Positions 1 to 64,000 of a stretch of 64,000 nt of DNA are shown piece by piece. The number at the start of each line of letters is the position of its first letter. Position 1 is the stretch's first letter. The stretch is from Polaribacter sp. MED152 (lineage in GTDB: Bacteria; Bacteroidota; Bacteroidia; Flavobacteriales; Flavobacteriaceae), in assembly GCF_000152945.2 (NCBI RefSeq), contig NC_020830.1, positions 1,312,501 through 1,376,500 on the forward strand, read 5' to 3'. Under the pieces are notes generated by a model. The model ran no database searches. It was not told the origin of the DNA and saw nothing but the letters and a program-made list of their open reading frames with translations. The position numbers and the translations under genes were made by a program.

Positions 1-1217
<1,217 letters not shown>

Positions 1218-1468
1218 ATATTTTAAATAATATGAATGAATAAGTTTCAAAAGAATTACATTAATCTAAACTAATGTGGTTATTCTACTCTTTGTTTACG
1301 CTGTCAATTTCAATATTTTCAATGAACTTATTTGAACTAAAAACTAAATATCTCTCAACCTAATCTTAATATCAAACTTTGTAGAAATGATAGAATCGAA
1401 CTATCTAAAATTGTTAAATCTTATTCCAAAATCTCTCTGAACTTTTTCGCTGTTTTTGTTAGCGGGTG

Positions 1469-1498
1469 CAAATATAGAAACTATTTTTATTCTGACAA
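1469..1498 (-). promoter_or_regulatory. rRNA promoter P1 (proximal)
   Basis: On the minus strand this reads TTG (1496-1498), 19 nt, TATATTTG (1469-1476), a full match to the Bacteroidota primary-sigma consensus. The bases just downstream of the -7 box are GC-rich (CACCCGCTAAC) and recur at two other stable-RNA promoters in the window. The predicted start lies about 245 nt upstream of mature 16S. Confidence 0.85.
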
Positions 1499-1720
1499 TA
1501 AAAAAATAAAAAAAATTAAATTTATTTTTTAACCCCTAAAAAACTGAACTTTTTTCCCGAAAAAATCGGACTGCAAAGATACTATTAAATAACCTTACAA
1601 ACCTAATTAAAAATGAAAAAAATTCCATCCTAAATCAAAAACCAGAATCCTTTAAACTAAACCCCAAAAACAACATCTTAATGAACTAAACTAACATACT
1701 CATATTTCCGTTAGCGGGTG

Positions 1721-1750
1721 CAAATATACAACTCATTTCTATTCCCACAA
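1721..1750 (-). promoter_or_regulatory. rRNA promoter P2 (distal)
   Basis: Second copy of the same design on the minus strand: TTG (1748-1750), exactly 19 nt, TATATTTG (1721-1728), followed by CACCCGCTAAC. It lies 252 bp upstream of P1, so the rRNA operon appears to have tandem promoters with the same discriminator sequence. Confidence 0.85.
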
Positions 1751-1992
1751 CTATTTCTTGATAAAAATTATAAATCTTTTTAAACCCAAATCACAAATCT
1801 CTCTAAACATGAAACTTACAACATCAAAAAAATTGAAAAAATTATTGAATTTTTAATCAATGATCATCATATAGAATTAAATCATCATTATATATGTAGC
1901 AAACTGAAACACACTTTTAGTATGATATTGTTGGAATTCTAAAAAATCATAATAAATGAGGAACTTGACATTAATATAAGTATACATATATA

Positions 1993-2023
1993 TTGTAGGA
2001 AAAATTGTTTTCTAATATCTTTG
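1993..2023 (+). promoter_or_regulatory. thrS promoter
   Basis: TTG (1993-1995), 20 nt, TATCTTTG (2016-2023), matching the Bacteroidota consensus. The thrS ATG is at 2046, so the untranslated leader would be only about 15 nt, leaving no room for a leader-RNA control element. Confidence 0.7.
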
Positions 2024-2045
2024 CGCCTCAAACTATATATATTAA

Positions 2046-3989
2046 ATGATTAAGATTACTTTACCAGATGGAAGTGTAAAGGAGTTCGAAAAAAACAGTA
2101 CTCCTTTTGATGTAGCTAAAAGTATTAGTGAAGGTTTAGCTAGAAATATTATTTCAGCTAGTTTTAATGGTACAACACTAGAAACAACTACTCCATTAAA
2201 AACGGATGGATCTTTGGTTTTATATACTTTTAATGATGATGAAGGTAAAAAAGCATTTTGGCACTCTTCTGCTCACGTTTTAGCAGAGGCAATTTTAAGT
2301 TTTCATCCAAATGCAAAATTGACCATAGGACCTGCAATTGATAATGGTTTCTATTACGATTTAGACTTAGGTGATGAGACGATTTCTGAAAAAGACTTTT
2401 CTGCTATTGAAAAGAAGTTTTTAGAAATTGCCAGAGGAAAACATGAATTTAAAATGAGAGAAGTTTCTAAAGCTGATGCTCTTTCGTTATATAAAGCAGA
2501 AAACAATCCATATAAAGTTGAGTTAATAGAAAACTTAACTGATGGTGATATTACATTTTGCGATCATAGCAACTTTACAGATTTATGTAGAGGAGGCCAC
2601 ATACCAAATACAGGTATTATAAAGGCAATTAAAATAATGAATGTTGCTGGTGCTTATTGGAGAGGTGATGAAAAAAACAATCAGTTAACACGTGTTTACG
2701 GAATTAGTTTCCCAAAACAAAAAATGCTAACTGAATATCTAGAATTATTAGAGGAAGCAAAAAAACGAGACCACAGAAAACTTGGTAAAGAATTAGAATT
2801 ATTTACATTCTCTCAAAAAGTTGGAGCAGGTTTACCTTTATGGTTGCCAAAAGGAGCTGCTTTGCGTGAACGTTTACAAAACTTCTTAAAAGCTGCTCAG
2901 AAAAAAGCAGGTTACGAAATGGTGATGACACCACATATTGGTCAAAAAGAACTTTATGTAACCTCAGGTCATTATGAAAAGTATGGAGAAGATAGTTTCC
3001 AGGCAATAAAAACACCTAAGATGGATGAAGAGTTTTTATTAAAACCTATGAACTGTCCTCATCACTGTGAAGTTTACAACTTTAAACCTTACTCATATAA
3101 AGATTTACCAAAACGTTTTGCAGAATTTGGTACAGTATATAGGTATGAACAAAGTGGAGAGTTGCATGGATTAACAAGAGTTAGAGGTTTTACGCAAGAT
3201 GATGCTCATATTTTCTGTACACCAGAACAATTAGATCAAGAGTTTAAAGAAGTAATCGATTTAGTTCTTTATGTATTTGGTTCTTTAGGTTTTGAAGATT
3301 TTACAGCTCAGGTCTCTATAAGAGATATGGAAAATCTAGATAAATACATAGGTGATGTTGAAACTTGGGAAATTGCAGAAAATGCAATTATCTCTGCAGC
3401 AAAAGATAAAGGCTTAGACTACGTAATAGAAGAAGGTGAAGCTGCATTTTACGGTCCTAAGTTAGACTTTATGGTAAAAGATGCCTTAGGTAGAAGCTGG
3501 CAATTAGGTACTATTCAAGTAGATTACAATTTACCAAAACGTTTTGACCTAACTTATACAGGTTCTGACAACCAATCTCATAGACCAGTAATGATTCACA
3601 GAGCACCATTTGGCTCTATGGAGCGTTTTATTGCTGTTCTACTAGAACATACAGGAGGAAATTTCCCTCTTTGGTTAACTCCAGAGCAAGTTATTATACT
3701 GCCAATCAGCGATAAATATCAAAAATATACCGAAAAAGTTTTAGAATCGTTAGAAAATTCCGAAATTCGCGCCCTCGTAGACGACAGAAGTGAAAAAACC
3801 GGACGTAAAATACGAGATGCAGAAGTAAGCAAAATACCATTTATGGTAATTGTAGGTGAAAAAGAAGAACAAGATGGCACAGTTTCTGTAAGAAAACATG
3901 GAGAAGGTGATATTGGAACCTTTACTATTGAAGAATTTAAATCTTTAATAAAAGAAGAAGAAAGTAAAACATTAAAGAAATTTAAGTAA
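2046..3989 (+). CDS. thrS: threonyl-tRNA synthetase
   Basis: Charges tRNA-Thr with threonine in the cytoplasm. The 647 residues match the family length (E. coli 642). An N-terminal TGS domain (about 1-61) is followed by the editing domain with HxxxH at H73/H77 and [10 protein letters not shown]. The class II catalytic core has the zinc-ligand region MNCPHH (C337), motif 2 [13 protein letters not shown] and motif 3 [13 protein letters not shown], and a C-terminal anticodon-binding domain ends the protein. All domains and key residues seem intact. It starts the thrS-infC-rpmI-rplT block, a common bacterial arrangement. Expression is likely from the promoter directly upstream. Confidence 0.98.
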
Positions 3990-4063
3990 ATTTGAATTTC
4001 ATCATAAAAAATAAAAGACTGGAGAACAGTTATACGTTAAATTTAAAATTATAAGTCATAGCA

Positions 4064-4618
4064 ATTAGAAGAAGCAGGTCTAGGAGACCATTAAGAGTAA
4101 TCAAAGAAGATCAACACAGAATAAACGACAAAATTAAATATGTTGATGAAGTTCGTGTGGTTGGAGACAACGTAGAAGTTGGTGTATATCCTTTAGCAAA
4201 AGCTAAAGAGATGGCAAGAGAACAAGAATTAGATTTAGTAGAGATATCGCCTAAAGCTAAACCTCCTGTTTGTAAAATTATTGATTACAAGAAGTTCTTG
4301 TATGAGCAGAAAAAACGTGAAAAAGCTTTAAAATCTAAAGCAACCAAAGTTACCATTAAGGAAATACGTTTTGGACCTCAGACTGATGAGCATGATTATG
4401 AATTTAAAAAGAAACATGCCATAAAGTTCTTGCAAGATGGAGCTAAGTTAAAAGCATTCGTATTCTTTAAAGGACGTTCAATCATCTTTAAAGAACAGGG
4501 TCAAATTTTATTATTAAAATTAGCTCAAGAATTAGAAGAATATGGTAAAGTAGAGCAATTACCAAAATTAGAAGGTAAACGTATGATTATGTTTATTGCT
4601 CCTAAAAAATCAAAATAA
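4064..4618 (+). CDS. infC: translation initiation factor IF-3, non-canonical start codon
   Basis: IF-3 binds the 30S subunit and enforces start-codon choice. The recognisable core runs from HRINDKI through [37 protein letters not shown] and [14 protein letters not shown] to the C-terminal [11 protein letters not shown]. The first ATG/GTG/TTG start in frame (GTG, 4157) cuts off about 31 conserved residues. The frame stays open upstream to a TAA at 4052, and its only plausible starts are ATT at 4064 ([12 protein letters not shown], 184 aa) and ATA at 4058 (MAIRRS, 186 aa). Rare AUU-type starts are known for infC and give autoregulation by IF-3 itself. I chose ATT; ATA is a real alternative. Confidence 0.93.
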
Positions 4619-4620
4619 AA

Positions 4621-4736
4621 GTTCTTAAAAGAACTAAAGATTTAGAGTTTAAAAGTTTAGTAAAATAAGCTTTTAAACTTTTTGAGTCTTTAAGAATTAA
4701 GAAAAACAATATTAAGCAAGTTAAAACGAAGGAGAA
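4621..4736 (+). promoter_or_regulatory. possible ribosomal-protein leader (L20-type control region)
   Basis: The 118-bp gap between infC and rpmI contains a perfect 10-bp inverted repeat (4646-4655 with 4670-4679, 14-nt loop) preceded by a smaller one (4621-4634, 6-bp arms). In other bacteria ribosomal protein L20 represses rpmI-rplT by binding RNA here. The position fits, but I cannot match a known L20 motif by eye, and the hairpin could simply be a processing or attenuation structure. An unusually purine-rich AAGGAG lies just before the rpmI ATG. Confidence 0.35.
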
Positions 4737-4934
4737 ATGCCTAAAATGAAAACAAAATCTAGTGCCAAAAAACGATTTAAAGTTACAGGTACTGGTAAAA
4801 TCAAAAGAAAGCACGCGTTTAAAAGTCACATCTTAACAAAGAAGTCTAAAAAACGTAAATTAAAGCTAACTCATGACACTTTAGTACACAAGTCTGATGA
4901 GCCTAGCATTAAGCAAATGTTAAACTTAAAATAA
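4737..4934 (+). CDS. rpmI: 50S ribosomal protein L35
   Basis: Small basic protein of 65 residues beginning [20 protein letters not shown], which is the diagnostic N-terminus of bacterial L35, followed by the [13 protein letters not shown] region. It belongs to the large ribosomal subunit. It lies between infC and rplT, as in most bacteria, and is probably co-transcribed with both. The ATG is preceded by AAGGAGAA, one of few Shine-Dalgarno-like sites in this window. Length is normal for the family. Confidence 0.98.
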
Positions 4935-5029
4935 CTAGTTTAACCAGGGAATTTAATTATTAACCATGGAGTTAGGCTTAAATAGAAGTATTCTTAACAG
5001 AATCGCCTACTACAAAACACATTGAAATT

Positions 5030-5374
5030 ATGCCAAGATCAGTAAATTCAGTAGCCTCAAGAAATAGAAGAAAAAAAATCTTGAAGGCAGCAAAAGGTTA
5101 CTTTGGACGTAGAAAAAACGTTTACACAGTAGCAAAAAATGCGGTGGAAAAAGGTATGCTTTATGCATATAGAGACCGTAAAAACAATAAGAGAAACTTC
5201 CGTTCTTTATGGATAACGCGTATTAACGCTGCAGCTCGTTTAAACGGAATGTCTTACTCACAGTTTATGGGTAAAGTTAAAGCTAATAACATTCAGCTAA
5301 ATCGTAAAGTTTTAGCAGATTTAGCAGTTAACAATCCAGACGCTTTTAAGGCAGTTGTAGAGAAAATCAAATAA
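5030..5374 (+). CDS. rplT: 50S ribosomal protein L20
   Basis: 114 residues beginning [20 protein letters not shown], with [20 protein letters not shown], the conserved RNA-binding N-terminal arm and the globular C-terminal part ([19 protein letters not shown]). It binds 23S rRNA early in 50S assembly and in several bacteria also represses its own operon by binding the leader ahead of rpmI. It is the last gene of the block and is followed at once by a strong terminator. Length and residues are ordinary. Confidence 0.98.
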
Positions 5375-5395
5375 ATAATAATACTTGCTTATAAC

Positions 5396-5426
5396 AAAAA
5401 CCCAAACGTTACGTTTGGGTTTTTTT
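5396..5426 (+). terminator. Rho-independent terminator after rplT
   Basis: Hairpin CCCAAACG-TTA-CGTTTGGG (5401-5419) followed by seven T and preceded by a run of A. It ends the thrS-rplT block. A close relative of this hairpin occurs twice more in the window, near 50470 and 54500. Confidence 0.9.
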
Positions 5427-5454
5427 AATACATTTACATTTTAAAGTATACCGA

Positions 5455-6036
5455 ATGAAATCTAAAATAATAACATTACTATTATTAATTACAAGTATTA
5501 CAACCTTTGCTCAGGAAGAAATCAAGGAAGATAATTCTATAAAGGGTCAGTTTGATAAAATATATAGAACTTCTACTACTTATCAAGTATACAAAGTAAT
5601 TTCTAAAGATAAATATGAAACGTTAAAAGCTAATGTTTTAGATTCTTTACAAATGTCTGAAAAAGTAATTTCTCAAAAAGACATTTTACTAAAGTCTGAA
5701 AGAGATAGTATCGAAAAATTAAATGCTGAATTAGAAAAAACGAAACAAGAATTAGAGGCAGCTTTAATTAAAGAAAATTCAATTTCTCTTTTAGGGCTTC
5801 AGGTTAGTAAAGTTACTTACAACCTTGTACTTTGGCTTATTATTATCATACTTGCATTGAGCTTAGCGTTTTTTGTGTTTAAATTTACAAGAAGCCATGT
5901 ATTAACAAAAGAAGCTAAAGAAAACTTAGAAACTGTAGAAGAAGATTTTGAAAATCATCGTAAAAAATCTTTAGAAAGAGAGCAAAAATTAAGAAGACAA
6001 TTACAAGACGAAATTAACAAACAAAGAAATAGCTAA
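5455..6036 (+). CDS. conserved flavobacterial membrane protein with coiled coils
   Basis: I recognise this as a recurrent flavobacterial hypothetical that databases sometimes mislabel as a tRNA methyltransferase; nothing here supports that activity. The 193 residues comprise a signal peptide (1-19, ending TTFAQ), a predicted coiled coil (about 60-110, ERDSIEKLNAELEKTKQELE), one transmembrane helix (about 124-142, LVLWLIIIILALSLAFFVF) and a second charged coiled coil to the C-terminus. The layout suggests a single-pass inner-membrane protein with helical regions on both sides. It stands alone between two gene blocks. Function unknown. Confidence 0.8.
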   Translation: MKSKIITLLLLITSITTFAQEEIKEDNSIKGQFDKIYRTSTTYQVYKVISKDKYETLKANVLDSLQMSEKVISQKDILLKSERDSIEKLNAELEKTKQELEAALIKENSISLLGLQVSKVTYNLVLWLIIIILALSLAFFVFKFTRSHVLTKEAKENLETVEEDFENHRKKSLEREQKLRRQLQDEINKQRNS

Positions 6037-6248
6037 AGCATAGCTCTTGTTTGCTTAAAAAATTCGTTACTCATTTTTAATTTTGATGATAATTACTCAC
6101 CAATTGTCATCAATTATATCACAAATTTATCAGTATCATAATTTTATTATAATCTGTTAAATGGTAAAAGTTTTTTCGTTAGTTAATTAGTATTTACCTA
6201 TCTTAAGGGTCGTAAATCAGCTAACACTTAAAAAACTATTTTACCTTT

Positions 6249-7454
6249 ATGAAAGCCCTTTTTTTTACAAGAGAATTTCCACCTTATGTCTATGGTGGTG
6301 CAGGTGTTCATGTAGAATATTTAGCAGAAGAATTAGCAAAATTGATGCAAGTTGATGTGCGTTGTTTTGGAGATCAAGATGAGCATCAAACTAACTTAAA
6401 TGTAAAGGGTTTTCCTTACGAAAATCCACTTTTCGATAATTCAGACCCAAAATTAAAAGCAGTTTTTCAAACGCTTAGCACCAATTTAAAAATGAACGCT
6501 AATGCAATAAATGCAGATGTTGTGCATTGCCATACTTGGTATGCTCATTTTGCAGGTATTGTTGCTAAACTTTGTTATGGCATTCCATTAGTAATTACAA
6601 CGCATTCTTTAGAGCCACTTCGTCCTTGGAAAAGAGAACAGTTAGGCAATGGTTATGATGCATCTTCTTGGATAGAAAAAACGGCAATTGAAATGGCAGA
6701 TGCATTAATAGCAGTTTCAGAAGAAACTAAAGAAGATGTGCTAAAACATTTTAATGTTGATGAAGACAAGGTAAAAGTAATTTATAATGGTATCAATTTA
6801 CAAGAATATGTTACTACTTCAGCAACAGATACCTTAGACGAATATCAAATAGACAAAACAAAACCTTATGTGCTTTTTGTGGGAAGAATTACTAGACAAA
6901 AAGGAATTATACATTTGGTTAATGCCATAAAATATATAGATCCAGATACTCAAATTGTACTTTGTGCTGGTGCTCCAGACACAAAAGAAATTGGAGAAGA
7001 AATGGAGATTGCTGTTAATGAAGTTCAGAAAACTCGTAAAAATGTTATTTGGATAGATAAAATGGTTACCAAAAAAGAGATCATACAATTGTATTCTCAT
7101 GCATCAGTATTCTGTTGTCCATCAATCTATGAACCTTTTGGAATTATAAATATTGAAGCAATGGCTTGCAATACAGCAGTAGTTGCAAGTGCTGTTGGTG
7201 GTATAAAAGAAGTGGTTGTGCATAATGAAACTGGATTATTGATTCCTGTTGAGCAGCAAACTTCTGCACCTTTTGAACCCGTGAATCCAGATAAATTCTC
7301 TAAAGATTTGGCAGAAGGCATTAATTCGCTTATTAACAACGAAGCGTTAAGAGAATCTATGGCTACAAATGGTAGGCAAAGAGTAGAACAATATTTTGAC
7401 TGGATAGCAATAGCAAAACAAGTAGAAGCATTATATAAAACATTAAAAAAATAA
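6249..7454 (+). CDS. glgA: GT4 glycogen synthase / maltose-1-phosphate synthase (GlgA/GlgM, actinobacterial type)
   Basis: Glycosyltransferase family 4 enzyme of 401 residues. It starts MKALFFTREFPPYVYGGAGV, the form seen in the Corynebacterium/Mycobacterium-type glycogen synthase rather than GT5 GlgA. The C-terminal nucleotide-sugar site has the E-x7-E motif (YEPFGIINIEAMA) and the conserved GGIKEVVVHNETGLL. The mycobacterial relative GlgM joins ADP-glucose to glucose-1-phosphate to make maltose-1-phosphate for GlgE. With glgC, glgE and a maltokinase immediately downstream, that activity is plausible here, but plain glucan elongation cannot be excluded from sequence alone. First gene of a five-gene operon with gaps of 4-28 bp. 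Confidence 0.9.
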   Translation: MKALFFTREFPPYVYGGAGVHVEYLAEELAKLMQVDVRCFGDQDEHQTNLNVKGFPYENPLFDNSDPKLKAVFQTLSTNLKMNANAINADVVHCHTWYAHFAGIVAKLCYGIPLVITTHSLEPLRPWKREQLGNGYDASSWIEKTAIEMADALIAVSEETKEDVLKHFNVDEDKVKVIYNGINLQEYVTTSATDTLDEYQIDKTKPYVLFVGRITRQKGIIHLVNAIKYIDPDTQIVLCAGAPDTKEIGEEMEIAVNEVQKTRKNVIWIDKMVTKKEIIQLYSHASVFCCPSIYEPFGIINIEAMACNTAVVASAVGGIKEVVVHNETGLLIPVEQQTSAPFEPVNPDKFSKDLAEGINSLINNEALRESMATNGRQRVEQYFDWIAIAKQVEALYKTLKK

Positions 7455-7460
7455 ATTGAA

Positions 7461-8729
7461 ATGATAAACAATAAAGTACTTGGTATTATTTTAGGAGGAG
7501 GACAAGGCTCTAGATTGTATCCTTTAACAAAAGACAGATCTAAACCTGCAGTACCAATTGCTGGTAAATACAGATTAGTAGATATCCCAATATCTAATTG
7601 TATCAATTCAGATATAAAAAGAATGTACGTTTTAACTCAATTTAATTCGGCTTCATTAAATAAACATATCACAAATACCTTTCATTTTAGTTTTTTTAGT
7701 TCTGCTTTTGTAGATGTTTTAGCTGCTGAACAAACTATAATGAGTGATAAATGGTTTCAAGGTACAGCAGATGCTGTAAGGCAAAGTATGCATCATTTTT
7801 TATCTAATGATTTTGAATATGCATTAATACTTTCTGGAGATCAATTGTATCAAATGGATTTTAACGATATGATCAAGAAACACGAAGAAAGTGGCTCAGA
7901 AATAACCATTGCAACCTATCCAGTAAACGCAAAAGATGCTACCTCTTTTGGTATTTTAAAAACAAATGACGATAATATAATTACCTCGTTTATAGAAAAA
8001 CCAGATGCAAAACTACTTCCTGATTGGACTTCAGATGTAGGTGATGCCATGAAAGCAGAAGGCAGAGATTACTTAGCATCTATGGGTATTTACATTTTTA
8101 ATAGAGACTTGTTAAAAAAGTTGATGGACAACCCAGACACCAATGATTTTGGTAAAGAAATTATACCACAAGCCATTCAAGAACATAAAACGCTTAGTTA
8201 TCAATATGAAGGATATTGGACGGATATTGGAAACATCGATTCTTTCTTTGAAGCCAACTTGGGTTTAACAGATGATGTACCAAAATTCAATTTATATGAT
8301 GATAAAAAAAGCATTTATACAAGAGCCAGAATTTTACCTACATCAAAATTATCGGGTACAATTTTAAATAAAGCATTAGTTGCAGATGGCTGTATTATTC
8401 ATGCTGAAAAAATTGAACGCTCAGTAATTGGAATTAGATCTAGAATTGGTAAAAATTCGCTGATTTCTAATACATATATGATGGGTAATGACTTCTACGA
8501 ATCTTTAGAAGATATAGAAAAAAATAAGGTAGATATCATGATGGGTATTGGAGATCGATGCTACATTCATAATTGTATTGTAGATAGAAACAGTAGAATT
8601 GGAGATGATGTTCGCATCAATGGAGGTAGCCATATTAAAGATGTAGAAACAGATACATACATGGTTAAAGAAGGTATTGTTGTCATCAAAAAAGATGCAA
8701 CCATTCCTAAAGGAACAATCATAGGTTAA
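7461..8729 (+). CDS. glgC: glucose-1-phosphate adenylyltransferase
   Basis: Makes ADP-glucose from glucose-1-phosphate and ATP, the committed step of bacterial alpha-glucan synthesis. The 422 residues start with the nucleotidyltransferase signature LGGGQGSRLYPLTKDRSKPA and continue with VPIAGKYRLVDIPISNC, SGDQLYQMDF and a substrate-loop SFIEKP. The C-terminal third is a left-handed beta-helix (hexapeptide-like repeats). Length is typical (E. coli 431). It begins 6 bp after the synthase gene, so the two are almost certainly co-translated, and its product supplies that enzyme. Confidence 0.97.
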   Translation: MINNKVLGIILGGGQGSRLYPLTKDRSKPAVPIAGKYRLVDIPISNCINSDIKRMYVLTQFNSASLNKHITNTFHFSFFSSAFVDVLAAEQTIMSDKWFQGTADAVRQSMHHFLSNDFEYALILSGDQLYQMDFNDMIKKHEESGSEITIATYPVNAKDATSFGILKTNDDNIITSFIEKPDAKLLPDWTSDVGDAMKAEGRDYLASMGIYIFNRDLLKKLMDNPDTNDFGKEIIPQAIQEHKTLSYQYEGYWTDIGNIDSFFEANLGLTDDVPKFNLYDDKKSIYTRARILPTSKLSGTILNKALVADGCIIHAEKIERSVIGIRSRIGKNSLISNTYMMGNDFYESLEDIEKNKVDIMMGIGDRCYIHNCIVDRNSRIGDDVRINGGSHIKDVETDTYMVKEGIVVIKKDATIPKGTIIG

Positions 8730-8757
8730 AAAATTAAATAACTGAATTAGCTTTTTC

Positions 8758-10695
8758 ATGCAAAATCAAAGTAGAATTGTCATAGAAAATATTGCACCAC
8801 AGTTAAATTGTGGTACTATTTATATAAAACGAGTTGTAAACGAAATTGTAAACATTACTGCAGATGTCTTAGTAGATGGCCATGATGTGTTACAAGCAAG
8901 TGTTATGTACAAACATGAGTCAGAAAAGAAGTGGTCTGAAACTAGAATGCAAGATTTAGGAAATGATGGCTATTCAGCGAGTTTCATCACTTCAAAACAA
9001 GGATTTTATTCATACAAATTACAAGGTTGGGTAGACTATGCATTAAATTGGCAACATGGAATTGAACGCAAAATTGATGATCATCAACACGTAAGTTCAG
9101 AATTATTAGAAGGTGCTGAATTATTAGATAATTTAAAAGGCAAGCTGAGTAAAGATGAAAAAGAGTACATAAATCACCTTAAAAAAATCTTTGGAAATAA
9201 TGAAGATTATAATGAGGCAATACAAGAAGCTACCTCAGATAAATTGAAAGCTATTTTTATAGCATTTCCAGAAAAGTTTTTAACTCACACTTCAAAAGAA
9301 TTAAAGGTTTATGTAGATAGAGAGAAAGCTCGATTTTCTACTTGGTATGAGTTTTTTCCTCGATCTTCATCAGAAATTGAAGGTAAACATGGTACATTCT
9401 CAGACTGCCACAGATTGCTTCCAAGAATTGCAAATATGGGCTTTGATACGTTGTACTTTCCTCCTATCCACCCCATAGGCGAAGTAAACAGAAAAGGTAA
9501 AAACAATACTACCAACGCTTTAGAAGGCGATGTTGGCTCCACTTGGGGAATTGGTTCTAAACATGGAGGTCATAAAGACATTCATCCAGAATTAGGTTCT
9601 TTAGAAGACTTTAAAAAATTAGTTACAGAAGCAAAATCGTTAGGTATTGAAATAGCTATGGACTATGCTTTGCAAGCTGCACCAGATCATCCTTGGGTAA
9701 AAGAACATCCAGATTGGTTTAAGTGGAGACCAGATGGTACTGTACAATATGCAGAAAATCCACCTAAAAAATACCAAGATATTTTACCAATTTATTGGGA
9801 AAGTAAAGATTTTAAAAACCTATGGAAAGAGTGTTTAGACACGCTTTTCTATTGGATAGATTGTGGTATAAACGTATTTAGAGTAGATAATCCTCATACA
9901 AAACCATATTATTTCTGGGGCTGGATTATTGATCAAGTAAAAGCAAAACATCCAGATGTAATCTTTTTAGCGGAAGCATTTACGAAACCAAAAGTTATGC
10001 ATCAATTGGCCAAACGAGGTTACACACAATCTTACACCTATTTTACTTGGAGAGATTCTAAACATGAACTTATAGAGTACATGAACGAATTAACCCAAAC
10101 AGATCAAAAAGAATATATGAGGCCTAACTTTTGGCCAAATACTCCAGATATTAATCCTTTTCATTTACAGGGTGCAACAGAATCTAAATACATTCAAAGG
10201 TATGCTTTGGCTGCAACTTTAAGTTCCAACATCGGAATTTATGGACCTGTATTTGAACAAATGATAGATACACCAATTGTGGGTAAAGAAGAATATTACA
10301 TGTCAGAGAAATTTCAACTTTGTCATTACGATTGGTCTATAGAAAATAACGTAACAACAATTATTTCTAAAGTTAATCACATTCGTAAAGAACAATCTTC
10401 TTTACAACAAACGAATAATATTAAATTTCTTGAGACTGGAAATGATCAATTAATTGCATTTTACAAATGGGATTTAGAGAAAACTAACGAAACAATTACA
10501 GTAATTAGTTTAGATGCACATCATTCACAAACTGGTTCTGTACAATTACCAATGCAAGATTTAGGCATTCATCATGGTCAGAAAATTGAAGTAAAAGATT
10601 TGGTGACTGGTAATTCTTACAATTGGTACAATGAATGGAATTATATAGAATTACATCCAAATTTACCATTTCACATCTTTAAAATCAACAAATAA
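8758..10695 (+). CDS. glgE: alpha-1,4-glucan:maltose-1-phosphate maltosyltransferase
   Basis: GlgE (GH13_3) extends alpha-glucans with maltosyl units from maltose-1-phosphate. The 645 residues show the N-terminal beta domain (VVNEIVNITADVLVDGHD), the ARFSTWYEFFPRS motif and the catalytic pair: nucleophile D377 in NVFRVDNPHTKP and acid/base E406 in FLAEAFTKP. The 29-residue spacing equals that of D394/E423 in Streptomyces GlgE. EFFPRS, PHTKPYYFW and YTYFTWR are family-specific and separate it from ordinary amylases. It sits between glgC and the maltokinase, the expected neighbours in a GlgE pathway. Confidence 0.95.
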   Translation: MQNQSRIVIENIAPQLNCGTIYIKRVVNEIVNITADVLVDGHDVLQASVMYKHESEKKWSETRMQDLGNDGYSASFITSKQGFYSYKLQGWVDYALNWQHGIERKIDDHQHVSSELLEGAELLDNLKGKLSKDEKEYINHLKKIFGNNEDYNEAIQEATSDKLKAIFIAFPEKFLTHTSKELKVYVDREKARFSTWYEFFPRSSSEIEGKHGTFSDCHRLLPRIANMGFDTLYFPPIHPIGEVNRKGKNNTTNALEGDVGSTWGIGSKHGGHKDIHPELGSLEDFKKLVTEAKSLGIEIAMDYALQAAPDHPWVKEHPDWFKWRPDGTVQYAENPPKKYQDILPIYWESKDFKNLWKECLDTLFYWIDCGINVFRVDNPHTKPYYFWGWIIDQVKAKHPDVIFLAEAFTKPKVMHQLAKRGYTQSYTYFTWRDSKHELIEYMNELTQTDQKEYMRPNFWPNTPDINPFHLQGATESKYIQRYALAATLSSNIGIYGPVFEQMIDTPIVGKEEYYMSEKFQLCHYDWSIENNVTTIISKVNHIRKEQSSLQQTNNIKFLETGNDQLIAFYKWDLEKTNETITVISLDAHHSQTGSVQLPMQDLGIHHGQKIEVKDLVTGNSYNWYNEWNYIELHPNLPFHIFKINK

Positions 10696-10701
10696 AAACA
10701 T

Positions 10702-12327
10702 ATGAGTAAAACAGCTGCTAAAACAAAAACTTCCTTATTCTCCTCTACAAATACATGGGAAGAACTTATTGAGGATAAAGATTTTGTTGCTGTTTTCTTG
10801 TCTGATGTTTTAGAAGATTACATCCAAAAACAACGTTGGTATGGAGGTAAATCTAGTAGGTTAAAATATATAGAATTAAGTGAATACTTTAGAATTCAAC
10901 AAAATGATGAAGTCTATTTTGGTTTAATTATCGAGGTAAATTTTGTTGAAGCATTTTATCATCATTACTTCTTACCAATATCTTTTGTTTCTGATGAAAA
11001 GTTTGCCACTGAAAGTAAAATTTTACCTATTCAATTAAAAAATCAAAAAGGATTTATTATTGATGCTATGCATTTAGAATCCTTTAGAAAAGTGGTTTAC
11101 CAAAGAATTAAAAACGCTTTACCTATAGATAAAACTCCAGTTCAATACCATAAAACTGAAGGTTTTGAATTTCCTGAATACAAGTCATCAAAATTTTTAG
11201 GGGCAGAACAAAGCAATACTTCTATAATTTATAATGACAATTATATTTTAAAATTCTTTAGAAGAATTTATGCAGATAAAAATCCTGATTATGAAATGAG
11301 CCGATTTTTATCACACAGAAAAGAATTTAGACATACTCCAAAATATTTAGGCAGTATAAATATTATTGATTCTGAAAATACTAATATTACTATTGGTCTA
11401 ATGCAAGAAATGGTTCCTAATAAAGGTGATGCTTGGGAGTATTTTTTAAAAGAAATTCATAAAATTTATAAAACCATAGATTATAAAGAAATTTCTTTTA
11501 AAGATTTACCAGATATTGAAATGTTTAGCAGAACTAAAATTTCTGATGTTGCTCCAGAAATCATAGATTGGATTGGTCTAAAACTACTATCTAAGGTTAA
11601 ACTTCTTGCGCAAAGAACTGCAGAAATGCATATTGCTTTGGGCTCAGAGTTTGAAGACACCTCCTTTACTCCTACTCGTTTTAATGGCGATTACACAGTT
11701 TGGTTAAAAAATAGATTGACGTATCAATTTCAAAATAGACTAAACTTAACAGAAAATAACCTACATAAATTAGAAGGCTATTCTTTAGAATTGGCTAAAG
11801 AGTTTCTAGAAAATAAGAACAATATTAGAAAACGATTGGTCAATTTTGATTGGACCAAGTTAAAGGGAGAACGTATTCGAATTCATGGAGATTATCACTT
11901 AGGGCAAATTCTTGTTCAAGATGATGATTTTTGTATTCTAGATTTTGAAGGTGAACCAGAAAGTACTATTAGAGATCGAAAAGTAAAACAACCACCATTA
12001 AAAGATGTTGCAGGTTTATTTCGTTCTTTTCATTATGCAATTTATTCTACAATATTTAATCATCAAGATGAATATAAATTAGAAAAAGAAACACTTTTTA
12101 AATTTGCAGAATTACTTTATAAATATTTTGTAGCTGTATTTTTAGAAACCTATAGAGCTGTCACACAAGAAAATAACCTTTCTATTGGCTACAGACACGA
12201 ACGCAGATTTTTATTAGAATATTGTTTATTAGAAAAAGCAATTTACGAGTTAGGTTATGAACTCAATTCAAGACCAAAATGGACTATAATTCCGTTAAAA
12301 GGTATTGCAAACATTATGAATTCATAA
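10702..12327 (+). CDS. maltokinase (Mak/Pep2 family), not fused to trehalose synthase
   Basis: Phosphorylates maltose to maltose-1-phosphate, the GlgE donor. The 541 residues show the maltokinase N-terminal cap (QKQRWYGGKSSRL), the aminoglycoside-phosphotransferase-like catalytic loop IHGDYHLGQILV and the metal-binding ILDFEGEPE, then LKDVAGLFRSFHYAI. These match mycobacterial Mak. In many bacteria this domain is fused to, or adjacent to, TreS, which makes maltose from trehalose. Here no TreS lies in the window, so maltose must come from glucan breakdown or a distant gene. It begins 6 bp after glgE and ends 4 bp before glgB. Confidence 0.9.
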   Translation: MSKTAAKTKTSLFSSTNTWEELIEDKDFVAVFLSDVLEDYIQKQRWYGGKSSRLKYIELSEYFRIQQNDEVYFGLIIEVNFVEAFYHHYFLPISFVSDEKFATESKILPIQLKNQKGFIIDAMHLESFRKVVYQRIKNALPIDKTPVQYHKTEGFEFPEYKSSKFLGAEQSNTSIIYNDNYILKFFRRIYADKNPDYEMSRFLSHRKEFRHTPKYLGSINIIDSENTNITIGLMQEMVPNKGDAWEYFLKEIHKIYKTIDYKEISFKDLPDIEMFSRTKISDVAPEIIDWIGLKLLSKVKLLAQRTAEMHIALGSEFEDTSFTPTRFNGDYTVWLKNRLTYQFQNRLNLTENNLHKLEGYSLELAKEFLENKNNIRKRLVNFDWTKLKGERIRIHGDYHLGQILVQDDDFCILDFEGEPESTIRDRKVKQPPLKDVAGLFRSFHYAIYSTIFNHQDEYKLEKETLFKFAELLYKYFVAVFLETYRAVTQENNLSIGYRHERRFLLEYCLLEKAIYELGYELNSRPKWTIIPLKGIANIMNS

Positions 12328-12331
12328 AATT

Positions 12332-14239
12332 ATGGCAAAAACAAAAGTACACAGTCTTTTCACAGAATTTGATATAGATCTTTTTAAGGCTGGTAAACAT
12401 TATAGATTATACGAAAAATTTGGATCGCACATTATCACTGTTGATAATGAAGTAGGTACTTATTTTGCTGTTTGGGCTCCAAGTGCAAAAATGGTTTCTG
12501 TTATTGGTGATTTCAACTATTGGTTGGGAGATGAGCATCAATTAAATGTAAGATGGGATGGTAGTGGAATTTGGGAAGGCTTTATACCAGGTGTACAAAA
12601 AGGTGCTACTTATAAATATAGAATAGAAAATTCTGACAACAATACAAGAACAGAAAAAGCAGATCCATTTGCAAGAAGATGTGAACATCCTCCTAAAACT
12701 GCATCGCAAGTTTGGGATGATAATTACCAATGGAAAGATAAAAATTGGATGCAGAACAGAAAGAAAAACAATGCATTAGACGCACCATTTTCTGTTTATG
12801 AAGTTCACTTAGGCTCTTGGAAAAAACAAGTAGAAGAGAATAGATTTTTAAGTTATATAGAGCTAGCAGATGAACTAGTTGCCTATGTAAAAGAGATGAA
12901 TTTTACTCATGTAGAATTTATGCCAATTATGGAATATCCTTACGATCCAAGTTGGGGATATCAACTCACAGGTTATTTTGCACCCACTTCACGTTTTGGA
13001 TATCCAGATGAATTTAAACAATTGGTAGACACTTTTCACGAAAATGGAATTGGAGTATTATTGGATTGGGTTCCCTCTCACTTTCCTTCAGATGATCATG
13101 GTTTAGGCTTTTTTGATGGGTCTCATTTATACGAACATCCAGATAGAAGAAAAGGCTATCATCAAGATTGGAAAAGTTTAATTTTTAATTATGGTAGAAA
13201 TGAAATAAAGGCTTTTTTAATTAGTAATGCTATCTTTTGGTTAGATCATTATCATGCAGATGGTTTAAGAGTAGATGCAGTAGCATCAATGTTATTTTTA
13301 GATTATTCTAGAGAAGAGGGCCAATGGGAACCAAATATTTATGGAGGAAGAGAATATTTAGAGGCTATAGATTTTATAAAGGATATGAATGCTGCAGTCT
13401 ATGAAGCTTTTCCAGATGTACAAACCATTGCAGAAGAATCTACTTCTTTTCCAAAAGTTTCCAGACCAATTTATGATGGTGGATTAGGCTTTGGTATGAA
13501 ATGGATGATGGGTTGGATGCACGATACTTTAGGCTACTTTCAGAAAGAACCTATTTACAGAAAACATCATCAAAATGAATTAACTTTTGGGTTAAATTAT
13601 GCCTTCTCAGAAAATTTTATGCTTCCTCTTTCACATGATGAAGTAGTATATGGTAAAAATTCTATTGTAGATAAAATGCCAGGAGATGAATGGCAAAAGT
13701 TTGCAAATCTTCGTTTACTTTATAGTTTTATGTACACACATCCTGGAACCAAATTATTATTTCAAGGGGGTGAATTTGGTCAAACTTCAGAATGGAATTT
13801 TGAAGGTAGTTTAGACTGGCATTTACTAAATTATGAGGTGCATAAAGGTGCTCAAACCCTAGTAAAAGATTTAAACAAGCTATACAAAACAGAACCTGCC
13901 TTATTCGAAAAACAATTCAGTCATGAAGGTTTTGAGTGGATAGATCATTCAGATCATCAAAACTCTGTTATGACTTATGTTAGAAAAGGTAATAAAGAAA
14001 AAGATAATCTACTAGTTATTTTAAACTTTACACCAATTCCTAGAAATGACTATAGAATAGGTTTGCCAAAAAAGGGGACTCTTATAGAGGTCTTTAATAG
14101 TGATGCAAAAAAATACAATGGTACAGGAGATTTTGAAACAAGTAATTTAACTTCAGACGCTAAAGAATGGAATGGTAGAGAAAACTCAATTGCCATTAAC
14201 TTGCCTCCTCTAGCTATGCTTGCATTTAAATACAAATAA
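12332..14239 (+). CDS. glgB: 1,4-alpha-glucan branching enzyme
   Basis: Introduces alpha-1,6 branches into glucan. The 635 residues comprise a CBM48 module (about 35-120, VGTYFAVWAPSAKMVSVIGD) and a GH13_9 barrel. Catalytic residues are D315 in GLRVDAVASML and E368 in TIAEEST, with the same 53-residue spacing as E. coli D405/E458. The final histidine region is LPLSHDEVVYGK, and an all-beta C-terminal domain ends the protein. It closes the tight glg operon. Together with GlgE, branching enzyme yields the GlgE-type alpha-glucan. Confidence 0.97.
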   Translation: MAKTKVHSLFTEFDIDLFKAGKHYRLYEKFGSHIITVDNEVGTYFAVWAPSAKMVSVIGDFNYWLGDEHQLNVRWDGSGIWEGFIPGVQKGATYKYRIENSDNNTRTEKADPFARRCEHPPKTASQVWDDNYQWKDKNWMQNRKKNNALDAPFSVYEVHLGSWKKQVEENRFLSYIELADELVAYVKEMNFTHVEFMPIMEYPYDPSWGYQLTGYFAPTSRFGYPDEFKQLVDTFHENGIGVLLDWVPSHFPSDDHGLGFFDGSHLYEHPDRRKGYHQDWKSLIFNYGRNEIKAFLISNAIFWLDHYHADGLRVDAVASMLFLDYSREEGQWEPNIYGGREYLEAIDFIKDMNAAVYEAFPDVQTIAEESTSFPKVSRPIYDGGLGFGMKWMMGWMHDTLGYFQKEPIYRKHHQNELTFGLNYAFSENFMLPLSHDEVVYGKNSIVDKMPGDEWQKFANLRLLYSFMYTHPGTKLLFQGGEFGQTSEWNFEGSLDWHLLNYEVHKGAQTLVKDLNKLYKTEPALFEKQFSHEGFEWIDHSDHQNSVMTYVRKGNKEKDNLLVILNFTPIPRNDYRIGLPKKGTLIEVFNSDAKKYNGTGDFETSNLTSDAKEWNGRENSIAINLPPLAMLAFKYK

Positions 14240-14498
14240 AATAGTCCACTTTTTTATTGAAATAGTTTTAGAACAATATCAATTAAAAGTGGTTTTATTG
14301 CATTCTTCATAACCAAAACAAGTTATAATTGCGACTTCAAAAAAACTCTCATTTTTAAGGAAAAGAAATGCTATTCTATTTATTTTTAAATAAATAAGCA
14401 ATATTTTTACAACCAACAATGGTTTATTTATTGGTGCATTTCTACATTTAATAATGTTTTTTTTCACGTAAATACCATCAACATAATCCAAACATATT

Positions 14499-16904
14499 AT
14501 GATTGTAAATACAGAACTAGAACAAAAAGGAAATTTATTTCCAAACGAAATTATAAAATACAAAAAAGACGTAGACACACTTTATTTCACTACAAAAAAC
14601 AATGTGGTACTACAAGTTACAGTGGTTAGAGATAGTGTTATTCGTTTTAGATACTCAACAACAGGTAAATTCGAAAAGGATTTTTCTTATGGAGTAACAA
14701 TTCACGCATCTAGAGGATATAATTTTTTAAATGTTTCTGAAGATGAAACACATTATATTATAGTAACTTCTAAATTAGTGTGTAAAGTAGAAAAAGAAAG
14801 TTTACAAGTAAGCTTATTTGATGCTTTAGATATGAGTTTAATCAATGAAGATGAAATTGGTTTTCATTGGGAAGAAAGCTATGAATTTGGTGGTGATATC
14901 GTAAAAATGAGTAAGACTTGCCAAAAAGCAGAAAGTTTTTATGGTTTGGGTGATAAGCCTGTAGAAGTAAACATGAAAGGTAAGCGTTTTGAGAACTGGG
15001 CTACAGATTCTTACGCGTTTGGCAAACACACAGACCCTATTTATAAAGCCATTCCTTTTTATACAGCTATTCAAAATAATAAAGCTTATGGTATTTTCTT
15101 TGACAATACCTTTAAAACTCATTTTGATTTTGCACAAGAAAGAAGAAACGTAACAAGTTTCTGGGCTCAAGGAGGTGAAATGAATTATTATTTCATTTAC
15201 GGGCCAAAAATGGAAGATGTTGTTGCAAATTATACAGATTTAACTGGTAAACCTCATGCAATGCCACCTTTATGGGCATTAGGTTTCCATCAATGTAAAT
15301 GGAGTTATTATCCTGAAAGTAATGTAAAACAAATTACCAAGACATTTAGAGATTTACAAATACCATGTGATGCTATCTATTTAGATATTGATTATATGGA
15401 TGGCTTTAGATGTTTTACTTGGGATAAAAATCATTTTCCAGATCCTAAAAGAATGGTGAAAGAATTAGAGGATGATGGTTTTAAAACTGTAGTAATTATA
15501 GATCCAGGCATTAAAATTGATTTAGAATATGATGTTTTTAAAGAAGCTTTAGATAAAGATTATTTCTGTAAAAGAGCAGATGGCCCATACATGAAAGGTA
15601 AAGTTTGGCCTGGAGAATGTTATTTTCCAGATTATACCAAACCAGAAGTTAGAGAATGGTGGTCTGGTTTGTTTAAAGAACTAATAGAAGATATTGGTGT
15701 AAAAGGTGTTTGGAATGATATGAATGAGCCAGCTGTAATGGATGTACCTAACAAATCTTTTCCAAATGATGTAAGACATGATTATGATGGTAATCCTTGT
15801 TCTCACAGAAAAGCACACAATATTTATGGAACGCAAATGGCACGTGCAACCTATCATGGTTTAAAGAAATATGCATATCCAAAAAGACCATTTGTTATTA
15901 CAAGATCTGCTTATTCTGGCGCTCAAAGATATACCTCAACTTGGATGGGTGATAATGTTGCAACTTGGGAGCATTTATCTATTGCCAATAACCAAGCACA
16001 AAGAATGGCAATGTCTGGTTTTTCTTTTGCAGGTTCTGATATTGGTGGTTTTGCAGAACAACCACAAGGCGAATTATTTGCAAGATGGATTCAATTAGGA
16101 GTATTCCATGCCTTTTGTAGAGTACATTCTTCAGGAGATCATGGAGATCAAGAACCTTGGGTTTTTGGTGATGAGATTACAGATATTGTAAGAAAGTTCG
16201 TTGAATTAAGATATCAACTATTACCTTATTTATATACTGCTTTTTGGAATCATATTAATAATGGAACTCCAATTTTAAAATCTTTAGTATTATTTGATCA
16301 AGAAGATGTACATACCCATTACAGAAGTGATGAGTTTATTTATGGAGAACACATTTTAGTATGCCCTATTCAAGAGCCAAATGCCAAAGGTAGACGCATG
16401 TATATACCAAGAGGTAAATGGTATAATTTCTGGAACGATGAAGTTATAGAAGGTGGAAAAGAGTCTTGGGTAGATGCAGATCTAGATAGTATGCCAATTT
16501 TTATCAAAGAAGGAGCTGTAATACCTAAATATCCTGTTCAACAATATGTAGGTGAAAAGAAGTTCGATGCAATTACTTTAGATGTTTATTACAAAGTTGG
16601 TAAAGAAAAATCTAAATTATATGATGATGCACATGATGGTTACGATTATAAGAAAGGTAGATACAGTTTAAGAACGTTTAAAGTTACTGGTAAAAAGAAC
16701 GATTTTATACTAAATCAGCACAAAGAAGGTAAATTTGATGCCCCTTATAAAAACTTTAACATAGTAATTCACAACTTACCATTTAGAGTAACTTCTGTAC
16801 AAATTGATAATGTAGAAGTTGATTTAACTAAAATTTCACAAGATAAAAACCTAACAATCAGCATAGATAAAACGTTTACAGAATTGCATTTATTTGGTGA
16901 ATAA
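14499..16904 (+). CDS. GH31 alpha-glucosidase
   Basis: Hydrolyses alpha-glucosidic bonds from the non-reducing end. The 801 residues have a galactose-mutarotase-like N-domain, an (alpha/beta)8 barrel with nucleophile D407 in GVWNDMNEPAV and acid/base D485 in STWMGDNVATWEHL, and two C-terminal beta domains. No signal peptide is visible (starts MIVNTELEQKGNLFPNE), so it acts inside the cell. It follows glgB after 259 bp in the same direction, so it may have its own promoter. A role in recycling glucan or maltodextrin to glucose fits the neighbourhood but is inferred. Confidence 0.94.
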   Translation: MIVNTELEQKGNLFPNEIIKYKKDVDTLYFTTKNNVVLQVTVVRDSVIRFRYSTTGKFEKDFSYGVTIHASRGYNFLNVSEDETHYIIVTSKLVCKVEKESLQVSLFDALDMSLINEDEIGFHWEESYEFGGDIVKMSKTCQKAESFYGLGDKPVEVNMKGKRFENWATDSYAFGKHTDPIYKAIPFYTAIQNNKAYGIFFDNTFKTHFDFAQERRNVTSFWAQGGEMNYYFIYGPKMEDVVANYTDLTGKPHAMPPLWALGFHQCKWSYYPESNVKQITKTFRDLQIPCDAIYLDIDYMDGFRCFTWDKNHFPDPKRMVKELEDDGFKTVVIIDPGIKIDLEYDVFKEALDKDYFCKRADGPYMKGKVWPGECYFPDYTKPEVREWWSGLFKELIEDIGVKGVWNDMNEPAVMDVPNKSFPNDVRHDYDGNPCSHRKAHNIYGTQMARATYHGLKKYAYPKRPFVITRSAYSGAQRYTSTWMGDNVATWEHLSIANNQAQRMAMSGFSFAGSDIGGFAEQPQGELFARWIQLGVFHAFCRVHSSGDHGDQEPWVFGDEITDIVRKFVELRYQLLPYLYTAFWNHINNGTPILKSLVLFDQEDVHTHYRSDEFIYGEHILVCPIQEPNAKGRRMYIPRGKWYNFWNDEVIEGGKESWVDADLDSMPIFIKEGAVIPKYPVQQYVGEKKFDAITLDVYYKVGKEKSKLYDDAHDGYDYKKGRYSLRTFKVTGKKNDFILNQHKEGKFDAPYKNFNIVIHNLPFRVTSVQIDNVEVDLTKISQDKNLTISIDKTFTELHLFGE

Positions 16905-16928
16905 ATATTAGAAAAAATAAGTAAAAAG

Positions 16929-16999
16929 AGAGGCCTCCCTATTTATGGGGAGGCCTCTCCCTATTTATGGGGATTTTTCAAAATCACTATAAATAGGGA
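16929..16999. repeat. triple inverted-repeat array (operator-like)
   Basis: TCCCTATTTATGGGGA occurs twice in direct orientation (16936-16951 and 16958-16973, 22 bp apart). A third, inverted copy with two mismatches lies at 16984-16999. The first copy is the loop region of a perfect 11-bp inverted repeat (16929-16939 with 16948-16958). Copies two and three are the arms of a near-perfect 42-bp palindrome (16958-16999). The array ends exactly where the -33 element of the next promoter begins. It could be an activator/repressor binding array, or partly a terminator for the GH31 gene, since five T follow copy two. Confidence 0.65.
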
Positions 17000-17030
17000 T
17001 TGTTTCGTATGTTATAAAACTATACCTTTG
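17000..17030 (+). promoter_or_regulatory. promoter of candidate small RNA
   Basis: TTG (17000-17002), 20 nt, TACCTTTG (17023-17030) matches the Bacteroidota consensus. It abuts the repeat array on its upstream side, the usual position for activator contacts. No ORF of useful length follows (the first ATG is stopped after two more codons), so the product is probably RNA. Confidence 0.6.
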
Positions 17031-17035
17031 ATGTA

Positions 17036-17118
17036 TAATTAGTAAATACCCCAATTTACTATTGTGTAATTTTTTTGGCGAAAAAAAAGCGGATAAAGTT
17101 TTCTTTATTCGCTTTTTT
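17036..17118 (+). ncRNA. candidate small RNA with C-rich loop
   Basis: Predicted RNA of about 80 nt between the promoter at 17000-17030 and the terminator ending near 17118. It would fold into a 5' hairpin with a perfect 7-bp stem (17041-17047 with 17054-17060) exposing an ACCCCA loop, then a single-stranded U-rich linker, then an 11-bp terminator hairpin. This is the standard shape of trans-acting bacterial small RNAs, and C-rich loops often pair with purine-rich ribosome-binding regions. No family is recognised and expression is unproven. Confidence 0.45.
17081..17118. terminator. bidirectional Rho-independent terminator
   Basis: An 11-bp stem (17088-17098 with 17103-17113, one G-T pair, TTTT loop) is flanked by eight A on the left and six T on the right. 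It can end the candidate small RNA from the left and also the leftward transcript carrying the small ORF at 17276-17425. Confidence 0.8.
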
Positions 17119-17275
17119 CATTTTTAAACCTGTTTGGTAGTTTACTTCTTTTTTCTAGCAATTTTTAATTTTCATAGCAAAGTATTTTCTTTTTCATAGC
17201 CTAAATACTTTTCATAGCCTTCCTTTTTCTCTTTATTCTTTATTCTTTTTTCTTTTTTTTTTCTAACAATCAACT

Positions 17276-17425
17276 TTAAGAAATTTGCTTTTTCTTATTC
17301 TTAATATCTTTGTCTTTATTAAATGCTAAGGCAATTAATGCTACCTCTGTTAATAATAAAGCAATTTTTAATTTTTTACTCTTACTTACTGCAGCTGTTA
17401 AGCCTAATATTTTTGTTGCAATCAT
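17276..17425 (-). CDS. small hydrophobic protein, 49 aa, unrecognised
   Basis: Minus-strand ORF from ATG (17425) to TAA (17276). It starts MIATKILGLTAAVSKSKKLK, then a hydrophobic helix KIALLLTEVALIALAF (about 20-35) and a strongly basic tail rich in Asp/Lys (NKDKDIKNKKKQ). A -7 box TATCTTTG (complement of 17463-17470) lies about 37 nt upstream, though I find no TTG at the right distance. The terminator at 17081-17118 lies downstream. The segregated composition (basic, hydrophobic, charged tail) looks like a small membrane-associated protein. An overlapping rightward TTG-started ORF at 17310-17540 is less credible. No family recognised. Confidence 0.5.
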   Translation of the reverse strand: MIATKILGLTAAVSKSKKLKIALLLTEVALIALAFNKDKDIKNKKKQIS

Positions 17426-17523
17426 GCTAATCGTTTTTAGTGGTTGTTTCTTTTTCTTGATTCAAAGATACCACTGCAATACAATTTGTATTAATGCAAA
17501 CGAATTAAAAAGTAACTCAAATA

Positions 17524-17554
17524 AAAAACCTCGAAAATAAATTTCGAGGTTTTT
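17524..17554 (-). terminator. Rho-independent terminator after prfA
   Basis: AAAAACCTCGAAA and its complement (17524-17536 with 17542-17554) form a 13-bp stem with a 5-nt loop. Reading leftward it follows the prfA stop by about 25 nt and ends in a run of T. Confidence 0.85.
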
Positions 17555-17578
17555 CAATATCATTTTGGTTAATAAATT

Positions 17579-18655
17579 TTAAATACCATCACCTAATTCC
17601 TTCAATTTCTCTGTGTTTTCAGCTAACATTAATTCATCAATAATTTTTTGAATATCACCATTCATAATATTTGGCAAATCATATAAAGATAAACCAATTC
17701 TATGGTCTGTAACTCTACCTTGTGCATAATTGTACGTTCTAATTTTTGCACTTCTATCTCCAGAAGAAACCATAGAACCACGTTTCAAAGCATCTTCTGC
17801 TTGTTTCTTAGCCAACTCCATATCGTATAAACGAGACCTTAAAACTTTAAAAGCTTTCTCTTTATTTTTATGCTGCGACTTCTGATCTTGACATTGAGCC
17901 ACCAACCCTGTTGGAATGTGAGTTAAACGTACTGCTGAGTATGTTGTATTTACAGACTGACCTCCAGGACCTGATGAACAGAAAAAATCTATTCTTACAT
18001 CTTTTGGATTTATCTCTACATCAAATTCTTCTGCTTCTGGAAAAACCATACAAGTTGCTGCAGAAGTATGCACTCTACCTTGTGTTTCTGTTTGTGGCAC
18101 CCTTTGTACACGATGCACACCAGCTTCGAACTTTAATATTCCATACACATCATCGCCATTAACCTCGAACTGAATTTCTTTAAAACCACCATTTGTACCT
18201 TCTGAATAATCTACAGTAGAAACTTTCCAACCTTTGCTTTCGCAATATTTGGTATACATTCTAAATAAATCTCCTGCAAAAATACTTGCCTCATCTCCTC
18301 CTGTTCCTGCACGTAATTCTACAACTGCATTTTTTGCATCTTCAGGATCTTTTGGTATCAGTAAAAATTTAATTTCTTCTTCTAATTCAGGTATTCTAGT
18401 ATTGGCTTCTTCCATTTGCATCTTTGCCATTTCTGTCATTTCTGCATCAGAGCCATCAGCAATAATTTCTTTTGCTTCTTCAATATTGTTCATTAAGGTT
18501 TGATATTCATCACCCTTTTTTACAACATCTCCTAAATCTTTATATTCTTTCATCAATTGCGCATAACGCTTTTGATCCATGATAATTTCTGGTTGTATAA
18601 TTAAATCAGAAACCTCATCATAACGTTGCTTAACAATTCTTAACTTATCTACCAT
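17579..18655 (-). CDS. prfA: peptide chain release factor 1
   Basis: Recognises UAA and UAG stop codons and triggers peptide release. The 358 residues match the family (E. coli 360). The catalytic GGQ loop is in [20 protein letters not shown], and the stop-codon recognition loop reads [14 protein letters not shown], with a PxT tripeptide (here PQT) as in RF1, not the SPF of RF2. The N-terminal helical domain and C-terminal [14 protein letters not shown] complete the fold. A monocistronic transcript is likely, with the terminator just downstream. Confidence 0.97.
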
Positions 18656-18835
18656 CTTCTACTCTTTTCTTGGTTTGCGAATTTACAATTTTTATAGGAA
18701 TTATTTTTTATTATCATTTAACTATATTTGATTGTCCATGGATTATAATTATGCTTGCTTTCGTTTTTGAAGAGGATAAAATGGTTGCATATATTCTTTT
18801 GTAAATCTAAACCGATAACTAAATATACAACCTTA

Positions 18836-19273
18836 ATGTATAAAAGATGTTTGCTTTTTTATGTGATACTCATGAGTTTTAGTTTTTGCACTGACAATAA
18901 AAACCATGAATACCCAAATTTTTTAATTGGAAAATGGAAGCGTGTTAATGACAAACCCAATCAGCAAACCTTTGAAATTTGGAATAGCGACCTAAAAGGA
19001 ACTGGTTATACCATTTCTGAAGGCAATAAAATATTTGAGGAACAATTAGAATTTGAGCAAATACAAGATACTTTGCATTTAAAAGTGACTGGTGTTAATG
19101 AAGTTGCAACTTATTTTAAATTCACAAATCAAACAGACTCCTCATTTACCTGCGAAAACCAGAAAAATGATTTTCCGAAAAAAATTAAATACTGGTTAAA
19201 AAATGACACACTTAAAGCACTAATTTCTTCTGAAGAATTTGCAATAAATTTTAGCTTTGTTTCAGTACAGTAA
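18836..19273 (+). CDS. lipocalin-like (DUF6265-like) probable lipoprotein
   Basis: Start chosen at the ATG giving MYKRCLLFYVILMSFSFC, a signal peptide ending in a possible lipobox cysteine (C18). An upstream TTG at 18755 would add 27 residues that spoil the signal peptide. The mature part has FLIGKWKRVNDKPNQQTFEIW, a pattern of beta-strands with a GxW near the start, resembling DUF6265 or lipocalin-like domains. I assign the family only tentatively. A -7 box TATATTTG is at 18723-18730. The 3' end overlaps the convergent kinase gene by 23 bp. Function unknown; likely a periplasmic or outer-membrane lipoprotein. Confidence 0.75.
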   Translation: MYKRCLLFYVILMSFSFCTDNKNHEYPNFLIGKWKRVNDKPNQQTFEIWNSDLKGTGYTISEGNKIFEEQLEFEQIQDTLHLKVTGVNEVATYFKFTNQTDSSFTCENQKNDFPKKIKYWLKNDTLKALISSEEFAINFSFVSVQ

Positions 19274-20540
19274 AATTAATTGTAGTTCCAATATTTTCTT
19301 CACTTTCAATCCAGATATTTCCTTTATAATAAGTAATAATTTTCTTTACAATAGATAAGCCAATTCCTGGTGAAGAACTGTTATTGTCTAACTTAGAAAA
19401 TACTTTAAATACCTTATCAAAATACCCTGGTTTTATACCTATACCATTATCTTTAATGCTAAATTTATAATAATCATCTAAGTCTTCGAAACCTATTTCT
19501 ACTATTGGGTTCTCTTTGTTATTATAGATAATGGCATTCTGAATTAGGTTTTTAAATACCAACTTATACCTCCAAGAATTACCAGTAATAGAAGGCAAAT
19601 TTTCCTGAACATTTACAACAACATTATCAGGTATAGAAATACCAATTACAATATTTTGAACCAATTCATTCAGATCTATAATTTTATCTTTAGCATGTAC
19701 TTTATCTACTGTAGAGTAATCTAAAATTCCATCAATTAGAGAATCCATTTTTTCTACGTTAAACAAAATTTCATCTAAATGATTTAAATTTTGACTTTCT
19801 AAACTTTCTTTTAAATCGGTTTTACACCAAGATATTAAGGTATGAATATTAAGTAATGGCGATTTTAAATCATGAGACACCATTTGGGTATACTCATTAA
19901 TTTGCTGGTTTTGTTTTGCTATATTTTTTAAAAGAGCTTCCTCGCTTTTTTTCTGATTTTCTATGAGTGTTTCTTGCTCTTTTCTTTGAATAATATTCAC
20001 TAACATACTTGCAAAAACAAAAAGCAAATTCTTTTCATCTTCAGAATATTTATGAATTTTCTCAACAGAATCGAACCCTACAAAACCTATAAGTTCATTA
20101 TTTTTAATTTTAGGGATGGCAATTAAACTCTGTATGCCTTGTGGTTCTAAAATAGCTCTTAAACCAAATTCTCCATCTTCAGGCAATTTACTTACATCCT
20201 CTATATAAAAAGCTTCTCCTTTTTTATGCGATTCTAGCCATTGGTGAATAAAATCAATAGGAATATTTTGTAAATTATCTATTTCTGGCTCTATACCTTC
20301 TTTACACCATTCAAAAGTATTAGATGTGGTATTATTTACTAAATCATAAGAAAATACATAACTTCTATCTGCGCCTACAAAGTTACCAATTTGCTCTAAT
20401 GAACTCTCTATTAAAGAAGTAACATTGCTTAAATCTGCATTAATATATTTTGTTGAAATACTAATTAATAATTTCTGAAATCTTAATTGGTAATCAATAA
20501 TTTGGTCTTTTTCTGCTTGAGAGGTATTTTTTTGAGCCAT
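19251..20540 (-). CDS. GAF-domain sensor histidine kinase
   Basis: Cytoplasmic sensor kinase of 429 residues without transmembrane segments. A GAF domain spans about 20-190 (VGADRSYVFSYDL, GFVGFDSVEKIHKYSEDEK), followed by a coiled linker. The dimerisation/phosphoacceptor box is MVSHDLKSPLLNI with H223. The ATPase domain has the N box (NLIQNAIIYNNK), G1 (IKDNGIGIKPGYFDKVF) and G2 (PGIGLSIVKKI). The GAF is of the type that follows PAS modules in Bacteroidota light/redox or small-ligand sensors; the ligand is unknown. No response regulator is adjacent, so it is an orphan kinase here. Confidence 0.92.
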   Translation of the reverse strand: MAQKNTSQAEKDQIIDYQLRFQKLLISISTKYINADLSNVTSLIESSLEQIGNFVGADRSYVFSYDLVNNTTSNTFEWCKEGIEPEIDNLQNIPIDFIHQWLESHKKGEAFYIEDVSKLPEDGEFGLRAILEPQGIQSLIAIPKIKNNELIGFVGFDSVEKIHKYSEDEKNLLFVFASMLVNIIQRKEQETLIENQKKSEEALLKNIAKQNQQINEYTQMVSHDLKSPLLNIHTLISWCKTDLKESLESQNLNHLDEILFNVEKMDSLIDGILDYSTVDKVHAKDKIIDLNELVQNIVIGISIPDNVVVNVQENLPSITGNSWRYKLVFKNLIQNAIIYNNKENPIVEIGFEDLDDYYKFSIKDNGIGIKPGYFDKVFKVFSKLDNNSSSPGIGLSIVKKIITYYKGNIWIESEENIGTTINFTVLKQS

Positions 20541-20745
20541 TAAAAATGATCTATTTGTAATTCTATTTTAACAATGAATTGATAACAATTTTATTATACT
20601 TAACACATAAAACAGCTATAGCTAGTTTGTACGATTAAACTTTAAATTTGATAATACTTCTAAGTTATAAAAAATTGTACAATCTTGAATTTTATTCGAT
20701 AAAACTTATGTTAAGGTTAAAAAGCTAGTAGATTGTAACTTGTAC

Positions 20746-21927
20746 TTAGTTGTACTCAAAATTACCAAATTCGCTTTTAATAGTAAGTTTTTTGGTTGAT
20801 GCGTCTTCTACTCTACCAACAATTTTAGCATCCACATTAAATGATTTAGAGATAGCAATAATGTCTTCTGCAATTTCTGGTTTTACATAAACCTCCATTC
20901 TATGTCCGCAGTTAAATACTTGATACATCTCTTTCCAATCAGTTTTTGATTGTTCTTGTATCAATTTAAACAAGGGTGGAATTTCGAACATATTATCTTT
21001 TATAATATGTAAGTTATCTACAAAATGTAAAATTTTAGTTTGTGCTCCTCCAGAACAATGAATCATTCCATGAACTTCATTAGAGGAGAATTTAGATAAA
21101 ATCTCTTTAATTATTGGTGCATAAGTTCTAGTTGGCGATAATACTAATTTACCAGCATCTATTGGCGAGTTTTTGACTTCATCTGTTAGTTTTGTGTTTC
21201 CTGAATATACCAAATCAGAGGGTACAGCAGCATCAAAACTTTCAGGATATTTATCTGCTAAATACTTATGAAAAACATCGTGTCTTGCAGAAGTTAAGCC
21301 ATTAGAACCCATACCTCCATTATATTCTGTTTCGTAAGTTGCTTGGCCAAAAGATTCTAAACCAACAATTACATCACCTGCTTTTATATTTGCATTATCA
21401 ATAACGTCATTACGTTTCATTCTTGCTGTAACAGTTGAATCTACAATTATTGTACGTACTAAATCACCTACATCTGCAGTTTCACCTCCTGTTGAATGAA
21501 TAGTTACACCGAACTTCTTTAAGTCTTCAATAAGCTCTTCTGTTCCGTTTATAATTGCTGATAAAACTTCACCAGGTATTTTACTTTTGTTTCTACCAAT
21601 GGTAGAAGAAAGCATAATATTATCTGTAGCTCCAACACATAATAAATCGTCTATATTCATGATTAAAGCATCTTGTGCAATGCCTTTCCATACAGAAATA
21701 TCACCAGTTTCTTTCCAATACATATATGCCAAAGAAGATTTTGTTCCTGCACCATCTGCGTGCATTATTAAACAGTAATCATCATCATTTGTTAAATAAT
21801 CTGGAACTATTTTACAAAACGCTTTAGGAAACAAACCTTTGTCTATATTCTTTATAGCATTATGAACATCCTCTTTAGAGGCAGATACTCCTCTTTGTGC
21901 ATATCGTTTTGAAACTTCTTGACTCAT
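20746..21927 (-). CDS. purM: phosphoribosylformylglycinamidine cyclo-ligase (AIR synthetase)
   Basis: Purine biosynthesis step 5, closing the imidazole ring of AIR using ATP. The 393 residues include the PurM signature regions YAQRGVSASKEDVH, MHADGAGTKSSLAY, IAQDALIMNIDDLLCVGA and STGGETADVGDLV. It is about 50 residues longer than E. coli PurM (345), which is usual for Bacteroidota. A -7 box TAAATTTG (complement of 21945-21952) sits 18 bp before the start codon, directly after the GSIII terminator, so it is transcribed alone. Confidence 0.95.
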   Translation of the reverse strand: MSQEVSKRYAQRGVSASKEDVHNAIKNIDKGLFPKAFCKIVPDYLTNDDDYCLIMHADGAGTKSSLAYMYWKETGDISVWKGIAQDALIMNIDDLLCVGATDNIMLSSTIGRNKSKIPGEVLSAIINGTEELIEDLKKFGVTIHSTGGETADVGDLVRTIIVDSTVTARMKRNDVIDNANIKAGDVIVGLESFGQATYETEYNGGMGSNGLTSARHDVFHKYLADKYPESFDAAVPSDLVYSGNTKLTDEVKNSPIDAGKLVLSPTRTYAPIIKEILSKFSSNEVHGMIHCSGGAQTKILHFVDNLHIIKDNMFEIPPLFKLIQEQSKTDWKEMYQVFNCGHRMEVYVKPEIAEDIIAISKSFNVDAKIVGRVEDASTKKLTIKSEFGNFEYN

Positions 21928-21961
21928 ATTGTAGTATTATGCTGCAAATTTAGTGTTTTAC

Positions 21962-21988
21962 AAAAAAAATCCCACTTAAAAGTGGGAT
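21962..21988 (-). terminator. terminator after GSIII gene
   Basis: The hairpin ATCCCACTT/AAGTGGGAT (21969-21977 with 21980-21988) is followed on the minus strand by eight T. It lies directly after the GSIII stop codon and before the purM promoter. Confidence 0.85.
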
Positions 21989-21996
21989 GATTTCTA

Positions 21997-24180
21997 TTAT
22001 CTTGTAAACAATAATTCTCTATATTTTGTTAATGGCCAAAGATTATCATCTACCATTGTTTCTAATTTGTCACAATGCATTCTAATTTGGGCAAAATAAG
22101 GCTTCACTTTCTTACTATAGGCTTGTGCAGATTTTAAACCTTTTAAACCTTTGGCATTTCTTCGTTCTTCTATCATTTTTAAGGTTAAAGCATTTATTTC
22201 TGTGATGTGATTAGAAATAATCATAATCAATTCTATCTGCTCTTTGGCTATCTTTTTAAATTCATCCCCAAAAATTTCTTTTAAATTCTTAGTATTCTCT
22301 AGTAAAGTATTTTGATAAATTATAGCAGTTGGCACAACATGATTTCTAGCTATATCTCCTAAAACCCTACTTTCTATTTGAAGTCTTTTAGTATACTGCT
22401 CTATATCTATTTCATACCTTGCTTCTAACTCAACTTTATTCATTACCTCCATTTCTTCAAATAACGAAACAGTTTGTTTTGCCGTTTTTATCTGAAGAGC
22501 TTCAGGCGTTGTTTTATTATTACTTAAGCCTCTCTTTTTGGCTTCTTTCTCCCAAGCATCTCCATAACCATCACCTTCAAACCTAATATCTTTTGAGTCT
22601 TTAATATATTCTCTTAAAACATTAAATATAGCCTCATCTTTTTTCAAGTTTTTATCATCGATTAAAGCATCAACTTCAGTTTTAAATTCTTTTAGTTGCT
22701 TGGCAACAATTGTATTTAAAACAGTCATAGGTATTGCTGAATTTGCAGAAGAACCAACAGCTCTAAACTCAAACTTATTGCCTGTAAACGCAAATGCTGA
22801 TGTTCTATTTCTATCTGTATTATCTAGTAAGATTTCAGGTATTTTACCAATAATATTTAATTTTAAATCGGTTTTTTCTTCTGGTGACAATTTACCTTTG
22901 GTTACATTTTCTAATTCATTTAAAACATTAGATAATTGGCTACCTATAAAAACGGATATAATTGCAGGTGGTGCTTCGTTTGCTCCTAATCTATGATCAT
23001 TACTTGCAGAAGCAATTGAGGCTCTTAATAATTCTTCATTTTCATAAACTGCCTTTATAGTGTTTATAAAAAAGGTTAAGAACTGTAAATTTTTCATTGG
23101 TGTTTTTCCAGGGCTCAATAAATTCGTGCCATCTGGAGTAGATAAAGACCAATTGTTATGTTTACCTGAACCATTGATTTCTGCAAAAGGTTTTTCATGA
23201 AACAATACTTTAAAGTGATGACGCTTAGAAACTTTTTCCATAACATCCATCAACAAAGAGTTATGATCTACTGCTAAATTAGCTTCCTCAAAAATTGGTG
23301 CTAGCTCAAATTGATTTGGAGCTACTTCATTATGTCTGGTTTTAACTGGTATACCTAACAACATACATTCTTGCTCTAAATCTTGCATAAAACTCATAGC
23401 CCTTGCAGGTATTGTACCAAAATAATGATCATCTAATTGCTGACCTTTTGCTGGTATATGACCTAATAAAGTTCTACCTGTTAATATTAAGTCTGGCCTT
23501 GAATTGGCCAAAGCATCATCTATCAAAAAATACTCTTGCTCCCAACCTAAAGTAGCATTTACTTTAGTTGCATTTTTATCAAAGTATTTACAAACTGCAG
23601 TAGCATGGGTATCTATAGCTTGCAGTGCTCTTAATAATGGTGTTTTGTTATCTAAAGCTTCACCTGTGTACGAAACAAAAATTGTTGGGATACATAATGT
23701 AGTTTCATATATGAAGGCTGGAGATGTTGGGTCCCAAGCTGTATACCCTCTTGCCTCAAAAGTATTTCTAATGCCTCCATTAGGAAAACTAGAAGCATCT
23801 GGCTCTTGCTGTACTAATTGTTTTCCATCAAACTTCTCCATAGCCAAACCACCGTTAATAGATTCAAAAAATGCATCGTGTTTTTCTGCTGTAGCTCCTG
23901 TTAAAGGTTGAAACCAATGTGTATAATGAGTTGCGCCTTTAGAAATTGCCCAGTCTTTCATGCTAACTGCAACCTGATCTGCAATTTTTCGATCTATCCT
24001 TGTTCCTTTCTCAATTGCGTTACTCACACTATCATAGGCAGCTCTAGTTAAATATTGTTGCATGGCATGTTTATTAAAAACATTCTGACCAAACAATACA
24101 GATCTTCTTTCTTTTTCTATAATTGAAACTGGCTTTCTATTTAAAGTTTCTTGTAATGCAGCAAATCTAATTGTTGACAT
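21997..24180 (-). CDS. glnN: glutamine synthetase type III (GSIII)
   Basis: Makes glutamine from glutamate, ammonia and ATP. The 727 residues are the GSIII length, far above GSI (about 470) or GSII (about 350). Family regions include RRSVLFGQNVFNKHAM, GATHYTHWFQPLTG, TLGWEQEYFLID, GIPVKTRHNEVAPNQFELAP and EINGSGKHNNWSLSTPDG, which carry the glutamate and metal ligands. GSIII was first described in Bacteroides and is typical of the phylum. It is divergent from a GSII gene across 164 bp. A -7 box TATCTTTG (complement of 24216-24223) precedes it, without a clear -33. Confidence 0.97.
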   Translation of the reverse strand: MSTIRFAALQETLNRKPVSIIEKERRSVLFGQNVFNKHAMQQYLTRAAYDSVSNAIEKGTRIDRKIADQVAVSMKDWAISKGATHYTHWFQPLTGATAEKHDAFFESINGGLAMEKFDGKQLVQQEPDASSFPNGGIRNTFEARGYTAWDPTSPAFIYETTLCIPTIFVSYTGEALDNKTPLLRALQAIDTHATAVCKYFDKNATKVNATLGWEQEYFLIDDALANSRPDLILTGRTLLGHIPAKGQQLDDHYFGTIPARAMSFMQDLEQECMLLGIPVKTRHNEVAPNQFELAPIFEEANLAVDHNSLLMDVMEKVSKRHHFKVLFHEKPFAEINGSGKHNNWSLSTPDGTNLLSPGKTPMKNLQFLTFFINTIKAVYENEELLRASIASASNDHRLGANEAPPAIISVFIGSQLSNVLNELENVTKGKLSPEEKTDLKLNIIGKIPEILLDNTDRNRTSAFAFTGNKFEFRAVGSSANSAIPMTVLNTIVAKQLKEFKTEVDALIDDKNLKKDEAIFNVLREYIKDSKDIRFEGDGYGDAWEKEAKKRGLSNNKTTPEALQIKTAKQTVSLFEEMEVMNKVELEARYEIDIEQYTKRLQIESRVLGDIARNHVVPTAIIYQNTLLENTKNLKEIFGDEFKKIAKEQIELIMIISNHITEINALTLKMIEERRNAKGLKGLKSAQAYSKKVKPYFAQIRMHCDKLETMVDDNLWPLTKYRELLFTR

Positions 24181-24286
24181 AATCTAAATTTTTAAGGTCT
24201 ATTTTAATTATAAAGCAAAGATACCCCTTAAAAATTAGGGATAAAGTTTTTTTTATATCATTTTTTAATTTTTACCCCCTTTTTTT

Positions 24287-24316
24287 TTGATATCAATTTA
24301 AAATATTTGATTTTTG
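24287..24316 (+). promoter_or_regulatory. probable promoter of GSII gene
   Basis: TTG (24287-24289), 19 nt, GATTTTTG (24309-24316): correct spacing with one mismatch in the -7 box. It lies about 28 bp before the GSII ATG in the shared divergent region with GSIII. Confidence 0.45.
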
Positions 24317-24344
24317 TACCATTAACATCTTACACTCAAGAATT

Positions 24345-25370
24345 ATGGCAAAAATTAAATTAGAATACATTTGGTTAGATGGATATTTTCCAACTCAGAA
24401 CATGAGAAGTAAAACCAAAGTAGAAGAACATGAAGATTTTCAAGGAACAGTTGAAGAATTAGGTATGTGGTCTTTTGATGGATCATCTACAAAACAAGCT
24501 TCAGGAGGTTCTTCAGATTGTTTATTAAAACCAGTTGCAATCTATCCAGATCCTGCAAGAATTAACGGTTATTTAGTAATGACTGAGGTTTTAAATGCAG
24601 ATGGTACTCCACATGTTTCTAATGGTAGAGCTACAATTGAAGATGAAGATAACGATTTCTGGTTCGGTTTTGAACAAGAATACTTTATAATGGATACAAA
24701 AACGCAATTACCTCTTGGTTTCCCAATTGGTGGTTATCCTGCACCTCAAGGAATGTACTATTGTTCTGTAGGTGGTAAAAATACACATGGTAGATTATTA
24801 GTTGAGAAACATGCAGATTTATGTATCGAAGCTGGTTTAAACTTTGAAGGTATTAACCAAGAAGTTGCTTCAGGTCAGTGGGAATTTCAATTATTTGCTA
24901 AAGGAGCTAAAAAAGCCGGAGACGAAATTTGGATTGCTCGTTATTTATTAGACAGATTAACTGAGCAATATGGTTACTATATAGACTATCATCCAAAACC
25001 ATTAGGTAAAGATATGGACTGGAATGGTTCTGGTATGCATGCAAACTTCTCTAACACAACTTTAAGAACTTGTGGTTCTCAAGAAACTTATGAGAAAATT
25101 TGTGAAGCGTTTAGACCAGTTGTAAAAGAGCACATTGCTGTTTATGGTGAGTTTAACGACCAGCGTTTAACAGGTGATCATGAAACAGCTTCGATCAATG
25201 ATTTCTCTTATGGAATTTCTGATAGAGGTGCATCAATTAGAATACCAATTATTACCGTAGAAAAAGGTTGGAAAGGTTGGTTAGAAGACAGAAGACCTGC
25301 TTCTAATGGTGACCCATACAAAATTGCTGGTAGAATTATTAAAACTGTAAAATCTGCTAACATTAGCTAG
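24345..25370 (+). CDS. glnA: glutamine synthetase type II (eukaryotic-like GSII)
   Basis: Second glutamine synthetase, 341 residues. It opens KLEYIWLDGYFPTQNMRSKT and contains ELGMWSFDGSSTKQASGGSS, the FGFEQEYFIMD metal site, GINQEVASGQWEFQ and DWNGSGMHANFS. These are the eukaryotic/GSII signatures. The beta-grasp N-domain and catalytic domain look complete. GSI-type adenylylation control is not expected in GSII. Being divergent from GSIII suggests alternative enzymes for different nitrogen states, but nothing here shows which conditions. A strong terminator follows. Confidence 0.96.
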   Translation: MAKIKLEYIWLDGYFPTQNMRSKTKVEEHEDFQGTVEELGMWSFDGSSTKQASGGSSDCLLKPVAIYPDPARINGYLVMTEVLNADGTPHVSNGRATIEDEDNDFWFGFEQEYFIMDTKTQLPLGFPIGGYPAPQGMYYCSVGGKNTHGRLLVEKHADLCIEAGLNFEGINQEVASGQWEFQLFAKGAKKAGDEIWIARYLLDRLTEQYGYYIDYHPKPLGKDMDWNGSGMHANFSNTTLRTCGSQETYEKICEAFRPVVKEHIAVYGEFNDQRLTGDHETASINDFSYGISDRGASIRIPIITVEKGWKGWLEDRRPASNGDPYKIAGRIIKTVKSANIS

Positions 25371-25395
25371 ATTGTAATAGTATTTTATACAAATG

Positions 25396-25427
25396 AAAAA
25401 CTCCGAAATTAAAATTTCGGAGTTTTT
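25396..25427. terminator. bidirectional terminator between GSII and DUF4136 genes
   Basis: A perfect 15-bp inverted repeat (25396-25410 with 25413-25427) is built on CTCCGAAATT/AATTTCGGAG, with A- and T-runs on the outer sides. It lies between convergent genes and can serve both. Confidence 0.9.
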
Positions 25428-25446
25428 TTATATAGAATAATTACTA

Positions 25447-25986
25447 TTATTCTTGACTTGGAGGATATCTAGAAATAATTTCTTTAACAAATAGCTGAAT
25501 TCTCTCTTCCTTCTTTTCTACATTTTGCATTTTTAAAGCTCCAGTTCCAATTCCTTGCCAAATCAACTCTTTTTTATCTTTATCTATAAAATCTACGAAT
25601 AGTGTGCCTTCTGTGTATTCAGATACACTTACATTATTGTTCATTCCACCCCACATCCAAGGGTTCCAACCCCATCCAAAACCATAACCCATATTAGTTT
25701 GGTTTACATTCACTTTTCTACGAGATTTTGTAAAAATACTAACCAACATATCTGGATTATCCGATTTCGTAAAACCCTTTGCTAAAAGTTCAGTTTCAAT
25801 TGCTCTTAAAACACGTTTTTTATCCAAGCTAGAAATATCAGCTTTATCTATACCTGTTTTGTAAAAAGCAAAAGTTTTGTATTTGTTAAAATCTGCTTTG
25901 GTATCATAATCTGTTACCACCTTTACAGTATTACAAGAACTGAATACAATAACTAAAGCAAACAGAAGAGGTTTTAAATTTTTCAT
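25447..25986 (-). CDS. DUF4136 lipoprotein
   Basis: Start set at the ATG giving MKNLKPLLFALVIVFSSC, a lipoprotein signal peptide with C18 as the lipidated residue; an upstream in-frame ATG adds 13 residues that do not fit. The mature part begins NTVKVVTDYDTKADFNKYKTFAFY, typical of DUF4136, which is widespread as envelope lipoproteins. It ends with a conserved-looking ELIWQGIGTGAL and VKEIISRYPP. A Gly/Trp/Asn-rich stretch (GYGFGWGWNPWMWGGMNNN) sits in the middle. Function unknown; located at the periplasmic face of a membrane. Confidence 0.88.
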   Translation of the reverse strand: MKNLKPLLFALVIVFSSCNTVKVVTDYDTKADFNKYKTFAFYKTGIDKADISSLDKKRVLRAIETELLAKGFTKSDNPDMLVSIFTKSRRKVNVNQTNMGYGFGWGWNPWMWGGMNNNVSVSEYTEGTLFVDFIDKDKKELIWQGIGTGALKMQNVEKKEERIQLFVKEIISRYPPSQE

Positions 25987-26153
25987 AGAGATATCATTTA
26001 ATAAGTTATTTACTCTAAGATACAAGCAATAAGTATGCCAAAAAAAACCTAACCTTTAAACTTAAGTTAAAGCTATTTTAAAACTCATAAAGAATCGTGT
26101 AATTTTTTAAGATTTTCGTAAATTGCAGCACTAAATTCAAAGTTTTATTACGA

Positions 26154-29100
26154 ATGGAACAAATACCTGCTTACAAACCTAAACATAAAGTAAGAATTGT
26201 AACTGCTGCTGCCCTTTTTGATGGGCATGATGCTGCCATAAATATTATGCGTAGAATTATTCAATCTACAGGTGTAGAAGTAATTCATTTAGGGCATGAT
26301 AGATCTGTAGAAGAAGTGGTCAATTGCGCCATACAAGAAGATGTAAATGCCATTGCAATTACATCATATCAAGGAGGTCATAATGAGTATTTTAAATATA
26401 TGTATGATCTTTTAAAAGAAAAAGGAGCAGGCCATATTAAAATATTTGGTGGTGGAGGTGGAGTAATTCTACCAGAAGAAATCAAAGAATTGATGGATTA
26501 TGGAATTACTAGAATTTATTCTCCTGATGATGGACGAGAGTTAGGTTTACAGGGAATGATTAATGACTTGGTTCAAAAATCTGACTATGCAATTGGTAAT
26601 GAACTTGATGTAGAATTATCAGATTTAGCGAAAAAAGAAATCGGTGCCATTGCTAGAGTAATTTCTTCAGCAGAAAATTTTCCTGAAATTGCAAAAGATA
26701 CCTTAGACAAAATACACACTAAAAATGAAAACTCAAAAACACCAGTATTAGGAATTACTGGTACAGGTGGTGCAGGTAAATCATCTTTAGTAGATGAATT
26801 AGTAAGACGCTTTTTAATCGATTTTCCTGAAAAAAGAATTGGTTTAATTTCTGTTGATCCTTCAAAAAGAAAAACTGGTGGTGCACTTTTAGGAGATAGA
26901 ATTCGTATGAACGCGATAAATAATGAGCGTGTTTATATGCGTTCTTTAGCAACTCGTCAATCTAATTTAGCATTATCAAAATATGTGAATGAAGCTGTTC
27001 AAGTTTTAAAAGCAGCTGAATTTGATTTAATTATTTTAGAAACTTCTGGAATTGGGCAATCTGATACAGAAATTATAGAGCATTCAGATACTTCTTTATA
27101 TGTAATGACTCCTGAATTTGGAGCTGCAACTCAATTAGAGAAAATAGATATGTTAGATTTTGCTGATTTAGTTGCCATAAATAAGTTTGATAAAAGAGGT
27201 GCCCTAGATGCAATTCGCGATGTAAAAAAACAATACATGCGAAACAACAATTTATGGGACGTTCATATGGATGATATGCCTGTTTTTGGAACAATTGCAT
27301 CTCAATTTAATGACCCAGGAATGAATACGTTATACAAACGTATTATGGATAAGCTAGTTGAAAAAACTGATGCTGACCTACATTCTAAAATAGAAATTAC
27401 AACAGCAATGTCTGAAAAGATATTTGTAATTCCACCTGCTAGAGTTCGTTATTTATCAGAAATTGCAGAGAACAATAGGGCTTATGATAACAAAGTAGAT
27501 GAACAAGTAATTGTTGCTCAAAAATTATATGGAATTTATCAAACGATTTTATCTTTAACAGATGTCATTTCGACTGAAATGGAGAAATCTCTATTAAGTA
27601 AATCTGGACTTGAAAATGATGAGATCCTGAAACAAGTTCAGGAGGATGACAAAGAATTTGTAAAGTTACTTTTAGCACAATTCGAAAAAGTAAAAATGAA
27701 CTTAAATCCATACAATTGGGAAATCATTCTGAATTGGGACACCAAAGTTCAAAAATATAAAGACCCTATTTACTCTTTTAAAGTAAGAGATAGAGAAATA
27801 AAAATTGAAACGCACAGCGAATCACTTTCACACACTCAAATACCAAAAGTAGCTTTACCTAAATACCAAGCTTGGGGAGATTTGTTACGTTGGAATTTAC
27901 AAGAAAACGTTCCTGGAGAATTCCCATATACAGCAGGTTTATATCCTTTTAAAAGAACAGGTGAAGACCCAACAAGAATGTTTGCTGGTGAAGGTGGACC
28001 TGAAAGAACCAACAGACGTTTTCATTATGTAAGTTTAGGAATGGATGCGAAAAGGCTTTCAACAGCTTTTGATTCTGTAACTTTATATGGTAATGATCCT
28101 GGTCATAGACCTGATATTTATGGTAAAATTGGTAATGCAGGTGTATCTATTTGTTGTTTAGATGATGCCAAGAAATTGTATTCTGGTTTCGATTTAAGTC
28201 ATAATATGACTTCTGTTTCTATGACCATTAACGGTCCTGCACCTATGCTATTAGGTTTTTTTATGAATGCAGCCATTGATCAAAACTGTGAAAAATACAT
28301 TATAGAACATAATCTTGAAGCTGATGTTGAAGCAAAATTCAAGGAAATTTATGATGACAATGGAATTGAAAGACCTAAATACCAAGGTGAATTACCAGAA
28401 GGAAACAATGGTTTAGGATTGATGCTTTTAGGTTTAACAGGTGATTTAGTTTTACCAACGGATGTTTATCAACAAATTAAAAAAGATACCCTAGCACAAG
28501 TTAGAGGTACTGTACAAGCAGATATTTTAAAAGAAGATCAAGCACAAAATACTTGTATATTTTCTACAGAATTTGCCTTGCGCCTAATGGGAGATGTGCA
28601 AGAATATTTTATAGAAAAGCAAGTTAGAAATTTTTATTCGGTTTCTATTTCTGGATATCATATTGCAGAAGCTGGTGCAAATCCAATTACACAATTAGCA
28701 CTTACACTTTCTAATGGATTTACTTATGTAGAGTACTATTTAAGTCGTGGAATGGATATCAATAAATTCGGACCAAACTTATCTTTTTTCTTCTCTAATG
28801 GAATAGATCCAGAATATTCAGTTATTGGTAGAGTGGCTCGTAAAATTTGGGCGAAAGCCATGAAAAATAAATATGGTGCTAATCCTAGAGCACAAATGTT
28901 AAAATATCATATTCAAACTTCTGGGCGTTCTTTACACGCTCAAGAAATTGATTTTAATGATATTAGAACTACACTTCAGGCTTTATACGCTATTAATGAC
29001 AACTGTAATTCATTGCATACAAATGCATATGATGAAGCAATTACAACACCTACAGAAGAATCTGTAAGAAGAGCAATGGCTATACAGTTAATTATTAATA

Positions 29101-29603
29101 AAGAATTAGGTTTATCTAAAAACGAAAATCCTATTCAAGGTGCTTTTATCATTGAAGAACTTACAGATTTAGTAGAAGAAGCTGTGTTATTAGAGTTTGA
29201 TAGAATTACAGAAAGAGGTGGTGTTTTAGGTGCTATGGAAACCATGTATCAGCGTTCTAAAATTCAAGAAGAAAGTTTGTATTATGAAACTTTAAAGCAT
29301 ACTGGAGAATTCCCAATTATTGGTGTAAATACTTTCTTAAGTTCTAAAGGATCTCCTACAGTGCAACCTGCAGAAGTGATTAGAGCTACTGAAGAAGAAA
29401 AGCAACAGCAAATTAAAACGAAGGAATTATTGAATAAAGCAAATCCGAAAAAGGTGGCAGAGCAAATTAACATATTACAAAATGCTGCTATTAATAACGA
29501 AAATCTTTTTGATAAACTGATGGAAGCTACTAAAGTTTGTTCTTTAGGGCAAATTACTGAAGCCTTATTTAAAGTAGGTGGACAATATAGGAGAAATATG
29601 TAG
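26154..29603 (+). CDS. icmF: fused isobutyryl-CoA mutase (IcmF) with internal repeat-derived segment
   Basis: B12-dependent acyl-CoA mutase that carries its own G-protein chaperone. Order of domains: cobalamin-binding (about 10-145; FDGHDAA with base-off ligand H25), MeaB-like GTPase (about 195-460; P-loop [10 protein letters not shown] with K209), linker, then mutase TIM barrel (about 560-1149). The substrate region [31 protein letters not shown] matches IcmF rather than methylmalonyl-CoA mutase, which has Tyr/Arg there. IcmF interconverts isobutyryl- and butyryl-CoA. At 1149 residues it is somewhat longer than I expect for the family. Residues 471-499 are encoded by an in-frame 87-bp palindromic element (separate entry) located between the GTPase and mutase domains. 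A terminator follows. Confidence 0.94.
27564..27650 (+). repeat. palindromic repeat element inserted in frame in icmF
   Basis: 87 bp (29 codons exactly) bounded by GTCAT and ATGAC. Inside are two small palindromes: ATTTC-GACT-GAAAT at the left and TCCTGAA-ACAAG-TTCAGGA at the right. The left end (GTCATTTCGACTGAAATGGA) and right end (GAGATCCTGAAACAAGTTCA) strongly resemble ends of a short dispersed repeat I associate with intergenic DNA of Flavobacteriaceae; that is recollection, not a search. It encodes a charged segment ([18 protein letters not shown]) in an interdomain linker, where it would be tolerated. Confidence 0.7.
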
Positions 29604-29626
29604 AAGGAAATACTTTTAGATAATTT

Positions 29627-29657
29627 AAAAAATCCGTACAATTTGTGCGGATTTTTT
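29627..29657 (+). terminator. terminator after icmF
   Basis: AAAAAATCCGTACA pairs with TGTGCGGATTTTTT (29627-29640 with 29644-29657, one G-U), followed by the A/T tract. It is placed 24 bp after the icmF stop. Confidence 0.85.
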
Positions 29658-29680
29658 ATCTTTAATGAAAAATTTAAAAA

Positions 29681-30208
29681 ATGAAAATATTAGGCATTGG
29701 CTCAAGAATTGAGCATTCTATATATGGTGCAGGAGTTGTTACTAATGTTACCAGCAAACATTATTGGGTAACCTTCATAAAGCAAGGCTTAGAAACCATA
29801 GAAATTGACAGCGACTTTGAAATAATTGAAGCTGTAGAAGATGAAGTGGATACCATTAGCCTTTATGAAGTTGAAAAATCACTTAAAAATTTATTGCAAA
29901 AATGGTCTGATGTTACTGAGATTGCACCTATTGCAGACAGATGGAAAAACGGAACTTTAATTTTTAGACCTGCAGACTCTAATTTAGCTGATAAAGAAAT
30001 ACCCATTGACACCTTTTTTCATAAGATAGTAATGGTTAGAGATCGAATTCGTGTGATGGAACAAAAAATAAATTCGAGTAAGACTTTAGATGATCAAGAT
30101 AAAATTGATTTGCAGCAATACATTACCAGAATTTATGGAAGCTTAACAACATTTAATGTGCTTTTTAAATTAAAGTCAGATAATTTTGTGGGGGCTCGTT
30201 CAAAATAA
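29681..30208 (+). CDS. conserved flavobacterial protein, SH3-like N-terminus
   Basis: 175 residues, no signal peptide or membrane helix. The first 50 (GIGSRIEHSIYGAGVVTNVT, HYWVTFIKQGLETIEIDSDF) look like a small beta-barrel of the kind found in CarD/Tudor/SH3-like modules. The remainder is helical, with LKNLLQKWSDVTEIAPIADR and a coiled stretch around RDRIRVMEQKINSSKTLDDQ. I recognise it as a common flavobacterial hypothetical but know no function. It is separated from icmF by a terminator and from the next operon by 42 bp, so it may be transcribed alone. Confidence 0.75.
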   Translation: MKILGIGSRIEHSIYGAGVVTNVTSKHYWVTFIKQGLETIEIDSDFEIIEAVEDEVDTISLYEVEKSLKNLLQKWSDVTEIAPIADRWKNGTLIFRPADSNLADKEIPIDTFFHKIVMVRDRIRVMEQKINSSKTLDDQDKIDLQQYITRIYGSLTTFNVLFKLKSDNFVGARSK

Positions 30209-30250
30209 TGCATCTTTTTAGTACAATTCACGTCTACTCTAAAAAGTATC

Positions 30251-30604
30251 ATGAATTCATCAAAGTTAAAAAGAGGGTTTTATCAAGAAATAGAATTAGG
30301 TAAAAGAGCATTAAATTTTAAAGATTATAAAATAGCCTTTTATCATTTTGAAAATGCGCATATATTAGGACAAAAACATTTATACAGACATACAGTTAGT
30401 CATTATTGGATGTTTATTTTTGGTATTAAAACAAAGAACAATAAAGAAATAGTTGGCCAAACTTTTAGAATTTTGGCATCTTTACTATTTACTTTAGTTT
30501 GGGTTCCTAAAGGTAATACAGGTGGTACAAACATATCACCAATCAAAAAATTACCTATTAGAGAAGAACTAAAAAAATATTTTAAGTTTAATGCATCTTT
30601 TTAA
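30251..30604 (+). CDS. DUF3703 family protein
   Basis: 117 residues with the DUF3703 pattern: an N-terminal helical region (GFYQEIELGKRALNFKDYKIAFYHFENAHILGQ) resembling one TPR-like pair, then HLYRHTVSHYWMFIFG and one hydrophobic segment (RILASLLFTLVWVPKGNTGGTNI). The family is uncharacterised; from memory its members often lie beside heavy-metal genes. It opens a tightly packed run with the cysteine-rich miniprotein, the SigZ-like sigma factor, a hydrolase and a methyltransferase, so it may share their stress role. That link is inferred. Confidence 0.82.
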   Translation: MNSSKLKRGFYQEIELGKRALNFKDYKIAFYHFENAHILGQKHLYRHTVSHYWMFIFGIKTKNNKEIVGQTFRILASLLFTLVWVPKGNTGGTNISPIKKLPIREELKKYFKFNASF

Positions 30605-30645
30605 ACAATTTATGGTCTATTAATTGAACATTAAAATTTGATATT

Positions 30646-30750
30646 ATGACACTTAAAAATGATTGTATTTGTAATTGTACACCTTGCATGAACAAAGATT
30701 GTAAAAACTGTACATGTACTAATTGTACTTGTGCCAATTGTAATTGTTAG
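30646..30750 (+). CDS. cysteine-rich miniprotein, metallothionein-like
   Basis: A 34-residue ORF from ATG 30646 to TAG 30748-30750, too short for most gene finders. It contains 11 cysteines (positions 7, 9, 11, 14, 19, 22, 24, 27, 29, 32, 34), mostly as CxC and CxxC, for example CKNCTCTNCTC, with Asn, Thr and Lys between. This composition is that of metallothionein-like metal-binding peptides. It starts 42 bp after the DUF3703 gene and ends 3 bp before the sigma-factor ATG, so translational coupling with the sigma gene is likely. Metal binding is inferred from composition; I know no named family for it. Confidence 0.75.
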   Translation: MTLKNDCICNCTPCMNKDCKNCTCTNCTCANCNC

Positions 30751-30753
30751 TAA

Positions 30754-31293
30754 ATGACAACAAAACAAGTTTGGACATCCTATTCTAGGGATTTAAAACG
30801 ATTTATCATCAGCAAAGTAAAAGACAAAACTGTTGCTGATGATATTTTGCAGGATACTTTTATCAAAATTCACACAAAACTTCACACGTTAAAAGATATT
30901 AAAAAGCTCAAACCTTGGATTTTTACAATCGCCAGAAATTCAATTTTAGATCATTGGAAAAACACTAATCAAACAATAGAAATCGAAAACTTTAAATTAG
31001 AAAGCCAAGTTCAAGAAAACCTGCATACAGAGCAAGATTGTTTGCGAGGCATACTTAAAAATTTACCAAAAAAATATAGAGACCCTTTATTTTTATCTGA
31101 TATTAAAGGATTAAAACAACAAGAAATAGCAGCCCAACTAAATCAACCATTATCTACTACAAAATCACAAATTCAAAGAGCTCGAAAACTAATAGCTAAA
31201 GGTTTTATGGATTGTTGTGGCTTTACATTAAATGAGCAAGGTAATTTAGTAGGCGAAATTCAAGAAAAAGAAGATTGTAAGGTTTGTAAATAA
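30754..31293 (+). CDS. sigZ: RNA polymerase ECF-type sigma factor, SigZ-like
   Basis: 179 residues with region 2 (LKRFIISKVKDKTVADDILQ, DTFIKIHTKL, KPWIFTIARNSILDHWK) and region 4 (LPKKYRDPLFLSDIKGLKQQ, EIAAQLNQPLSTTKSQIQRA). Beyond region 4 the tail reads FMDCCGFTLNEQGNL and ends EDCKVCK: a CC pair and a CxxC, matching the SigZ group of Bacillus and relatives. The cysteines could bind metal or sense thiol oxidation directly. No anti-sigma gene is adjacent; the cysteine-rich miniprotein lies 3 bp upstream. Confidence 0.9.
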   Translation: MTTKQVWTSYSRDLKRFIISKVKDKTVADDILQDTFIKIHTKLHTLKDIKKLKPWIFTIARNSILDHWKNTNQTIEIENFKLESQVQENLHTEQDCLRGILKNLPKKYRDPLFLSDIKGLKQQEIAAQLNQPLSTTKSQIQRARKLIAKGFMDCCGFTLNEQGNLVGEIQEKEDCKVCK

Positions 31294-31353
31294 TTTAAGA
31301 ATAAACTTGTTTCTTTTTTATTTACCTTAGATGCAATTCTAAACTCAATTAAA

Positions 31354-32244
31354 ATGGCATCACTAAAGAAAGAAGATATTAGTCAAGAAGTTTTTGATTT
31401 ATATGATGATTATGCACACAACAAATTAACCAGAAAACAATTTTTAGAGAAACTTTCTTTATATGCAGTAGGTGCAATTACATTGCCAGCCTTGCTTAGC
31501 TTTATATCTCCAAATTATATTGATAGTATTTTGGTACAGCCTAATGACCCAAGGTTAGATTCAAAAATGATTAATTACGAATCTCCAAAAGGAGGTCAAA
31601 AAATGAAAGGCTTACTTTCTATTCCAAAAAATAGTACAGAAAAATTACCTGGAATTTTAGTGGTTCATGAAAACAGAGGCTTAAACCCTTATATAAAAGA
31701 TGTTGGCAGAAGAGCAGCTTTAGATGGTTATATCACATTAGCTCCAGACGCTTTAGCGCCTTTAGGTGGTTATCCTGGAAATGATGACGAAGGACGTGCA
31801 ATGCAAAGAAAAAGAGATAGAAATGAAATGATAGAAGATTTTATTGCAGGTTATCATTATTTAAAGAATCATAAAAATTGTAATGGAAAAATAGGTGTAG
31901 TTGGCTTTTGTTTTGGAGGTTATATTTCAAATATTTTAGCGGTTAGAATTCCAGAATTAGCAGCTTCTGTTCCTTATTATGGCAGACAGCCTTCTGCTGA
32001 AGATGCTGCAAAAGTTAAAGCGCCTTTATTATTGCAATATGCTGGTTTAGATAAAAGAGTAAATGCTGGCTGGCCTGATTATGAAAAAATATTAAAAGAA
32101 AATAACGTTACTTATACTGCACATTTTTATCCTGATGTAAATCATGGTTTTCACAACAATACCACACCAAGATATGATGAAGAAGCTGCAGATTTATCTT
32201 GGGCCAGAACTATGGACTTTTTTAAAACACATTTAAAAGGCTAA
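31354..32244 (+). CDS. dienelactone hydrolase family protein
   Basis: Alpha/beta hydrolase of 296 residues. Catalytic triad regions are visible: [10 protein letters not shown] with nucleophile C186, [15 protein letters not shown] (Asp) and [16 protein letters not shown] (His). A cysteine nucleophile is characteristic of dienelactone hydrolase rather than ordinary esterases. The N-terminus is long, with [23 protein letters not shown], a hydrophobic stretch preceded by basic residues that may be an export signal or anchor. The real substrate is unknown, since no aromatic-ring pathway is nearby. It follows the sigma gene by 60 bp and precedes the methyltransferase by 7 bp. Confidence 0.9.
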
Positions 32245-32251
32245 ATATATA

Positions 32252-33073
32252 GTGAGCAAAAAACAATTAATTAGCAAAGAGCTCGAAAATTTTTACAACA
32301 AAGCTTCAGAAGAAACTCGTCTAGAAAAAGGCATGGGTATTTTTGAATTTGAGCGCATTAAAGAATTATTAACAAGACATATTTCAAAACCAAATTGTAC
32401 TATTGTTGATGTTGGTGGAGGAACAGGAAAATATAGTGAATGGCTTGCAAAAGAAGGGCATGATGTACATTTAATAGAGCCTGTAGCTAAACACATAAAA
32501 TTAGCTCAAAAAAGAGCTTACAAACTAAAAAATAAATTTACTGTTACATTAGGTGAAGCTAGAAATTTACCTTTAAAACCAGAATTAGCAGATATTGTTA
32601 TTCTACATGGACCTTTATATCATTTACAAAAAAGAGAAGATAGAATTATTGCTATTAAAGAAGCAAAACGTGTCTTAAAAAAAGGTGGAATAGTTTTAGC
32701 TTTTGCCATTAATGCTACAGCTTCTACAGTTGTTGGTTTAATGAACGGAATGATACATGCAAACTCATTTTTTGAGATGTGTAAAGAAGAATTAACGTCT
32801 GGCATTCATAACGCACCCAAAGACTTTCCGTTTTTATTAACAGACGCATATTATCATAAACCAACCGATTTAAAATCTGAATTTTTAGAAAATGATTTCG
32901 AAATTCTAAATCTTTTTGCGGTTGAAGGAATGATTTGGTTAGACAATGAATATTTTGCAAATATGCTAGATAAAAAGAAATCCAAAACGTTAAAAGCTTT
33001 GCAAAAACTTACTGAAAATGATGAATACTTGCTACCTTTTAGCCCTCACATGATGATTGCTGCTCGTAAATAA
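32252..33073 (+). CDS. class I SAM-dependent methyltransferase
   Basis: 273 residues starting with GTG, 7 bp after the hydrolase stop. The SAM-binding motif I is TIVDVGGGTGKYSEWLAKEG, followed by the acidic residue in VHLIEP, motif II ADIVILHGPLYHLQ and the post-motif RVLKKGGIVLAFAI. The C-terminal half (about 160-273) is a helical substrate-binding region I cannot assign. It is the last gene of the DUF3703-sigZ cluster and converges with the NRDE gene with 1 bp between stops. The substrate is unknown. Confidence 0.9.
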   Translation: MSKKQLISKELENFYNKASEETRLEKGMGIFEFERIKELLTRHISKPNCTIVDVGGGTGKYSEWLAKEGHDVHLIEPVAKHIKLAQKRAYKLKNKFTVTLGEARNLPLKPELADIVILHGPLYHLQKREDRIIAIKEAKRVLKKGGIVLAFAINATASTVVGLMNGMIHANSFFEMCKEELTSGIHNAPKDFPFLLTDAYYHKPTDLKSEFLENDFEILNLFAVEGMIWLDNEYFANMLDKKKSKTLKALQKLTENDEYLLPFSPHMMIAARK

Positions 33074-33074
33074 T

Positions 33075-33752
33075 TTATAAAAAATCTAAATATTTCATAT
33101 CTACAATTTCTTCTATTTTACTAATAGATGTGATACTAACTGTTTCAATTAATTTTCGCTTCATTCTGGTTGTAACTTCAGGCTCGCCCAAATCTGTATT
33201 GTTATGGAATTCTAAAACATTTGCTACAGAAAATTTGTCATTTTCTTTCAGCCAGTTTTGAAACCATTCTTGTCTTTTCTCTTTCATATCATCAGTATAC
33301 AAAGTAGATGATGACCAAATTCTGGGAGTTTTATCTAACTGATGAAAGTGTTTTGTTTCTCCATCCCAAACTAATTCAAATAATTTAAGATCTACACTAT
33401 AATCTAACAATAGCAGCGTAAAAGGCTCAATATTACGTAAACCTAATCTATTGATATAAATTTCTGCATCATCTGCAGTTAAAACATTTTTTACAATAAC
33501 ACCTCTACTTAAAGCATAAGGCAAAGTACGTTTATGATTTTTGTAGGCCCCATTTAACAAACAAACTGCTCTATCTTTTTCACTTGTACCAATCCAAGTG
33601 CCTCCTGCTACAACATCTTTGGGGTACACAACCTCTACCCCATTTTCTAAATATCCTTTAGGTGGAATTGTTTTTCTTAAAGGAGTTTCATCCCTGTTCG
33701 AAGTAAGTATAAAACCATTATTGGGTAAAGGCAAAAAAGTAACTGTACACAT
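33075..33752 (-). CDS. NRDE/TANGO2 family protein
   Basis: Start set at the ATG giving MCTVTFLPL; a longer start 9 codons upstream would bury the conserved Met-Cys-Thr. The family is named for the Asn-Arg-Asp-Glu motif seen here in ILTSNRDETPLRK, and continues with VAGGTWIGTSEKDRAVCLLNG and IWSSSTLYTD. An N-terminal Cys after Met removal resembles Ntn hydrolases, but the biochemical role of the family is unsettled (TANGO2 in animals is linked to lipid or haem handling). 225 residues, cytoplasmic, no signal peptide. Confidence 0.88.
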   Translation of the reverse strand: MCTVTFLPLPNNGFILTSNRDETPLRKTIPPKGYLENGVEVVYPKDVVAGGTWIGTSEKDRAVCLLNGAYKNHKRTLPYALSRGVIVKNVLTADDAEIYINRLGLRNIEPFTLLLLDYSVDLKLFELVWDGETKHFHQLDKTPRIWSSSTLYTDDMKEKRQEWFQNWLKENDKFSVANVLEFHNNTDLGEPEVTTRMKRKLIETVSITSISKIEEIVDMKYLDFL

Positions 33753-33853
33753 TTTTAATTGGCTAAAATCTAGTGGCAAGTTACGAAATCGTTTGATTTA
33801 AAATTGGTAACTTTGTAGTATAAAATAATCGAATAAAATTTAAATTTATACAA

Positions 33854-35479
33854 ATGGCAAGAGGATTTTTTAATGTTCCAGTTGCAGTAAACGAACCTGT
33901 TAAAGGGTATGCACCTGGCTCTCCAGAAAGAGAAGAGTTATTAGCAACTTATAAAGAAATGTTTAATGGCAATGTAGATGTGCCAATGCATATTAATGGT
34001 AAAGAAGTAAGAACAGGTAATACTAAAAACATTACACCTCCTCATGATCATCAACATGTTGTTGGGCAATATCATACAGCAGATAAAAATCATGTAGATG
34101 AAGCAATTGCTACTGCATTAGCAGCAAGAGAGGCTTGGTCTTCTGTTTCTTGGATGGAGAGAGCATCAATTTTTCTTAAAGCCGCAGAATTATTAGCTGG
34201 GCCTTATAGAGCTAGAATGAATGCTTCTACCATGATTGCACAATCTAAAAATGTACATCAAGCAGAAATTGATGCTGCTTGTGAAATGATAGATTTCTTT
34301 AGATTTAATGTACAATACATGACTGATATTTTTAAAGATCAGCCACAATCTGCTCCTGGAATTTGGAATAGAGTTGAGTACAGACCATTAGAAGGTTTTG
34401 TATACGCAATTTCACCTTTTAACTTTACATCTATTGCAGCAAACTTGCCTGCAGCTGCAGCTTTAATGGGTAATGTTGTAGTTTGGAAACCATCTGATCA
34501 TCAAGCATATTCTGCACAAGTTATTGTAGATTTATTTAAAGAAGCTGGTTTACCTGATGGTGTAATAAATGTTGTTTACGGAGATCCTGTTATGATTTCT
34601 GATGCATGTTTATCTTCTAAAGATTTTTCTGGGTTACACTTTACAGGTTCTACACATGTATTTAAAGACCTTTGGAAACAAATTGGTAATAATATTCATA
34701 CCTACAAAACATACCCAAGAATAGTTGGAGAAACTGGAGGTAAAGATTTTATTTGGGCTCACAATTCAGCTAATCCTTTACAAGTAGCTACAGCAATTAC
34801 TAGAGGATCTTTTGAATATCAAGGTCAGAAATGTTCTGCTGCTTCACGTGCTTACATTCCTGCTTCTATTTGGGATGATGTATTAAAACACCTAAAACAA
34901 CAAACATCAGAATTAAAAATGGGTTCACCAGAAAATCCAGATAATTTTGTAAATGCAGTGATACATGAAGGTTCTTTCGATAAAATTGCAAAATATATTG
35001 ATGCAGCTAAAGAAAATGAAAATGCAGAAATTATTATTGGTGGTGGTCATGACAAATCTAAAGGATATTTCATTGAGCCAACTGTAATTTTAGCTAAAAA
35101 TGCAACCTACGAAACTATGACAACTGAGTTATTTGGCCCAGTTATGACAGTTTACATTTATGAGGATGATAAATGGGAAGCTTCTTTAGAATTGGTAGAT
35201 CAATCTACAGAATATGCATTAACAGGTGCTATCTTTTCTACTGATAGATATATTGTTGAAAAAGCCTCTAAGGCATTAGAAAATGCTGCAGGTAATTTCT
35301 ACATTAATGATAAACCAACAGGAGCTGTGGTAGGTCAGCAACCATTTGGAGGAGCAAGAGCTTCTGGTACAAATGACAAAGCTGGATCTGCACAAAACTT
35401 GTTAAGATGGACGTCTGTTAGATTAATAAAAGAAACTTTTGTTACTCCACAAGATTACAAATATCCGTTTTTAGGATAG
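33854..35479 (+). CDS. pruA: L-glutamate gamma-semialdehyde (P5C) dehydrogenase
   Basis: Oxidises glutamate-gamma-semialdehyde to glutamate with NAD, the last step of proline breakdown. The 541 residues match the single-domain Bacteroidota/eukaryote form. Motifs are GFVYAISPFNFTSIAANLPA (cofactor binding), IVGETGGKDFIWAH (general base Glu), FEYQGQKCSAASRAYIP (catalytic Cys) and FGPVMTVYIYEDD. It is distant from a proline dehydrogenase gene, which is not in the window. A -7 box TAACTTTG lies at 33808-33815, 38 bp before the ATG. A strong terminator follows. Confidence 0.96.
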   Translation: MARGFFNVPVAVNEPVKGYAPGSPEREELLATYKEMFNGNVDVPMHINGKEVRTGNTKNITPPHDHQHVVGQYHTADKNHVDEAIATALAAREAWSSVSWMERASIFLKAAELLAGPYRARMNASTMIAQSKNVHQAEIDAACEMIDFFRFNVQYMTDIFKDQPQSAPGIWNRVEYRPLEGFVYAISPFNFTSIAANLPAAAALMGNVVVWKPSDHQAYSAQVIVDLFKEAGLPDGVINVVYGDPVMISDACLSSKDFSGLHFTGSTHVFKDLWKQIGNNIHTYKTYPRIVGETGGKDFIWAHNSANPLQVATAITRGSFEYQGQKCSAASRAYIPASIWDDVLKHLKQQTSELKMGSPENPDNFVNAVIHEGSFDKIAKYIDAAKENENAEIIIGGGHDKSKGYFIEPTVILAKNATYETMTTELFGPVMTVYIYEDDKWEASLELVDQSTEYALTGAIFSTDRYIVEKASKALENAAGNFYINDKPTGAVVGQQPFGGARASGTNDKAGSAQNLLRWTSVRLIKETFVTPQDYKYPFLG

Positions 35480-35494
35480 AAAATAAGTATTAAA

Positions 35495-35526
35495 AAAAAA
35501 GCCTCATCAATTGATGAGGCTTTTTT
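35495..35526. terminator. bidirectional terminator after pruA
   Basis: A perfect 16-bp palindrome, AAAAAAGCCTCATCAA with its complement (35495-35526), lies between convergent pruA and the lipoprotein gene and is flanked by A and T runs. Confidence 0.9.
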
Positions 35527-35541
35527 AATTATTCTATTTTT

Positions 35542-36216
35542 TTAATTTGCTGTAAAAGACCAGATTTGGCCAATTGATTTTGCTCCAGCTTCATCTTTCA
35601 CATTCACTTTCCAATAATAGGTTGCACCAGCTGCTGCATTCACACTAAAACTTTTTGTACTGACAGCATCATCTACTAAAGCAGGATCTGCATTCTCACC
35701 AAAATACACCTCATAAGTTAATACATCATCTAAGTTAGGATCTCCAGCTTTCCAAGTTAATTCTAAAGCACCACTAGCAACAATGGCATTATTATTAGGT
35801 GTTAATAGTTGCGAAGTAAACGGAACGTAATTCTGTTCTCCATCACCTTTTGTATAAAATGCAAATATTTCTGAAGAGCTACCTAAATTGTTATTCACAT
35901 CAAGCGCATCTACTTTCCAATAATAAGCAGTTTCTTTTTCTAAGGTAATTTCAATTTGACTTTCAGTTAAAGTTCTATTTTCTACAACATCTGTTAACGC
36001 TCTATCTTTTGCAATAATAATATTGTATTCTACATCATTATTTTCTGGATCTATAGCCTCTGTCCAATTAAAAGTAATAGTGTTTTCTATACACAGTAAA
36101 TCTGCAGAAGGAAAGACCAAGTCTACTTCACTAGGTGCCTGATTTGCCTTTTTAGAACAGTTTATTAGTAAACCACAACAAACTATTAGTACTAATTTTA
36201 TATATGCTTTTTTCAT
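35542..36216 (-). CDS. surface lipoprotein with two fibronectin-III-like domains
   Basis: 224 residues. Signal peptide MKKAYIKLVLIVCCGLLINC with a lipobox (LINC, C20). The mature part holds two similar beta-sandwich domains (about 28-120 and 130-224), each starting with an FPSADLL/LLTPNNNA strand and ending with a TAYYWKVDALD / ATYYWKVNVKDEAG strand, as in FN3-like repeats of Bacteroidota surface proteins. Its ATG overlaps the stop of the upstream metalloprotease gene by 4 bp (ATGA), so the two are translationally coupled and may work together at the cell surface. No catalytic residues seen. Confidence 0.85.
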   Translation of the reverse strand: MKKAYIKLVLIVCCGLLINCSKKANQAPSEVDLVFPSADLLCIENTITFNWTEAIDPENNDVEYNIIIAKDRALTDVVENRTLTESQIEITLEKETAYYWKVDALDVNNNLGSSSEIFAFYTKGDGEQNYVPFTSQLLTPNNNAIVASGALELTWKAGDPNLDDVLTYEVYFGENADPALVDDAVSTKSFSVNAAAGATYYWKVNVKDEAGAKSIGQIWSFTAN

Positions 36217-39200
36217 CGTTTTAAAATTTTGATAGGTCTTGAGTTTGCAACAGACAATTTCAAAATATAAAGTCCGTTTGAATACTCTTGAAAAGGAATT
36301 CGTAAAACATCATTTTCTGGTGTAAACTCTTTTCTAAAAATAAGTTTGCCATTAATATCAAACACTGTAGTTTCTATCGAGGAATCTGAAGTACCTATTG
36401 GTAATTGCAACTCAATAAAATCTTTAACAGGATTTTGTTTTAAAATTACATCTCCTATACTCTTTTGAAATAAACCTTCACAATCTTTTGCTGTTTTAAC
36501 CTCTAACTTTCCTGTTTCATTTATCTCTAAATCAAAAATCTTTTCGCTGGTAACAGCAATAAGTTTACTATTCAAATACACATTAAAAGGTGCTGTGCCT
36601 TCTTGAATGTTAAACGAATATGTGTTCGTTGATTTTGCGGAAGTAAGTTTTAAACTTATTGGCTGTGCTTCTTCTATTGTTACTTCAAAACAATTAGTAG
36701 TATTCAAAGCAGTTGTAGTTATGCAAATTTCATAATCTCCAGGAGCTGCATCAAACAAAATAAAGTTACTTGAATTAAACGTTTGATTGATATTTGTTGA
36801 TGGACCAGTAATTTGTAGTTGCCTAGAGAAACCATCAGATTTGTTATCAATTTGTATAATTCCATCATTCTCATCTACACAACTTTCTGCTGTTGTTAAA
36901 ATAGAAAAGCCATCAATTTCTGCAACAGTAACTGAATAATCTTCAGTTTCACCCCATTCTGTAAGATGATCAGCATCACAAGCACCTAAACCAAAACCAT
37001 TGGATGGATCATCATATTCGATAATTACTCTCATTCTGGTTTGCCCAAATCTTGCATCACTTGGTACAGTGATATCAAAAGTTCTTGTACCCACATCATT
37101 TAGCTCTGTACCTAAATCGTATCTTTCTGTATCATTATCAAACACAAAATCTTGATTCCAGTCTATAAAAACATAGCAATGATCTTGAAAGCCTGCTGTA
37201 TCGAAAGTTACGCTCACTGTTCTTGTATCTCCTCTTAAAACATTGGTATTTAAACTTGTAAAATCTTGATAACCATCTTCCATATCATTACCAGAATCGT
37301 TATTTATACTGCCAAAAGTTACATTGGTTATATGTTCTGAACCTCCTGGTTCGTCTGTAAAAGTTGAGGCACAATAAGCTGCATTTAGCGTTGTAAAAGT
37401 AAACGGATTAGAAAAATTACCTTCTCCACAATCGTTCTTTGGCTTTACTCTCCAAAAATACGTTGTAACTCCATCTAAATTAGTAGTTGTGTATGAATTT
37501 GTATCGACATTTCCAGATGATACCACATTTGTAAAATTGGTATCTGTAGCTATTTCAACATCATAAGTTATTGCATTTGCATCAGCCTCCCAAGTTAATT
37601 CGCTTGTTAAAAGAATATCTGTTGCATTGTTTGCAGGTGATGATAATGTGATGTCATTAAAAGTATTTGTTGTTAATTTAAAATCAACATCTATACTTTG
37701 ATTTACTGATGCTGAAGTTCCGAGAACACTTACTACATAATCTCCTGCAGTTTTACCATCTAAATTTGAAATTGTTAAAACTACATCACCATCAGCACTA
37801 ATTGTAGCAGGTGTAAAAGTAGTAGTTGCGCCTGTTGGTTCACCAGTAGTTGTTAAACTTACAGTATCTGAAAAACCATTTACAAAATCGAAATTTAATG
37901 TATAACTTACTGTTTCATTATTAATGTTACAAGCTGTTTGTAAACCACTTGTATTATTAATTACAAATGTTGGATCTACAGAGTTAATAACAAAATTAGT
38001 ACTATTAACATTGTAAAAAATATTATCTACGGCCTCTACCATAATTCTTGCAGTACTTGTTGCATTGTCTGGAACTATAATAGTTTCTGTACCATCATTT
38101 GTAGTATTACTTTTTAATAAAATAGGAAAAGTAGCCCCACCATCTGTAGACAATCTAATATTTACCAAAGTACAATTTATAGGAGCTGCATCTGTATTGC
38201 CTTTATTCCAAGTGATGGTTTGTGTAGAACCTACATTCCAAGTTATATTTGTAGAAGGTGCATCTACAGTAAAAGGTGTTTCATCTACTACTGTTATTTC
38301 TACATCATCTCTAGCTGTACTTCCTCCACCAGCATTATTGTCTCTTACTGTAAAAGAAAAATTAAAGCTTCTAGCCACATCTGGCAAAACCTCCCAAGTT
38401 GTGGCATTATTGCCTGCAACTATCGTTGTTAAATCTGGCATGTAACGAATTGGAGTTACTTTAGATGGCAAAGACCTAAACATTGGCCCAACTGTGTTCG
38501 TTGCTGCAGGTGGCATAGCACCTACTTCATTATCAATTTGTTCCCAGTTATAAGTAAGAGAATTTAAACCATCTGCATCATTTGCTGTACCCACTAATTT
38601 AAAAGGAGTAGATTTTGGAATTGTATAATCTAAGCCTGCATCTGCAGTTGGTGCTGCATTATTGGTGTCTGTAACTGTAGCACAACCACCTGAAGTTTGA
38701 ATATGATTCCACATTTGTGCAATACTTACTGAATGAAAATAATCATCACTATTTCCATTTACATTTCCTGATTGAACATTAGGCGAACAAATACCTGCAT
38801 AACCCATAATTGTAGAACCACTTCCTGGTTCTACAGCAGTTGCCAAAGTTCTATTACAATTGTTATTTTGTGTGTGAGTTGCACCAAATTGATGTCCAAT
38901 TTCATGGGCTACAAAATCAATGTCATAAGGATCTCCAACAGGTTGTGATCTACCAGTAACACCTCTAGCTTTTTGGCCTGTTACACAAGCAACACCCAAA
39001 CCAGCTAAACCATCTCCACCCACACTAAAAATATGCCCAATATCGTAATTTGCATTACCGATAACATTATCACAAATAGTTTGAACTTCGTCAATCATAG
39101 CATCTGGATCACCATCTGTTATATTATCTGTATTCTCATCTAGGAAAATTATTTCATCATTATTGCCAACAATCTCTAATTTTACAGATAAGTCCTTTTC

Positions 39201-39950
39201 AAAAATTCCATTTAACCTTGTTACAGAAGTATTCATCGCTGATAATACTGCAGCTTTTTTTACAGCATCTGTAGCAGTTGTTGGTATGTTTTGCTGACCT
39301 GCACCCAAATGAAATTGAGCATATTCACCACTACAAACTAAAGCCAATCTGTATGTTCTTAACTTGCCATCATCTGCATTTTTAAAACCATTTGTAAATG
39401 AAAAATCATTTTTAGCAGAATCTTCTACTTGGCATTTAAAATCTTCATCACCTTTATTTAAACTATTTCTATTGTAAGTAATATATGCTTGATTGTCTTT
39501 TGAATAAGGATCTACATACACTGTTTCTTGCAAAGCAGAAAAAATAACAGCATGAAAACCATCTGTACCAAAACTTAATTTGGCAACAGCTGTTGCATCA
39601 TCTATACCTTGAGCTGTATATGATTTAATAAAAGGAAATTTCTGTTGTAATTCTTTACTAAAATTGGAAGTTTCCTTCACCATAAAACGCTGCATAACAC
39701 CCTCACTATTAGGTAAAAGAATTAAGATTGCTTTTTCTGAAGTAGACTTATTTAAAGTTTGTTGAAAACCTGAAGTTTCTAAATTTAGTAATTGATATTT
39801 GTTAGGAAAATTTTCTTTCTGATAAACTTCCTTTTTTTGTTGTGCAAACTCTGTTGGATTTAAAGAAGTCCAAAATTGTTGCGCTTTTGTTTGTGTAACA
39901 CTAAATAGTATTACTGCTAAAAGCATAAAATGAGCTATTTTCCTCTTCAT
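36213..39950 (-). CDS. secreted reprolysin-type zinc metalloprotease with T9SS sorting domain
   Basis: 1245 residues. It has a signal peptide (about 1-24, ending TKAQ), a propeptide-like region (about 25-190) and a metzincin catalytic domain (about 195-425) with HEIGHQFGATH (zinc ligands H349, H353, H359) and the Met-turn GSTIMGYAGIC. Then follow Ig/PKD-like modules, an FN3 module (TYFWRVKPKNDCGEG), a GEVED domain (DDPSNGFGLGACDADHLTEW) and a C-terminal type IX secretion sorting domain (QNPVKDFIELQLPIG to GLYILKLSVANSRPIKILKR). It should be exported through the Sec and T9SS systems to the outer surface or medium, degrading protein. It is coupled to the lipoprotein gene downstream by a 4-bp overlap. 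Confidence 0.95.
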   Translation of the reverse strand: MKRKIAHFMLLAVILFSVTQTKAQQFWTSLNPTEFAQQKKEVYQKENFPNKYQLLNLETSGFQQTLNKSTSEKAILILLPNSEGVMQRFMVKETSNFSKELQQKFPFIKSYTAQGIDDATAVAKLSFGTDGFHAVIFSALQETVYVDPYSKDNQAYITYNRNSLNKGDEDFKCQVEDSAKNDFSFTNGFKNADDGKLRTYRLALVCSGEYAQFHLGAGQQNIPTTATDAVKKAAVLSAMNTSVTRLNGIFEKDLSVKLEIVGNNDEIIFLDENTDNITDGDPDAMIDEVQTICDNVIGNANYDIGHIFSVGGDGLAGLGVACVTGQKARGVTGRSQPVGDPYDIDFVAHEIGHQFGATHTQNNNCNRTLATAVEPGSGSTIMGYAGICSPNVQSGNVNGNSDDYFHSVSIAQMWNHIQTSGGCATVTDTNNAAPTADAGLDYTIPKSTPFKLVGTANDADGLNSLTYNWEQIDNEVGAMPPAATNTVGPMFRSLPSKVTPIRYMPDLTTIVAGNNATTWEVLPDVARSFNFSFTVRDNNAGGGSTARDDVEITVVDETPFTVDAPSTNITWNVGSTQTITWNKGNTDAAPINCTLVNIRLSTDGGATFPILLKSNTTNDGTETIIVPDNATSTARIMVEAVDNIFYNVNSTNFVINSVDPTFVINNTSGLQTACNINNETVSYTLNFDFVNGFSDTVSLTTTGEPTGATTTFTPATISADGDVVLTISNLDGKTAGDYVVSVLGTSASVNQSIDVDFKLTTNTFNDITLSSPANNATDILLTSELTWEADANAITYDVEIATDTNFTNVVSSGNVDTNSYTTTNLDGVTTYFWRVKPKNDCGEGNFSNPFTFTTLNAAYCASTFTDEPGGSEHITNVTFGSINNDSGNDMEDGYQDFTSLNTNVLRGDTRTVSVTFDTAGFQDHCYVFIDWNQDFVFDNDTERYDLGTELNDVGTRTFDITVPSDARFGQTRMRVIIEYDDPSNGFGLGACDADHLTEWGETEDYSVTVAEIDGFSILTTAESCVDENDGIIQIDNKSDGFSRQLQITGPSTNINQTFNSSNFILFDAAPGDYEICITTTALNTTNCFEVTIEEAQPISLKLTSAKSTNTYSFNIQEGTAPFNVYLNSKLIAVTSEKIFDLEINETGKLEVKTAKDCEGLFQKSIGDVILKQNPVKDFIELQLPIGTSDSSIETTVFDINGKLIFRKEFTPENDVLRIPFQEYSNGLYILKLSVANSRPIKILKR

Positions 39951-39980
39951 ATACTGTATTTAAAACACGATTATATCTTT

Positions 39981-40006
39981 CAAATATAAACATTTATTTA
40001 CCTTTG
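39981..40006. promoter_or_regulatory. divergent -7 boxes for metalloprotease and lipB
   Basis: On the minus strand TATATTTG (complement of 39981-39988) lies 30 bp before the protease ATG. On the plus strand TACCTTTG (39999-40006) lies 11 bp before the lipB ATG. Both fit TAnnTTTG, but neither has a TTG at the usual 19-20 nt, so the starts are tentative. Confidence 0.5.
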
Positions 40007-40017
40007 TAGTCGTAATT

Positions 40018-40722
40018 ATGAATAGAAACATACTACTTAAAGACCTTTCTTTAAAAGACTATAAAGAAACCTGGGACTACCAAACTGAGTTATTGCAAGA
40101 GATTGTTGATACAAAAATTTCTAATCGAAGAAATTCAGAGTCTGAAATAACCAAAAACCATTTTTTGTTCGTAGAGCATCCTCATGTATATACGTTAGGT
40201 AAAAGTGGTGATTTAAGTAACCTATTATTAAACGAAACACAACTTAAAGAAAAAGGAGCTACATTCTACAAAATTAATAGAGGTGGTGATATCACCTATC
40301 ATGGACCAGGACAAATTGTGGGCTATCCAATTTTAGATTTAGAGAATTTTTTTACAGATATTCATAAGTATTTGCGCTTGTTAGAAGAAACCATAATTTT
40401 AACAATTGCTGAATATGGGATTAAAGGTACTAGAAGCGAGGGTGAGACTGGAGTTTGGCTAGATGTTGGAACGCCTTTTGCTCGTAAAATTTGTGCAATG
40501 GGAATACGTTCTTCAAGATGGGTTACTATGCATGGTTTTGCACTAAATGCAAATGCAGATCTCGGTTATTTTGATAACATTATTCCATGTGGAATTCGAG
40601 GCAAGGCTGTAACTTCTATGGAAGCTGAATTAGACAGAAAAGTAGATATTGAAGAAGTTAAAAAGAAAATTTTAAAACACTTTAAAACACTATTTGAAGT
40701 GGAAAATTTTATAACATCTTAA
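40018..40722 (+). CDS. lipB: octanoyl-[acyl-carrier-protein]:protein N-octanoyltransferase
   Basis: Transfers octanoate from ACP to lipoyl domains, the first step of lipoate synthesis. The 234 residues contain RGGDITYHGPGQIVGYPILD, catalytic lysine K157 in ARKICAMGIRSS and catalytic cysteine C191 in IIPCGIRGK. The K-to-C spacing of 34 equals E. coli LipB (K135/C169). Cytoplasmic. It converges with the NdpA-like gene with a single base between stop codons. Confidence 0.96.
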   Translation: MNRNILLKDLSLKDYKETWDYQTELLQEIVDTKISNRRNSESEITKNHFLFVEHPHVYTLGKSGDLSNLLLNETQLKEKGATFYKINRGGDITYHGPGQIVGYPILDLENFFTDIHKYLRLLEETIILTIAEYGIKGTRSEGETGVWLDVGTPFARKICAMGIRSSRWVTMHGFALNANADLGYFDNIIPCGIRGKAVTSMEAELDRKVDIEEVKKKILKHFKTLFEVENFITS

Positions 40723-40723
40723 C

Positions 40724-41776
40724 TTATTTTTCTTCGTTAAAATATACCTTATAGTATTTCATTTTTTTCTCTTCATCATAACCCCTTTCTAGGTATTCAG
40801 AAGCAGCATCTGGTGCATCTACATCTAATTTTATACTAATATTAGTATCTAATTTTATTTCTGTTTTTAGCTTACTTTTCTCTTTCTTTAAAACTACACC
40901 AGAAACATCAAAATTATTTCTAATTAAAACATCATTCAAGTTTTCATAATGCTTTTTGTAATCTTCAAATAAATCTTTGTGCTTGTCTTCTTCAAAGATT
41001 TCATCTTTAAAATTATGATAATCTACAGTTTCATGTTCTTTAAAATAATCTACTGTATTTGCTAAAAAATTACCTTGTTCGTGTTTGCCAAATTCTGGTT
41101 TAATTACTTCTTCCGAAAATTCTTTACAAAGCTCTAAATAATTTTGAGTATGTGAATTGTAATCGTCTGCTAGCTTAACACCAAGAAAATTTTTGATCCA
41201 ATATTGAGCATCATAATTGTTATTATCTACAGAAAAAACGACTGTACCTTCTGTATCTGAAGTATTTAAAATTAAACAACCTTTATCTATTTTTCTAGTT
41301 GATATTCCTTTTTGAACTACAACATCAAAACTCTCATTATCATCTAAATACGTCTGGAAAAAATCGACTTTATTTTCTATTTTGAAAACACCAACTGCTT
41401 CTGTTAGCACATCTTTATATTCAATACCTTCTATAAAAACAACAATAACATCACCTGTTTTTATTTGAGCAGAATTAGACTGTTCATACAAATGATTAAC
41501 CATATTTTTAGAAAACTCTACAAACGCGTTTTCATCTTTAAAAATTTCTGTAGCGTAATTGTTTAACTCATTTAAACGAACATCTGCATGATGTGAAAAG
41601 CGATAACTTTGCGTTAGAGAACCAAAAGGTTTAAGAAGAAAGTTTTTCATTAAATCATAACTTTCTTGATCAAAACGAATTAAATCTTCAGAAAAAACAT
41701 TTTGCCCACTATTAAATTTATTGGCAACCTTATGTAATATACACTTTGTAATTTCTGCTCTCGTTTTTTTAATCAT
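40724..41776 (-). CDS. nucleoid-associated protein (NdpA/YejK family)
   Basis: 350 residues matching the 37-kDa nucleoid-associated protein family. It opens with an N-terminal region ILHKVANKFNSGQNVFSEDL, followed by GDVIVVFIEGIEYKDVLTEA and a central DDYNSHTQNYLELCKEFSEE. The family binds DNA or is found on the nucleoid; its exact job is unsettled. No signal peptide or membrane segments. The C-terminal third is charged and helical. Also found in many Bacteroidota genomes, often next to restriction or phage genes, but nothing of that kind surrounds it here. Confidence 0.85.
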   Translation of the reverse strand: MIKKTRAEITKCILHKVANKFNSGQNVFSEDLIRFDQESYDLMKNFLLKPFGSLTQSYRFSHHADVRLNELNNYATEIFKDENAFVEFSKNMVNHLYEQSNSAQIKTGDVIVVFIEGIEYKDVLTEAVGVFKIENKVDFFQTYLDDNESFDVVVQKGISTRKIDKGCLILNTSDTEGTVVFSVDNNNYDAQYWIKNFLGVKLADDYNSHTQNYLELCKEFSEEVIKPEFGKHEQGNFLANTVDYFKEHETVDYHNFKDEIFEEDKHKDLFEDYKKHYENLNDVLIRNNFDVSGVVLKKEKSKLKTEIKLDTNISIKLDVDAPDAASEYLERGYDEEKKMKYYKVYFNEEK

Positions 41777-41905
41777 CTTTAAAAATTTGGAGGGTAAAAA
41801 TAGAAAAAGTTTGTGGCTAAAAATCTAATTATCCATAAAAATCTTGCCTTAAACTTTTATTTTTTTTTGAATGGAAATCATAAGGTTTATACTTGAACTT
41901 AACAA

Positions 41906-42505
41906 TTACAACTTTAATTTAAGTTGTTCAGGTAATAATTTAAACGATTTTCTATGATGAATAGTGGCTCCAAATTTACGAATGGCATCTCTGTGCTCTT
42001 TGGTTGGGTAGCCTTTATTTTTTTGCCAATTATACATGCTAAATTCTTGATGAATCTTCTCCATATAATCATCTCTATAGGTTTTAGCCAAAACTGAAGC
42101 TGCAGCAATACTTAGAAATTTTGCATCACCTTTTACAATGGTTTCATGAGGAATTTCTTTATAATTTCTAAACTTATTACCATCAACAATAATAAATTCT
42201 GGAGTAACATCTAATGCTTCAATTGCTCTGTGCATACCTGTAATTGAAGCTTGGAGCACATTTATTTTATCTACCTCTTCTTGATACACAAAAGATACAG
42301 CATGTGCAATTGCATTTTCCTCGATAATTGGTTTTAAAATTTGTCTATTTTTTTCTGACAATTGCTTGGAATCGTTTAAAAGTGGATGAGAAAAATTCTT
42401 AGGTAATATAACAGCAGCTGCCACAACTGGCCCAGACAAACAACCTCTACCTGCTTCATCTGTACCTGCTTCTAAAAGGCAACCACTATAATTTGATTTT
42501 AACAT
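41906..42505 (-). CDS. rnhB: ribonuclease HII
   Basis: Cleaves the RNA strand of RNA:DNA hybrids and removes single ribonucleotides from DNA. The 199 residues contain the catalytic [18 protein letters not shown] (D16, E17), [17 protein letters not shown] (third acidic residue) and [17 protein letters not shown] (fourth). Length is typical (E. coli 198). It is divergent from the porin gene across about 100 bp. No abnormalities. Confidence 0.96.
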
Positions 42506-42604
42506 AACACAAAGAAAATAAAATTATAATTAACAGATATACATATAATTATTAACAACAATTTTCGTTTAATTATTTTACATTTGCCCTTGTTGATTTT
42601 TAGA

Positions 42605-44578
42605 ATGAAAAAAACATTTGTCCTTTCTTTTTTACTATTTATACTTTCACTTAGTAGCTTGCATAGCCAGAGAAAATTAGGTGCTGGCGCTAAAAGAGAA
42701 AAAACAACTACCATTGGCTTAGATGGTAAAGTAGATACTTTAAACACAACTGGATCTACAAAAGTTATTTTATCTGGAAAAACAAAATGGAAAGATTATA
42801 AAATAATTTCTCATCATAGAGATACCACTTATATTGATACTACTCTAAGCATTAAAAAAGATTACAAATTTAATTATTTGAGAACCGATAATTTTGAGTT
42901 GCTCCCTTTTCATAATCAAGGGCAAACTTTTAATAATTTAGGATATAGTTATAATAATATTTTAAGGCTACCAGATTTTGGTTTTAGTGCAAAACAAGTT
43001 AGCTATTTAGAAGTTGACGATATTAAGTACTTTGATGTGCCTACACCTACCACAGAAATTATGTACAGAACAGGTTTGCAGCAAGGTCAAGTTGTAGATG
43101 CTATTTTTACACTAAATTTTTCTAAACGATTAAACGTTTCGCTTTCTTACAAAGGTTTAAGGTCTTTAGGAGCTTACAGAAACTCTTTAGTAAGTAATGG
43201 AAATTTTAGAGGTACGTTCAGGTATAGAACTAAGAATAATCAATATGAAATTAGAGGGCATTTAACTACTCAAGATTTCTATCATCAAGAAAATGGAGGT
43301 TTAACTGCAGATGCTTTAGATAATTTTATAAACGAAGATCCAAATTTTGACCAACGTTCTAGACTAGATGTTAATTTAAATGATACAGAAAGTCAATTTG
43401 ATGCCACAAGAATTTATTTAGAACATAGTTATAAACTATTGGCGAACAAAGATACTTTATCTGATAAAGACTTTAGTAATTTAAAGATTGGCCATGTTTT
43501 TACTAATGAAAATAAAAGTTATGGCTTTAATCAAACCACAAATACTACTGCAATTTTTGGTGATGTAAATGCAACTGAAGCTACAAATACAGATGCTGAT
43601 AGCAAGTTAACAAACAACGAATTCAATTTAGAATTCAATTCTAAATATGTACTTGGTCAATTTAAAGCTAAAGTAAATTTAACCAATTACAATTATGGGT
43701 ATGATACTATTTTAAATCAAAATAGTACCATAAATAAATTAAGACTCGAGAGTAATGCCATTTCTTTTGGGGCAGATTGGAATGCCAGAATTAAAAACTT
43801 TAATCTAAATGCTGATGCCTCTATAACTCCAGGATCTGGAAGGTTATCTGGTAATTATTTAAGAGGAACAGCTGTGTATGAAAAGGATAGCTTATTTGCA
43901 ATTAAAGGTTCTCTTTTAATCAGTTCTAAATCTCCAAATTTTAATACGTTATTGCATCAAAGTAGCTATGATGATTACAATTGGCAAAATGAATTTAGTA
44001 ATGTAAATACAAGAGATTTAGGTTTTGCTTTTAGCTCTAAATGGTTAAATGGTTCTGTGAATTTTACCAACATTGATAACTATACCTATTTTGATGAAGA
44101 TAGCAAACCTCAACAATTTGCAGATCAAATCACGTACTTGAAAGTAAAAGCGAATCGTGAATTTAAATTCTGGAAACTGGCTTTAGATAACACAGTAATG
44201 TATCAAAATGTTAGTAATGGAAACTCAGTATTTAGAGTACCAGAATTTGTTACCAGAAACACGTTTTATTATGCTGATAATTGGTTTAAAGGAGATGCCA
44301 TGTTTGTTAATATTGGTGTAACTTTTAAATACTTTACAGCTTATAATGTAAATGCTTATAACCCATTATTAGCTGAATTTAGACTTCAGAATGATGAGGA
44401 AATAGGTTTTCCAACTATAGATGTATTCTTTAATGCCAGGGTTAGAAGAACACGCTTGTATTTAAAGGTAGATAATGTTACTTCTGGTTTTACCAAAAAG
44501 AATTATTTCTCTGCACCTAATTATCCTTACAGAGATTTTACAGTTCGTTTTGGTTTGGTTTGGAATTGGTTTATATAA
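42605..44578 (+). CDS. putative outer-membrane porin (flavobacterial family)
   Basis: Start set at the ATG giving MKKTFVLSFLLFILSLSSLH, a signal peptide ending near SLHSQ. An upstream in-frame start at 42584 overlaps the -7 box TACATTTG (42579-42586) and would precede the transcription start. The 657-residue product is rich in alternating polar/aromatic strands (YEIRGHLTTQDFY, LRLESNAISFGADW) and ends RDFTVRFGLVWNWFI with a terminal aromatic residue typical of beta-barrels. It resembles the putative-porin family of Bacteroidota. Transported solute unknown. Confidence 0.85.
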   Translation: MKKTFVLSFLLFILSLSSLHSQRKLGAGAKREKTTTIGLDGKVDTLNTTGSTKVILSGKTKWKDYKIISHHRDTTYIDTTLSIKKDYKFNYLRTDNFELLPFHNQGQTFNNLGYSYNNILRLPDFGFSAKQVSYLEVDDIKYFDVPTPTTEIMYRTGLQQGQVVDAIFTLNFSKRLNVSLSYKGLRSLGAYRNSLVSNGNFRGTFRYRTKNNQYEIRGHLTTQDFYHQENGGLTADALDNFINEDPNFDQRSRLDVNLNDTESQFDATRIYLEHSYKLLANKDTLSDKDFSNLKIGHVFTNENKSYGFNQTTNTTAIFGDVNATEATNTDADSKLTNNEFNLEFNSKYVLGQFKAKVNLTNYNYGYDTILNQNSTINKLRLESNAISFGADWNARIKNFNLNADASITPGSGRLSGNYLRGTAVYEKDSLFAIKGSLLISSKSPNFNTLLHQSSYDDYNWQNEFSNVNTRDLGFAFSSKWLNGSVNFTNIDNYTYFDEDSKPQQFADQITYLKVKANREFKFWKLALDNTVMYQNVSNGNSVFRVPEFVTRNTFYYADNWFKGDAMFVNIGVTFKYFTAYNVNAYNPLLAEFRLQNDEEIGFPTIDVFFNARVRRTRLYLKVDNVTSGFTKKNYFSAPNYPYRDFTVRFGLVWNWFI

Positions 44579-44602
44579 CCAAACAAAAGCGAATTATGTT
44601 CT

Positions 44603-44848
44603 ATGAAGAATCAACTTAAAAATAACTGGAAATTATTTCTAATTGCAAGCTTAACTTTGGGCTTAGCTCCATTTAATCCTCCTCACTTATTAGGCAAAAT
44701 TCAATGGATTTTAGGTGGGAATGCTTTTGATTCTGAAAAAGGTATGCATGCTGCAGATTGGTTTGATGTTCTTTTACATGGGTTACCTTGGCTATTGCTT
44801 ATTATTTCTGCAATACTCAATCTTTTCAACTTCAAAAAAACTAAATAA
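44603..44848 (+). CDS. small two-helix membrane protein
   Basis: 81 residues with two predicted membrane helices: LFLIASLTLGLAPF (about 11-25) and LLHGLPWLLLIISAILNLF (about 57-75), joined by a loop containing PPHLLGKIQWILGGNAFDSE. I recognise it as a recurrent flavobacterial small protein, sometimes mislabelled as an RND transporter; it is far too small for that. It begins 24 bp after the porin gene and is probably co-transcribed with it. Function unknown. Confidence 0.75.
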   Translation: MKNQLKNNWKLFLIASLTLGLAPFNPPHLLGKIQWILGGNAFDSEKGMHAADWFDVLLHGLPWLLLIISAILNLFNFKKTK

Positions 44849-44850
44849 TT

Positions 44851-45579
44851 TTAAGTATTTGGGTCTTCTTTAAAGACTTTAAAAATATTTAAAATCAAGA
44901 TACAGAAAACTACCCAAATAAACCCTGCTACAAATCCACCAACAATATCGGAAGGAAAATGTACACCTAGATAAATTCTACTTACTCCTATACTTAAAAT
45001 AAGCAGCAATAAAACTGTGACTAAAGCAAATTTTAATAATTTACTAATTTTAAATGTTAAGATTAAATAAATTAGAAAACCATAAAAGGCCATTGCTGTC
45101 ATTGCATGACCACTAGGATAACTTAAAGTTTTAACCGTAACTAAATGCTCTAACGTTGGTCTTTCTCTATTAATAATTTCCTTTAAAATTAAATTAGAAC
45201 TTAATGCTAAAACTAAGATCGATGACAATTGTAACACATACTTCCAGTTTTTAAAAAATAAGTAAAACAAAAAAGAACAAACAGAAAACACTATTAAATA
45301 CCCTAAAGCATCACCAACATCTGTAACAAATTTAAAATAAGTTGTTAGAGCATCTGTTCTAAAACTAGTTACATATTCGCTTACAACTGCATCAAAATCA
45401 GACAATAAATCTGTATGTAAATTACGAGTTAGTTTCAAGAAAAACTTAATACCTAAAACAACTACTAAAAGTGTAACAACAACTGTAATTATATATGGAA
45501 TTTTACCATCGTATTTTTTAAATTTCTGAGATAGAAATTCCTTAAATTTTGATATAAATAATTTAAGTTGTTTGTACAT
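44851..45579 (-). CDS. PAP2 family membrane phosphatase
   Basis: 242 residues with about six membrane helices and the three phosphatase signature motifs: KEIINRERPTLEHL (KxxxxxxRP), SYPSGHAMTAM (PSGH) and SRIYLGVHFPSDIVGG (SRxxxxxHxxxD). The family dephosphorylates lipid phosphates such as undecaprenyl diphosphate or phosphatidylglycerol phosphate at the outer face of the inner membrane. Which lipid is used cannot be told. It converges with the small membrane protein gene (2 bp between stops). Confidence 0.92.
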   Translation of the reverse strand: MYKQLKLFISKFKEFLSQKFKKYDGKIPYIITVVVTLLVVVLGIKFFLKLTRNLHTDLLSDFDAVVSEYVTSFRTDALTTYFKFVTDVGDALGYLIVFSVCSFLFYLFFKNWKYVLQLSSILVLALSSNLILKEIINRERPTLEHLVTVKTLSYPSGHAMTAMAFYGFLIYLILTFKISKLLKFALVTVLLLLILSIGVSRIYLGVHFPSDIVGGFVAGFIWVVFCILILNIFKVFKEDPNT

Positions 45580-45606
45580 AAAAATAAATTGTTTTTAGCA
45601 ATGTCA

Positions 45607-46065
45607 TCAAAAATGGTCTGTTAAATCTAACTTCATAACTGGTAAAAATCTGTTTTTCACTGAGCTTTCTTTTTGATTTATTACCACAAATCCTTTCGAT
45701 TCATAAAATGCTTCTGCATTAGGATCTGCCAACAAAGTTATTGTTTTTACATTTAAGGTAATAGACTTTGAAATAGCATGCTGAAGTAACTGATTCCCAA
45801 ATCCTTTACCAATAAAGTTTGGTTTTACAAATAAAAATTCGAGTTCAACACTCTTGTTTTTGGGTTTATTTAAGATATAGAAACCTAGCATTTCTTCATG
45901 ATTTAAAACTTTAAAGCAATGCAGGTTTTTAATCATAGTTTTGGTTACAGTTAAATCTGCTTTCCAACTCCTCAATAATTCTGATGAATACCCCCAAAAT
46001 GATTTAGATTCTATTGCAATACTTGTAAGTAATTGCGCATCTAAAGCAGTTGCTTTCACAATCAT
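45607..46065 (-). CDS. GNAT family N-acetyltransferase
   Basis: 152 residues with the GNAT fold: VKATALDAQLLTSIAIESKS (strand 1, helix 1), LEFLFVKPNFIGKGFGNQLL (motif A, with the acetyl-CoA loop VxxxxxGxGxG/N) and ANAEAFYESKGF-like DPNAEAFYESKGFVVI (motif B). Substrate not predictable. The start is 1 bp after the stop of nhaC, which lies upstream on the same strand, so it is co-transcribed with that antiporter, although I see no functional link. Confidence 0.9.
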   Translation of the reverse strand: MIVKATALDAQLLTSIAIESKSFWGYSSELLRSWKADLTVTKTMIKNLHCFKVLNHEEMLGFYILNKPKNKSVELEFLFVKPNFIGKGFGNQLLQHAISKSITLNVKTITLLADPNAEAFYESKGFVVINQKESSVKNRFLPVMKLDLTDHF

Positions 46066-46066
46066 T

Positions 46067-47536
46067 CTACTTACCTCTAAGCATTCTAATTTTTAAATTT
46101 AATGCTGCAAAAAGCAAGGTGGTAAAAGGACTTAACCAATTAAAAATCGCATACACGAAATACTCTCCTACTCCAACTCCTAAAACTCCAGATTGATAAG
46201 CTCCACAGGTATTCCAAGGAATTAGAACAGAGGTTACAGTACCAGAATCTTCTAAAGTTCTACTTAAGTTTTCAGGTGCTAAGCCTTTATCTTCGTACGC
46301 TTGTTTAAACATTTTACCTGGTATTACTAATGCTAAATATTGATCTGAAGCAACAATATTTAAACCCAAACAACTAACTACTGTACTTGCAAACAATCCA
46401 AAAACAGAAGAGGCAATTGAAAGTAAACTTTTGGTGATTTTTGCTAAAGCACCAATAGCATCCATAATACCACCAAAAACCATTGCACAAACAATCAGAA
46501 AAATTGTCCAAAGCATTCCATTCATTCCACCTGCTGCAAATAGCTCTGTAAGTTTTTCATCATCCGTTTCAATTTGAGTATCAGTTAAAATAGAGTTTAT
46601 AATGGTTTGAAACTTTGAGTCAGACAGACTCTCTAAAACATCTCCCTGAAAAATAAATGCAAAAATTGCAGCTAAAATAACTCCAACCCCTAAAGCAACT
46701 AAAGGTTTTGTTTTCATTAAAATCATAGCAATTACAGCCACAGGTACAATAAATAATAGTGGAGTAATATTAAATGTATTGTCTATAGAAACTAATAAAT
46801 TACTTATATCTGCGCTACCTGAAGTATCTATAGTACCACTTAATATGGCAAAAACGACTAAGGTTATAACAATTGTTGGCACAGTTGTATACCCCATATA
46901 TTTAATATGAGTAAATAAATCTGTACCAGCCATAGCCGGCGCCAAATTCGTTGTATCTGACAAAGGAGACATTTTATCTCCAAAATAGGCCCCAGATATT
47001 ACAGCTCCAGCAATCATTCCTGGAGGTATACCCAATGCACTACCAATACCAATTAATGCAATACCAACAGTTGCAGAGGTAGTCCAAGAGCTACCTGTTG
47101 CTATGGAAATTATTGCAGCAATAATTACTGAAGCAGGCAAAAATACTGCAGGACTTAATACTTGCAAACCATAATAAACCATTGCTGGAATAATACCACT
47201 TACCAACCAAGAGCCTGCTAAAGCACCTACTAAAAATAAAATTAATATTGGTACAAAAACACTTTTCCAATTTTCCCAAACTTCTGCTGCCATTCTAGAA
47301 ATGGTTACTTTATTAAAGAAACCAACTATTGCAGATACGAAACCTCCTATTAATAAAATATATTGATTGGTATATGCTCCAAACCATTCTTGCCCTTCTA
47401 CAAAAAAGATATTATAAGCCAATAAGCCCATTAAAATTACAACCGGAATTAAAGATTCAAATAAACTTAATTCTTTGTTTTCAACAATTTTCTGACCATT
47501 AATTTCTATATCAGAAAGGTTTTTATTCTCTTGCAT
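46067..47536 (-). CDS. nhaC: Na+/H+ antiporter NhaC
   Basis: Exchanges internal Na+ for protons at the inner membrane, useful for a marine or salt-exposed cell. The 489 residues have about 11 hydrophobic segments and the family motif GDKMSPLSDTTNLAPAMAGT, with TGSSWTTSATVGIALIGIG before it and the conserved SGTVTSVLIPWNTCGAYQSG near the C-terminus. Length is typical. It is divergent from the YdjM-like gene across 78 bp. Probably the first gene of a two-gene unit with the GNAT. Confidence 0.94.
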   Translation of the reverse strand: MQENKNLSDIEINGQKIVENKELSLFESLIPVVILMGLLAYNIFFVEGQEWFGAYTNQYILLIGGFVSAIVGFFNKVTISRMAAEVWENWKSVFVPILILFLVGALAGSWLVSGIIPAMVYYGLQVLSPAVFLPASVIIAAIISIATGSSWTTSATVGIALIGIGSALGIPPGMIAGAVISGAYFGDKMSPLSDTTNLAPAMAGTDLFTHIKYMGYTTVPTIVITLVVFAILSGTIDTSGSADISNLLVSIDNTFNITPLLFIVPVAVIAMILMKTKPLVALGVGVILAAIFAFIFQGDVLESLSDSKFQTIINSILTDTQIETDDEKLTELFAAGGMNGMLWTIFLIVCAMVFGGIMDAIGALAKITKSLLSIASSVFGLFASTVVSCLGLNIVASDQYLALVIPGKMFKQAYEDKGLAPENLSRTLEDSGTVTSVLIPWNTCGAYQSGVLGVGVGEYFVYAIFNWLSPFTTLLFAALNLKIRMLRGK

Positions 47537-47614
47537 ATAATATAAATTCTACTGTAATGTTACGATTTTACAGAATGCTATGCAAATCAAATTGGTTCAC
47601 GTATTTTTGTAAAT

Positions 47615-48637
47615 ATGGATTCATTAACTCAGATTATTTTAGGCGCTGCTTGTGGTGAAGCTGTACTTGGCAAAAGAATTGGGAACAAAGCACTTTTATT
47701 TGGTGCAATTGGAGGTACCATACCAGATTTAGACGTTTTTATCGGAAAATGGATTTACAGCAATGAAATTCAAGCTATGGCATTTCATAGAGGATTTATG
47801 CATAGTATTCTCTTTGCCATTGTTGGCTGTTTCTTTTTTGGATGGCTTACCTATAAACTCTACAATACTTCAAAAAGAAAAGGAACAACTGAGCTTAAAG
47901 ATTGGGTTCTACTTTTCTTCTGGGCAATATTAACACATCCTTTTTTAGATTGTTTTACACCTTATGGTACACAATTATTTGCGCCATTTTCTAATTATCG
48001 AGTTGCATTTAATACTATTTCTGTGGCAGATCCTTTATACACAGTGCCGTTTTTGATTTGTATGATCATCCTTATGTTTTATAACAGAACAAAGACCAAA
48101 AGAAAATGGTGGTTAAAGGCTGGGGTTTTTATTAGTTCTTTGTATTTAGTCTTCTCTGTATTTAATAAGTTTTATATAGAGAGTGTTTTTAAAAACTCTT
48201 TTGATAAACAAGGTATAGACATCACTAGATTTTCTGCACAACCCACAATTCTAAATAATATTTTATGGTATGCAGTAGCTGAAACGAAAGAGCAATACCA
48301 CTTAACTTTTTATTCTTTATTAGATAAAAAATCAATTAGTGATAAGTTTATTACCGTAGATAAAAAACCATCACTAATTGACATGACCGATAAAAATTTA
48401 CAAACCTTAGCTTGGTTTAGCAATCAATATTATCACATTAGTAAAAAAGATAAAATTGGTACTTATAAATATGTCGATTTACGTTACCCAATGTTAAATC
48501 CTGATGATTTGAATTCATCAATTTTTAATTTTACTCTATATAATGAAAATAACGAATGGGATATTTTACCTTTTGATGGAAATCCGCCAAATAAGGAAGA
48601 TTTTGCAAGTTTTATTGAACGCCTAAAAGGAATTTAA
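47615..48637 (+). CDS. YdjM-family membrane-bound metal-dependent hydrolase
   Basis: 340 residues. The N-terminus carries MDSLTQIILGAACGEAVLGK, GTIPDLDVF and FHRGFMHSILF, the HxxxD/H-type pattern of the YbcI/YdjM (LexA-regulated) membrane hydrolase family. Four membrane helices follow (LFAIVGCFFFGWL, WVLLFFWAILTHPFLDCF, VPFLICMIILMFY, AGVFISSLYLVFSVF), then a soluble C-terminal domain. Substrate unknown. A -7 box TATTTTTG (47602-47609) ends only 5 bp before the ATG, so the mRNA could be nearly leaderless, although no TTG stands at the usual distance. The stop is 2 bp from that of the convergent lyase gene. Confidence 0.85.
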   Translation: MDSLTQIILGAACGEAVLGKRIGNKALLFGAIGGTIPDLDVFIGKWIYSNEIQAMAFHRGFMHSILFAIVGCFFFGWLTYKLYNTSKRKGTTELKDWVLLFFWAILTHPFLDCFTPYGTQLFAPFSNYRVAFNTISVADPLYTVPFLICMIILMFYNRTKTKRKWWLKAGVFISSLYLVFSVFNKFYIESVFKNSFDKQGIDITRFSAQPTILNNILWYAVAETKEQYHLTFYSLLDKKSISDKFITVDKKPSLIDMTDKNLQTLAWFSNQYYHISKKDKIGTYKYVDLRYPMLNPDDLNSSIFNFTLYNENNEWDILPFDGNPPNKEDFASFIERLKGI

Positions 48638-48639
48638 TA

Positions 48640-49839
48640 TTACAAAACACCCACTTCTTTCATACAATTTTTCATCATTTCATAAGTACGTTCAATGTTA
48701 TTATCTAAACCAATTGAAAAACGAATTAAACCATCTGAAAGCCCCATTTCTTTTTGCTCATCTTCAGGTATTTCTGAAGATGTAGAACTACCTGGAGCTG
48801 AAAATAACGTTTTGTAAAAACCAAGACTTACTGCCAAATACCCAAGGTTTCTTTCTTGCATTAACTCCATTAAAGTATTTGCTTTTTCTAATGATCCAAC
48901 ATCAATAGTTAGCATACCTCCAAAACCATATTCTTTGTTCATCATTGTTTTAAATAAGTCATGTGAAGAATGTGATGCTAAACCAGGATACACCGTTTTT
49001 AAACCATCATCTTGAAACTTTTCTGCTAAATAGTGAGCGTTTTTACTATGTTGTTTCATTCTAATATGAAGAGTTCTCATATTTTTTAATATAGAAGAAG
49101 CTCGCAAACTATCCATAGTAGAACCTAATAACATACAAGCGCCATCGTTTACATTTCGTAAATCATTAATAAATTCTTGCGTACCACAAACTACACCACC
49201 AACAGTATCTGAAGAGCCATTAATGAATTTTGTTAAACTATGTATTACAATATCTGCGCCTAATTTTACTGGTGAAATTGATAATGGAGAAAATGTATTA
49301 TCTACCACCAATTTTAAATTGTATTTTTTAGCTAAACCTGACAATCCTTTAATATCTGCAACCTCAAGCAGCGGATTACTTACAGATTCGCAATACAAAA
49401 CTTTGGTGTTTTTAGTGATTGCAGCCTCTACAACATCTAGCTTTGTAATATCTACGAAAGTAGTATCAATGCCTAATTTCGGAGTAAAGTTTTTTAGAAA
49501 TGCATAAGTACCTCCATAAATAGTTCTACTAGAAATAATATGATCATTTGCGCCACACAATTGTAATAAAACAGGTGTAATTGCACCCATTCCTGAAGCA
49601 GTAACATTTGCTGTTTCTGTACCTTCCATAGCCGCTAAAGCTTCACCCAAATATAAATTAGATGGTGTTGAATGACGTGAGTATAAATAACAGCCATCTG
49701 CATTACCTTCAAAAGTATCGAACATAGTCTTTGCTGATAAAAAAGTGTAAGTAGATGAATCTGAAATAGAAGGATTTACACCTCCAAATTCTCCAAAATA
49801 TTGTAAATCTTGTATCTTATCTGCTGGATTATAGCTCAT
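48640..49839 (-). CDS. Cys/Met metabolism PLP enzyme (methionine gamma-lyase / cystathionine lyase type)
   Basis: PLP-dependent gamma-family enzyme of 399 residues. The PLP lysine is K204 in VIHSLTKFINGSSD. Other family regions are CYLYSRHSTPSN, TASGMGAITPVLLQL and VVDNTFSPL. Pseudomonas methionine gamma-lyase (398 aa) has Cys116 in YGCTFAFL, important for its activity; here the same place reads YGGTYAFL, with Gly. So gamma-lyase or synthase activity on cystathionine, homocysteine or O-acyl-homoserine is equally possible. It is divergent from an Lrp-type regulator, as mdeA is from mdeR in Pseudomonas putida. Confidence 0.9.
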   Translation of the reverse strand: MSYNPADKIQDLQYFGEFGGVNPSISDSSTYTFLSAKTMFDTFEGNADGCYLYSRHSTPSNLYLGEALAAMEGTETANVTASGMGAITPVLLQLCGANDHIISSRTIYGGTYAFLKNFTPKLGIDTTFVDITKLDVVEAAITKNTKVLYCESVSNPLLEVADIKGLSGLAKKYNLKLVVDNTFSPLSISPVKLGADIVIHSLTKFINGSSDTVGGVVCGTQEFINDLRNVNDGACMLLGSTMDSLRASSILKNMRTLHIRMKQHSKNAHYLAEKFQDDGLKTVYPGLASHSSHDLFKTMMNKEYGFGGMLTIDVGSLEKANTLMELMQERNLGYLAVSLGFYKTLFSAPGSSTSSEIPEDEQKEMGLSDGLIRFSIGLDNNIERTYEMMKNCMKEVGVL

Positions 49840-49998
49840 AATTGTATTCTTTAATTTTACACAAATTAACCTATAAGCAGAATAATAATCAACAAATACT
49901 TTTATTTATAGTTTATTTTACTATTAATTATAATTAAAATAGTTTTAATATCTTTCAAACTTATTAAAACCATCCATTTTCGGAAAAAATTACTACTC

Positions 49999-50457
49999 AT
50001 GCAATTAGATGTTATCGATAAAAAACTAATAAACCTGTTACAAAACAATAGCAAACAAACAACCAAACAGTTATCTATTGCTTTAAATTTATCTGTAACT
50101 GCTGTTTATGAACGAATTAAAAAACTTGAAAAAGAAGGTGTTATAGAGAAATATGTAGCAATTATAGACAAGAACAAAATAGAAAAGTCCTTTTTAGTTT
50201 TTTGTCACGTAAAATTGATACAGCACACCAAAGAAAATGTAACCACCTTTGAAAGAGAAATTCTGAAACTAGAAGAAGTGTCTGAATGTTTTCATGTAAG
50301 TGGAGAATATGACTATATTTTAAAAGTGTATGTAAAAGATATGGAACAATACAGAACATTTATGGTTACCAAATTAACTGCCATTAAATATATTGGTAGC
50401 ACTCATAGTACATTTGCCATAGCAAAAGTTAAAAATACAACAGCAATTTCGTTATAA
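49999..50457 (+). CDS. Lrp/AsnC family transcriptional regulator
   Basis: 152 residues. An N-terminal winged helix-turn-helix spans about 3-60 (DVIDKKLINLLQNNSKQTTK, LSIALNLSVTAVYERIKKLE), and a C-terminal RAM/ACT-like effector domain spans about 65-148 (FLVFCHVKLIQH, VSECFHVSGEYDYILKVYVK). Members bind amino acids as effectors and often control the divergent neighbour. Here the divergent gene is a sulfur-amino-acid lyase, so methionine or a related amino acid is a reasonable effector. The 159-bp region between them is AT-rich and would hold the operators; I cannot delimit one. Confidence 0.94.
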   Translation: MQLDVIDKKLINLLQNNSKQTTKQLSIALNLSVTAVYERIKKLEKEGVIEKYVAIIDKNKIEKSFLVFCHVKLIQHTKENVTTFEREILKLEEVSECFHVSGEYDYILKVYVKDMEQYRTFMVTKLTAIKYIGSTHSTFAIAKVKNTTAISL

Positions 50458-50461
50458 ACAA

Positions 50462-50490
50462 AAAACCCAAAACATTACGTTTTGGGTTTT
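50462..50490. terminator. terminator shared by Lrp and transglutaminase-like genes
   Basis: Stem AAAACCCAAAAC with GTTTTGGGTTTT (50462-50473 with 50479-50490), loop ATTAC, between convergent genes. A 35-nt stretch covering it (50454-50488) is identical to 54484-54518. Confidence 0.9.
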
Positions 50491-50510
50491 AATTTACTCT
50501 TGAATTGTAC

Positions 50511-52550
50511 CTAAGATTTTACAAGTACAATTTTCTCTGTTTCTTTTTTTACAAGTTTGCTATAAAATTCTTTTAATGCTTGGTAATATTGAGGTGGAAC
50601 CATTGCACTATTTACTTGCAATAAAGACACCAACTTAATTTTGTTGCCCCCATTTATTACTTGATACTTAAAAAAACCTAAATTGTCTGGTAATGCAATT
50701 GCCAATTGTTCAGGCACAGTTTCTATTGCATATCCATTAGGAATTTGTATAGTTACTTTGTTCGTTTCTTTAAATGCAGAAGTAAAATCTACAGGATATT
50801 TTCTTTCCTCTAACTTAAATGGATTACTACGTTTTGTTAAAAATAAAGAAGGCTCTATATATAATTTATTACCTATAGTTTCTAATAAATCTTCTGAAGT
50901 GAACTTTACGTTTCTAACAACTGGTTTGGCTAAATTACCTTGATTTACCAATTTAAAATCATCAACTTCTAGGTTATTGTTTTCTTCAAACCTTTCTATT
51001 AAATCTTCATCTTTAATATGATTGTATCTAATTCTAAATCTCTGAGCGTCAAAATTATCGAAAATAGTTCTTGTAAATCCAGTTACTTCTAATTCATCAG
51101 AAATTTTAACCATAATCATATTTTCTTCTGCAGCGTGTTTAGATGAATTTAAATTTACCCAAGTAGATTCACCTGTTTTTGTAACCAATCTACCATTCCA
51201 ATTTAAAGCTCTAGCAGGTAATTGATTTGGCATGCTATAAGGCTCTGTTGCATCTAATAACACCATAGAATTATCTGCTAATTTTATTCCAGAAACTACA
51301 TAATCAAATCCCTTAATAGTAGGAAAAAGTGGTACACCATTTCCTTTAGAACTTACTAACACAGGATTTGCGTTTAAACCTGCATAACGCAACATAGAAG
51401 TAAGCATCAAATTTATTTCTGCAGAATTACCTGTTTTATCTAGGTAAGCTTTTCTAACACCATCATTTGTATATTTACTGGTGTAACCATTCCATTTAAT
51501 ATTAGATTTCACATATTGAAATATCATTGCCAGTTTTTCTAGATTTACATTAGAATTAGCAATTAAAGCATCTATATCTTTCTTATAATAATTGGTTTTT
51601 TCTAACTCTTTACCAAAAGCGTCAGATTTATAAATTTGCTTTGTAACATCATCCCAAGATTTAGAAAAACTTTTAGGAATAGAGTTTGGAAACTTCGTAC
51701 CAACTAACTCATATTTAACTCCTCCTCTATATGCATATGCACTACCTACATAAGGTTCGTTATCTTTTAAAGCTGGAATATTTTCAGCTTTGTATGTAGA
51801 ACTATTAAAAGCCATATCTATTTCATTATTGTCATATGTACTACCAACAGTTGTTCCTCCAGGACCAGCTTCTCTAGTTATGGTTCTTACTTTATTTCTA
51901 ATTGTAATACTCCCATTTCTTACAGTTTCGACTGGTGTAATTAAATAATAACCTTTGTTCTTTTTCGCAAAAATTAACCATTCAGGAGTTTCTACTTCTA
52001 TAGCCAATTTTTTTACTGGTATTCCATACTGAAACTGTAAATCATCTACAATTTCTGTATAAGGAGATGTCATTGTATATTTCAATTCAATTACAGAACC
52101 TTCTTTCAAATTTGGAAATGTAATACGTTTTACATGCCTAAATTTACTGGTAGTTTCATCGAAGATGTACTTTTTAGACACCTTATCTTCAACTATTTTA
52201 CCTTTTTCATTTAAGTTGTAAGTAACTGCTTTGATAGATGAAATTCTTTCTGATTTTCCACTCTCTGGTCTTACATAAGGCAATTTAAATGTTGCAAAAT
52301 CAAAACCTTCTTTTGTATATAATTTTACTCTTAGATAAACTTCATTTATAACTTCAAAACCAGTATTGTTGCCATAATTAAAGTAAGTTTTTCTTTTTTT
52401 ATATAAATAGGCTGCATCAGCAGTTGAGTCTAATGGATAAAATTCTTCTTGAAGTTCGTCTTTAGAGACCTTACCAAATTCATAATTTTGGGCATGAAAA
52501 GAAACCTGACTTATTAAAATAAGTCCGAATATTATTTTTTTAATCATCAT
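50511..52550 (-). CDS. exported transglutaminase-like protein with degenerate active site
   Basis: 679 residues. Signal peptide MMIKKIIFGLILISQVSFHA; DUF3857-like N-terminal beta domain (about 60-250); transglutaminase-like core (about 320-460); C-terminal beta domain. Where the intact neighbour has the nucleophile in GDCKG, this protein has KTGNSAEINLML with S376, and the histidine region reads GFDYVVSGI without His, while the acidic residue (LLDATEP) is kept. The thiol triad is therefore gone, and the protein is probably non-catalytic. It starts inside the stop of the upstream paralogue (4-bp ATGA overlap), so the two are made together. Confidence 0.88.
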   Translation of the reverse strand: MMIKKIIFGLILISQVSFHAQNYEFGKVSKDELQEEFYPLDSTADAAYLYKKRKTYFNYGNNTGFEVINEVYLRVKLYTKEGFDFATFKLPYVRPESGKSERISSIKAVTYNLNEKGKIVEDKVSKKYIFDETTSKFRHVKRITFPNLKEGSVIELKYTMTSPYTEIVDDLQFQYGIPVKKLAIEVETPEWLIFAKKNKGYYLITPVETVRNGSITIRNKVRTITREAGPGGTTVGSTYDNNEIDMAFNSSTYKAENIPALKDNEPYVGSAYAYRGGVKYELVGTKFPNSIPKSFSKSWDDVTKQIYKSDAFGKELEKTNYYKKDIDALIANSNVNLEKLAMIFQYVKSNIKWNGYTSKYTNDGVRKAYLDKTGNSAEINLMLTSMLRYAGLNANPVLVSSKGNGVPLFPTIKGFDYVVSGIKLADNSMVLLDATEPYSMPNQLPARALNWNGRLVTKTGESTWVNLNSSKHAAEENMIMVKISDELEVTGFTRTIFDNFDAQRFRIRYNHIKDEDLIERFEENNNLEVDDFKLVNQGNLAKPVVRNVKFTSEDLLETIGNKLYIEPSLFLTKRSNPFKLEERKYPVDFTSAFKETNKVTIQIPNGYAIETVPEQLAIALPDNLGFFKYQVINGGNKIKLVSLLQVNSAMVPPQYYQALKEFYSKLVKKETEKIVLVKS

Positions 52551-54460
52551 TGTTTTTTGGTTAATATAATTCTTAAATTTTCTGATTTTGCAATTTTTTT
52601 TCTAAAAGCACGATAAGCCTTATAGTCTTCTTTAGGGTATACACCCTCCCTAATTTCTATTTCCTTTATATAAGTCAAAGTATTTTTATCTATAACTTTA
52701 AAAGTGATTTTATAACTACCAAACTTAGAATTAACCTCAATGTTTGCAGGCTCATAATTGAGTGTAAAATTCGATGGTAATTTAAAGGTAATAGAATCTA
52801 AATCTTTGTAACCTCTATCAATTTCTAGAGGCATTTTACGATTTCTGTATCTTTTAGGCACAAAGCTTTCTCTGTTTAAAATATTAACCCTGAAAATGTA
52901 ATCGTTGTTATTTATTGTTGCAAAATCGTTGATAGTTATTTTAAGTGCCTCAACAAATTCAACTTTTTCTTTATTATTTTCGAGCTCTGCTTTATCGATT
53001 TGAAGATTGTTGTTATAGTTCCAAACTCTGGTTTTATAATGTTTCTTTAATTCGTTTTCAGTTAGGTTATCATAGTAACTTTTATCATCATACTGCAAAC
53101 CTTGAGATGTTCTTGTAAAATCCGCCTTTATAGTACCATTTTTTTGCAAATCTATTTGACCAGTAATGGTTTGTAGATTATTCTGATTTTTATAAACAGC
53201 TGTTTTTTTGATAATGCCTCCTTCAGGTGTTATCACCAAAACATTTCTGTCGTTCGTAAAATCTCCTAAGAAACCAAAAGGTATGGTTTGATTTGTACAT
53301 TCTAACCAAATATCTTTGCCATTAATAGGTATATTTAGAATGGCATGATTACCTTGTAAAGAAGAAAAGTCTTTATCTATATTTCTTTTATCTTTGGCAT
53401 AAACCAAGGTATAATAAGATTTTACACCAACAACATCTAACAACGCTTTTGTGTAATTTGTAAGACCTTTACAATCACCATAACCAACCTCATCTACTTT
53501 ATTAGCGGCTATAGGTTCCCAACCACCTATACCAACCTGAACACTTATATAGCGCGTTTTATCTTGCATGTATTGGTATACAATTTTTGCCTTTTCTAAT
53601 GGCGATGTTGCCTTTTTAGTCAGTTCTAAAATTTTTGCTTTGGTAGTTTCATTTATAAAATCTCTACCGTCAATTAAAGAACTATACATCCACTTGCCAA
53701 ATTCTTGCCAATTTGTAGCTTCTCCAAAAACACCTTTTAAATAAAATTTATCTAGAGCAACCTTTGCTATGGGTAAAATTTTTAGGGAGGAAATAGAATT
53801 GCGTTCGTAGTCTAGCGCTTTTTGATTTTGAAGTGAAAAACGTATTTCTGTTTCAGTTTTGTTTTTATCTATCTCAAAGTTATCAAAGTTAGCTTCTTTT
53901 ACCCTCCAAGGAATTTGAGTAGGATTTTTAATGGTATAACTACTATTTTCTACTGATAAATAATACCCATTTACAGGAACCCACCAAGGAATAAAACCTG
54001 TTGTTGAAGTTCTATATTCTGTTTCAAAAACTAAGGTGTAAGGATAAGAAATTGGTGTATGCCTAACGTATTTTACTTTAGAGTCTGAATATAAAGAACC
54101 ACCATCTACAGCACTTACATCTGTAAAATCTCTTTCTTTATATTTCTTAATTTCATTACCAAAAGCATCATAAATAATGGCTGACAGGTTTGTAATTTTA
54201 GTATCCTCATCATAACTTTCAGAAATTCTAGCATCTGAATCTCCTAACTTATTTAAAACTGTAACAACATATTTTTTTGAGTAAACCAACTCATTGATGC
54301 TTTCAATATTAATGCTTGTGCTACTGTTTCTAACAACAGCGTTTGCATCTTCTCTTAGTTCAATAGGAATTGAATAAGCAGTATATAATTGGTTTTGAGA
54401 AAAACTAATAAAAGACCATACCAACAAGAGGCATGTAATTTTAGGGGATTTTGAAATCAT
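52547..54460 (-). CDS. exported DUF3857 / transglutaminase-like protein, triad intact
   Basis: 637 residues. Signal peptide MISKSPKITCLLLVWSFISF; DUF3857 beta domain (about 55-220), transglutaminase-like core with C330 in VGYGDCKGLTNYTKALL, H372 in QGNHAILNIPI and E387 in IWLECTN (Glu where Asp is usual), then a C-terminal DUF3858-like beta domain. The family is abundant in Bacteroidota envelopes; substrates (protein crosslinking or peptide cleavage) are unknown. It is the first gene of a pair with the degenerate paralogue; the yceI-like gene upstream is separated by a terminator. Confidence 0.9.
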   Translation of the reverse strand: MISKSPKITCLLLVWSFISFSQNQLYTAYSIPIELREDANAVVRNSSTSINIESINELVYSKKYVVTVLNKLGDSDARISESYDEDTKITNLSAIIYDAFGNEIKKYKERDFTDVSAVDGGSLYSDSKVKYVRHTPISYPYTLVFETEYRTSTTGFIPWWVPVNGYYLSVENSSYTIKNPTQIPWRVKEANFDNFEIDKNKTETEIRFSLQNQKALDYERNSISSLKILPIAKVALDKFYLKGVFGEATNWQEFGKWMYSSLIDGRDFINETTKAKILELTKKATSPLEKAKIVYQYMQDKTRYISVQVGIGGWEPIAANKVDEVGYGDCKGLTNYTKALLDVVGVKSYYTLVYAKDKRNIDKDFSSLQGNHAILNIPINGKDIWLECTNQTIPFGFLGDFTNDRNVLVITPEGGIIKKTAVYKNQNNLQTITGQIDLQKNGTIKADFTRTSQGLQYDDKSYYDNLTENELKKHYKTRVWNYNNNLQIDKAELENNKEKVEFVEALKITINDFATINNNDYIFRVNILNRESFVPKRYRNRKMPLEIDRGYKDLDSITFKLPSNFTLNYEPANIEVNSKFGSYKITFKVIDKNTLTYIKEIEIREGVYPKEDYKAYRAFRKKIAKSENLRIILTKKQ

Positions 54461-54489
54461 TAAAGCAATTTATTGATGCCAAAATAAAC

Positions 54490-54518
54490 AAAAAACCCAA
54501 AACATTACGTTTTGGGTT
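54490..54518 (-). terminator. terminator after yceI-like gene
   Basis: Stem AACCCAAAAC with GTTTTGGGTT (54494-54503 with 54509-54518), loop ATTAC. On the minus strand it is followed by TTTTTTGTTT, so it ends the leftward transcript of the YceI gene. It is identical over 35 nt to the terminator near 50470. Confidence 0.88.
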
Positions 54519-54541
54519 AAAAAAAATTATTTTTTTCTGTT

Positions 54542-55186
54542 TTATGCTTTTGTTTTTACCACAAAAGACATTTCCATATCGTCATTGATAAACTTATCTT
54601 TTAAATCGTCAAAGAAAGATTTAGAACCATACTTTACATTAAATTCAGCTCTGTCAATCATAAATGTTTCACTCTCTAAAGTAGTAACGCCATTTGCTGT
54701 AGACATCATTGCTGGTATAGTAACGCTTTTAGTTACATCTTTAATTGTTAAGTTACCAGTAACATGTACTTTGTTACCTTCTTTCTTTTCAACATTCGTA
54801 ATTACAAATTTAGAAGTAGGATATGTTGCAACATCAAAGAAATCTGCACTAGTTAAATGCCCTCTTAATTTTGCATTACCTTCATTATCTGCAGGAATGT
54901 CTTCTACTTTAATAGTGTTCATGTCTATCGTAAATTCACCAGCTTTAAGAGATCCATCCTCAATTAATAAATCTGCATCTTGCATAGCTACAGTTCCATT
55001 ATGAGAACCTGTTGGCTTATAACCTTTCCAAGTAATCATAGATGTTGATAAATCTACATTATTAAGCTCTGCTACATTTACTTCTACTTCTTTAGCTTCT
55101 TTTGTTTCTACAACTTCTTTTTTTTCATTTTTACAAGCAGTTAATACTGACGCAATAACTACTAATGATACTACTAATTTTTTCAT
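54542..55186 (-). CDS. YceI-family lipoprotein
   Basis: Start set at the ATG giving MKKLVVSLVVIASVLTAC, a lipoprotein signal peptide (lipobox LTAC, C18). An ATG 11 codons upstream overlaps the -7 box TATATTTG (complement of 55217-55224) and so cannot be the start. A charged linker (KNEKKEVVETKEAKEVEV) leads to a YceI lipocalin-like barrel: STSMITWKGYKPTGSHNGTV, GHLTSADFFDVATYPTSKFV, GNLTIKDVTKSVTIP and IDRAEFNVKYGS. The family binds isoprenoid or amphiphilic ligands in the periplasm. 214 residues, otherwise ordinary. Confidence 0.93.
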   Translation of the reverse strand: MKKLVVSLVVIASVLTACKNEKKEVVETKEAKEVEVNVAELNNVDLSTSMITWKGYKPTGSHNGTVAMQDADLLIEDGSLKAGEFTIDMNTIKVEDIPADNEGNAKLRGHLTSADFFDVATYPTSKFVITNVEKKEGNKVHVTGNLTIKDVTKSVTIPAMMSTANGVTTLESETFMIDRAEFNVKYGSKSFFDDLKDKFINDDMEMSFVVKTKA

Positions 55187-55273
55187 GGTTTTTTGTTTTG
55201 AAATTATTTTCCATGGCAAATATATAACAATTTATTTTCCTTGGAAACTATTTTTAATAAAATTAATTGATTT

Positions 55274-55729
55274 TTAGAAATCTCTGCTGTTAGAATCAAT
55301 GATTATAGTAACAGGCCCATCATTTAGCAAACGGACTTTCATGTCTGCGCCAAACACACCCGTTTGTACTTTTTTGGAAATCTCTTTCTCTAAATTTGCT
55401 ACAAATTTTTCATAAAGTGGTACTGCAATTTCTGGTTTAGAAGCTTTAATATAACTAGGTCTATTGCCTTTTTTTGTATTGGCATACAAAGTAAATTGAC
55501 TAACAACAATAACCTCTGCATTGATGTCTTTAAGCGATAAATTCATGACTTGATTTTCATCGTTAAAGATTCTTAAGTTAGCTGTTTTTCTTACTAAATA
55601 CTCAATATCTTCTATGGTATCGTCATCTGTAATACCCAAAAGAATAAGTAAGCCTTTTTCAATTTCTGCTACCTTATTTTGATTGATGGTAACACTTGCC
55701 TGAGAAACTCTTTGAACGACTACTCTCAT
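55274..55729 (-). CDS. dtd: D-aminoacyl-tRNA deacylase
   Basis: Hydrolyses D-amino acids (and glycine from tRNA-Ala) off mischarged tRNAs. The 151 residues start MRVVVQRVSQASVTI and contain VVSQFTLYANTKKGNRPSY (active-site SQxTL) and LLNDGPVTIIID (the cross-subunit Gly-cisPro motif). Length is normal for the family (E. coli 145). It starts 5 bp after the rsgA stop on the same strand, so it is co-transcribed with rsgA, a common flavobacterial pair. Confidence 0.96.
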   Translation of the reverse strand: MRVVVQRVSQASVTINQNKVAEIEKGLLILLGITDDDTIEDIEYLVRKTANLRIFNDENQVMNLSLKDINAEVIVVSQFTLYANTKKGNRPSYIKASKPEIAVPLYEKFVANLEKEISKKVQTGVFGADMKVRLLNDGPVTIIIDSNSRDF

Positions 55730-55734
55730 AGCAC

Positions 55735-56697
55735 CTAATCATCTTCTTCGTTCCAAACATCCGTTCTAAAATGTTCTGTTTCTTCTTCTCCTTCTAAAAT
55801 TTGCAAATAACTTCTGTACCTAGACCAAGAAATTTCTTCTTCTTCTAAGGCTTCTTTTACAGCACAATGTGGTTCTTTTAAATGAAGGCAATCATTAAAT
55901 TTACAATATTGCTTTAGCGCAAAAAATTCTGGAAAGTAATCTCCAAGTTCATACTTATCCATATCAACAACGCCAAAACCTTTAATACCAGGTGTATCTA
56001 TTATTTTTGCATCGAAACTTAAATCGAACATTTCTGCAAAAGTTGTAGTATGTTGCCCTTGTTTATGCTGATCTGAAATTTCTTGAGTTTTTAGATCTAA
56101 ATTAGGCTCTATTGCATTTACTAAAGTTGATTTACCTACTCCTGAATGGCCAACAAACATCGAGGTTTTACCTACCATTAAATCTTTTAATACATCAACA
56201 TTTATATTTTCTGTTGCAGAAACTTCTAAACAAGTATAACCTATGGCTTCATATATATCTTTAAGATATAGTATTTCTGCCCGTTCTTCAATTTCGTAAG
56301 AATCAATCTTATTAAAAATTAAAACCGTTTCAATTCTATAAGCTCTTGTAGTTACTAAGAAACGATCTATAAATGCGGTTAAAGTTGGTGGATTATTAAT
56401 AGTGATCAGTAAAAAAACCAAATCAATATTTGCAGCAATGATATGAGTTTGCTTGGATAGATTTACAGATTTACGAACAATAAAATTTTCTCTATCTAAA
56501 ATTTTCTTTATGACTCCTATTTCTTCATCACCCTTCTTTTCAAGGTCAAAAACTACTTTATCTCCAACAGCAATTGGATTAGTACTCTTTATACCTTTAA
56601 TTCTAAATTTACCTTTAATTCTACATTGATGAAATTGGCAATCATCAGACTTTACAAAATACCAACTTCCTGTAGATTTATATACAATACCTGTCAT
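55735..56697 (-). CDS. rsgA: ribosome small-subunit GTPase RsgA
   Basis: Late 30S assembly factor. The 320 residues show an OB fold (about 1-80), then a circularly permuted GTPase: G4 (IFNKID) comes before G1 (GHSGVGKSTLVNAIEP) and G3 (IIDTPGIKGFG). The C-terminal zinc knuckle follows (CKFNDCLHLKEPHCAVKEAL). The permuted order is diagnostic. A -7-like CATCTTTG (complement of 56703-56710) lies 5 bp before the ATG, separate from the upstream aromatic operon, which ends in its own terminator. Confidence 0.97.
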   Translation of the reverse strand: MTGIVYKSTGSWYFVKSDDCQFHQCRIKGKFRIKGIKSTNPIAVGDKVVFDLEKKGDEEIGVIKKILDRENFIVRKSVNLSKQTHIIAANIDLVFLLITINNPPTLTAFIDRFLVTTRAYRIETVLIFNKIDSYEIEERAEILYLKDIYEAIGYTCLEVSATENINVDVLKDLMVGKTSMFVGHSGVGKSTLVNAIEPNLDLKTQEISDQHKQGQHTTTFAEMFDLSFDAKIIDTPGIKGFGVVDMDKYELGDYFPEFFALKQYCKFNDCLHLKEPHCAVKEALEEEEISWSRYRSYLQILEGEEETEHFRTDVWNEEDD

Positions 56698-56728
56698 TAC
56701 TACAAAGATGCAGAATTAAAATCGATTT

Positions 56729-56766
56729 AAAAAAATAAGCCACAAATCCTTAAAGAATTTGTGGCT
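56729..56766 (-). terminator. terminator of the Phe/Tyr operon
   Basis: Stem AGCCACAAAT with ATTTGTGGCT (56738-56747 with 56757-56766), 9-nt loop. On the minus strand it is followed by TATTTTTTT. It lies 22 bp after the stop of the DAHP synthase gene and separates it from rsgA. Confidence 0.88.
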
Positions 56767-56788
56767 AATTAAAATTAAATTCTAAATA

Positions 56789-57871
56789 TTATCCTTTGAT
56801 AATACTTTCTTGATGATTGATCGATTCTTGATGAATTGCTTTAAACATTCTTAAAACAAACTCTTCACTTAATCCTTTTTCTTGACCTTCTAAAATCATG
56901 TTCCCTAAAATCTCATTCCATCTTCTAGATTGTAAAACAGCCACATTTTGCTCTTTCTTTAACTCACCAATTTGATCTGCAACTTTCATACGTTTACCTA
57001 ACAAATCTATTAATTGACCATCTACCACATTAATTTGAGCACGCAAATTTTCTAATGAATCTCTGTACGTAGAATCTGTTTCTGTTTGCTTTCTAATTTT
57101 TAGATCTTGCATAATCTGCTTTAATTTAGTTGGTGTTACTTGTTGTGCAGCATCTGACCAAGCATTTTCTGGATCCCAGTGTGTTTCTATCATTAAACCG
57201 TCAAAATTTAAATCTAAAGCAGTTTGAGATACGTCAAAAATCATTTCTCTGTTCCCTGTAATATGAGAAGGATCGCAAATTAATGGTAAATCTGGAAATC
57301 TATTTTTAAATTCAATTGCTATTTGCCATTCAGGAACATTTCTATATTTAGATTTTTCATATGTAGAAAAACCTCTATGAATTGCACCTAAATTTTTAAT
57401 ATCTGCAGTGTATAATCTTTCAATTCCACCTAACCATAAAGCTAAGTCTGGGTTAATTGGGTTTTTTACCAAAACAATTTTATCAGTTCCATGTAAAGCA
57501 TCTGCTAGTTCTTGCATGATAAAAGGAGAAACTGCTGTTCTTGCACCAATCCATAATAAATCTACATCATTCTCTAAAGCCAACTTAACATGAGCTGCAT
57601 TTGCAACTTCTGTACAGGTTTTCATACCTGTTTCCTCTTTTACTTTCTTTAACCATTTTAAACCTAAAGCTCCTACTCCTTCAAAATTTCCTGGTCTAGT
57701 TCTTGGTTTCCAAATTCCTGCTCTATAATAGTTTACATCAGAATCTTTTAATTCATGTGCAATTTTTAAAACTTGTTCTTCAGTTTCTGCACTACAAGGC
57801 CCTGCTATTACTAGTGGATGATCTAACTTCATATCATCCAACCATGTTCTTAATGCTGCTGTATTCTTCAT
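56789..57871 (-). CDS. bifunctional 3-deoxy-7-phosphoheptulonate synthase / chorismate mutase
   Basis: First shikimate-pathway enzyme fused to chorismate mutase. The N-terminal DAHP synthase (about 1-255) has PLVIAGPCSAETEEQ, YYRAGIWKPRTRPGNFEGVG, LVKNPINPDLALWLGG and LICDPSHITGN. The C-terminal type II chorismate mutase (about 270-360) has NLRAQINVVDGQLIDLLGKR and VAVLQSRRWNE. This order (mutase at the C-terminus) is typical of Bacteroidota. It is the last gene of the attenuated operon, 21 bp after tyrA, so both entry into the pathway and the branch to Phe/Tyr are controlled together. Confidence 0.96.
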   Translation of the reverse strand: MKNTAALRTWLDDMKLDHPLVIAGPCSAETEEQVLKIAHELKDSDVNYYRAGIWKPRTRPGNFEGVGALGLKWLKKVKEETGMKTCTEVANAAHVKLALENDVDLLWIGARTAVSPFIMQELADALHGTDKIVLVKNPINPDLALWLGGIERLYTADIKNLGAIHRGFSTYEKSKYRNVPEWQIAIEFKNRFPDLPLICDPSHITGNREMIFDVSQTALDLNFDGLMIETHWDPENAWSDAAQQVTPTKLKQIMQDLKIRKQTETDSTYRDSLENLRAQINVVDGQLIDLLGKRMKVADQIGELKKEQNVAVLQSRRWNEILGNMILEGQEKGLSEEFVLRMFKAIHQESINHQESIIKG

Positions 57872-57892
57872 TTTTCTATTAATTGTGGCGAT

Positions 57893-58744
57893 TTATTTTA
57901 TGCCGTTTAAAATTTGTTTTATATAATTTGTATTCTCCATTTCGTTAAAAATTTCAGAGAAATTATCTTGTTGCATCAACTCTTTAAACTGTTGTAAATT
58001 GTTAATGTATTCTTCTAACGTTTCGATTACGTTATCTTTATTTTGCCTAAAAATTGGTGTCCACATTGCTGGGCTACTTTTTGCCAAACGTACTGTAGAC
58101 TCGAAACCTGAACCTGCCATATCAAAAATATCGCGTTCGTTTTTTTCTTTATTGATTACTGTTTTACCTAACATAAATGCGCTTATGTGAGATAGGTGCG
58201 AAACATACGCAATATGCTTATCATGAGAACCTGGGTCCATGTAGCGAATACGCATTCCAATTGCTCTAAAAAGTTCTAAAGCTTTCTCTTGAAGTTTAAA
58301 AGTTGTTTTTTCTACTTCACAGATTATGTTAGTTTTCCCTTTATATAAGCCAGATATTGCTGCTTTTGGTCCTGAATTCTCTGTACCAGCAATTGGATGA
58401 GCTGCTAAAAAATTTCTTCTTTTTTGATGATGTTCAACTTCTTTACAAATTGCTTCTTTTGTAGAACCTGCATCAACAACTAAAGTATTATCGCCTATTT
58501 TATCTAAAATTGTTGGTAATAATTTTACTGTAGCATCTACAGGAATGGCTACAATTACTAAATCTGCATTTTCTAAATCGTCTAAAGTAGCTTTTCTATC
58601 AATTACACCTAAAGCCAAAGATTCATCTAAATACCCTTCATTAGTATCTATACCATAAATTATGGCAGTAGGATTTTCCTTTCTTATATCAATAGCAAAA
58701 CTACCACCAATTAAACCAACACCAATAATATAAATAGCATTCAT
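57893..58744 (-). CDS. tyrA: prephenate dehydrogenase
   Basis: Oxidative decarboxylation of prephenate to 4-hydroxyphenylpyruvate, the tyrosine branch. The 283 residues carry a Rossmann NAD site (IIGVGLIGGSFAIDIRK), DAGSTKEAICKEVE, the FLAAHPIAGTENSGP catalytic histidine region and YVSHLSHISAFMLGKTV. No ACT domain, so feedback control must lie elsewhere (the leader and possibly the DAHP synthase). It sits 3 bp from the aminotransferase gene upstream. Confidence 0.95.
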   Translation of the reverse strand: MNAIYIIGVGLIGGSFAIDIRKENPTAIIYGIDTNEGYLDESLALGVIDRKATLDDLENADLVIVAIPVDATVKLLPTILDKIGDNTLVVDAGSTKEAICKEVEHHQKRRNFLAAHPIAGTENSGPKAAISGLYKGKTNIICEVEKTTFKLQEKALELFRAIGMRIRYMDPGSHDKHIAYVSHLSHISAFMLGKTVINKEKNERDIFDMAGSGFESTVRLAKSSPAMWTPIFRQNKDNVIETLEEYINNLQQFKELMQQDNFSEIFNEMENTNYIKQILNGIK

Positions 58745-58747
58745 AAT

Positions 58748-59890
58748 TTAAAATCTTGATATTGCTTCTTTAATAATTTCTTCTGTTACACATAAAGAAA
58801 AACGAATGTAACCCTCTCCTTGTGAACCAAAAATAGTACCTGGTGTTATAAATATATCTTTATCATATAACACTGAATCTGTCACCTCTTCTGATTTTTT
58901 TCCTTTAGGAATTTTAGCCCAAACAAATAAGCCTGTTGCATTTTTGTGGTATTTGGCATCTAACTTATCTGCCAATTGCCAAACTAATTTCCTGCGCTTT
59001 TCGTAAATTTTATTCTGGTCTTGAAACCATTTATCTGATAACTGCAATGCTTTAATTGCACCTTTCTGAATGCCATAAAACATTCCAGAATCCATGTTAG
59101 ATTTCACCTTTAAAACCTCATTAATAAAACTAGAATTTCCAAGCAACATACCTACTCTCCAACCAGCCATATTAAATGTTTTGCTTAAAGAATTTAACTC
59201 TAGGGCTACCTCTTTAGCTCCTTCTACTTGTAGTATACTTATAGGTTTATCATTTAAAATAAAACTGTAAGGATTATCATTAATGATTAAAATATCATGT
59301 TTTTTACCAAAGGAAACTAATTTTTCAAAAGTTGCTAATGTAGCATTTGTGCCTGTTGGCATATGAGGATAATTTACCCACATTAATTTCACATCGCTTA
59401 AATCTAATTGCTCCAAAACTTCAAAGTTAGGTTGCCAATTAGTTTCTTCTGACAAATCATAAAATAAAGGATTTGCACCTACTAATTTTGTAACAGAAGT
59501 ATAGGTTGGATAACCAGGATTTGGAATTAAAACTTTATCACCTTCATTCAAAAAGGCCATAGATATATGCATGATTCCTTCCTTGCTTCCCATTAAGGGT
59601 AAAACTTCATTGTCAGGATTTAATATCACTGAAAATTTATTATTGTAAAACCCAGAGATTGCACTACGTAATTCTGGTAACCCTTGATATGATTGATATT
59701 TATGCGCACTTGCATCAGTCAAACTACTAGAAATAGCATCTAAGACACTTGCTGGTGGTTGCAAATCTGGAGAACCAATACCCATATTTATAATTGGCTT
59801 ACCTGCAGCAGCTAAACCTCTTACCTCTCTTAATTTTTTAGAGAAATAATATTCTTGAACAGTATCTAATCTTTTTGCGGGTTGTATCAT
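58748..59890 (-). CDS. class I/II aminotransferase (probable aromatic/aspartate type)
   Basis: 380 residues, fold-type I PLP enzyme. Visible are GIGSPDLQPPASV, the substrate Asn region NYPHMPTGTNATL, ILIINDNPYSFIL and the PLP lysine in ELNSLSKTFNMAGWRVGML. Lying between pheA and tyrA, it most likely transaminates phenylpyruvate and 4-hydroxyphenylpyruvate to Phe and Tyr (or prephenate to arogenate); the exact substrate is inferred from context. Its ATG overlaps the pheA stop by 4 bp, indicating translational coupling. Confidence 0.92.
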   Translation of the reverse strand: MIQPAKRLDTVQEYYFSKKLREVRGLAAAGKPIINMGIGSPDLQPPASVLDAISSSLTDASAHKYQSYQGLPELRSAISGFYNNKFSVILNPDNEVLPLMGSKEGIMHISMAFLNEGDKVLIPNPGYPTYTSVTKLVGANPLFYDLSEETNWQPNFEVLEQLDLSDVKLMWVNYPHMPTGTNATLATFEKLVSFGKKHDILIINDNPYSFILNDKPISILQVEGAKEVALELNSLSKTFNMAGWRVGMLLGNSSFINEVLKVKSNMDSGMFYGIQKGAIKALQLSDKWFQDQNKIYEKRRKLVWQLADKLDAKYHKNATGLFVWAKIPKGKKSEEVTDSVLYDKDIFITPGTIFGSQGEGYIRFSLCVTEEIIKEAISRF

Positions 59891-60711
59891 CTTCTACCAT
59901 TTTTATACGTTCCTAAAACCTTAAATTCTTCAGCCATAATTTCTAAAATTGATGCTGCTTTTTTGTATTCTTTATAATCATCAAAAGTAATATCAACAAA
60001 GAAAGAATATTTCCAAGGTGTTTCTATAACTGGTAATGATTGTATTTTGGTTAGATTCATTTTGCAATCGCTTAACACATTTAAAATAGCAGCTAAGCTT
60101 CCTCTTTTATGATCTAATTGAAACTTTAAGGATGCTTTATTTACATTTTCATTTAGTGCTGGCTTACTTGTTTGTACAATTACAAAACGTGTTGAGTTGT
60201 CTTTAATCGTTTGAATTTCATCTTCAAGAATTTCTAAATCAAATATTTCTGCAGCTATTTTAGGAGCAATTGCAGCTATACCTTTTAAATTTTTCTGCGA
60301 AATTCTTTTTGCAACTTCTGCAGTATCCACATCTTCAACTAATTTGATATTTGGATATTTTTTAAAAAACTCTTTACACTGCAATAATGCCATTGGATGA
60401 GACCAAACCTCATTAATATCTTCTAAAGTTTGATTTTTTAAAGCCATTAAATGATGATGAATATTTAAATATTCTTCATCTATAATGTGCAAGTTGCTAT
60501 TATCTATAAGTGCATAATTAGGTATTATAGAGCCTGCAATTGTGTTTTCTAAAGCCATAACCCCAACATCCGCAGAATTATTTAACAAACTATCTACTAA
60601 AACATCAAAAGACATGCATTCTGCTAACTGAATTTCTTTACCATAGAAATCAATAGCTACTTTATGATGATTTGAGCCTTCTGCACCTTGTATTGCGATT
60701 ATTTTTTTCAA
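59887..60711 (-). CDS. pheA: prephenate dehydratase with ACT domain, TTG start
   Basis: Converts prephenate to phenylpyruvate. The 274 residues show IAIQGAEGSNHHKVAIDFYG, MALENTIAGSIIPNY, the catalytic TRF motif in DNSTRFVIVQTSK and a C-terminal ACT domain (about 190-270; GSLAAILNVLSDCKMNLTKI). The usual ESRP phenylalanine-binding motif reads QSLP here (KIQSLPVIETP). The start codon is TTG (60709-60711): the frame offers no better start, and the first residues MKKIIAIQG fit. Unlike E. coli PheA there is no fused chorismate mutase; that activity is on the DAHP synthase. First gene of the operon behind the leader attenuator. Confidence 0.94.
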   Translation of the reverse strand: MKKIIAIQGAEGSNHHKVAIDFYGKEIQLAECMSFDVLVDSLLNNSADVGVMALENTIAGSIIPNYALIDNSNLHIIDEEYLNIHHHLMALKNQTLEDINEVWSHPMALLQCKEFFKKYPNIKLVEDVDTAEVAKRISQKNLKGIAAIAPKIAAEIFDLEILEDEIQTIKDNSTRFVIVQTSKPALNENVNKASLKFQLDHKRGSLAAILNVLSDCKMNLTKIQSLPVIETPWKYSFFVDITFDDYKEYKKAASILEIMAEEFKVLGTYKNGRR

Positions 60712-60725
60712 CGTAATATAATATC

Positions 60726-60758
60726 AAAAAAAAAGCCTCGAATTTAATTCGAGACTTT
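60726..60758 (-). terminator. leader terminator (attenuator) upstream of pheA
   Basis: On the minus strand GTCTCGAATT pairs with AATTCGAGGC (60746-60755 with 60735-60744, one G-U), followed by nine T (60726-60734). It lies after the leader-peptide stop codon and 14 bp before the pheA start, so it must be read through to express the operon. Its 5' arm overlaps the segment 60751-60758, which can pair instead with 60792-60799 (antiterminator). Confidence 0.85.
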
Positions 60759-60776
60759 ATATTTATTGTTTTGTGT

Positions 60777-60857
60777 TTAACAAAATGATACAAAGTCTCT
60801 CCTTTTATTGTAAAAATAAAAGTAAAAATAGAAACGAGTCCAAGTTGTTTTTAACAT
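60777..60857 (-). CDS. Phe/Tyr operon leader peptide (26 aa)
   Basis: Short ORF, ATG 60857 to TAA 60777-60779, just downstream of a consensus promoter. Residues 9-16 are FYFYFYFY, preceded by MLKTTWTR, with two more Phe near the end: 6 Phe and 4 Tyr of 26 residues. This is the pattern of attenuation leader peptides such as E. coli PheL. Codons 20-22 (AGA GAC TTT) contain GAGACTTT, which pairs with AAAGTCTC of the terminator. A ribosome stalled on the Phe-Tyr codons would leave this free and prevent termination; one reaching the stop would mask it. No homologue is recalled in Bacteroidota. Confidence 0.85.
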   Translation of the reverse strand: MLKTTWTRFYFYFYFYNKRRDFVSFC

Positions 60858-60877
60858 TTTTTCTTGTGTTTAAAAGA

Positions 60878-60907
60878 CAAATCTAAAGATTAAATTCAGA
60901 TACACAA
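60878..60907 (-). promoter_or_regulatory. promoter of the Phe/Tyr operon
   Basis: On the minus strand TTG (60905-60907), exactly 19 nt, TAGATTTG (60878-60885), a full match to the Bacteroidota consensus. The predicted start lies roughly 14 nt before the leader-peptide ATG and about 160 nt before pheA, leaving room for the attenuator. Confidence 0.82.
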
Positions 60908-61027
60908 ATATTATTAAAAGAATTCCATAATTTTTATCAATAATTCAAAATTGATTAAAAATATTATCTGATTGTCAATTAACATCCTTTTAATATCAAT
61001 TTCATTCATTGATTTCTAAGACTTGAA

Positions 61028-61435
61028 ATGATTATCTTTAAGGTTTATAAAACTTATATTTTGGATTTAAACGTTTTGAACCAACCTCTGCAATGTTGTT
61101 GCACCTCTCCTTTGACGGGTTTTTATAGAGATGGTTTTTGTAAAACAGGTGTACAAGATTATGGAACGCACACAGTTTGTGCAATTGTAACAGATGATTT
61201 TTTGGAGTATTCTCTGAGCAGAGGAAATGATTTGATAACACCCATACCTCAATGGAATTTTCCTGGTTTAAAACCTGGCGATCACTGGTGCCTTTGTATT
61301 TCCAGATGGCTACAAGCTGAGAAAGTAGGTAAAGCTCCTTTTATTAAGCTCGAAGCAACTCATATTAAATCTTTAGATTATTGCTCTTTAGATCTTTTAA
61401 AAAAGTATGAATTTCAGAAAAAAGACCAAGAATGA
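61028..61435 (+). CDS. DUF2237 family protein
   Basis: 135 residues. The conserved DUF2237 core is clear: LNVLNQPLQCCCTSPLTGFY, DGFCKTGVQDYGTHTVCAIV, TDDFLEYSLSRGNDLITP and FPGLKPGDHWCLCISRWLQA, then KLEATHIKSLDYCSLDLLKK. The family is found across bacteria, archaea and eukaryotes and has several conserved cysteines; function unknown. The first 13 residues lie outside the conserved core, so a later start (for example TTG near residue 14) is possible. The stop overlaps the next gene by 4 bp (ATGA), so the two are coupled. Confidence 0.88.
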   Translation: MIIFKVYKTYILDLNVLNQPLQCCCTSPLTGFYRDGFCKTGVQDYGTHTVCAIVTDDFLEYSLSRGNDLITPIPQWNFPGLKPGDHWCLCISRWLQAEKVGKAPFIKLEATHIKSLDYCSLDLLKKYEFQKKDQE

Positions 61436-61845
61436 ATTATCAAGAAATTATAACCTCCCTATTTCCACTCGTAAATTTTGGTTTGGTCGTCTTAATTTGG
61501 ATTGTTCAACTCATTGTATATCCTAGCTTCTTATTTTACAAAAGAGAAAACCTTATGCTTTGGCATAATACATATACTCGAAGAATTGCAATAGTTGTGG
61601 TACCCTTAATGTTACTTCAATTAATAATTAGTATCACGAATTGTTTATTTGGTTTTAATATGATAAACCTCTTAATACTTCTAATAGCTGCTTTTTTATG
61701 GGTATTTACATTTACAAGTTTCGCTCCAATTCATTTTAAAATTTCTGAGAATAATTTTGAAACAGAGCAATTGAATCAACTCGTAACCCGCAATTGGATT
61801 AGAACAATTTTATGGACAATTCTTTTTATCCTTGGAATAATATAA
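61432..61845 (+). CDS. four-helix membrane protein, unrecognised
   Basis: 137 residues with four hydrophobic helices: FPLVNFGLVVLIWIVQLIVY (about 11-30), IAIVVVPLMLLQLIISITN (about 52-70), INLLILLIAAFLWVFTFTSF (about 78-97) and WIRTILWTILFILGII (about 122-137). A conserved-looking YPSFLFYKRENLMLWHNTYT follows helix one. The topology resembles small DUF membrane proteins of Bacteroidota, but I do not assign a family. It overlaps the DUF2237 gene by 4 bp and converges on the tRNA terminator. Confidence 0.75.
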   Translation: MNYQEIITSLFPLVNFGLVVLIWIVQLIVYPSFLFYKRENLMLWHNTYTRRIAIVVVPLMLLQLIISITNCLFGFNMINLLILLIAAFLWVFTFTSFAPIHFKISENNFETEQLNQLVTRNWIRTILWTILFILGII

Positions 61846-61875
61846 TCAACAAAAAAACTAAATAGAATATAAACG

Positions 61876-61905
61876 AAAAAAGCGCTTCATAAATGAAGCG
61901 CTTTT
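61876..61905. terminator. terminator after tRNA-Asp
   Basis: A perfect 13-bp stem built on AAGCGCTTCAT/ATGAAGCGCTT (61878-61890 with 61893-61905) begins 2 nt beyond the mature tRNA 3' end. On the minus strand it ends in six T. It also serves the convergent membrane-protein gene. Confidence 0.9.
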
Positions 61906-61907
61906 CG

Positions 61908-61981
61908 CGGTCTGGACGGGACTCGAACCCGCGACCTCCTGCGTGACAGGCAGGCATTCTAACCAGCTGAACTACCAAACC
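61908..61981 (-). tRNA. tRNA-Asp (anticodon GTC)
   Basis: On the minus strand a full cloverleaf can be drawn: acceptor GGTTTGG/CCAGACC (one T-G pair), D arm with AGCTGGTTAGA, anticodon loop CTGTCAC with GTC (complement of 61945-61947), T arm GCGGGTTCGAGTCCCGT and discriminator G. Asp tRNAs have this G. The CCA end is not encoded. It is flanked by a consensus promoter and a tight terminator, so it is a single-gene transcript. A spurious ORF across it (residues such as PACHAGGRGFESRPD) is a known artefact of translated tRNA. Confidence 0.97.
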
Positions 61982-61998
61982 GTTGCTAATAGCGGGTG

Positions 61999-62028
61999 CA
62001 AATATAACACACATTTTTATATTTGCAA
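61999..62028 (-). promoter_or_regulatory. tRNA-Asp promoter
   Basis: On the minus strand TTG (62026-62028), exactly 19 nt, TATATTTG (61999-62006), followed by CACCCGCTA. The -7 box and the GC-rich discriminator are identical to both rRNA promoters at the other end of the window. Confidence 0.88.
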
Positions 62029-62043
62029 ACATAATTTGAAAAA

Positions 62044-62967
62044 TTATTTAAAATTTTTTCTCTGTAATAAATAAGCCGTCAAAATTTCATTGTAACCTTT
62101 ATGAATATCTACAGGAACATAATCAATTTTGTATTGTAAACAATTGTCTTTTAAATCTTTAAAAAACTGTTGACTTAAAGCCTCATATTTTTCTTTAATA
62201 TTTTCTGCAAAGACATTAATTTCTTGTCCTGTTTCTAAGTCAATAAATTTTTTGGGTTTATTATCAAAATTGAACTCAAACTCTGTTTTTGAATCATATG
62301 TATGAAATAAAACCACTTCATGTTTGTTGTATTTTAGGTGTCTTAAAGCTTCAAACAATTCTTTATGCTCTTTGTTTGTTTGGAACATATCTGTAAACAA
62401 AAAAATCAAAGATCTTCTATGAATTTTCTCTGCAATTTCATGCAAATACTGATACGTTTCAGTCGTTTTAAATGAAGAAGGAGATAAAAATAAACTTTCT
62501 AATTGATGCAGTAACATATTTCTATGTCTTTCACTCCCTTTTTCTGGAGCATAATATTCGTAGCTATCAGAATAAATACTTAACCCAACTGCATCTCTTT
62601 GACGTTTTAAAATTTCCATTAAAGAAGCTGCTGCAATAGCTGAAAAACCAACTTTATTCAAATTACTTATAGACTGTTTCTCAATAACTGGGTAATGCAT
62701 TGATGCAGAATTATCTATAATGATATGACATCTCAGGTTTGTTTCTTCCTCGTATTTTTTGGTATACAACTTCTCTGTCTTCGCAAACAACTTCCAATCT
62801 ATATGTCTTGTGCTTTCACCTTTATTATATAGTTTATGTTCTGAAAATTCAACAGAAAAACCGTGAAAAGGACTTTTGTGCAAACCTGTAATAAACCCTT
62901 CTACAACCTGTTTAGCAAGTAGGTCTAAATTTCTAATTTCTGATGATTTTACTTCTGATACCTTCAT
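62044..62967 (-). CDS. DUF58 domain protein (MoxR-associated)
   Basis: 307 residues with the DUF58 N-terminal signature HGFSVEFSEHKLYNKGESTR, then HIDWKLFAKTEKLYTKKYEE and a von Willebrand A-like fold with the metal-site start IIIDNSASM and FLFTDMFQTNKEHKEL. Such proteins work with MoxR AAA+ ATPases and the Bat proteins in envelope stress or enzyme maturation. MoxR and Bat genes are expected further left or right, but not within the window; the downstream neighbour is tRNA-Asp. It starts at the last base of the peptidase stop codon (1-bp overlap). Confidence 0.93.
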   Translation of the reverse strand: MKVSEVKSSEIRNLDLLAKQVVEGFITGLHKSPFHGFSVEFSEHKLYNKGESTRHIDWKLFAKTEKLYTKKYEEETNLRCHIIIDNSASMHYPVIEKQSISNLNKVGFSAIAAASLMEILKRQRDAVGLSIYSDSYEYYAPEKGSERHRNMLLHQLESLFLSPSSFKTTETYQYLHEIAEKIHRRSLIFLFTDMFQTNKEHKELFEALRHLKYNKHEVVLFHTYDSKTEFEFNFDNKPKKFIDLETGQEINVFAENIKEKYEALSQQFFKDLKDNCLQYKIDYVPVDIHKGYNEILTAYLLQRKNFK

Positions 62968-64000
62968 TATTTCTTTATGTTTTGGGCTCTGGTTAAATCA
63001 TCAGTAGTTTGATATAATTTTTTTAGTAAAATAGGATTATAATCTGGATTCTCGTTCACAAAATTTGTTAAGATATCGTATGCTTTTTGAGACGAGTATT
63101 GACCAATAGAAGAAGCCAACCATCCTTTAGGGAAAAATATATCTCCTGTTAACTGTACTTCTTCTAACTTATTTAATATTTCAGGCAAAAACTTTACAGA
63201 TTGATTTTGTCTTAAAGGATGATGAATATAGCCCAAACCAGATTGCACCCAAGATTCTTTTTCTCTATTCTTTTTATCGAACAACGCTGTCATAAAATCA
63301 TTTCGAACATTTACATTATTAGAAACAGCAGGTAAAAGCCATTGAAATCTTTCTAATTGATCTGGATTTGAAATTTTAGTTTCTTGGGTTGCTAATATCT
63401 CTTCTGTTTCTGGATGTTGTAAAACCGCAAGTTGAAAAGCTAATGATGTTAAATTATTTTCATTCAGAAAAAGTTGATTTATTTTAATCTCACCCTTCCA
63501 GATTTCATATAAATTGTCCATTCCAGATTCGGAAATGGCAATAGATTGATATAGGTTAAAAAGGGTTTTCTTTATGTTTTTAGGCAAATCTTTCTGAAGC
63601 AAAAGCATTACGTTTTCTTCTGTTGAAATCTGAATTTCATCTCTTTGCTTCTTAGTTAAAAACGTCCAGTAAATATTTTGAATTCTACCTGATAAATAAT
63701 TGACAATCAATTCATTTTTCTCTGTTTTAATCGCATCTAAAAAAACATGAAAACTATCTTTTGGTGAAACTGTGCCCAACAACATATTCTCATATAAATT
63801 AATGAATTGATAACCTCTAGACACCTCATCACTAATTAATTTATAACTGTCAATTTTATCTTTGTAAATAGGGAAAACCCCATAACCAAATCCGTTTATA
63901 TTGTATAAAACCTGACCTGGTTTAAAATCTTTGACAGCCTCTGTAATATCAAAAGATGCTCCCATATTTTTAATATTAATATTCTTTACATAACCTCTAG
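62967..64000 (-). CDS. C-terminal part of an M1-family aminopeptidase-like protein (cut by window edge)
   Basis: The reading frame stays open to the right edge: upstream of the ATG at 63965 it continues RGYVKNINIKNMGASFDITE without a stop, so the ATG is internal and the gene is partial here. The visible 344 residues begin with the last strand of an Ig-like domain (KPGQVLYNINGFGYGVFPIY) and continue as an all-helical ERAP1/PepN-type C-terminal domain (ENMLLGTVSPKDSFHVFLDA, SWVQSGLGYIHHPLRQNQSV). The catalytic HExxH region lies outside the window, so activity cannot be judged. Overlaps the DUF58 gene by 1 bp. Confidence 0.8.
   Translation of the reverse strand, partial: RGYVKNINIKNMGASFDITEAVKDFKPGQVLYNINGFGYGVFPIYKDKIDSYKLISDEVSRGYQFINLYENMLLGTVSPKDSFHVFLDAIKTEKNELIVNYLSGRIQNIYWTFLTKKQRDEIQISTEENVMLLLQKDLPKNIKKTLFNLYQSIAISESGMDNLYEIWKGEIKINQLFLNENNLTSLAFQLAVLQHPETEEILATQETKISNPDQLERFQWLLPAVSNNVNVRNDFMTALFDKKNREKESWVQSGLGYIHHPLRQNQSVKFLPEILNKLEEVQLTGDIFFPKGWLASSIGQYSSQKAYDILTNFVNENPDYNPILLKKLYQTTDDLTRAQNIKK

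Follow-up and report, generated by a model that had tools for sequence, protein, structure and literature searches.

The leader of Escherichia coli pheA reads Phe only; its Phe codons lie in a short ORF before pheA, and an antiterminator is set against a terminator. In the E. coli trp leader, hairpin 1:2 competes with the antiterminator. A single leader may also read more than one amino acid, as those of E. coli ilvGMEDA and thrABC do through branched-chain or Thr/Ile codons. Beyond Proteobacteria and Actinobacteria the authors of PMC2965389 knew of no leader-peptide system, and they report one in Firmicutes; the word Bacteroidetes is absent from the part of that paper available to us. The attenuation principle is nevertheless already known in Bacteroidota. 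The peptide-leader RNA Bacteroid-trp (Rfam RF01692) is among the RNAs listed in the accessible text of PMC2864571, and the corresponding text of PMC7366714 mentions Bacteroides short ORFs reminiscent of leader peptides. Close to the present case, PMC9723704 (2021; main text) describes in F. psychrophilum structured 5' elements before pheA and hisG, found in other Flavobacteriaceae genera and without Rfam match, and sees strong hints of attenuation by leader peptides upstream of amino-acid operons. This main text does not contain the words phenylalanine or tyrosine, and its section on the elements gives neither leader sequence nor pairing, which the supplement may hold.

The DNA analysed here is a window of 64,000 nucleotides from Polaribacter sp. 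MED152 (contig NC_020830.1). An earlier note, made from its sequence, had proposed a Phe/Tyr attenuator upstream of pheA and regarded ribosome-mediated attenuation as classically a proteobacterial theme. It is not foreign to Bacteroidota, however, as Bacteroid-trp matches the trpE leader of the same genome and, as far as the main text of PMC9723704 goes, a conserved element precedes the same gene, pheA, in the same family. Among the literature matches listed, we recognised no description of a Phe/Tyr leader in Bacteroidota; as the supplement of PMC9723704 and the attenuation survey of Lopatovskaya 2010 may already cover such leaders, we claim no priority.

We consider it highly probable that the region upstream of pheA (60,726-60,908, minus strand; Table 1) is a ribosome-mediated transcription attenuator of an operon encoding PheA, an aminotransferase, TyrA and a DAHP synthase-chorismate mutase. 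The sequence combines a short ORF whose predicted translation is rich in Phe and Tyr, an intrinsic terminator and an antiterminator that excludes it. The reading rests on conservation of leader and terminator, covariation among segments 2, 3 and 4, placement before pheA, and an operon that makes Phe and Tyr. It also fits the leaders that the same genome carries before two other genes, one rich in Trp at trpE and one rich in His at hisG.

Table 1. Features of the pheA leader region and downstream operon of Polaribacter sp. MED152 (positions in the window).
Feature	Position	Strand	Basis
-33-like TTTG, Bacteroidota-type promoter	60905..60908	minus	sequence reading
-7-like box TAGATTTG (consensus TAnnTTTG)	60878..60885	minus	19-nt spacer from -33 element
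Leader ORF, 26 codons, MLKTTWTRFYFYFYFYNKRRDFVSFC, 6 Phe and 4 Tyr	60777..60857	minus	ORF list
Trp codon TGG, three codons 5' of the Phe/Tyr run	60840..60842	minus	
Control codons FYFYFYFY (TTC TAT TTT TAC TTT TAT TTT TAC)	60810..60833	minus	sequence reading
Control-codon hairpin CTTTTATT-TTTAC-AATAAAAG (60822-60815 with 60809-60802)	60802..60822	minus	predicted fold
Segment 2, GAGACUUUGUAU, antiterminator 5' arm, within leader ORF	60788..60799	minus	pairing and conservation
Segment 3, AUAUAAAGUCUC, antiterminator 3' arm, overlaps terminator 5' arm	60751..60762	minus	pairing and covariation
Terminator hairpin AAAGTCTCGAAT-TAA-ATTCGAGGCTTT, 12 pairs	60732..60758	minus	-12.8 kcal/mol; family covariation
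Terminator U-tract, nine U, of which the first three also pair in the stem	60726..60734	minus	sequence reading
pheA, prephenate dehydratase, TTG start	59887..60711	minus	PF00800 181.6 bits (cut-off 25.2)
Class I/II aminotransferase	58748..59890	minus	PF00155 196 bits (cut-off 19.7)
tyrA, prephenate dehydrogenase	57893..58744	minus	NF006307 393.8 bits (cut-off 295); PF02153 and PF20463
DAHP synthase-chorismate mutase fusion	56789..57871	minus	PF00793 and PF01817 over cut-off

Most of what the earlier note had read in this region is borne out. The promoter-like pair it described is present with TTTG, spacer and -7 box, as are the 26-codon ORF with its Phe-Tyr repeat and the terminator with nine U, whose tract stops 14 nt short of the TTG with which pheA begins at 60711. 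An 8-nt complementarity between 60792-60799 and 60751-60758 proves to be longer: segments 2 and 3 form 12 contiguous pairs counting G-U (60799-60788 with 60762-60751). Folded alone, the antiterminator region has a predicted energy of -15.4 kcal/mol vs -12.8 kcal/mol for the terminator region, and the predicted fold of the whole leader includes the antiterminator, so that read-through would be favoured without a ribosome. On the other side of the leader region from pheA lies a divergent DUF2237 gene (61028-61435), and a 16S rRNA gene on the minus strand, cut by the window edge, occupies positions 1-1217.

Transcription would begin shortly upstream of the leader ORF, which a ribosome would then start to translate. 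When charged Phe-tRNA or Tyr-tRNA is scarce, this ribosome would stall on FYFYFYFY, leaving segment 2, about 10 nt further on, free to pair with segment 3; no terminator would then form and the operon would be transcribed. When both charged tRNAs are plentiful, the ribosome would reach the stop codon and cover or disturb segment 2, whereupon segment 3 would pair with segment 4 and transcription would end at the U-tract. The control-codon hairpin may serve to pause RNA polymerase until the ribosome arrives.

The E. coli pheA attenuator is a close parallel, from which the MED152 leader differs in alternating Tyr with Phe, in having segment 2 inside the ORF and in the absence of a recognisable Shine-Dalgarno sequence before its ATG, as read from the sequence. 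The Rfam model of the E. coli type (Phe_leader, RF01859) reaches 22.8 bits on the MED152 leader, under its cut-off of 55. From ilvGMEDA and thrABC the leader differs by its alternating Phe and Tyr codons, and from Bacteroid-trp by its operon and codons; it matches neither RF01692 nor any Rfam T-box model. According to the accessible text of PMC9976891, ribosomes of this class fail to recognise Shine-Dalgarno sequences, and the TAnnTTTG promoter consensus is named in the main text of PMC9723704. With a -33/-7-like pattern that was widened after viewing the family sequences, 73 of the 126 Flavobacteriaceae leader loci described below have a pair of boxes in the 85 nt that precede the leader ATG, vs 11 of 2059 background windows; the strict TAnnTTTG box occurs within 80 nt of the leader in 19/126 family loci, with a background of 92/2015.

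The arrangement is well conserved. A near set of 110 loci, picked by likeness to MED152 PheA, was assembled from 30 loci of a genome search (own locus included) and the best 80 of 260 from GTDB contigs, some of them apparently representing the same genome twice. At each of the 110, pheA is preceded by an ORF in which a stretch of 9 residues contains 6 or more F/Y, by a terminator stem of 9 or more pairs without mismatch, and by a run of 7 or more U. A broader sample comprised 149 Flavobacteriaceae genomes, nearly one per genus, with pheA in 136 and absent from 13; upstream regions were read at 134 loci, two already collected being omitted. Under a fixed rule, which asks for 5 or more F/Y within 9 residues, a stem of 7 or more pairs in which one mismatch is allowed, and 6 or more U, leader and terminator precede pheA at 126 of these 134 loci. 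Phe/Tyr-rich short ORFs, which the earlier note had suggested looking for in relatives, are thus found in both sets. At three of the eight failing loci an F/Y leader is present without a terminator by the rule; the other five have no leader, and for one of these a contig end is 379 nt away. Both Phe and Tyr occur in every one of the 126 passing leaders, which fits the proposal that one leader reads both amino acids. As a control for chance, 4620 random 420-nt windows placed at any position, not only at gene starts, were submitted to the rule: 74 pass, all but 6 of which are true leaders by reading of the list. Judged from these sequences, the leader arrangement before pheA is not a chance one.

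A structured leader before an amino-acid operon could also be a riboswitch, a T-box or a protein-bound leader sensing Phe or Tyr directly. We hold this to be very improbable, because, in searches of five pheA leaders, that of MED152 included, all Rfam 15 models stay under their cut-offs, and because in an alignment of 88 of the 110 near loci (15 identical and 7 Algibacter-type sequences omitted) conservation sits in the F/Y codons, the hairpin made of them and segments 2, 3 and 4.

Support for an attenuator also comes from joint changes of the putative segments 2, 3 and 4. Each segment 2 pairs better with the segment 3 of its own locus than with that of another genus (mean score 11.1 vs 9.6), and 0 of 5000 permutations, which do not remove relatedness, reach the own value. 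When the 126 family sequences are aligned, the terminator has 98 cells with changes on both sides vs 17 in shuffles (0/500), both sides being changed in 9 of its 10 pairs across the family, and the antiterminator has 66 vs 26.4 (0/500), these figures counting cells rather than independent events and the shuffles leaving relatedness in place. Pairing types seen in the family include GAGAC/GUCUC, GGGAC/GUCCC, AGGAC/GUCCU and CCGGGUU/AACCCGG. For the antiterminator, the number of pairs with both-side changes (126/500) and that of pair types (150/500), two of the five measures, are not above shuffles, only 75.7% of its cells pair in the family alignment, and sliding the partner by -2 columns still gives 55 both-side changes vs 66 in register. 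Compensatory changes in the antiterminator, for which the earlier note had suggested looking, are present at family scale; the near set alone has little variation in segments 2 and 3 and gives no significant covariation. The small hairpin at the stop codon that it had also pointed out (60769-60774 with 60780-60785) exists in the window and, tested in one register, gains no support from covariation in relatives (5 cells vs 6.5 shuffled), and this point of the note is not upheld. Conservation, covariation and placement strongly support the core of its reading, namely a Phe/Tyr leader peptide with antiterminator set against terminator, a single leader serving an operon for both amino acids.

The spacing within the leader also fits. 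At the 114 of the 126 loci with segment 2 near the stop, the distance from the last aromatic codon to segment 2 has a median of 11 nt (5-95% range, 8 to 12), and the stop codon follows segment 2 by a median of 8 nt (-8 to 11). The stop overlaps segment 2 at 35 of the 108 near loci that have segment 2 close to the stop, and at 14 of these 114 family loci, and the GAGAC:GUCUC core pairs in 86 of the 88 aligned near sequences, whatever the stop. As the core is kept when the stop position differs, we conclude that selection acts on the RNA as well as on the peptide. Two near loci, L068 and L092, have the terminator arm AAAGCCTCGA and a segment 2 that keeps GAGAC, which gives one A-C mismatch in the antiterminator.

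These data also bear on the idea that the leader peptide acts only by translational coupling, ribosomes re-initiating at pheA and the terminator being incidental. Re-initiation after leader genes is proposed in the accessible text of PMC4833913, with a peak at 11-14 bp in Bacteroidetes. The 65 nt that separate the leader stop from pheA in MED152 lower our confidence in this alternative; in addition, the terminator, which lies in this gap, covaries and has a matching segment 2. Re-initiation alone thus appears most unlikely, and we retain the attenuator reading.

A part of the leader that the earlier note had left unmentioned, as it had the frequent Trp codon, is a hairpin built from the control codons themselves. 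In the window, it consists of Phe/Tyr codons and the purine-rich codons that follow them, and ends 2 nt 5' of segment 2. In 122 of the 126 family leaders, the control-codon stretch folds more stably than its synonymous recodings do (mean z -2.14). The effect persists when codon weights are taken from the leaders (mean z -1.56, 96% below zero) and when codons are permuted within each leader (mean z -1.12, 92% below zero); of three control windows placed in pheA, one gives a mean z of -0.86 (75% below zero) and the others give -0.27 and -0.15. Across the 88 aligned near sequences, hairpin pairs are kept in 98.4% of cells. One pair, formed between a Tyr codon at its third base and an Asn/Ser codon, is UA in 51 sequences, CG in 35 and of another type in one. 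Cells with changes on both sides number 36 vs 14.4 shuffled (0/500), and the pair-type count is not above shuffles (500/500). A PheA tree of 86 rows shows 14 changes on both sides and no mixed row, with only 3 independent pairs on supported branches. Over 112 loci, the median distance from the 3' end of the hairpin to segment 2 is 1 nt, so the hairpin would share no bases with segment 2.

This geometry leads us to suggest that the control-codon hairpin is a transcription-pause hairpin that keeps polymerase and ribosome in step, placed beside the antiterminator and not in competition with it, unlike hairpin 1:2 of the E. coli trp leader. We give this extension of the attenuator reading a little under an even chance. 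It is favoured by the stability relative to synonymous recodings, by the UA/CG exchange with its excess of both-side changes, by the position of the 3' end and by the leaders of another family of the class, f18, where the mean z is -2.17 with 26 of 30 below zero. Against it, YG pause-site dinucleotides do not occur at one fixed distance after the hairpin, their peaks being at +1 (65%, part of segment 2), +6 (32%), +9 (36%) and +13 (40%); the pair types do not exceed shuffles; only 3 of the 14 concerted changes are on supported branches; and one of the three pheA control windows is low as well. Our confidence is further reduced because, in RNA up to segment 2 (114 loci), segment 2 pairs with upstream RNA at 0.56 vs 0.47 with shuffled upstream RNA, which leaves room for a competing upstream structure. 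Whatever its role, the predicted hairpin of Phe/Tyr codons is a new part and the most informative addition to the attenuator model.

The operon downstream is that expected of an element reading Phe and Tyr, with assignments of varying strength. Of its four genes, only tyrA is confirmed over a curated NCBIfam cut-off. The best NCBIfam models for pheA (189.5 bits, cut-off 219) and for the DAHP synthase-chorismate mutase (186.6 bits, cut-off 279) stay under their cut-offs, and no NCBIfam model reaches its cut-off for the aminotransferase among the 25 shown of 69 found. The closest named relatives are from Polaribacter, own-genome records being perhaps left out of the matches listed. Two genes of the whole genome match PF00793, the operon DAHP synthase and a KDO8P synthase (NCBIfam over cut-off), and a whole-genome search with PF01474 gave no match; the operon therefore carries the only DAHP synthase recognised in the genome. 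After the aromatic genes and on the same minus strand come rsgA and a D-aminoacyl-tRNA deacylase gene (Pfam Tyr_Deacylase; 55274-56697), which may be co-transcribed with them.

With a single recognised DAHP synthase in the operon, one may ask whether the leader reads all three aromatic amino acids, Trp shortage also opening the operon. Trp occurs in 87 of the 126 family leaders, vs about 22% expected from the background W frequency (related sequences inflating the count), and in 78 of these 87 the next aromatic run lies one or three residues further on. It is found in only 51 of the 85 distinct near peptides and in just 4 of the 30 f18 leaders, however, and one Trp codon may stall a ribosome weakly. 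This further extension of the attenuator reading is possible, and we put it forward tentatively.

Samples beyond Flavobacteriaceae, read with only 5 U required in place of the 6-U condition for the f18 and class samples, show the leader to varying extents. The f18 sample contains the prephenate dehydratase gene in 30 of 40 genomes; all 30 loci (L323-L352) have an F/Y leader before it, 26 of them with a terminator by the rule. For these 26, 0 of 5000 permutations reach the own-partner pairing, and judged by pairing and codon stability the f18 leaders share the same kind of switch and hairpin. The class sample holds the gene in 17 of 60 genomes. Once the own and f18 genomes are omitted, 8 of 15 loci pass, one of which is a Flavobacteriaceae genome seen before, leaving 7 of 14 outside the family. 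Finally, the phylum sample has the gene in 337 of 392 genomes; among 40 listed matches outside Flavobacteriaceae, picked to spread over families, a leader was found in one, the f18 genome. The phylum-sample loci without such a leader include seven of family f5, which belongs to the same order, and three of family f22, another genome of which has one. Against the attenuator reading stand these leaderless loci (7/7 in f5, 39/40 among the phylum matches outside the family), the eight failing Flavobacteriaceae loci and the antiterminator results given above that do not exceed shuffles or lack significance in the near set.

Other amino-acid operons of the MED152 genome are also preceded by leaders. 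The trpE leader MKNSINISWWWNSLN is followed by a terminator (L285:1312-1426) and matches Bacteroid-trp at 65.8 bits (cut-off 49). The hisG leader MTFIQNHHHHFYNCSQAI likewise has a terminator (L289). Searching 33 Flavobacteriaceae genomes, 30 of which have hisG, with a rule of at least 3 His in 9 residues plus a terminator, we found a His leader at 29 of 30 loci, own included; neither L289 nor L295, the two hisG loci compared with Rfam, gives a match at the gathering threshold. At four PF00682 loci of the own genome (of five matches), no clear further amino-acid leader was seen. Together with the pheA leader, the Trp leader and the His leaders suggest that ribosome-mediated attenuation is a standard tool in Flavobacteriaceae.

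A wider generalisation is conceivable, which at present we would rather doubt than assert: a widespread attenuator of Bacteroidia, placed at the entry of aromatic synthesis, which reads Phe and Tyr and frequently, in the case of Flavobacteriaceae, Trp as well, with a pause hairpin of control codons beside the antiterminator and with ribosomes that do not recognise Shine-Dalgarno sequences. If this were true, polymerase and ribosome would run closely coupled in the class. PMC13323073, in its accessible text, names six phyla for runaway transcription, none of them Bacteroidota, a word that this text does not contain; such a silence is compatible with transcription-translation coupling and provides no evidence for it. 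As attenuators need a ribosome close behind the polymerase, the leaders described here would offer a direct test of such coupling in the class, and the control-codon hairpin makes a concrete, testable addition to the attenuator model. For Flavobacteriaceae and, on the samples examined, several other families of Bacteroidia, they represent a well-supported candidate element for the control of aromatic amino-acid synthesis.
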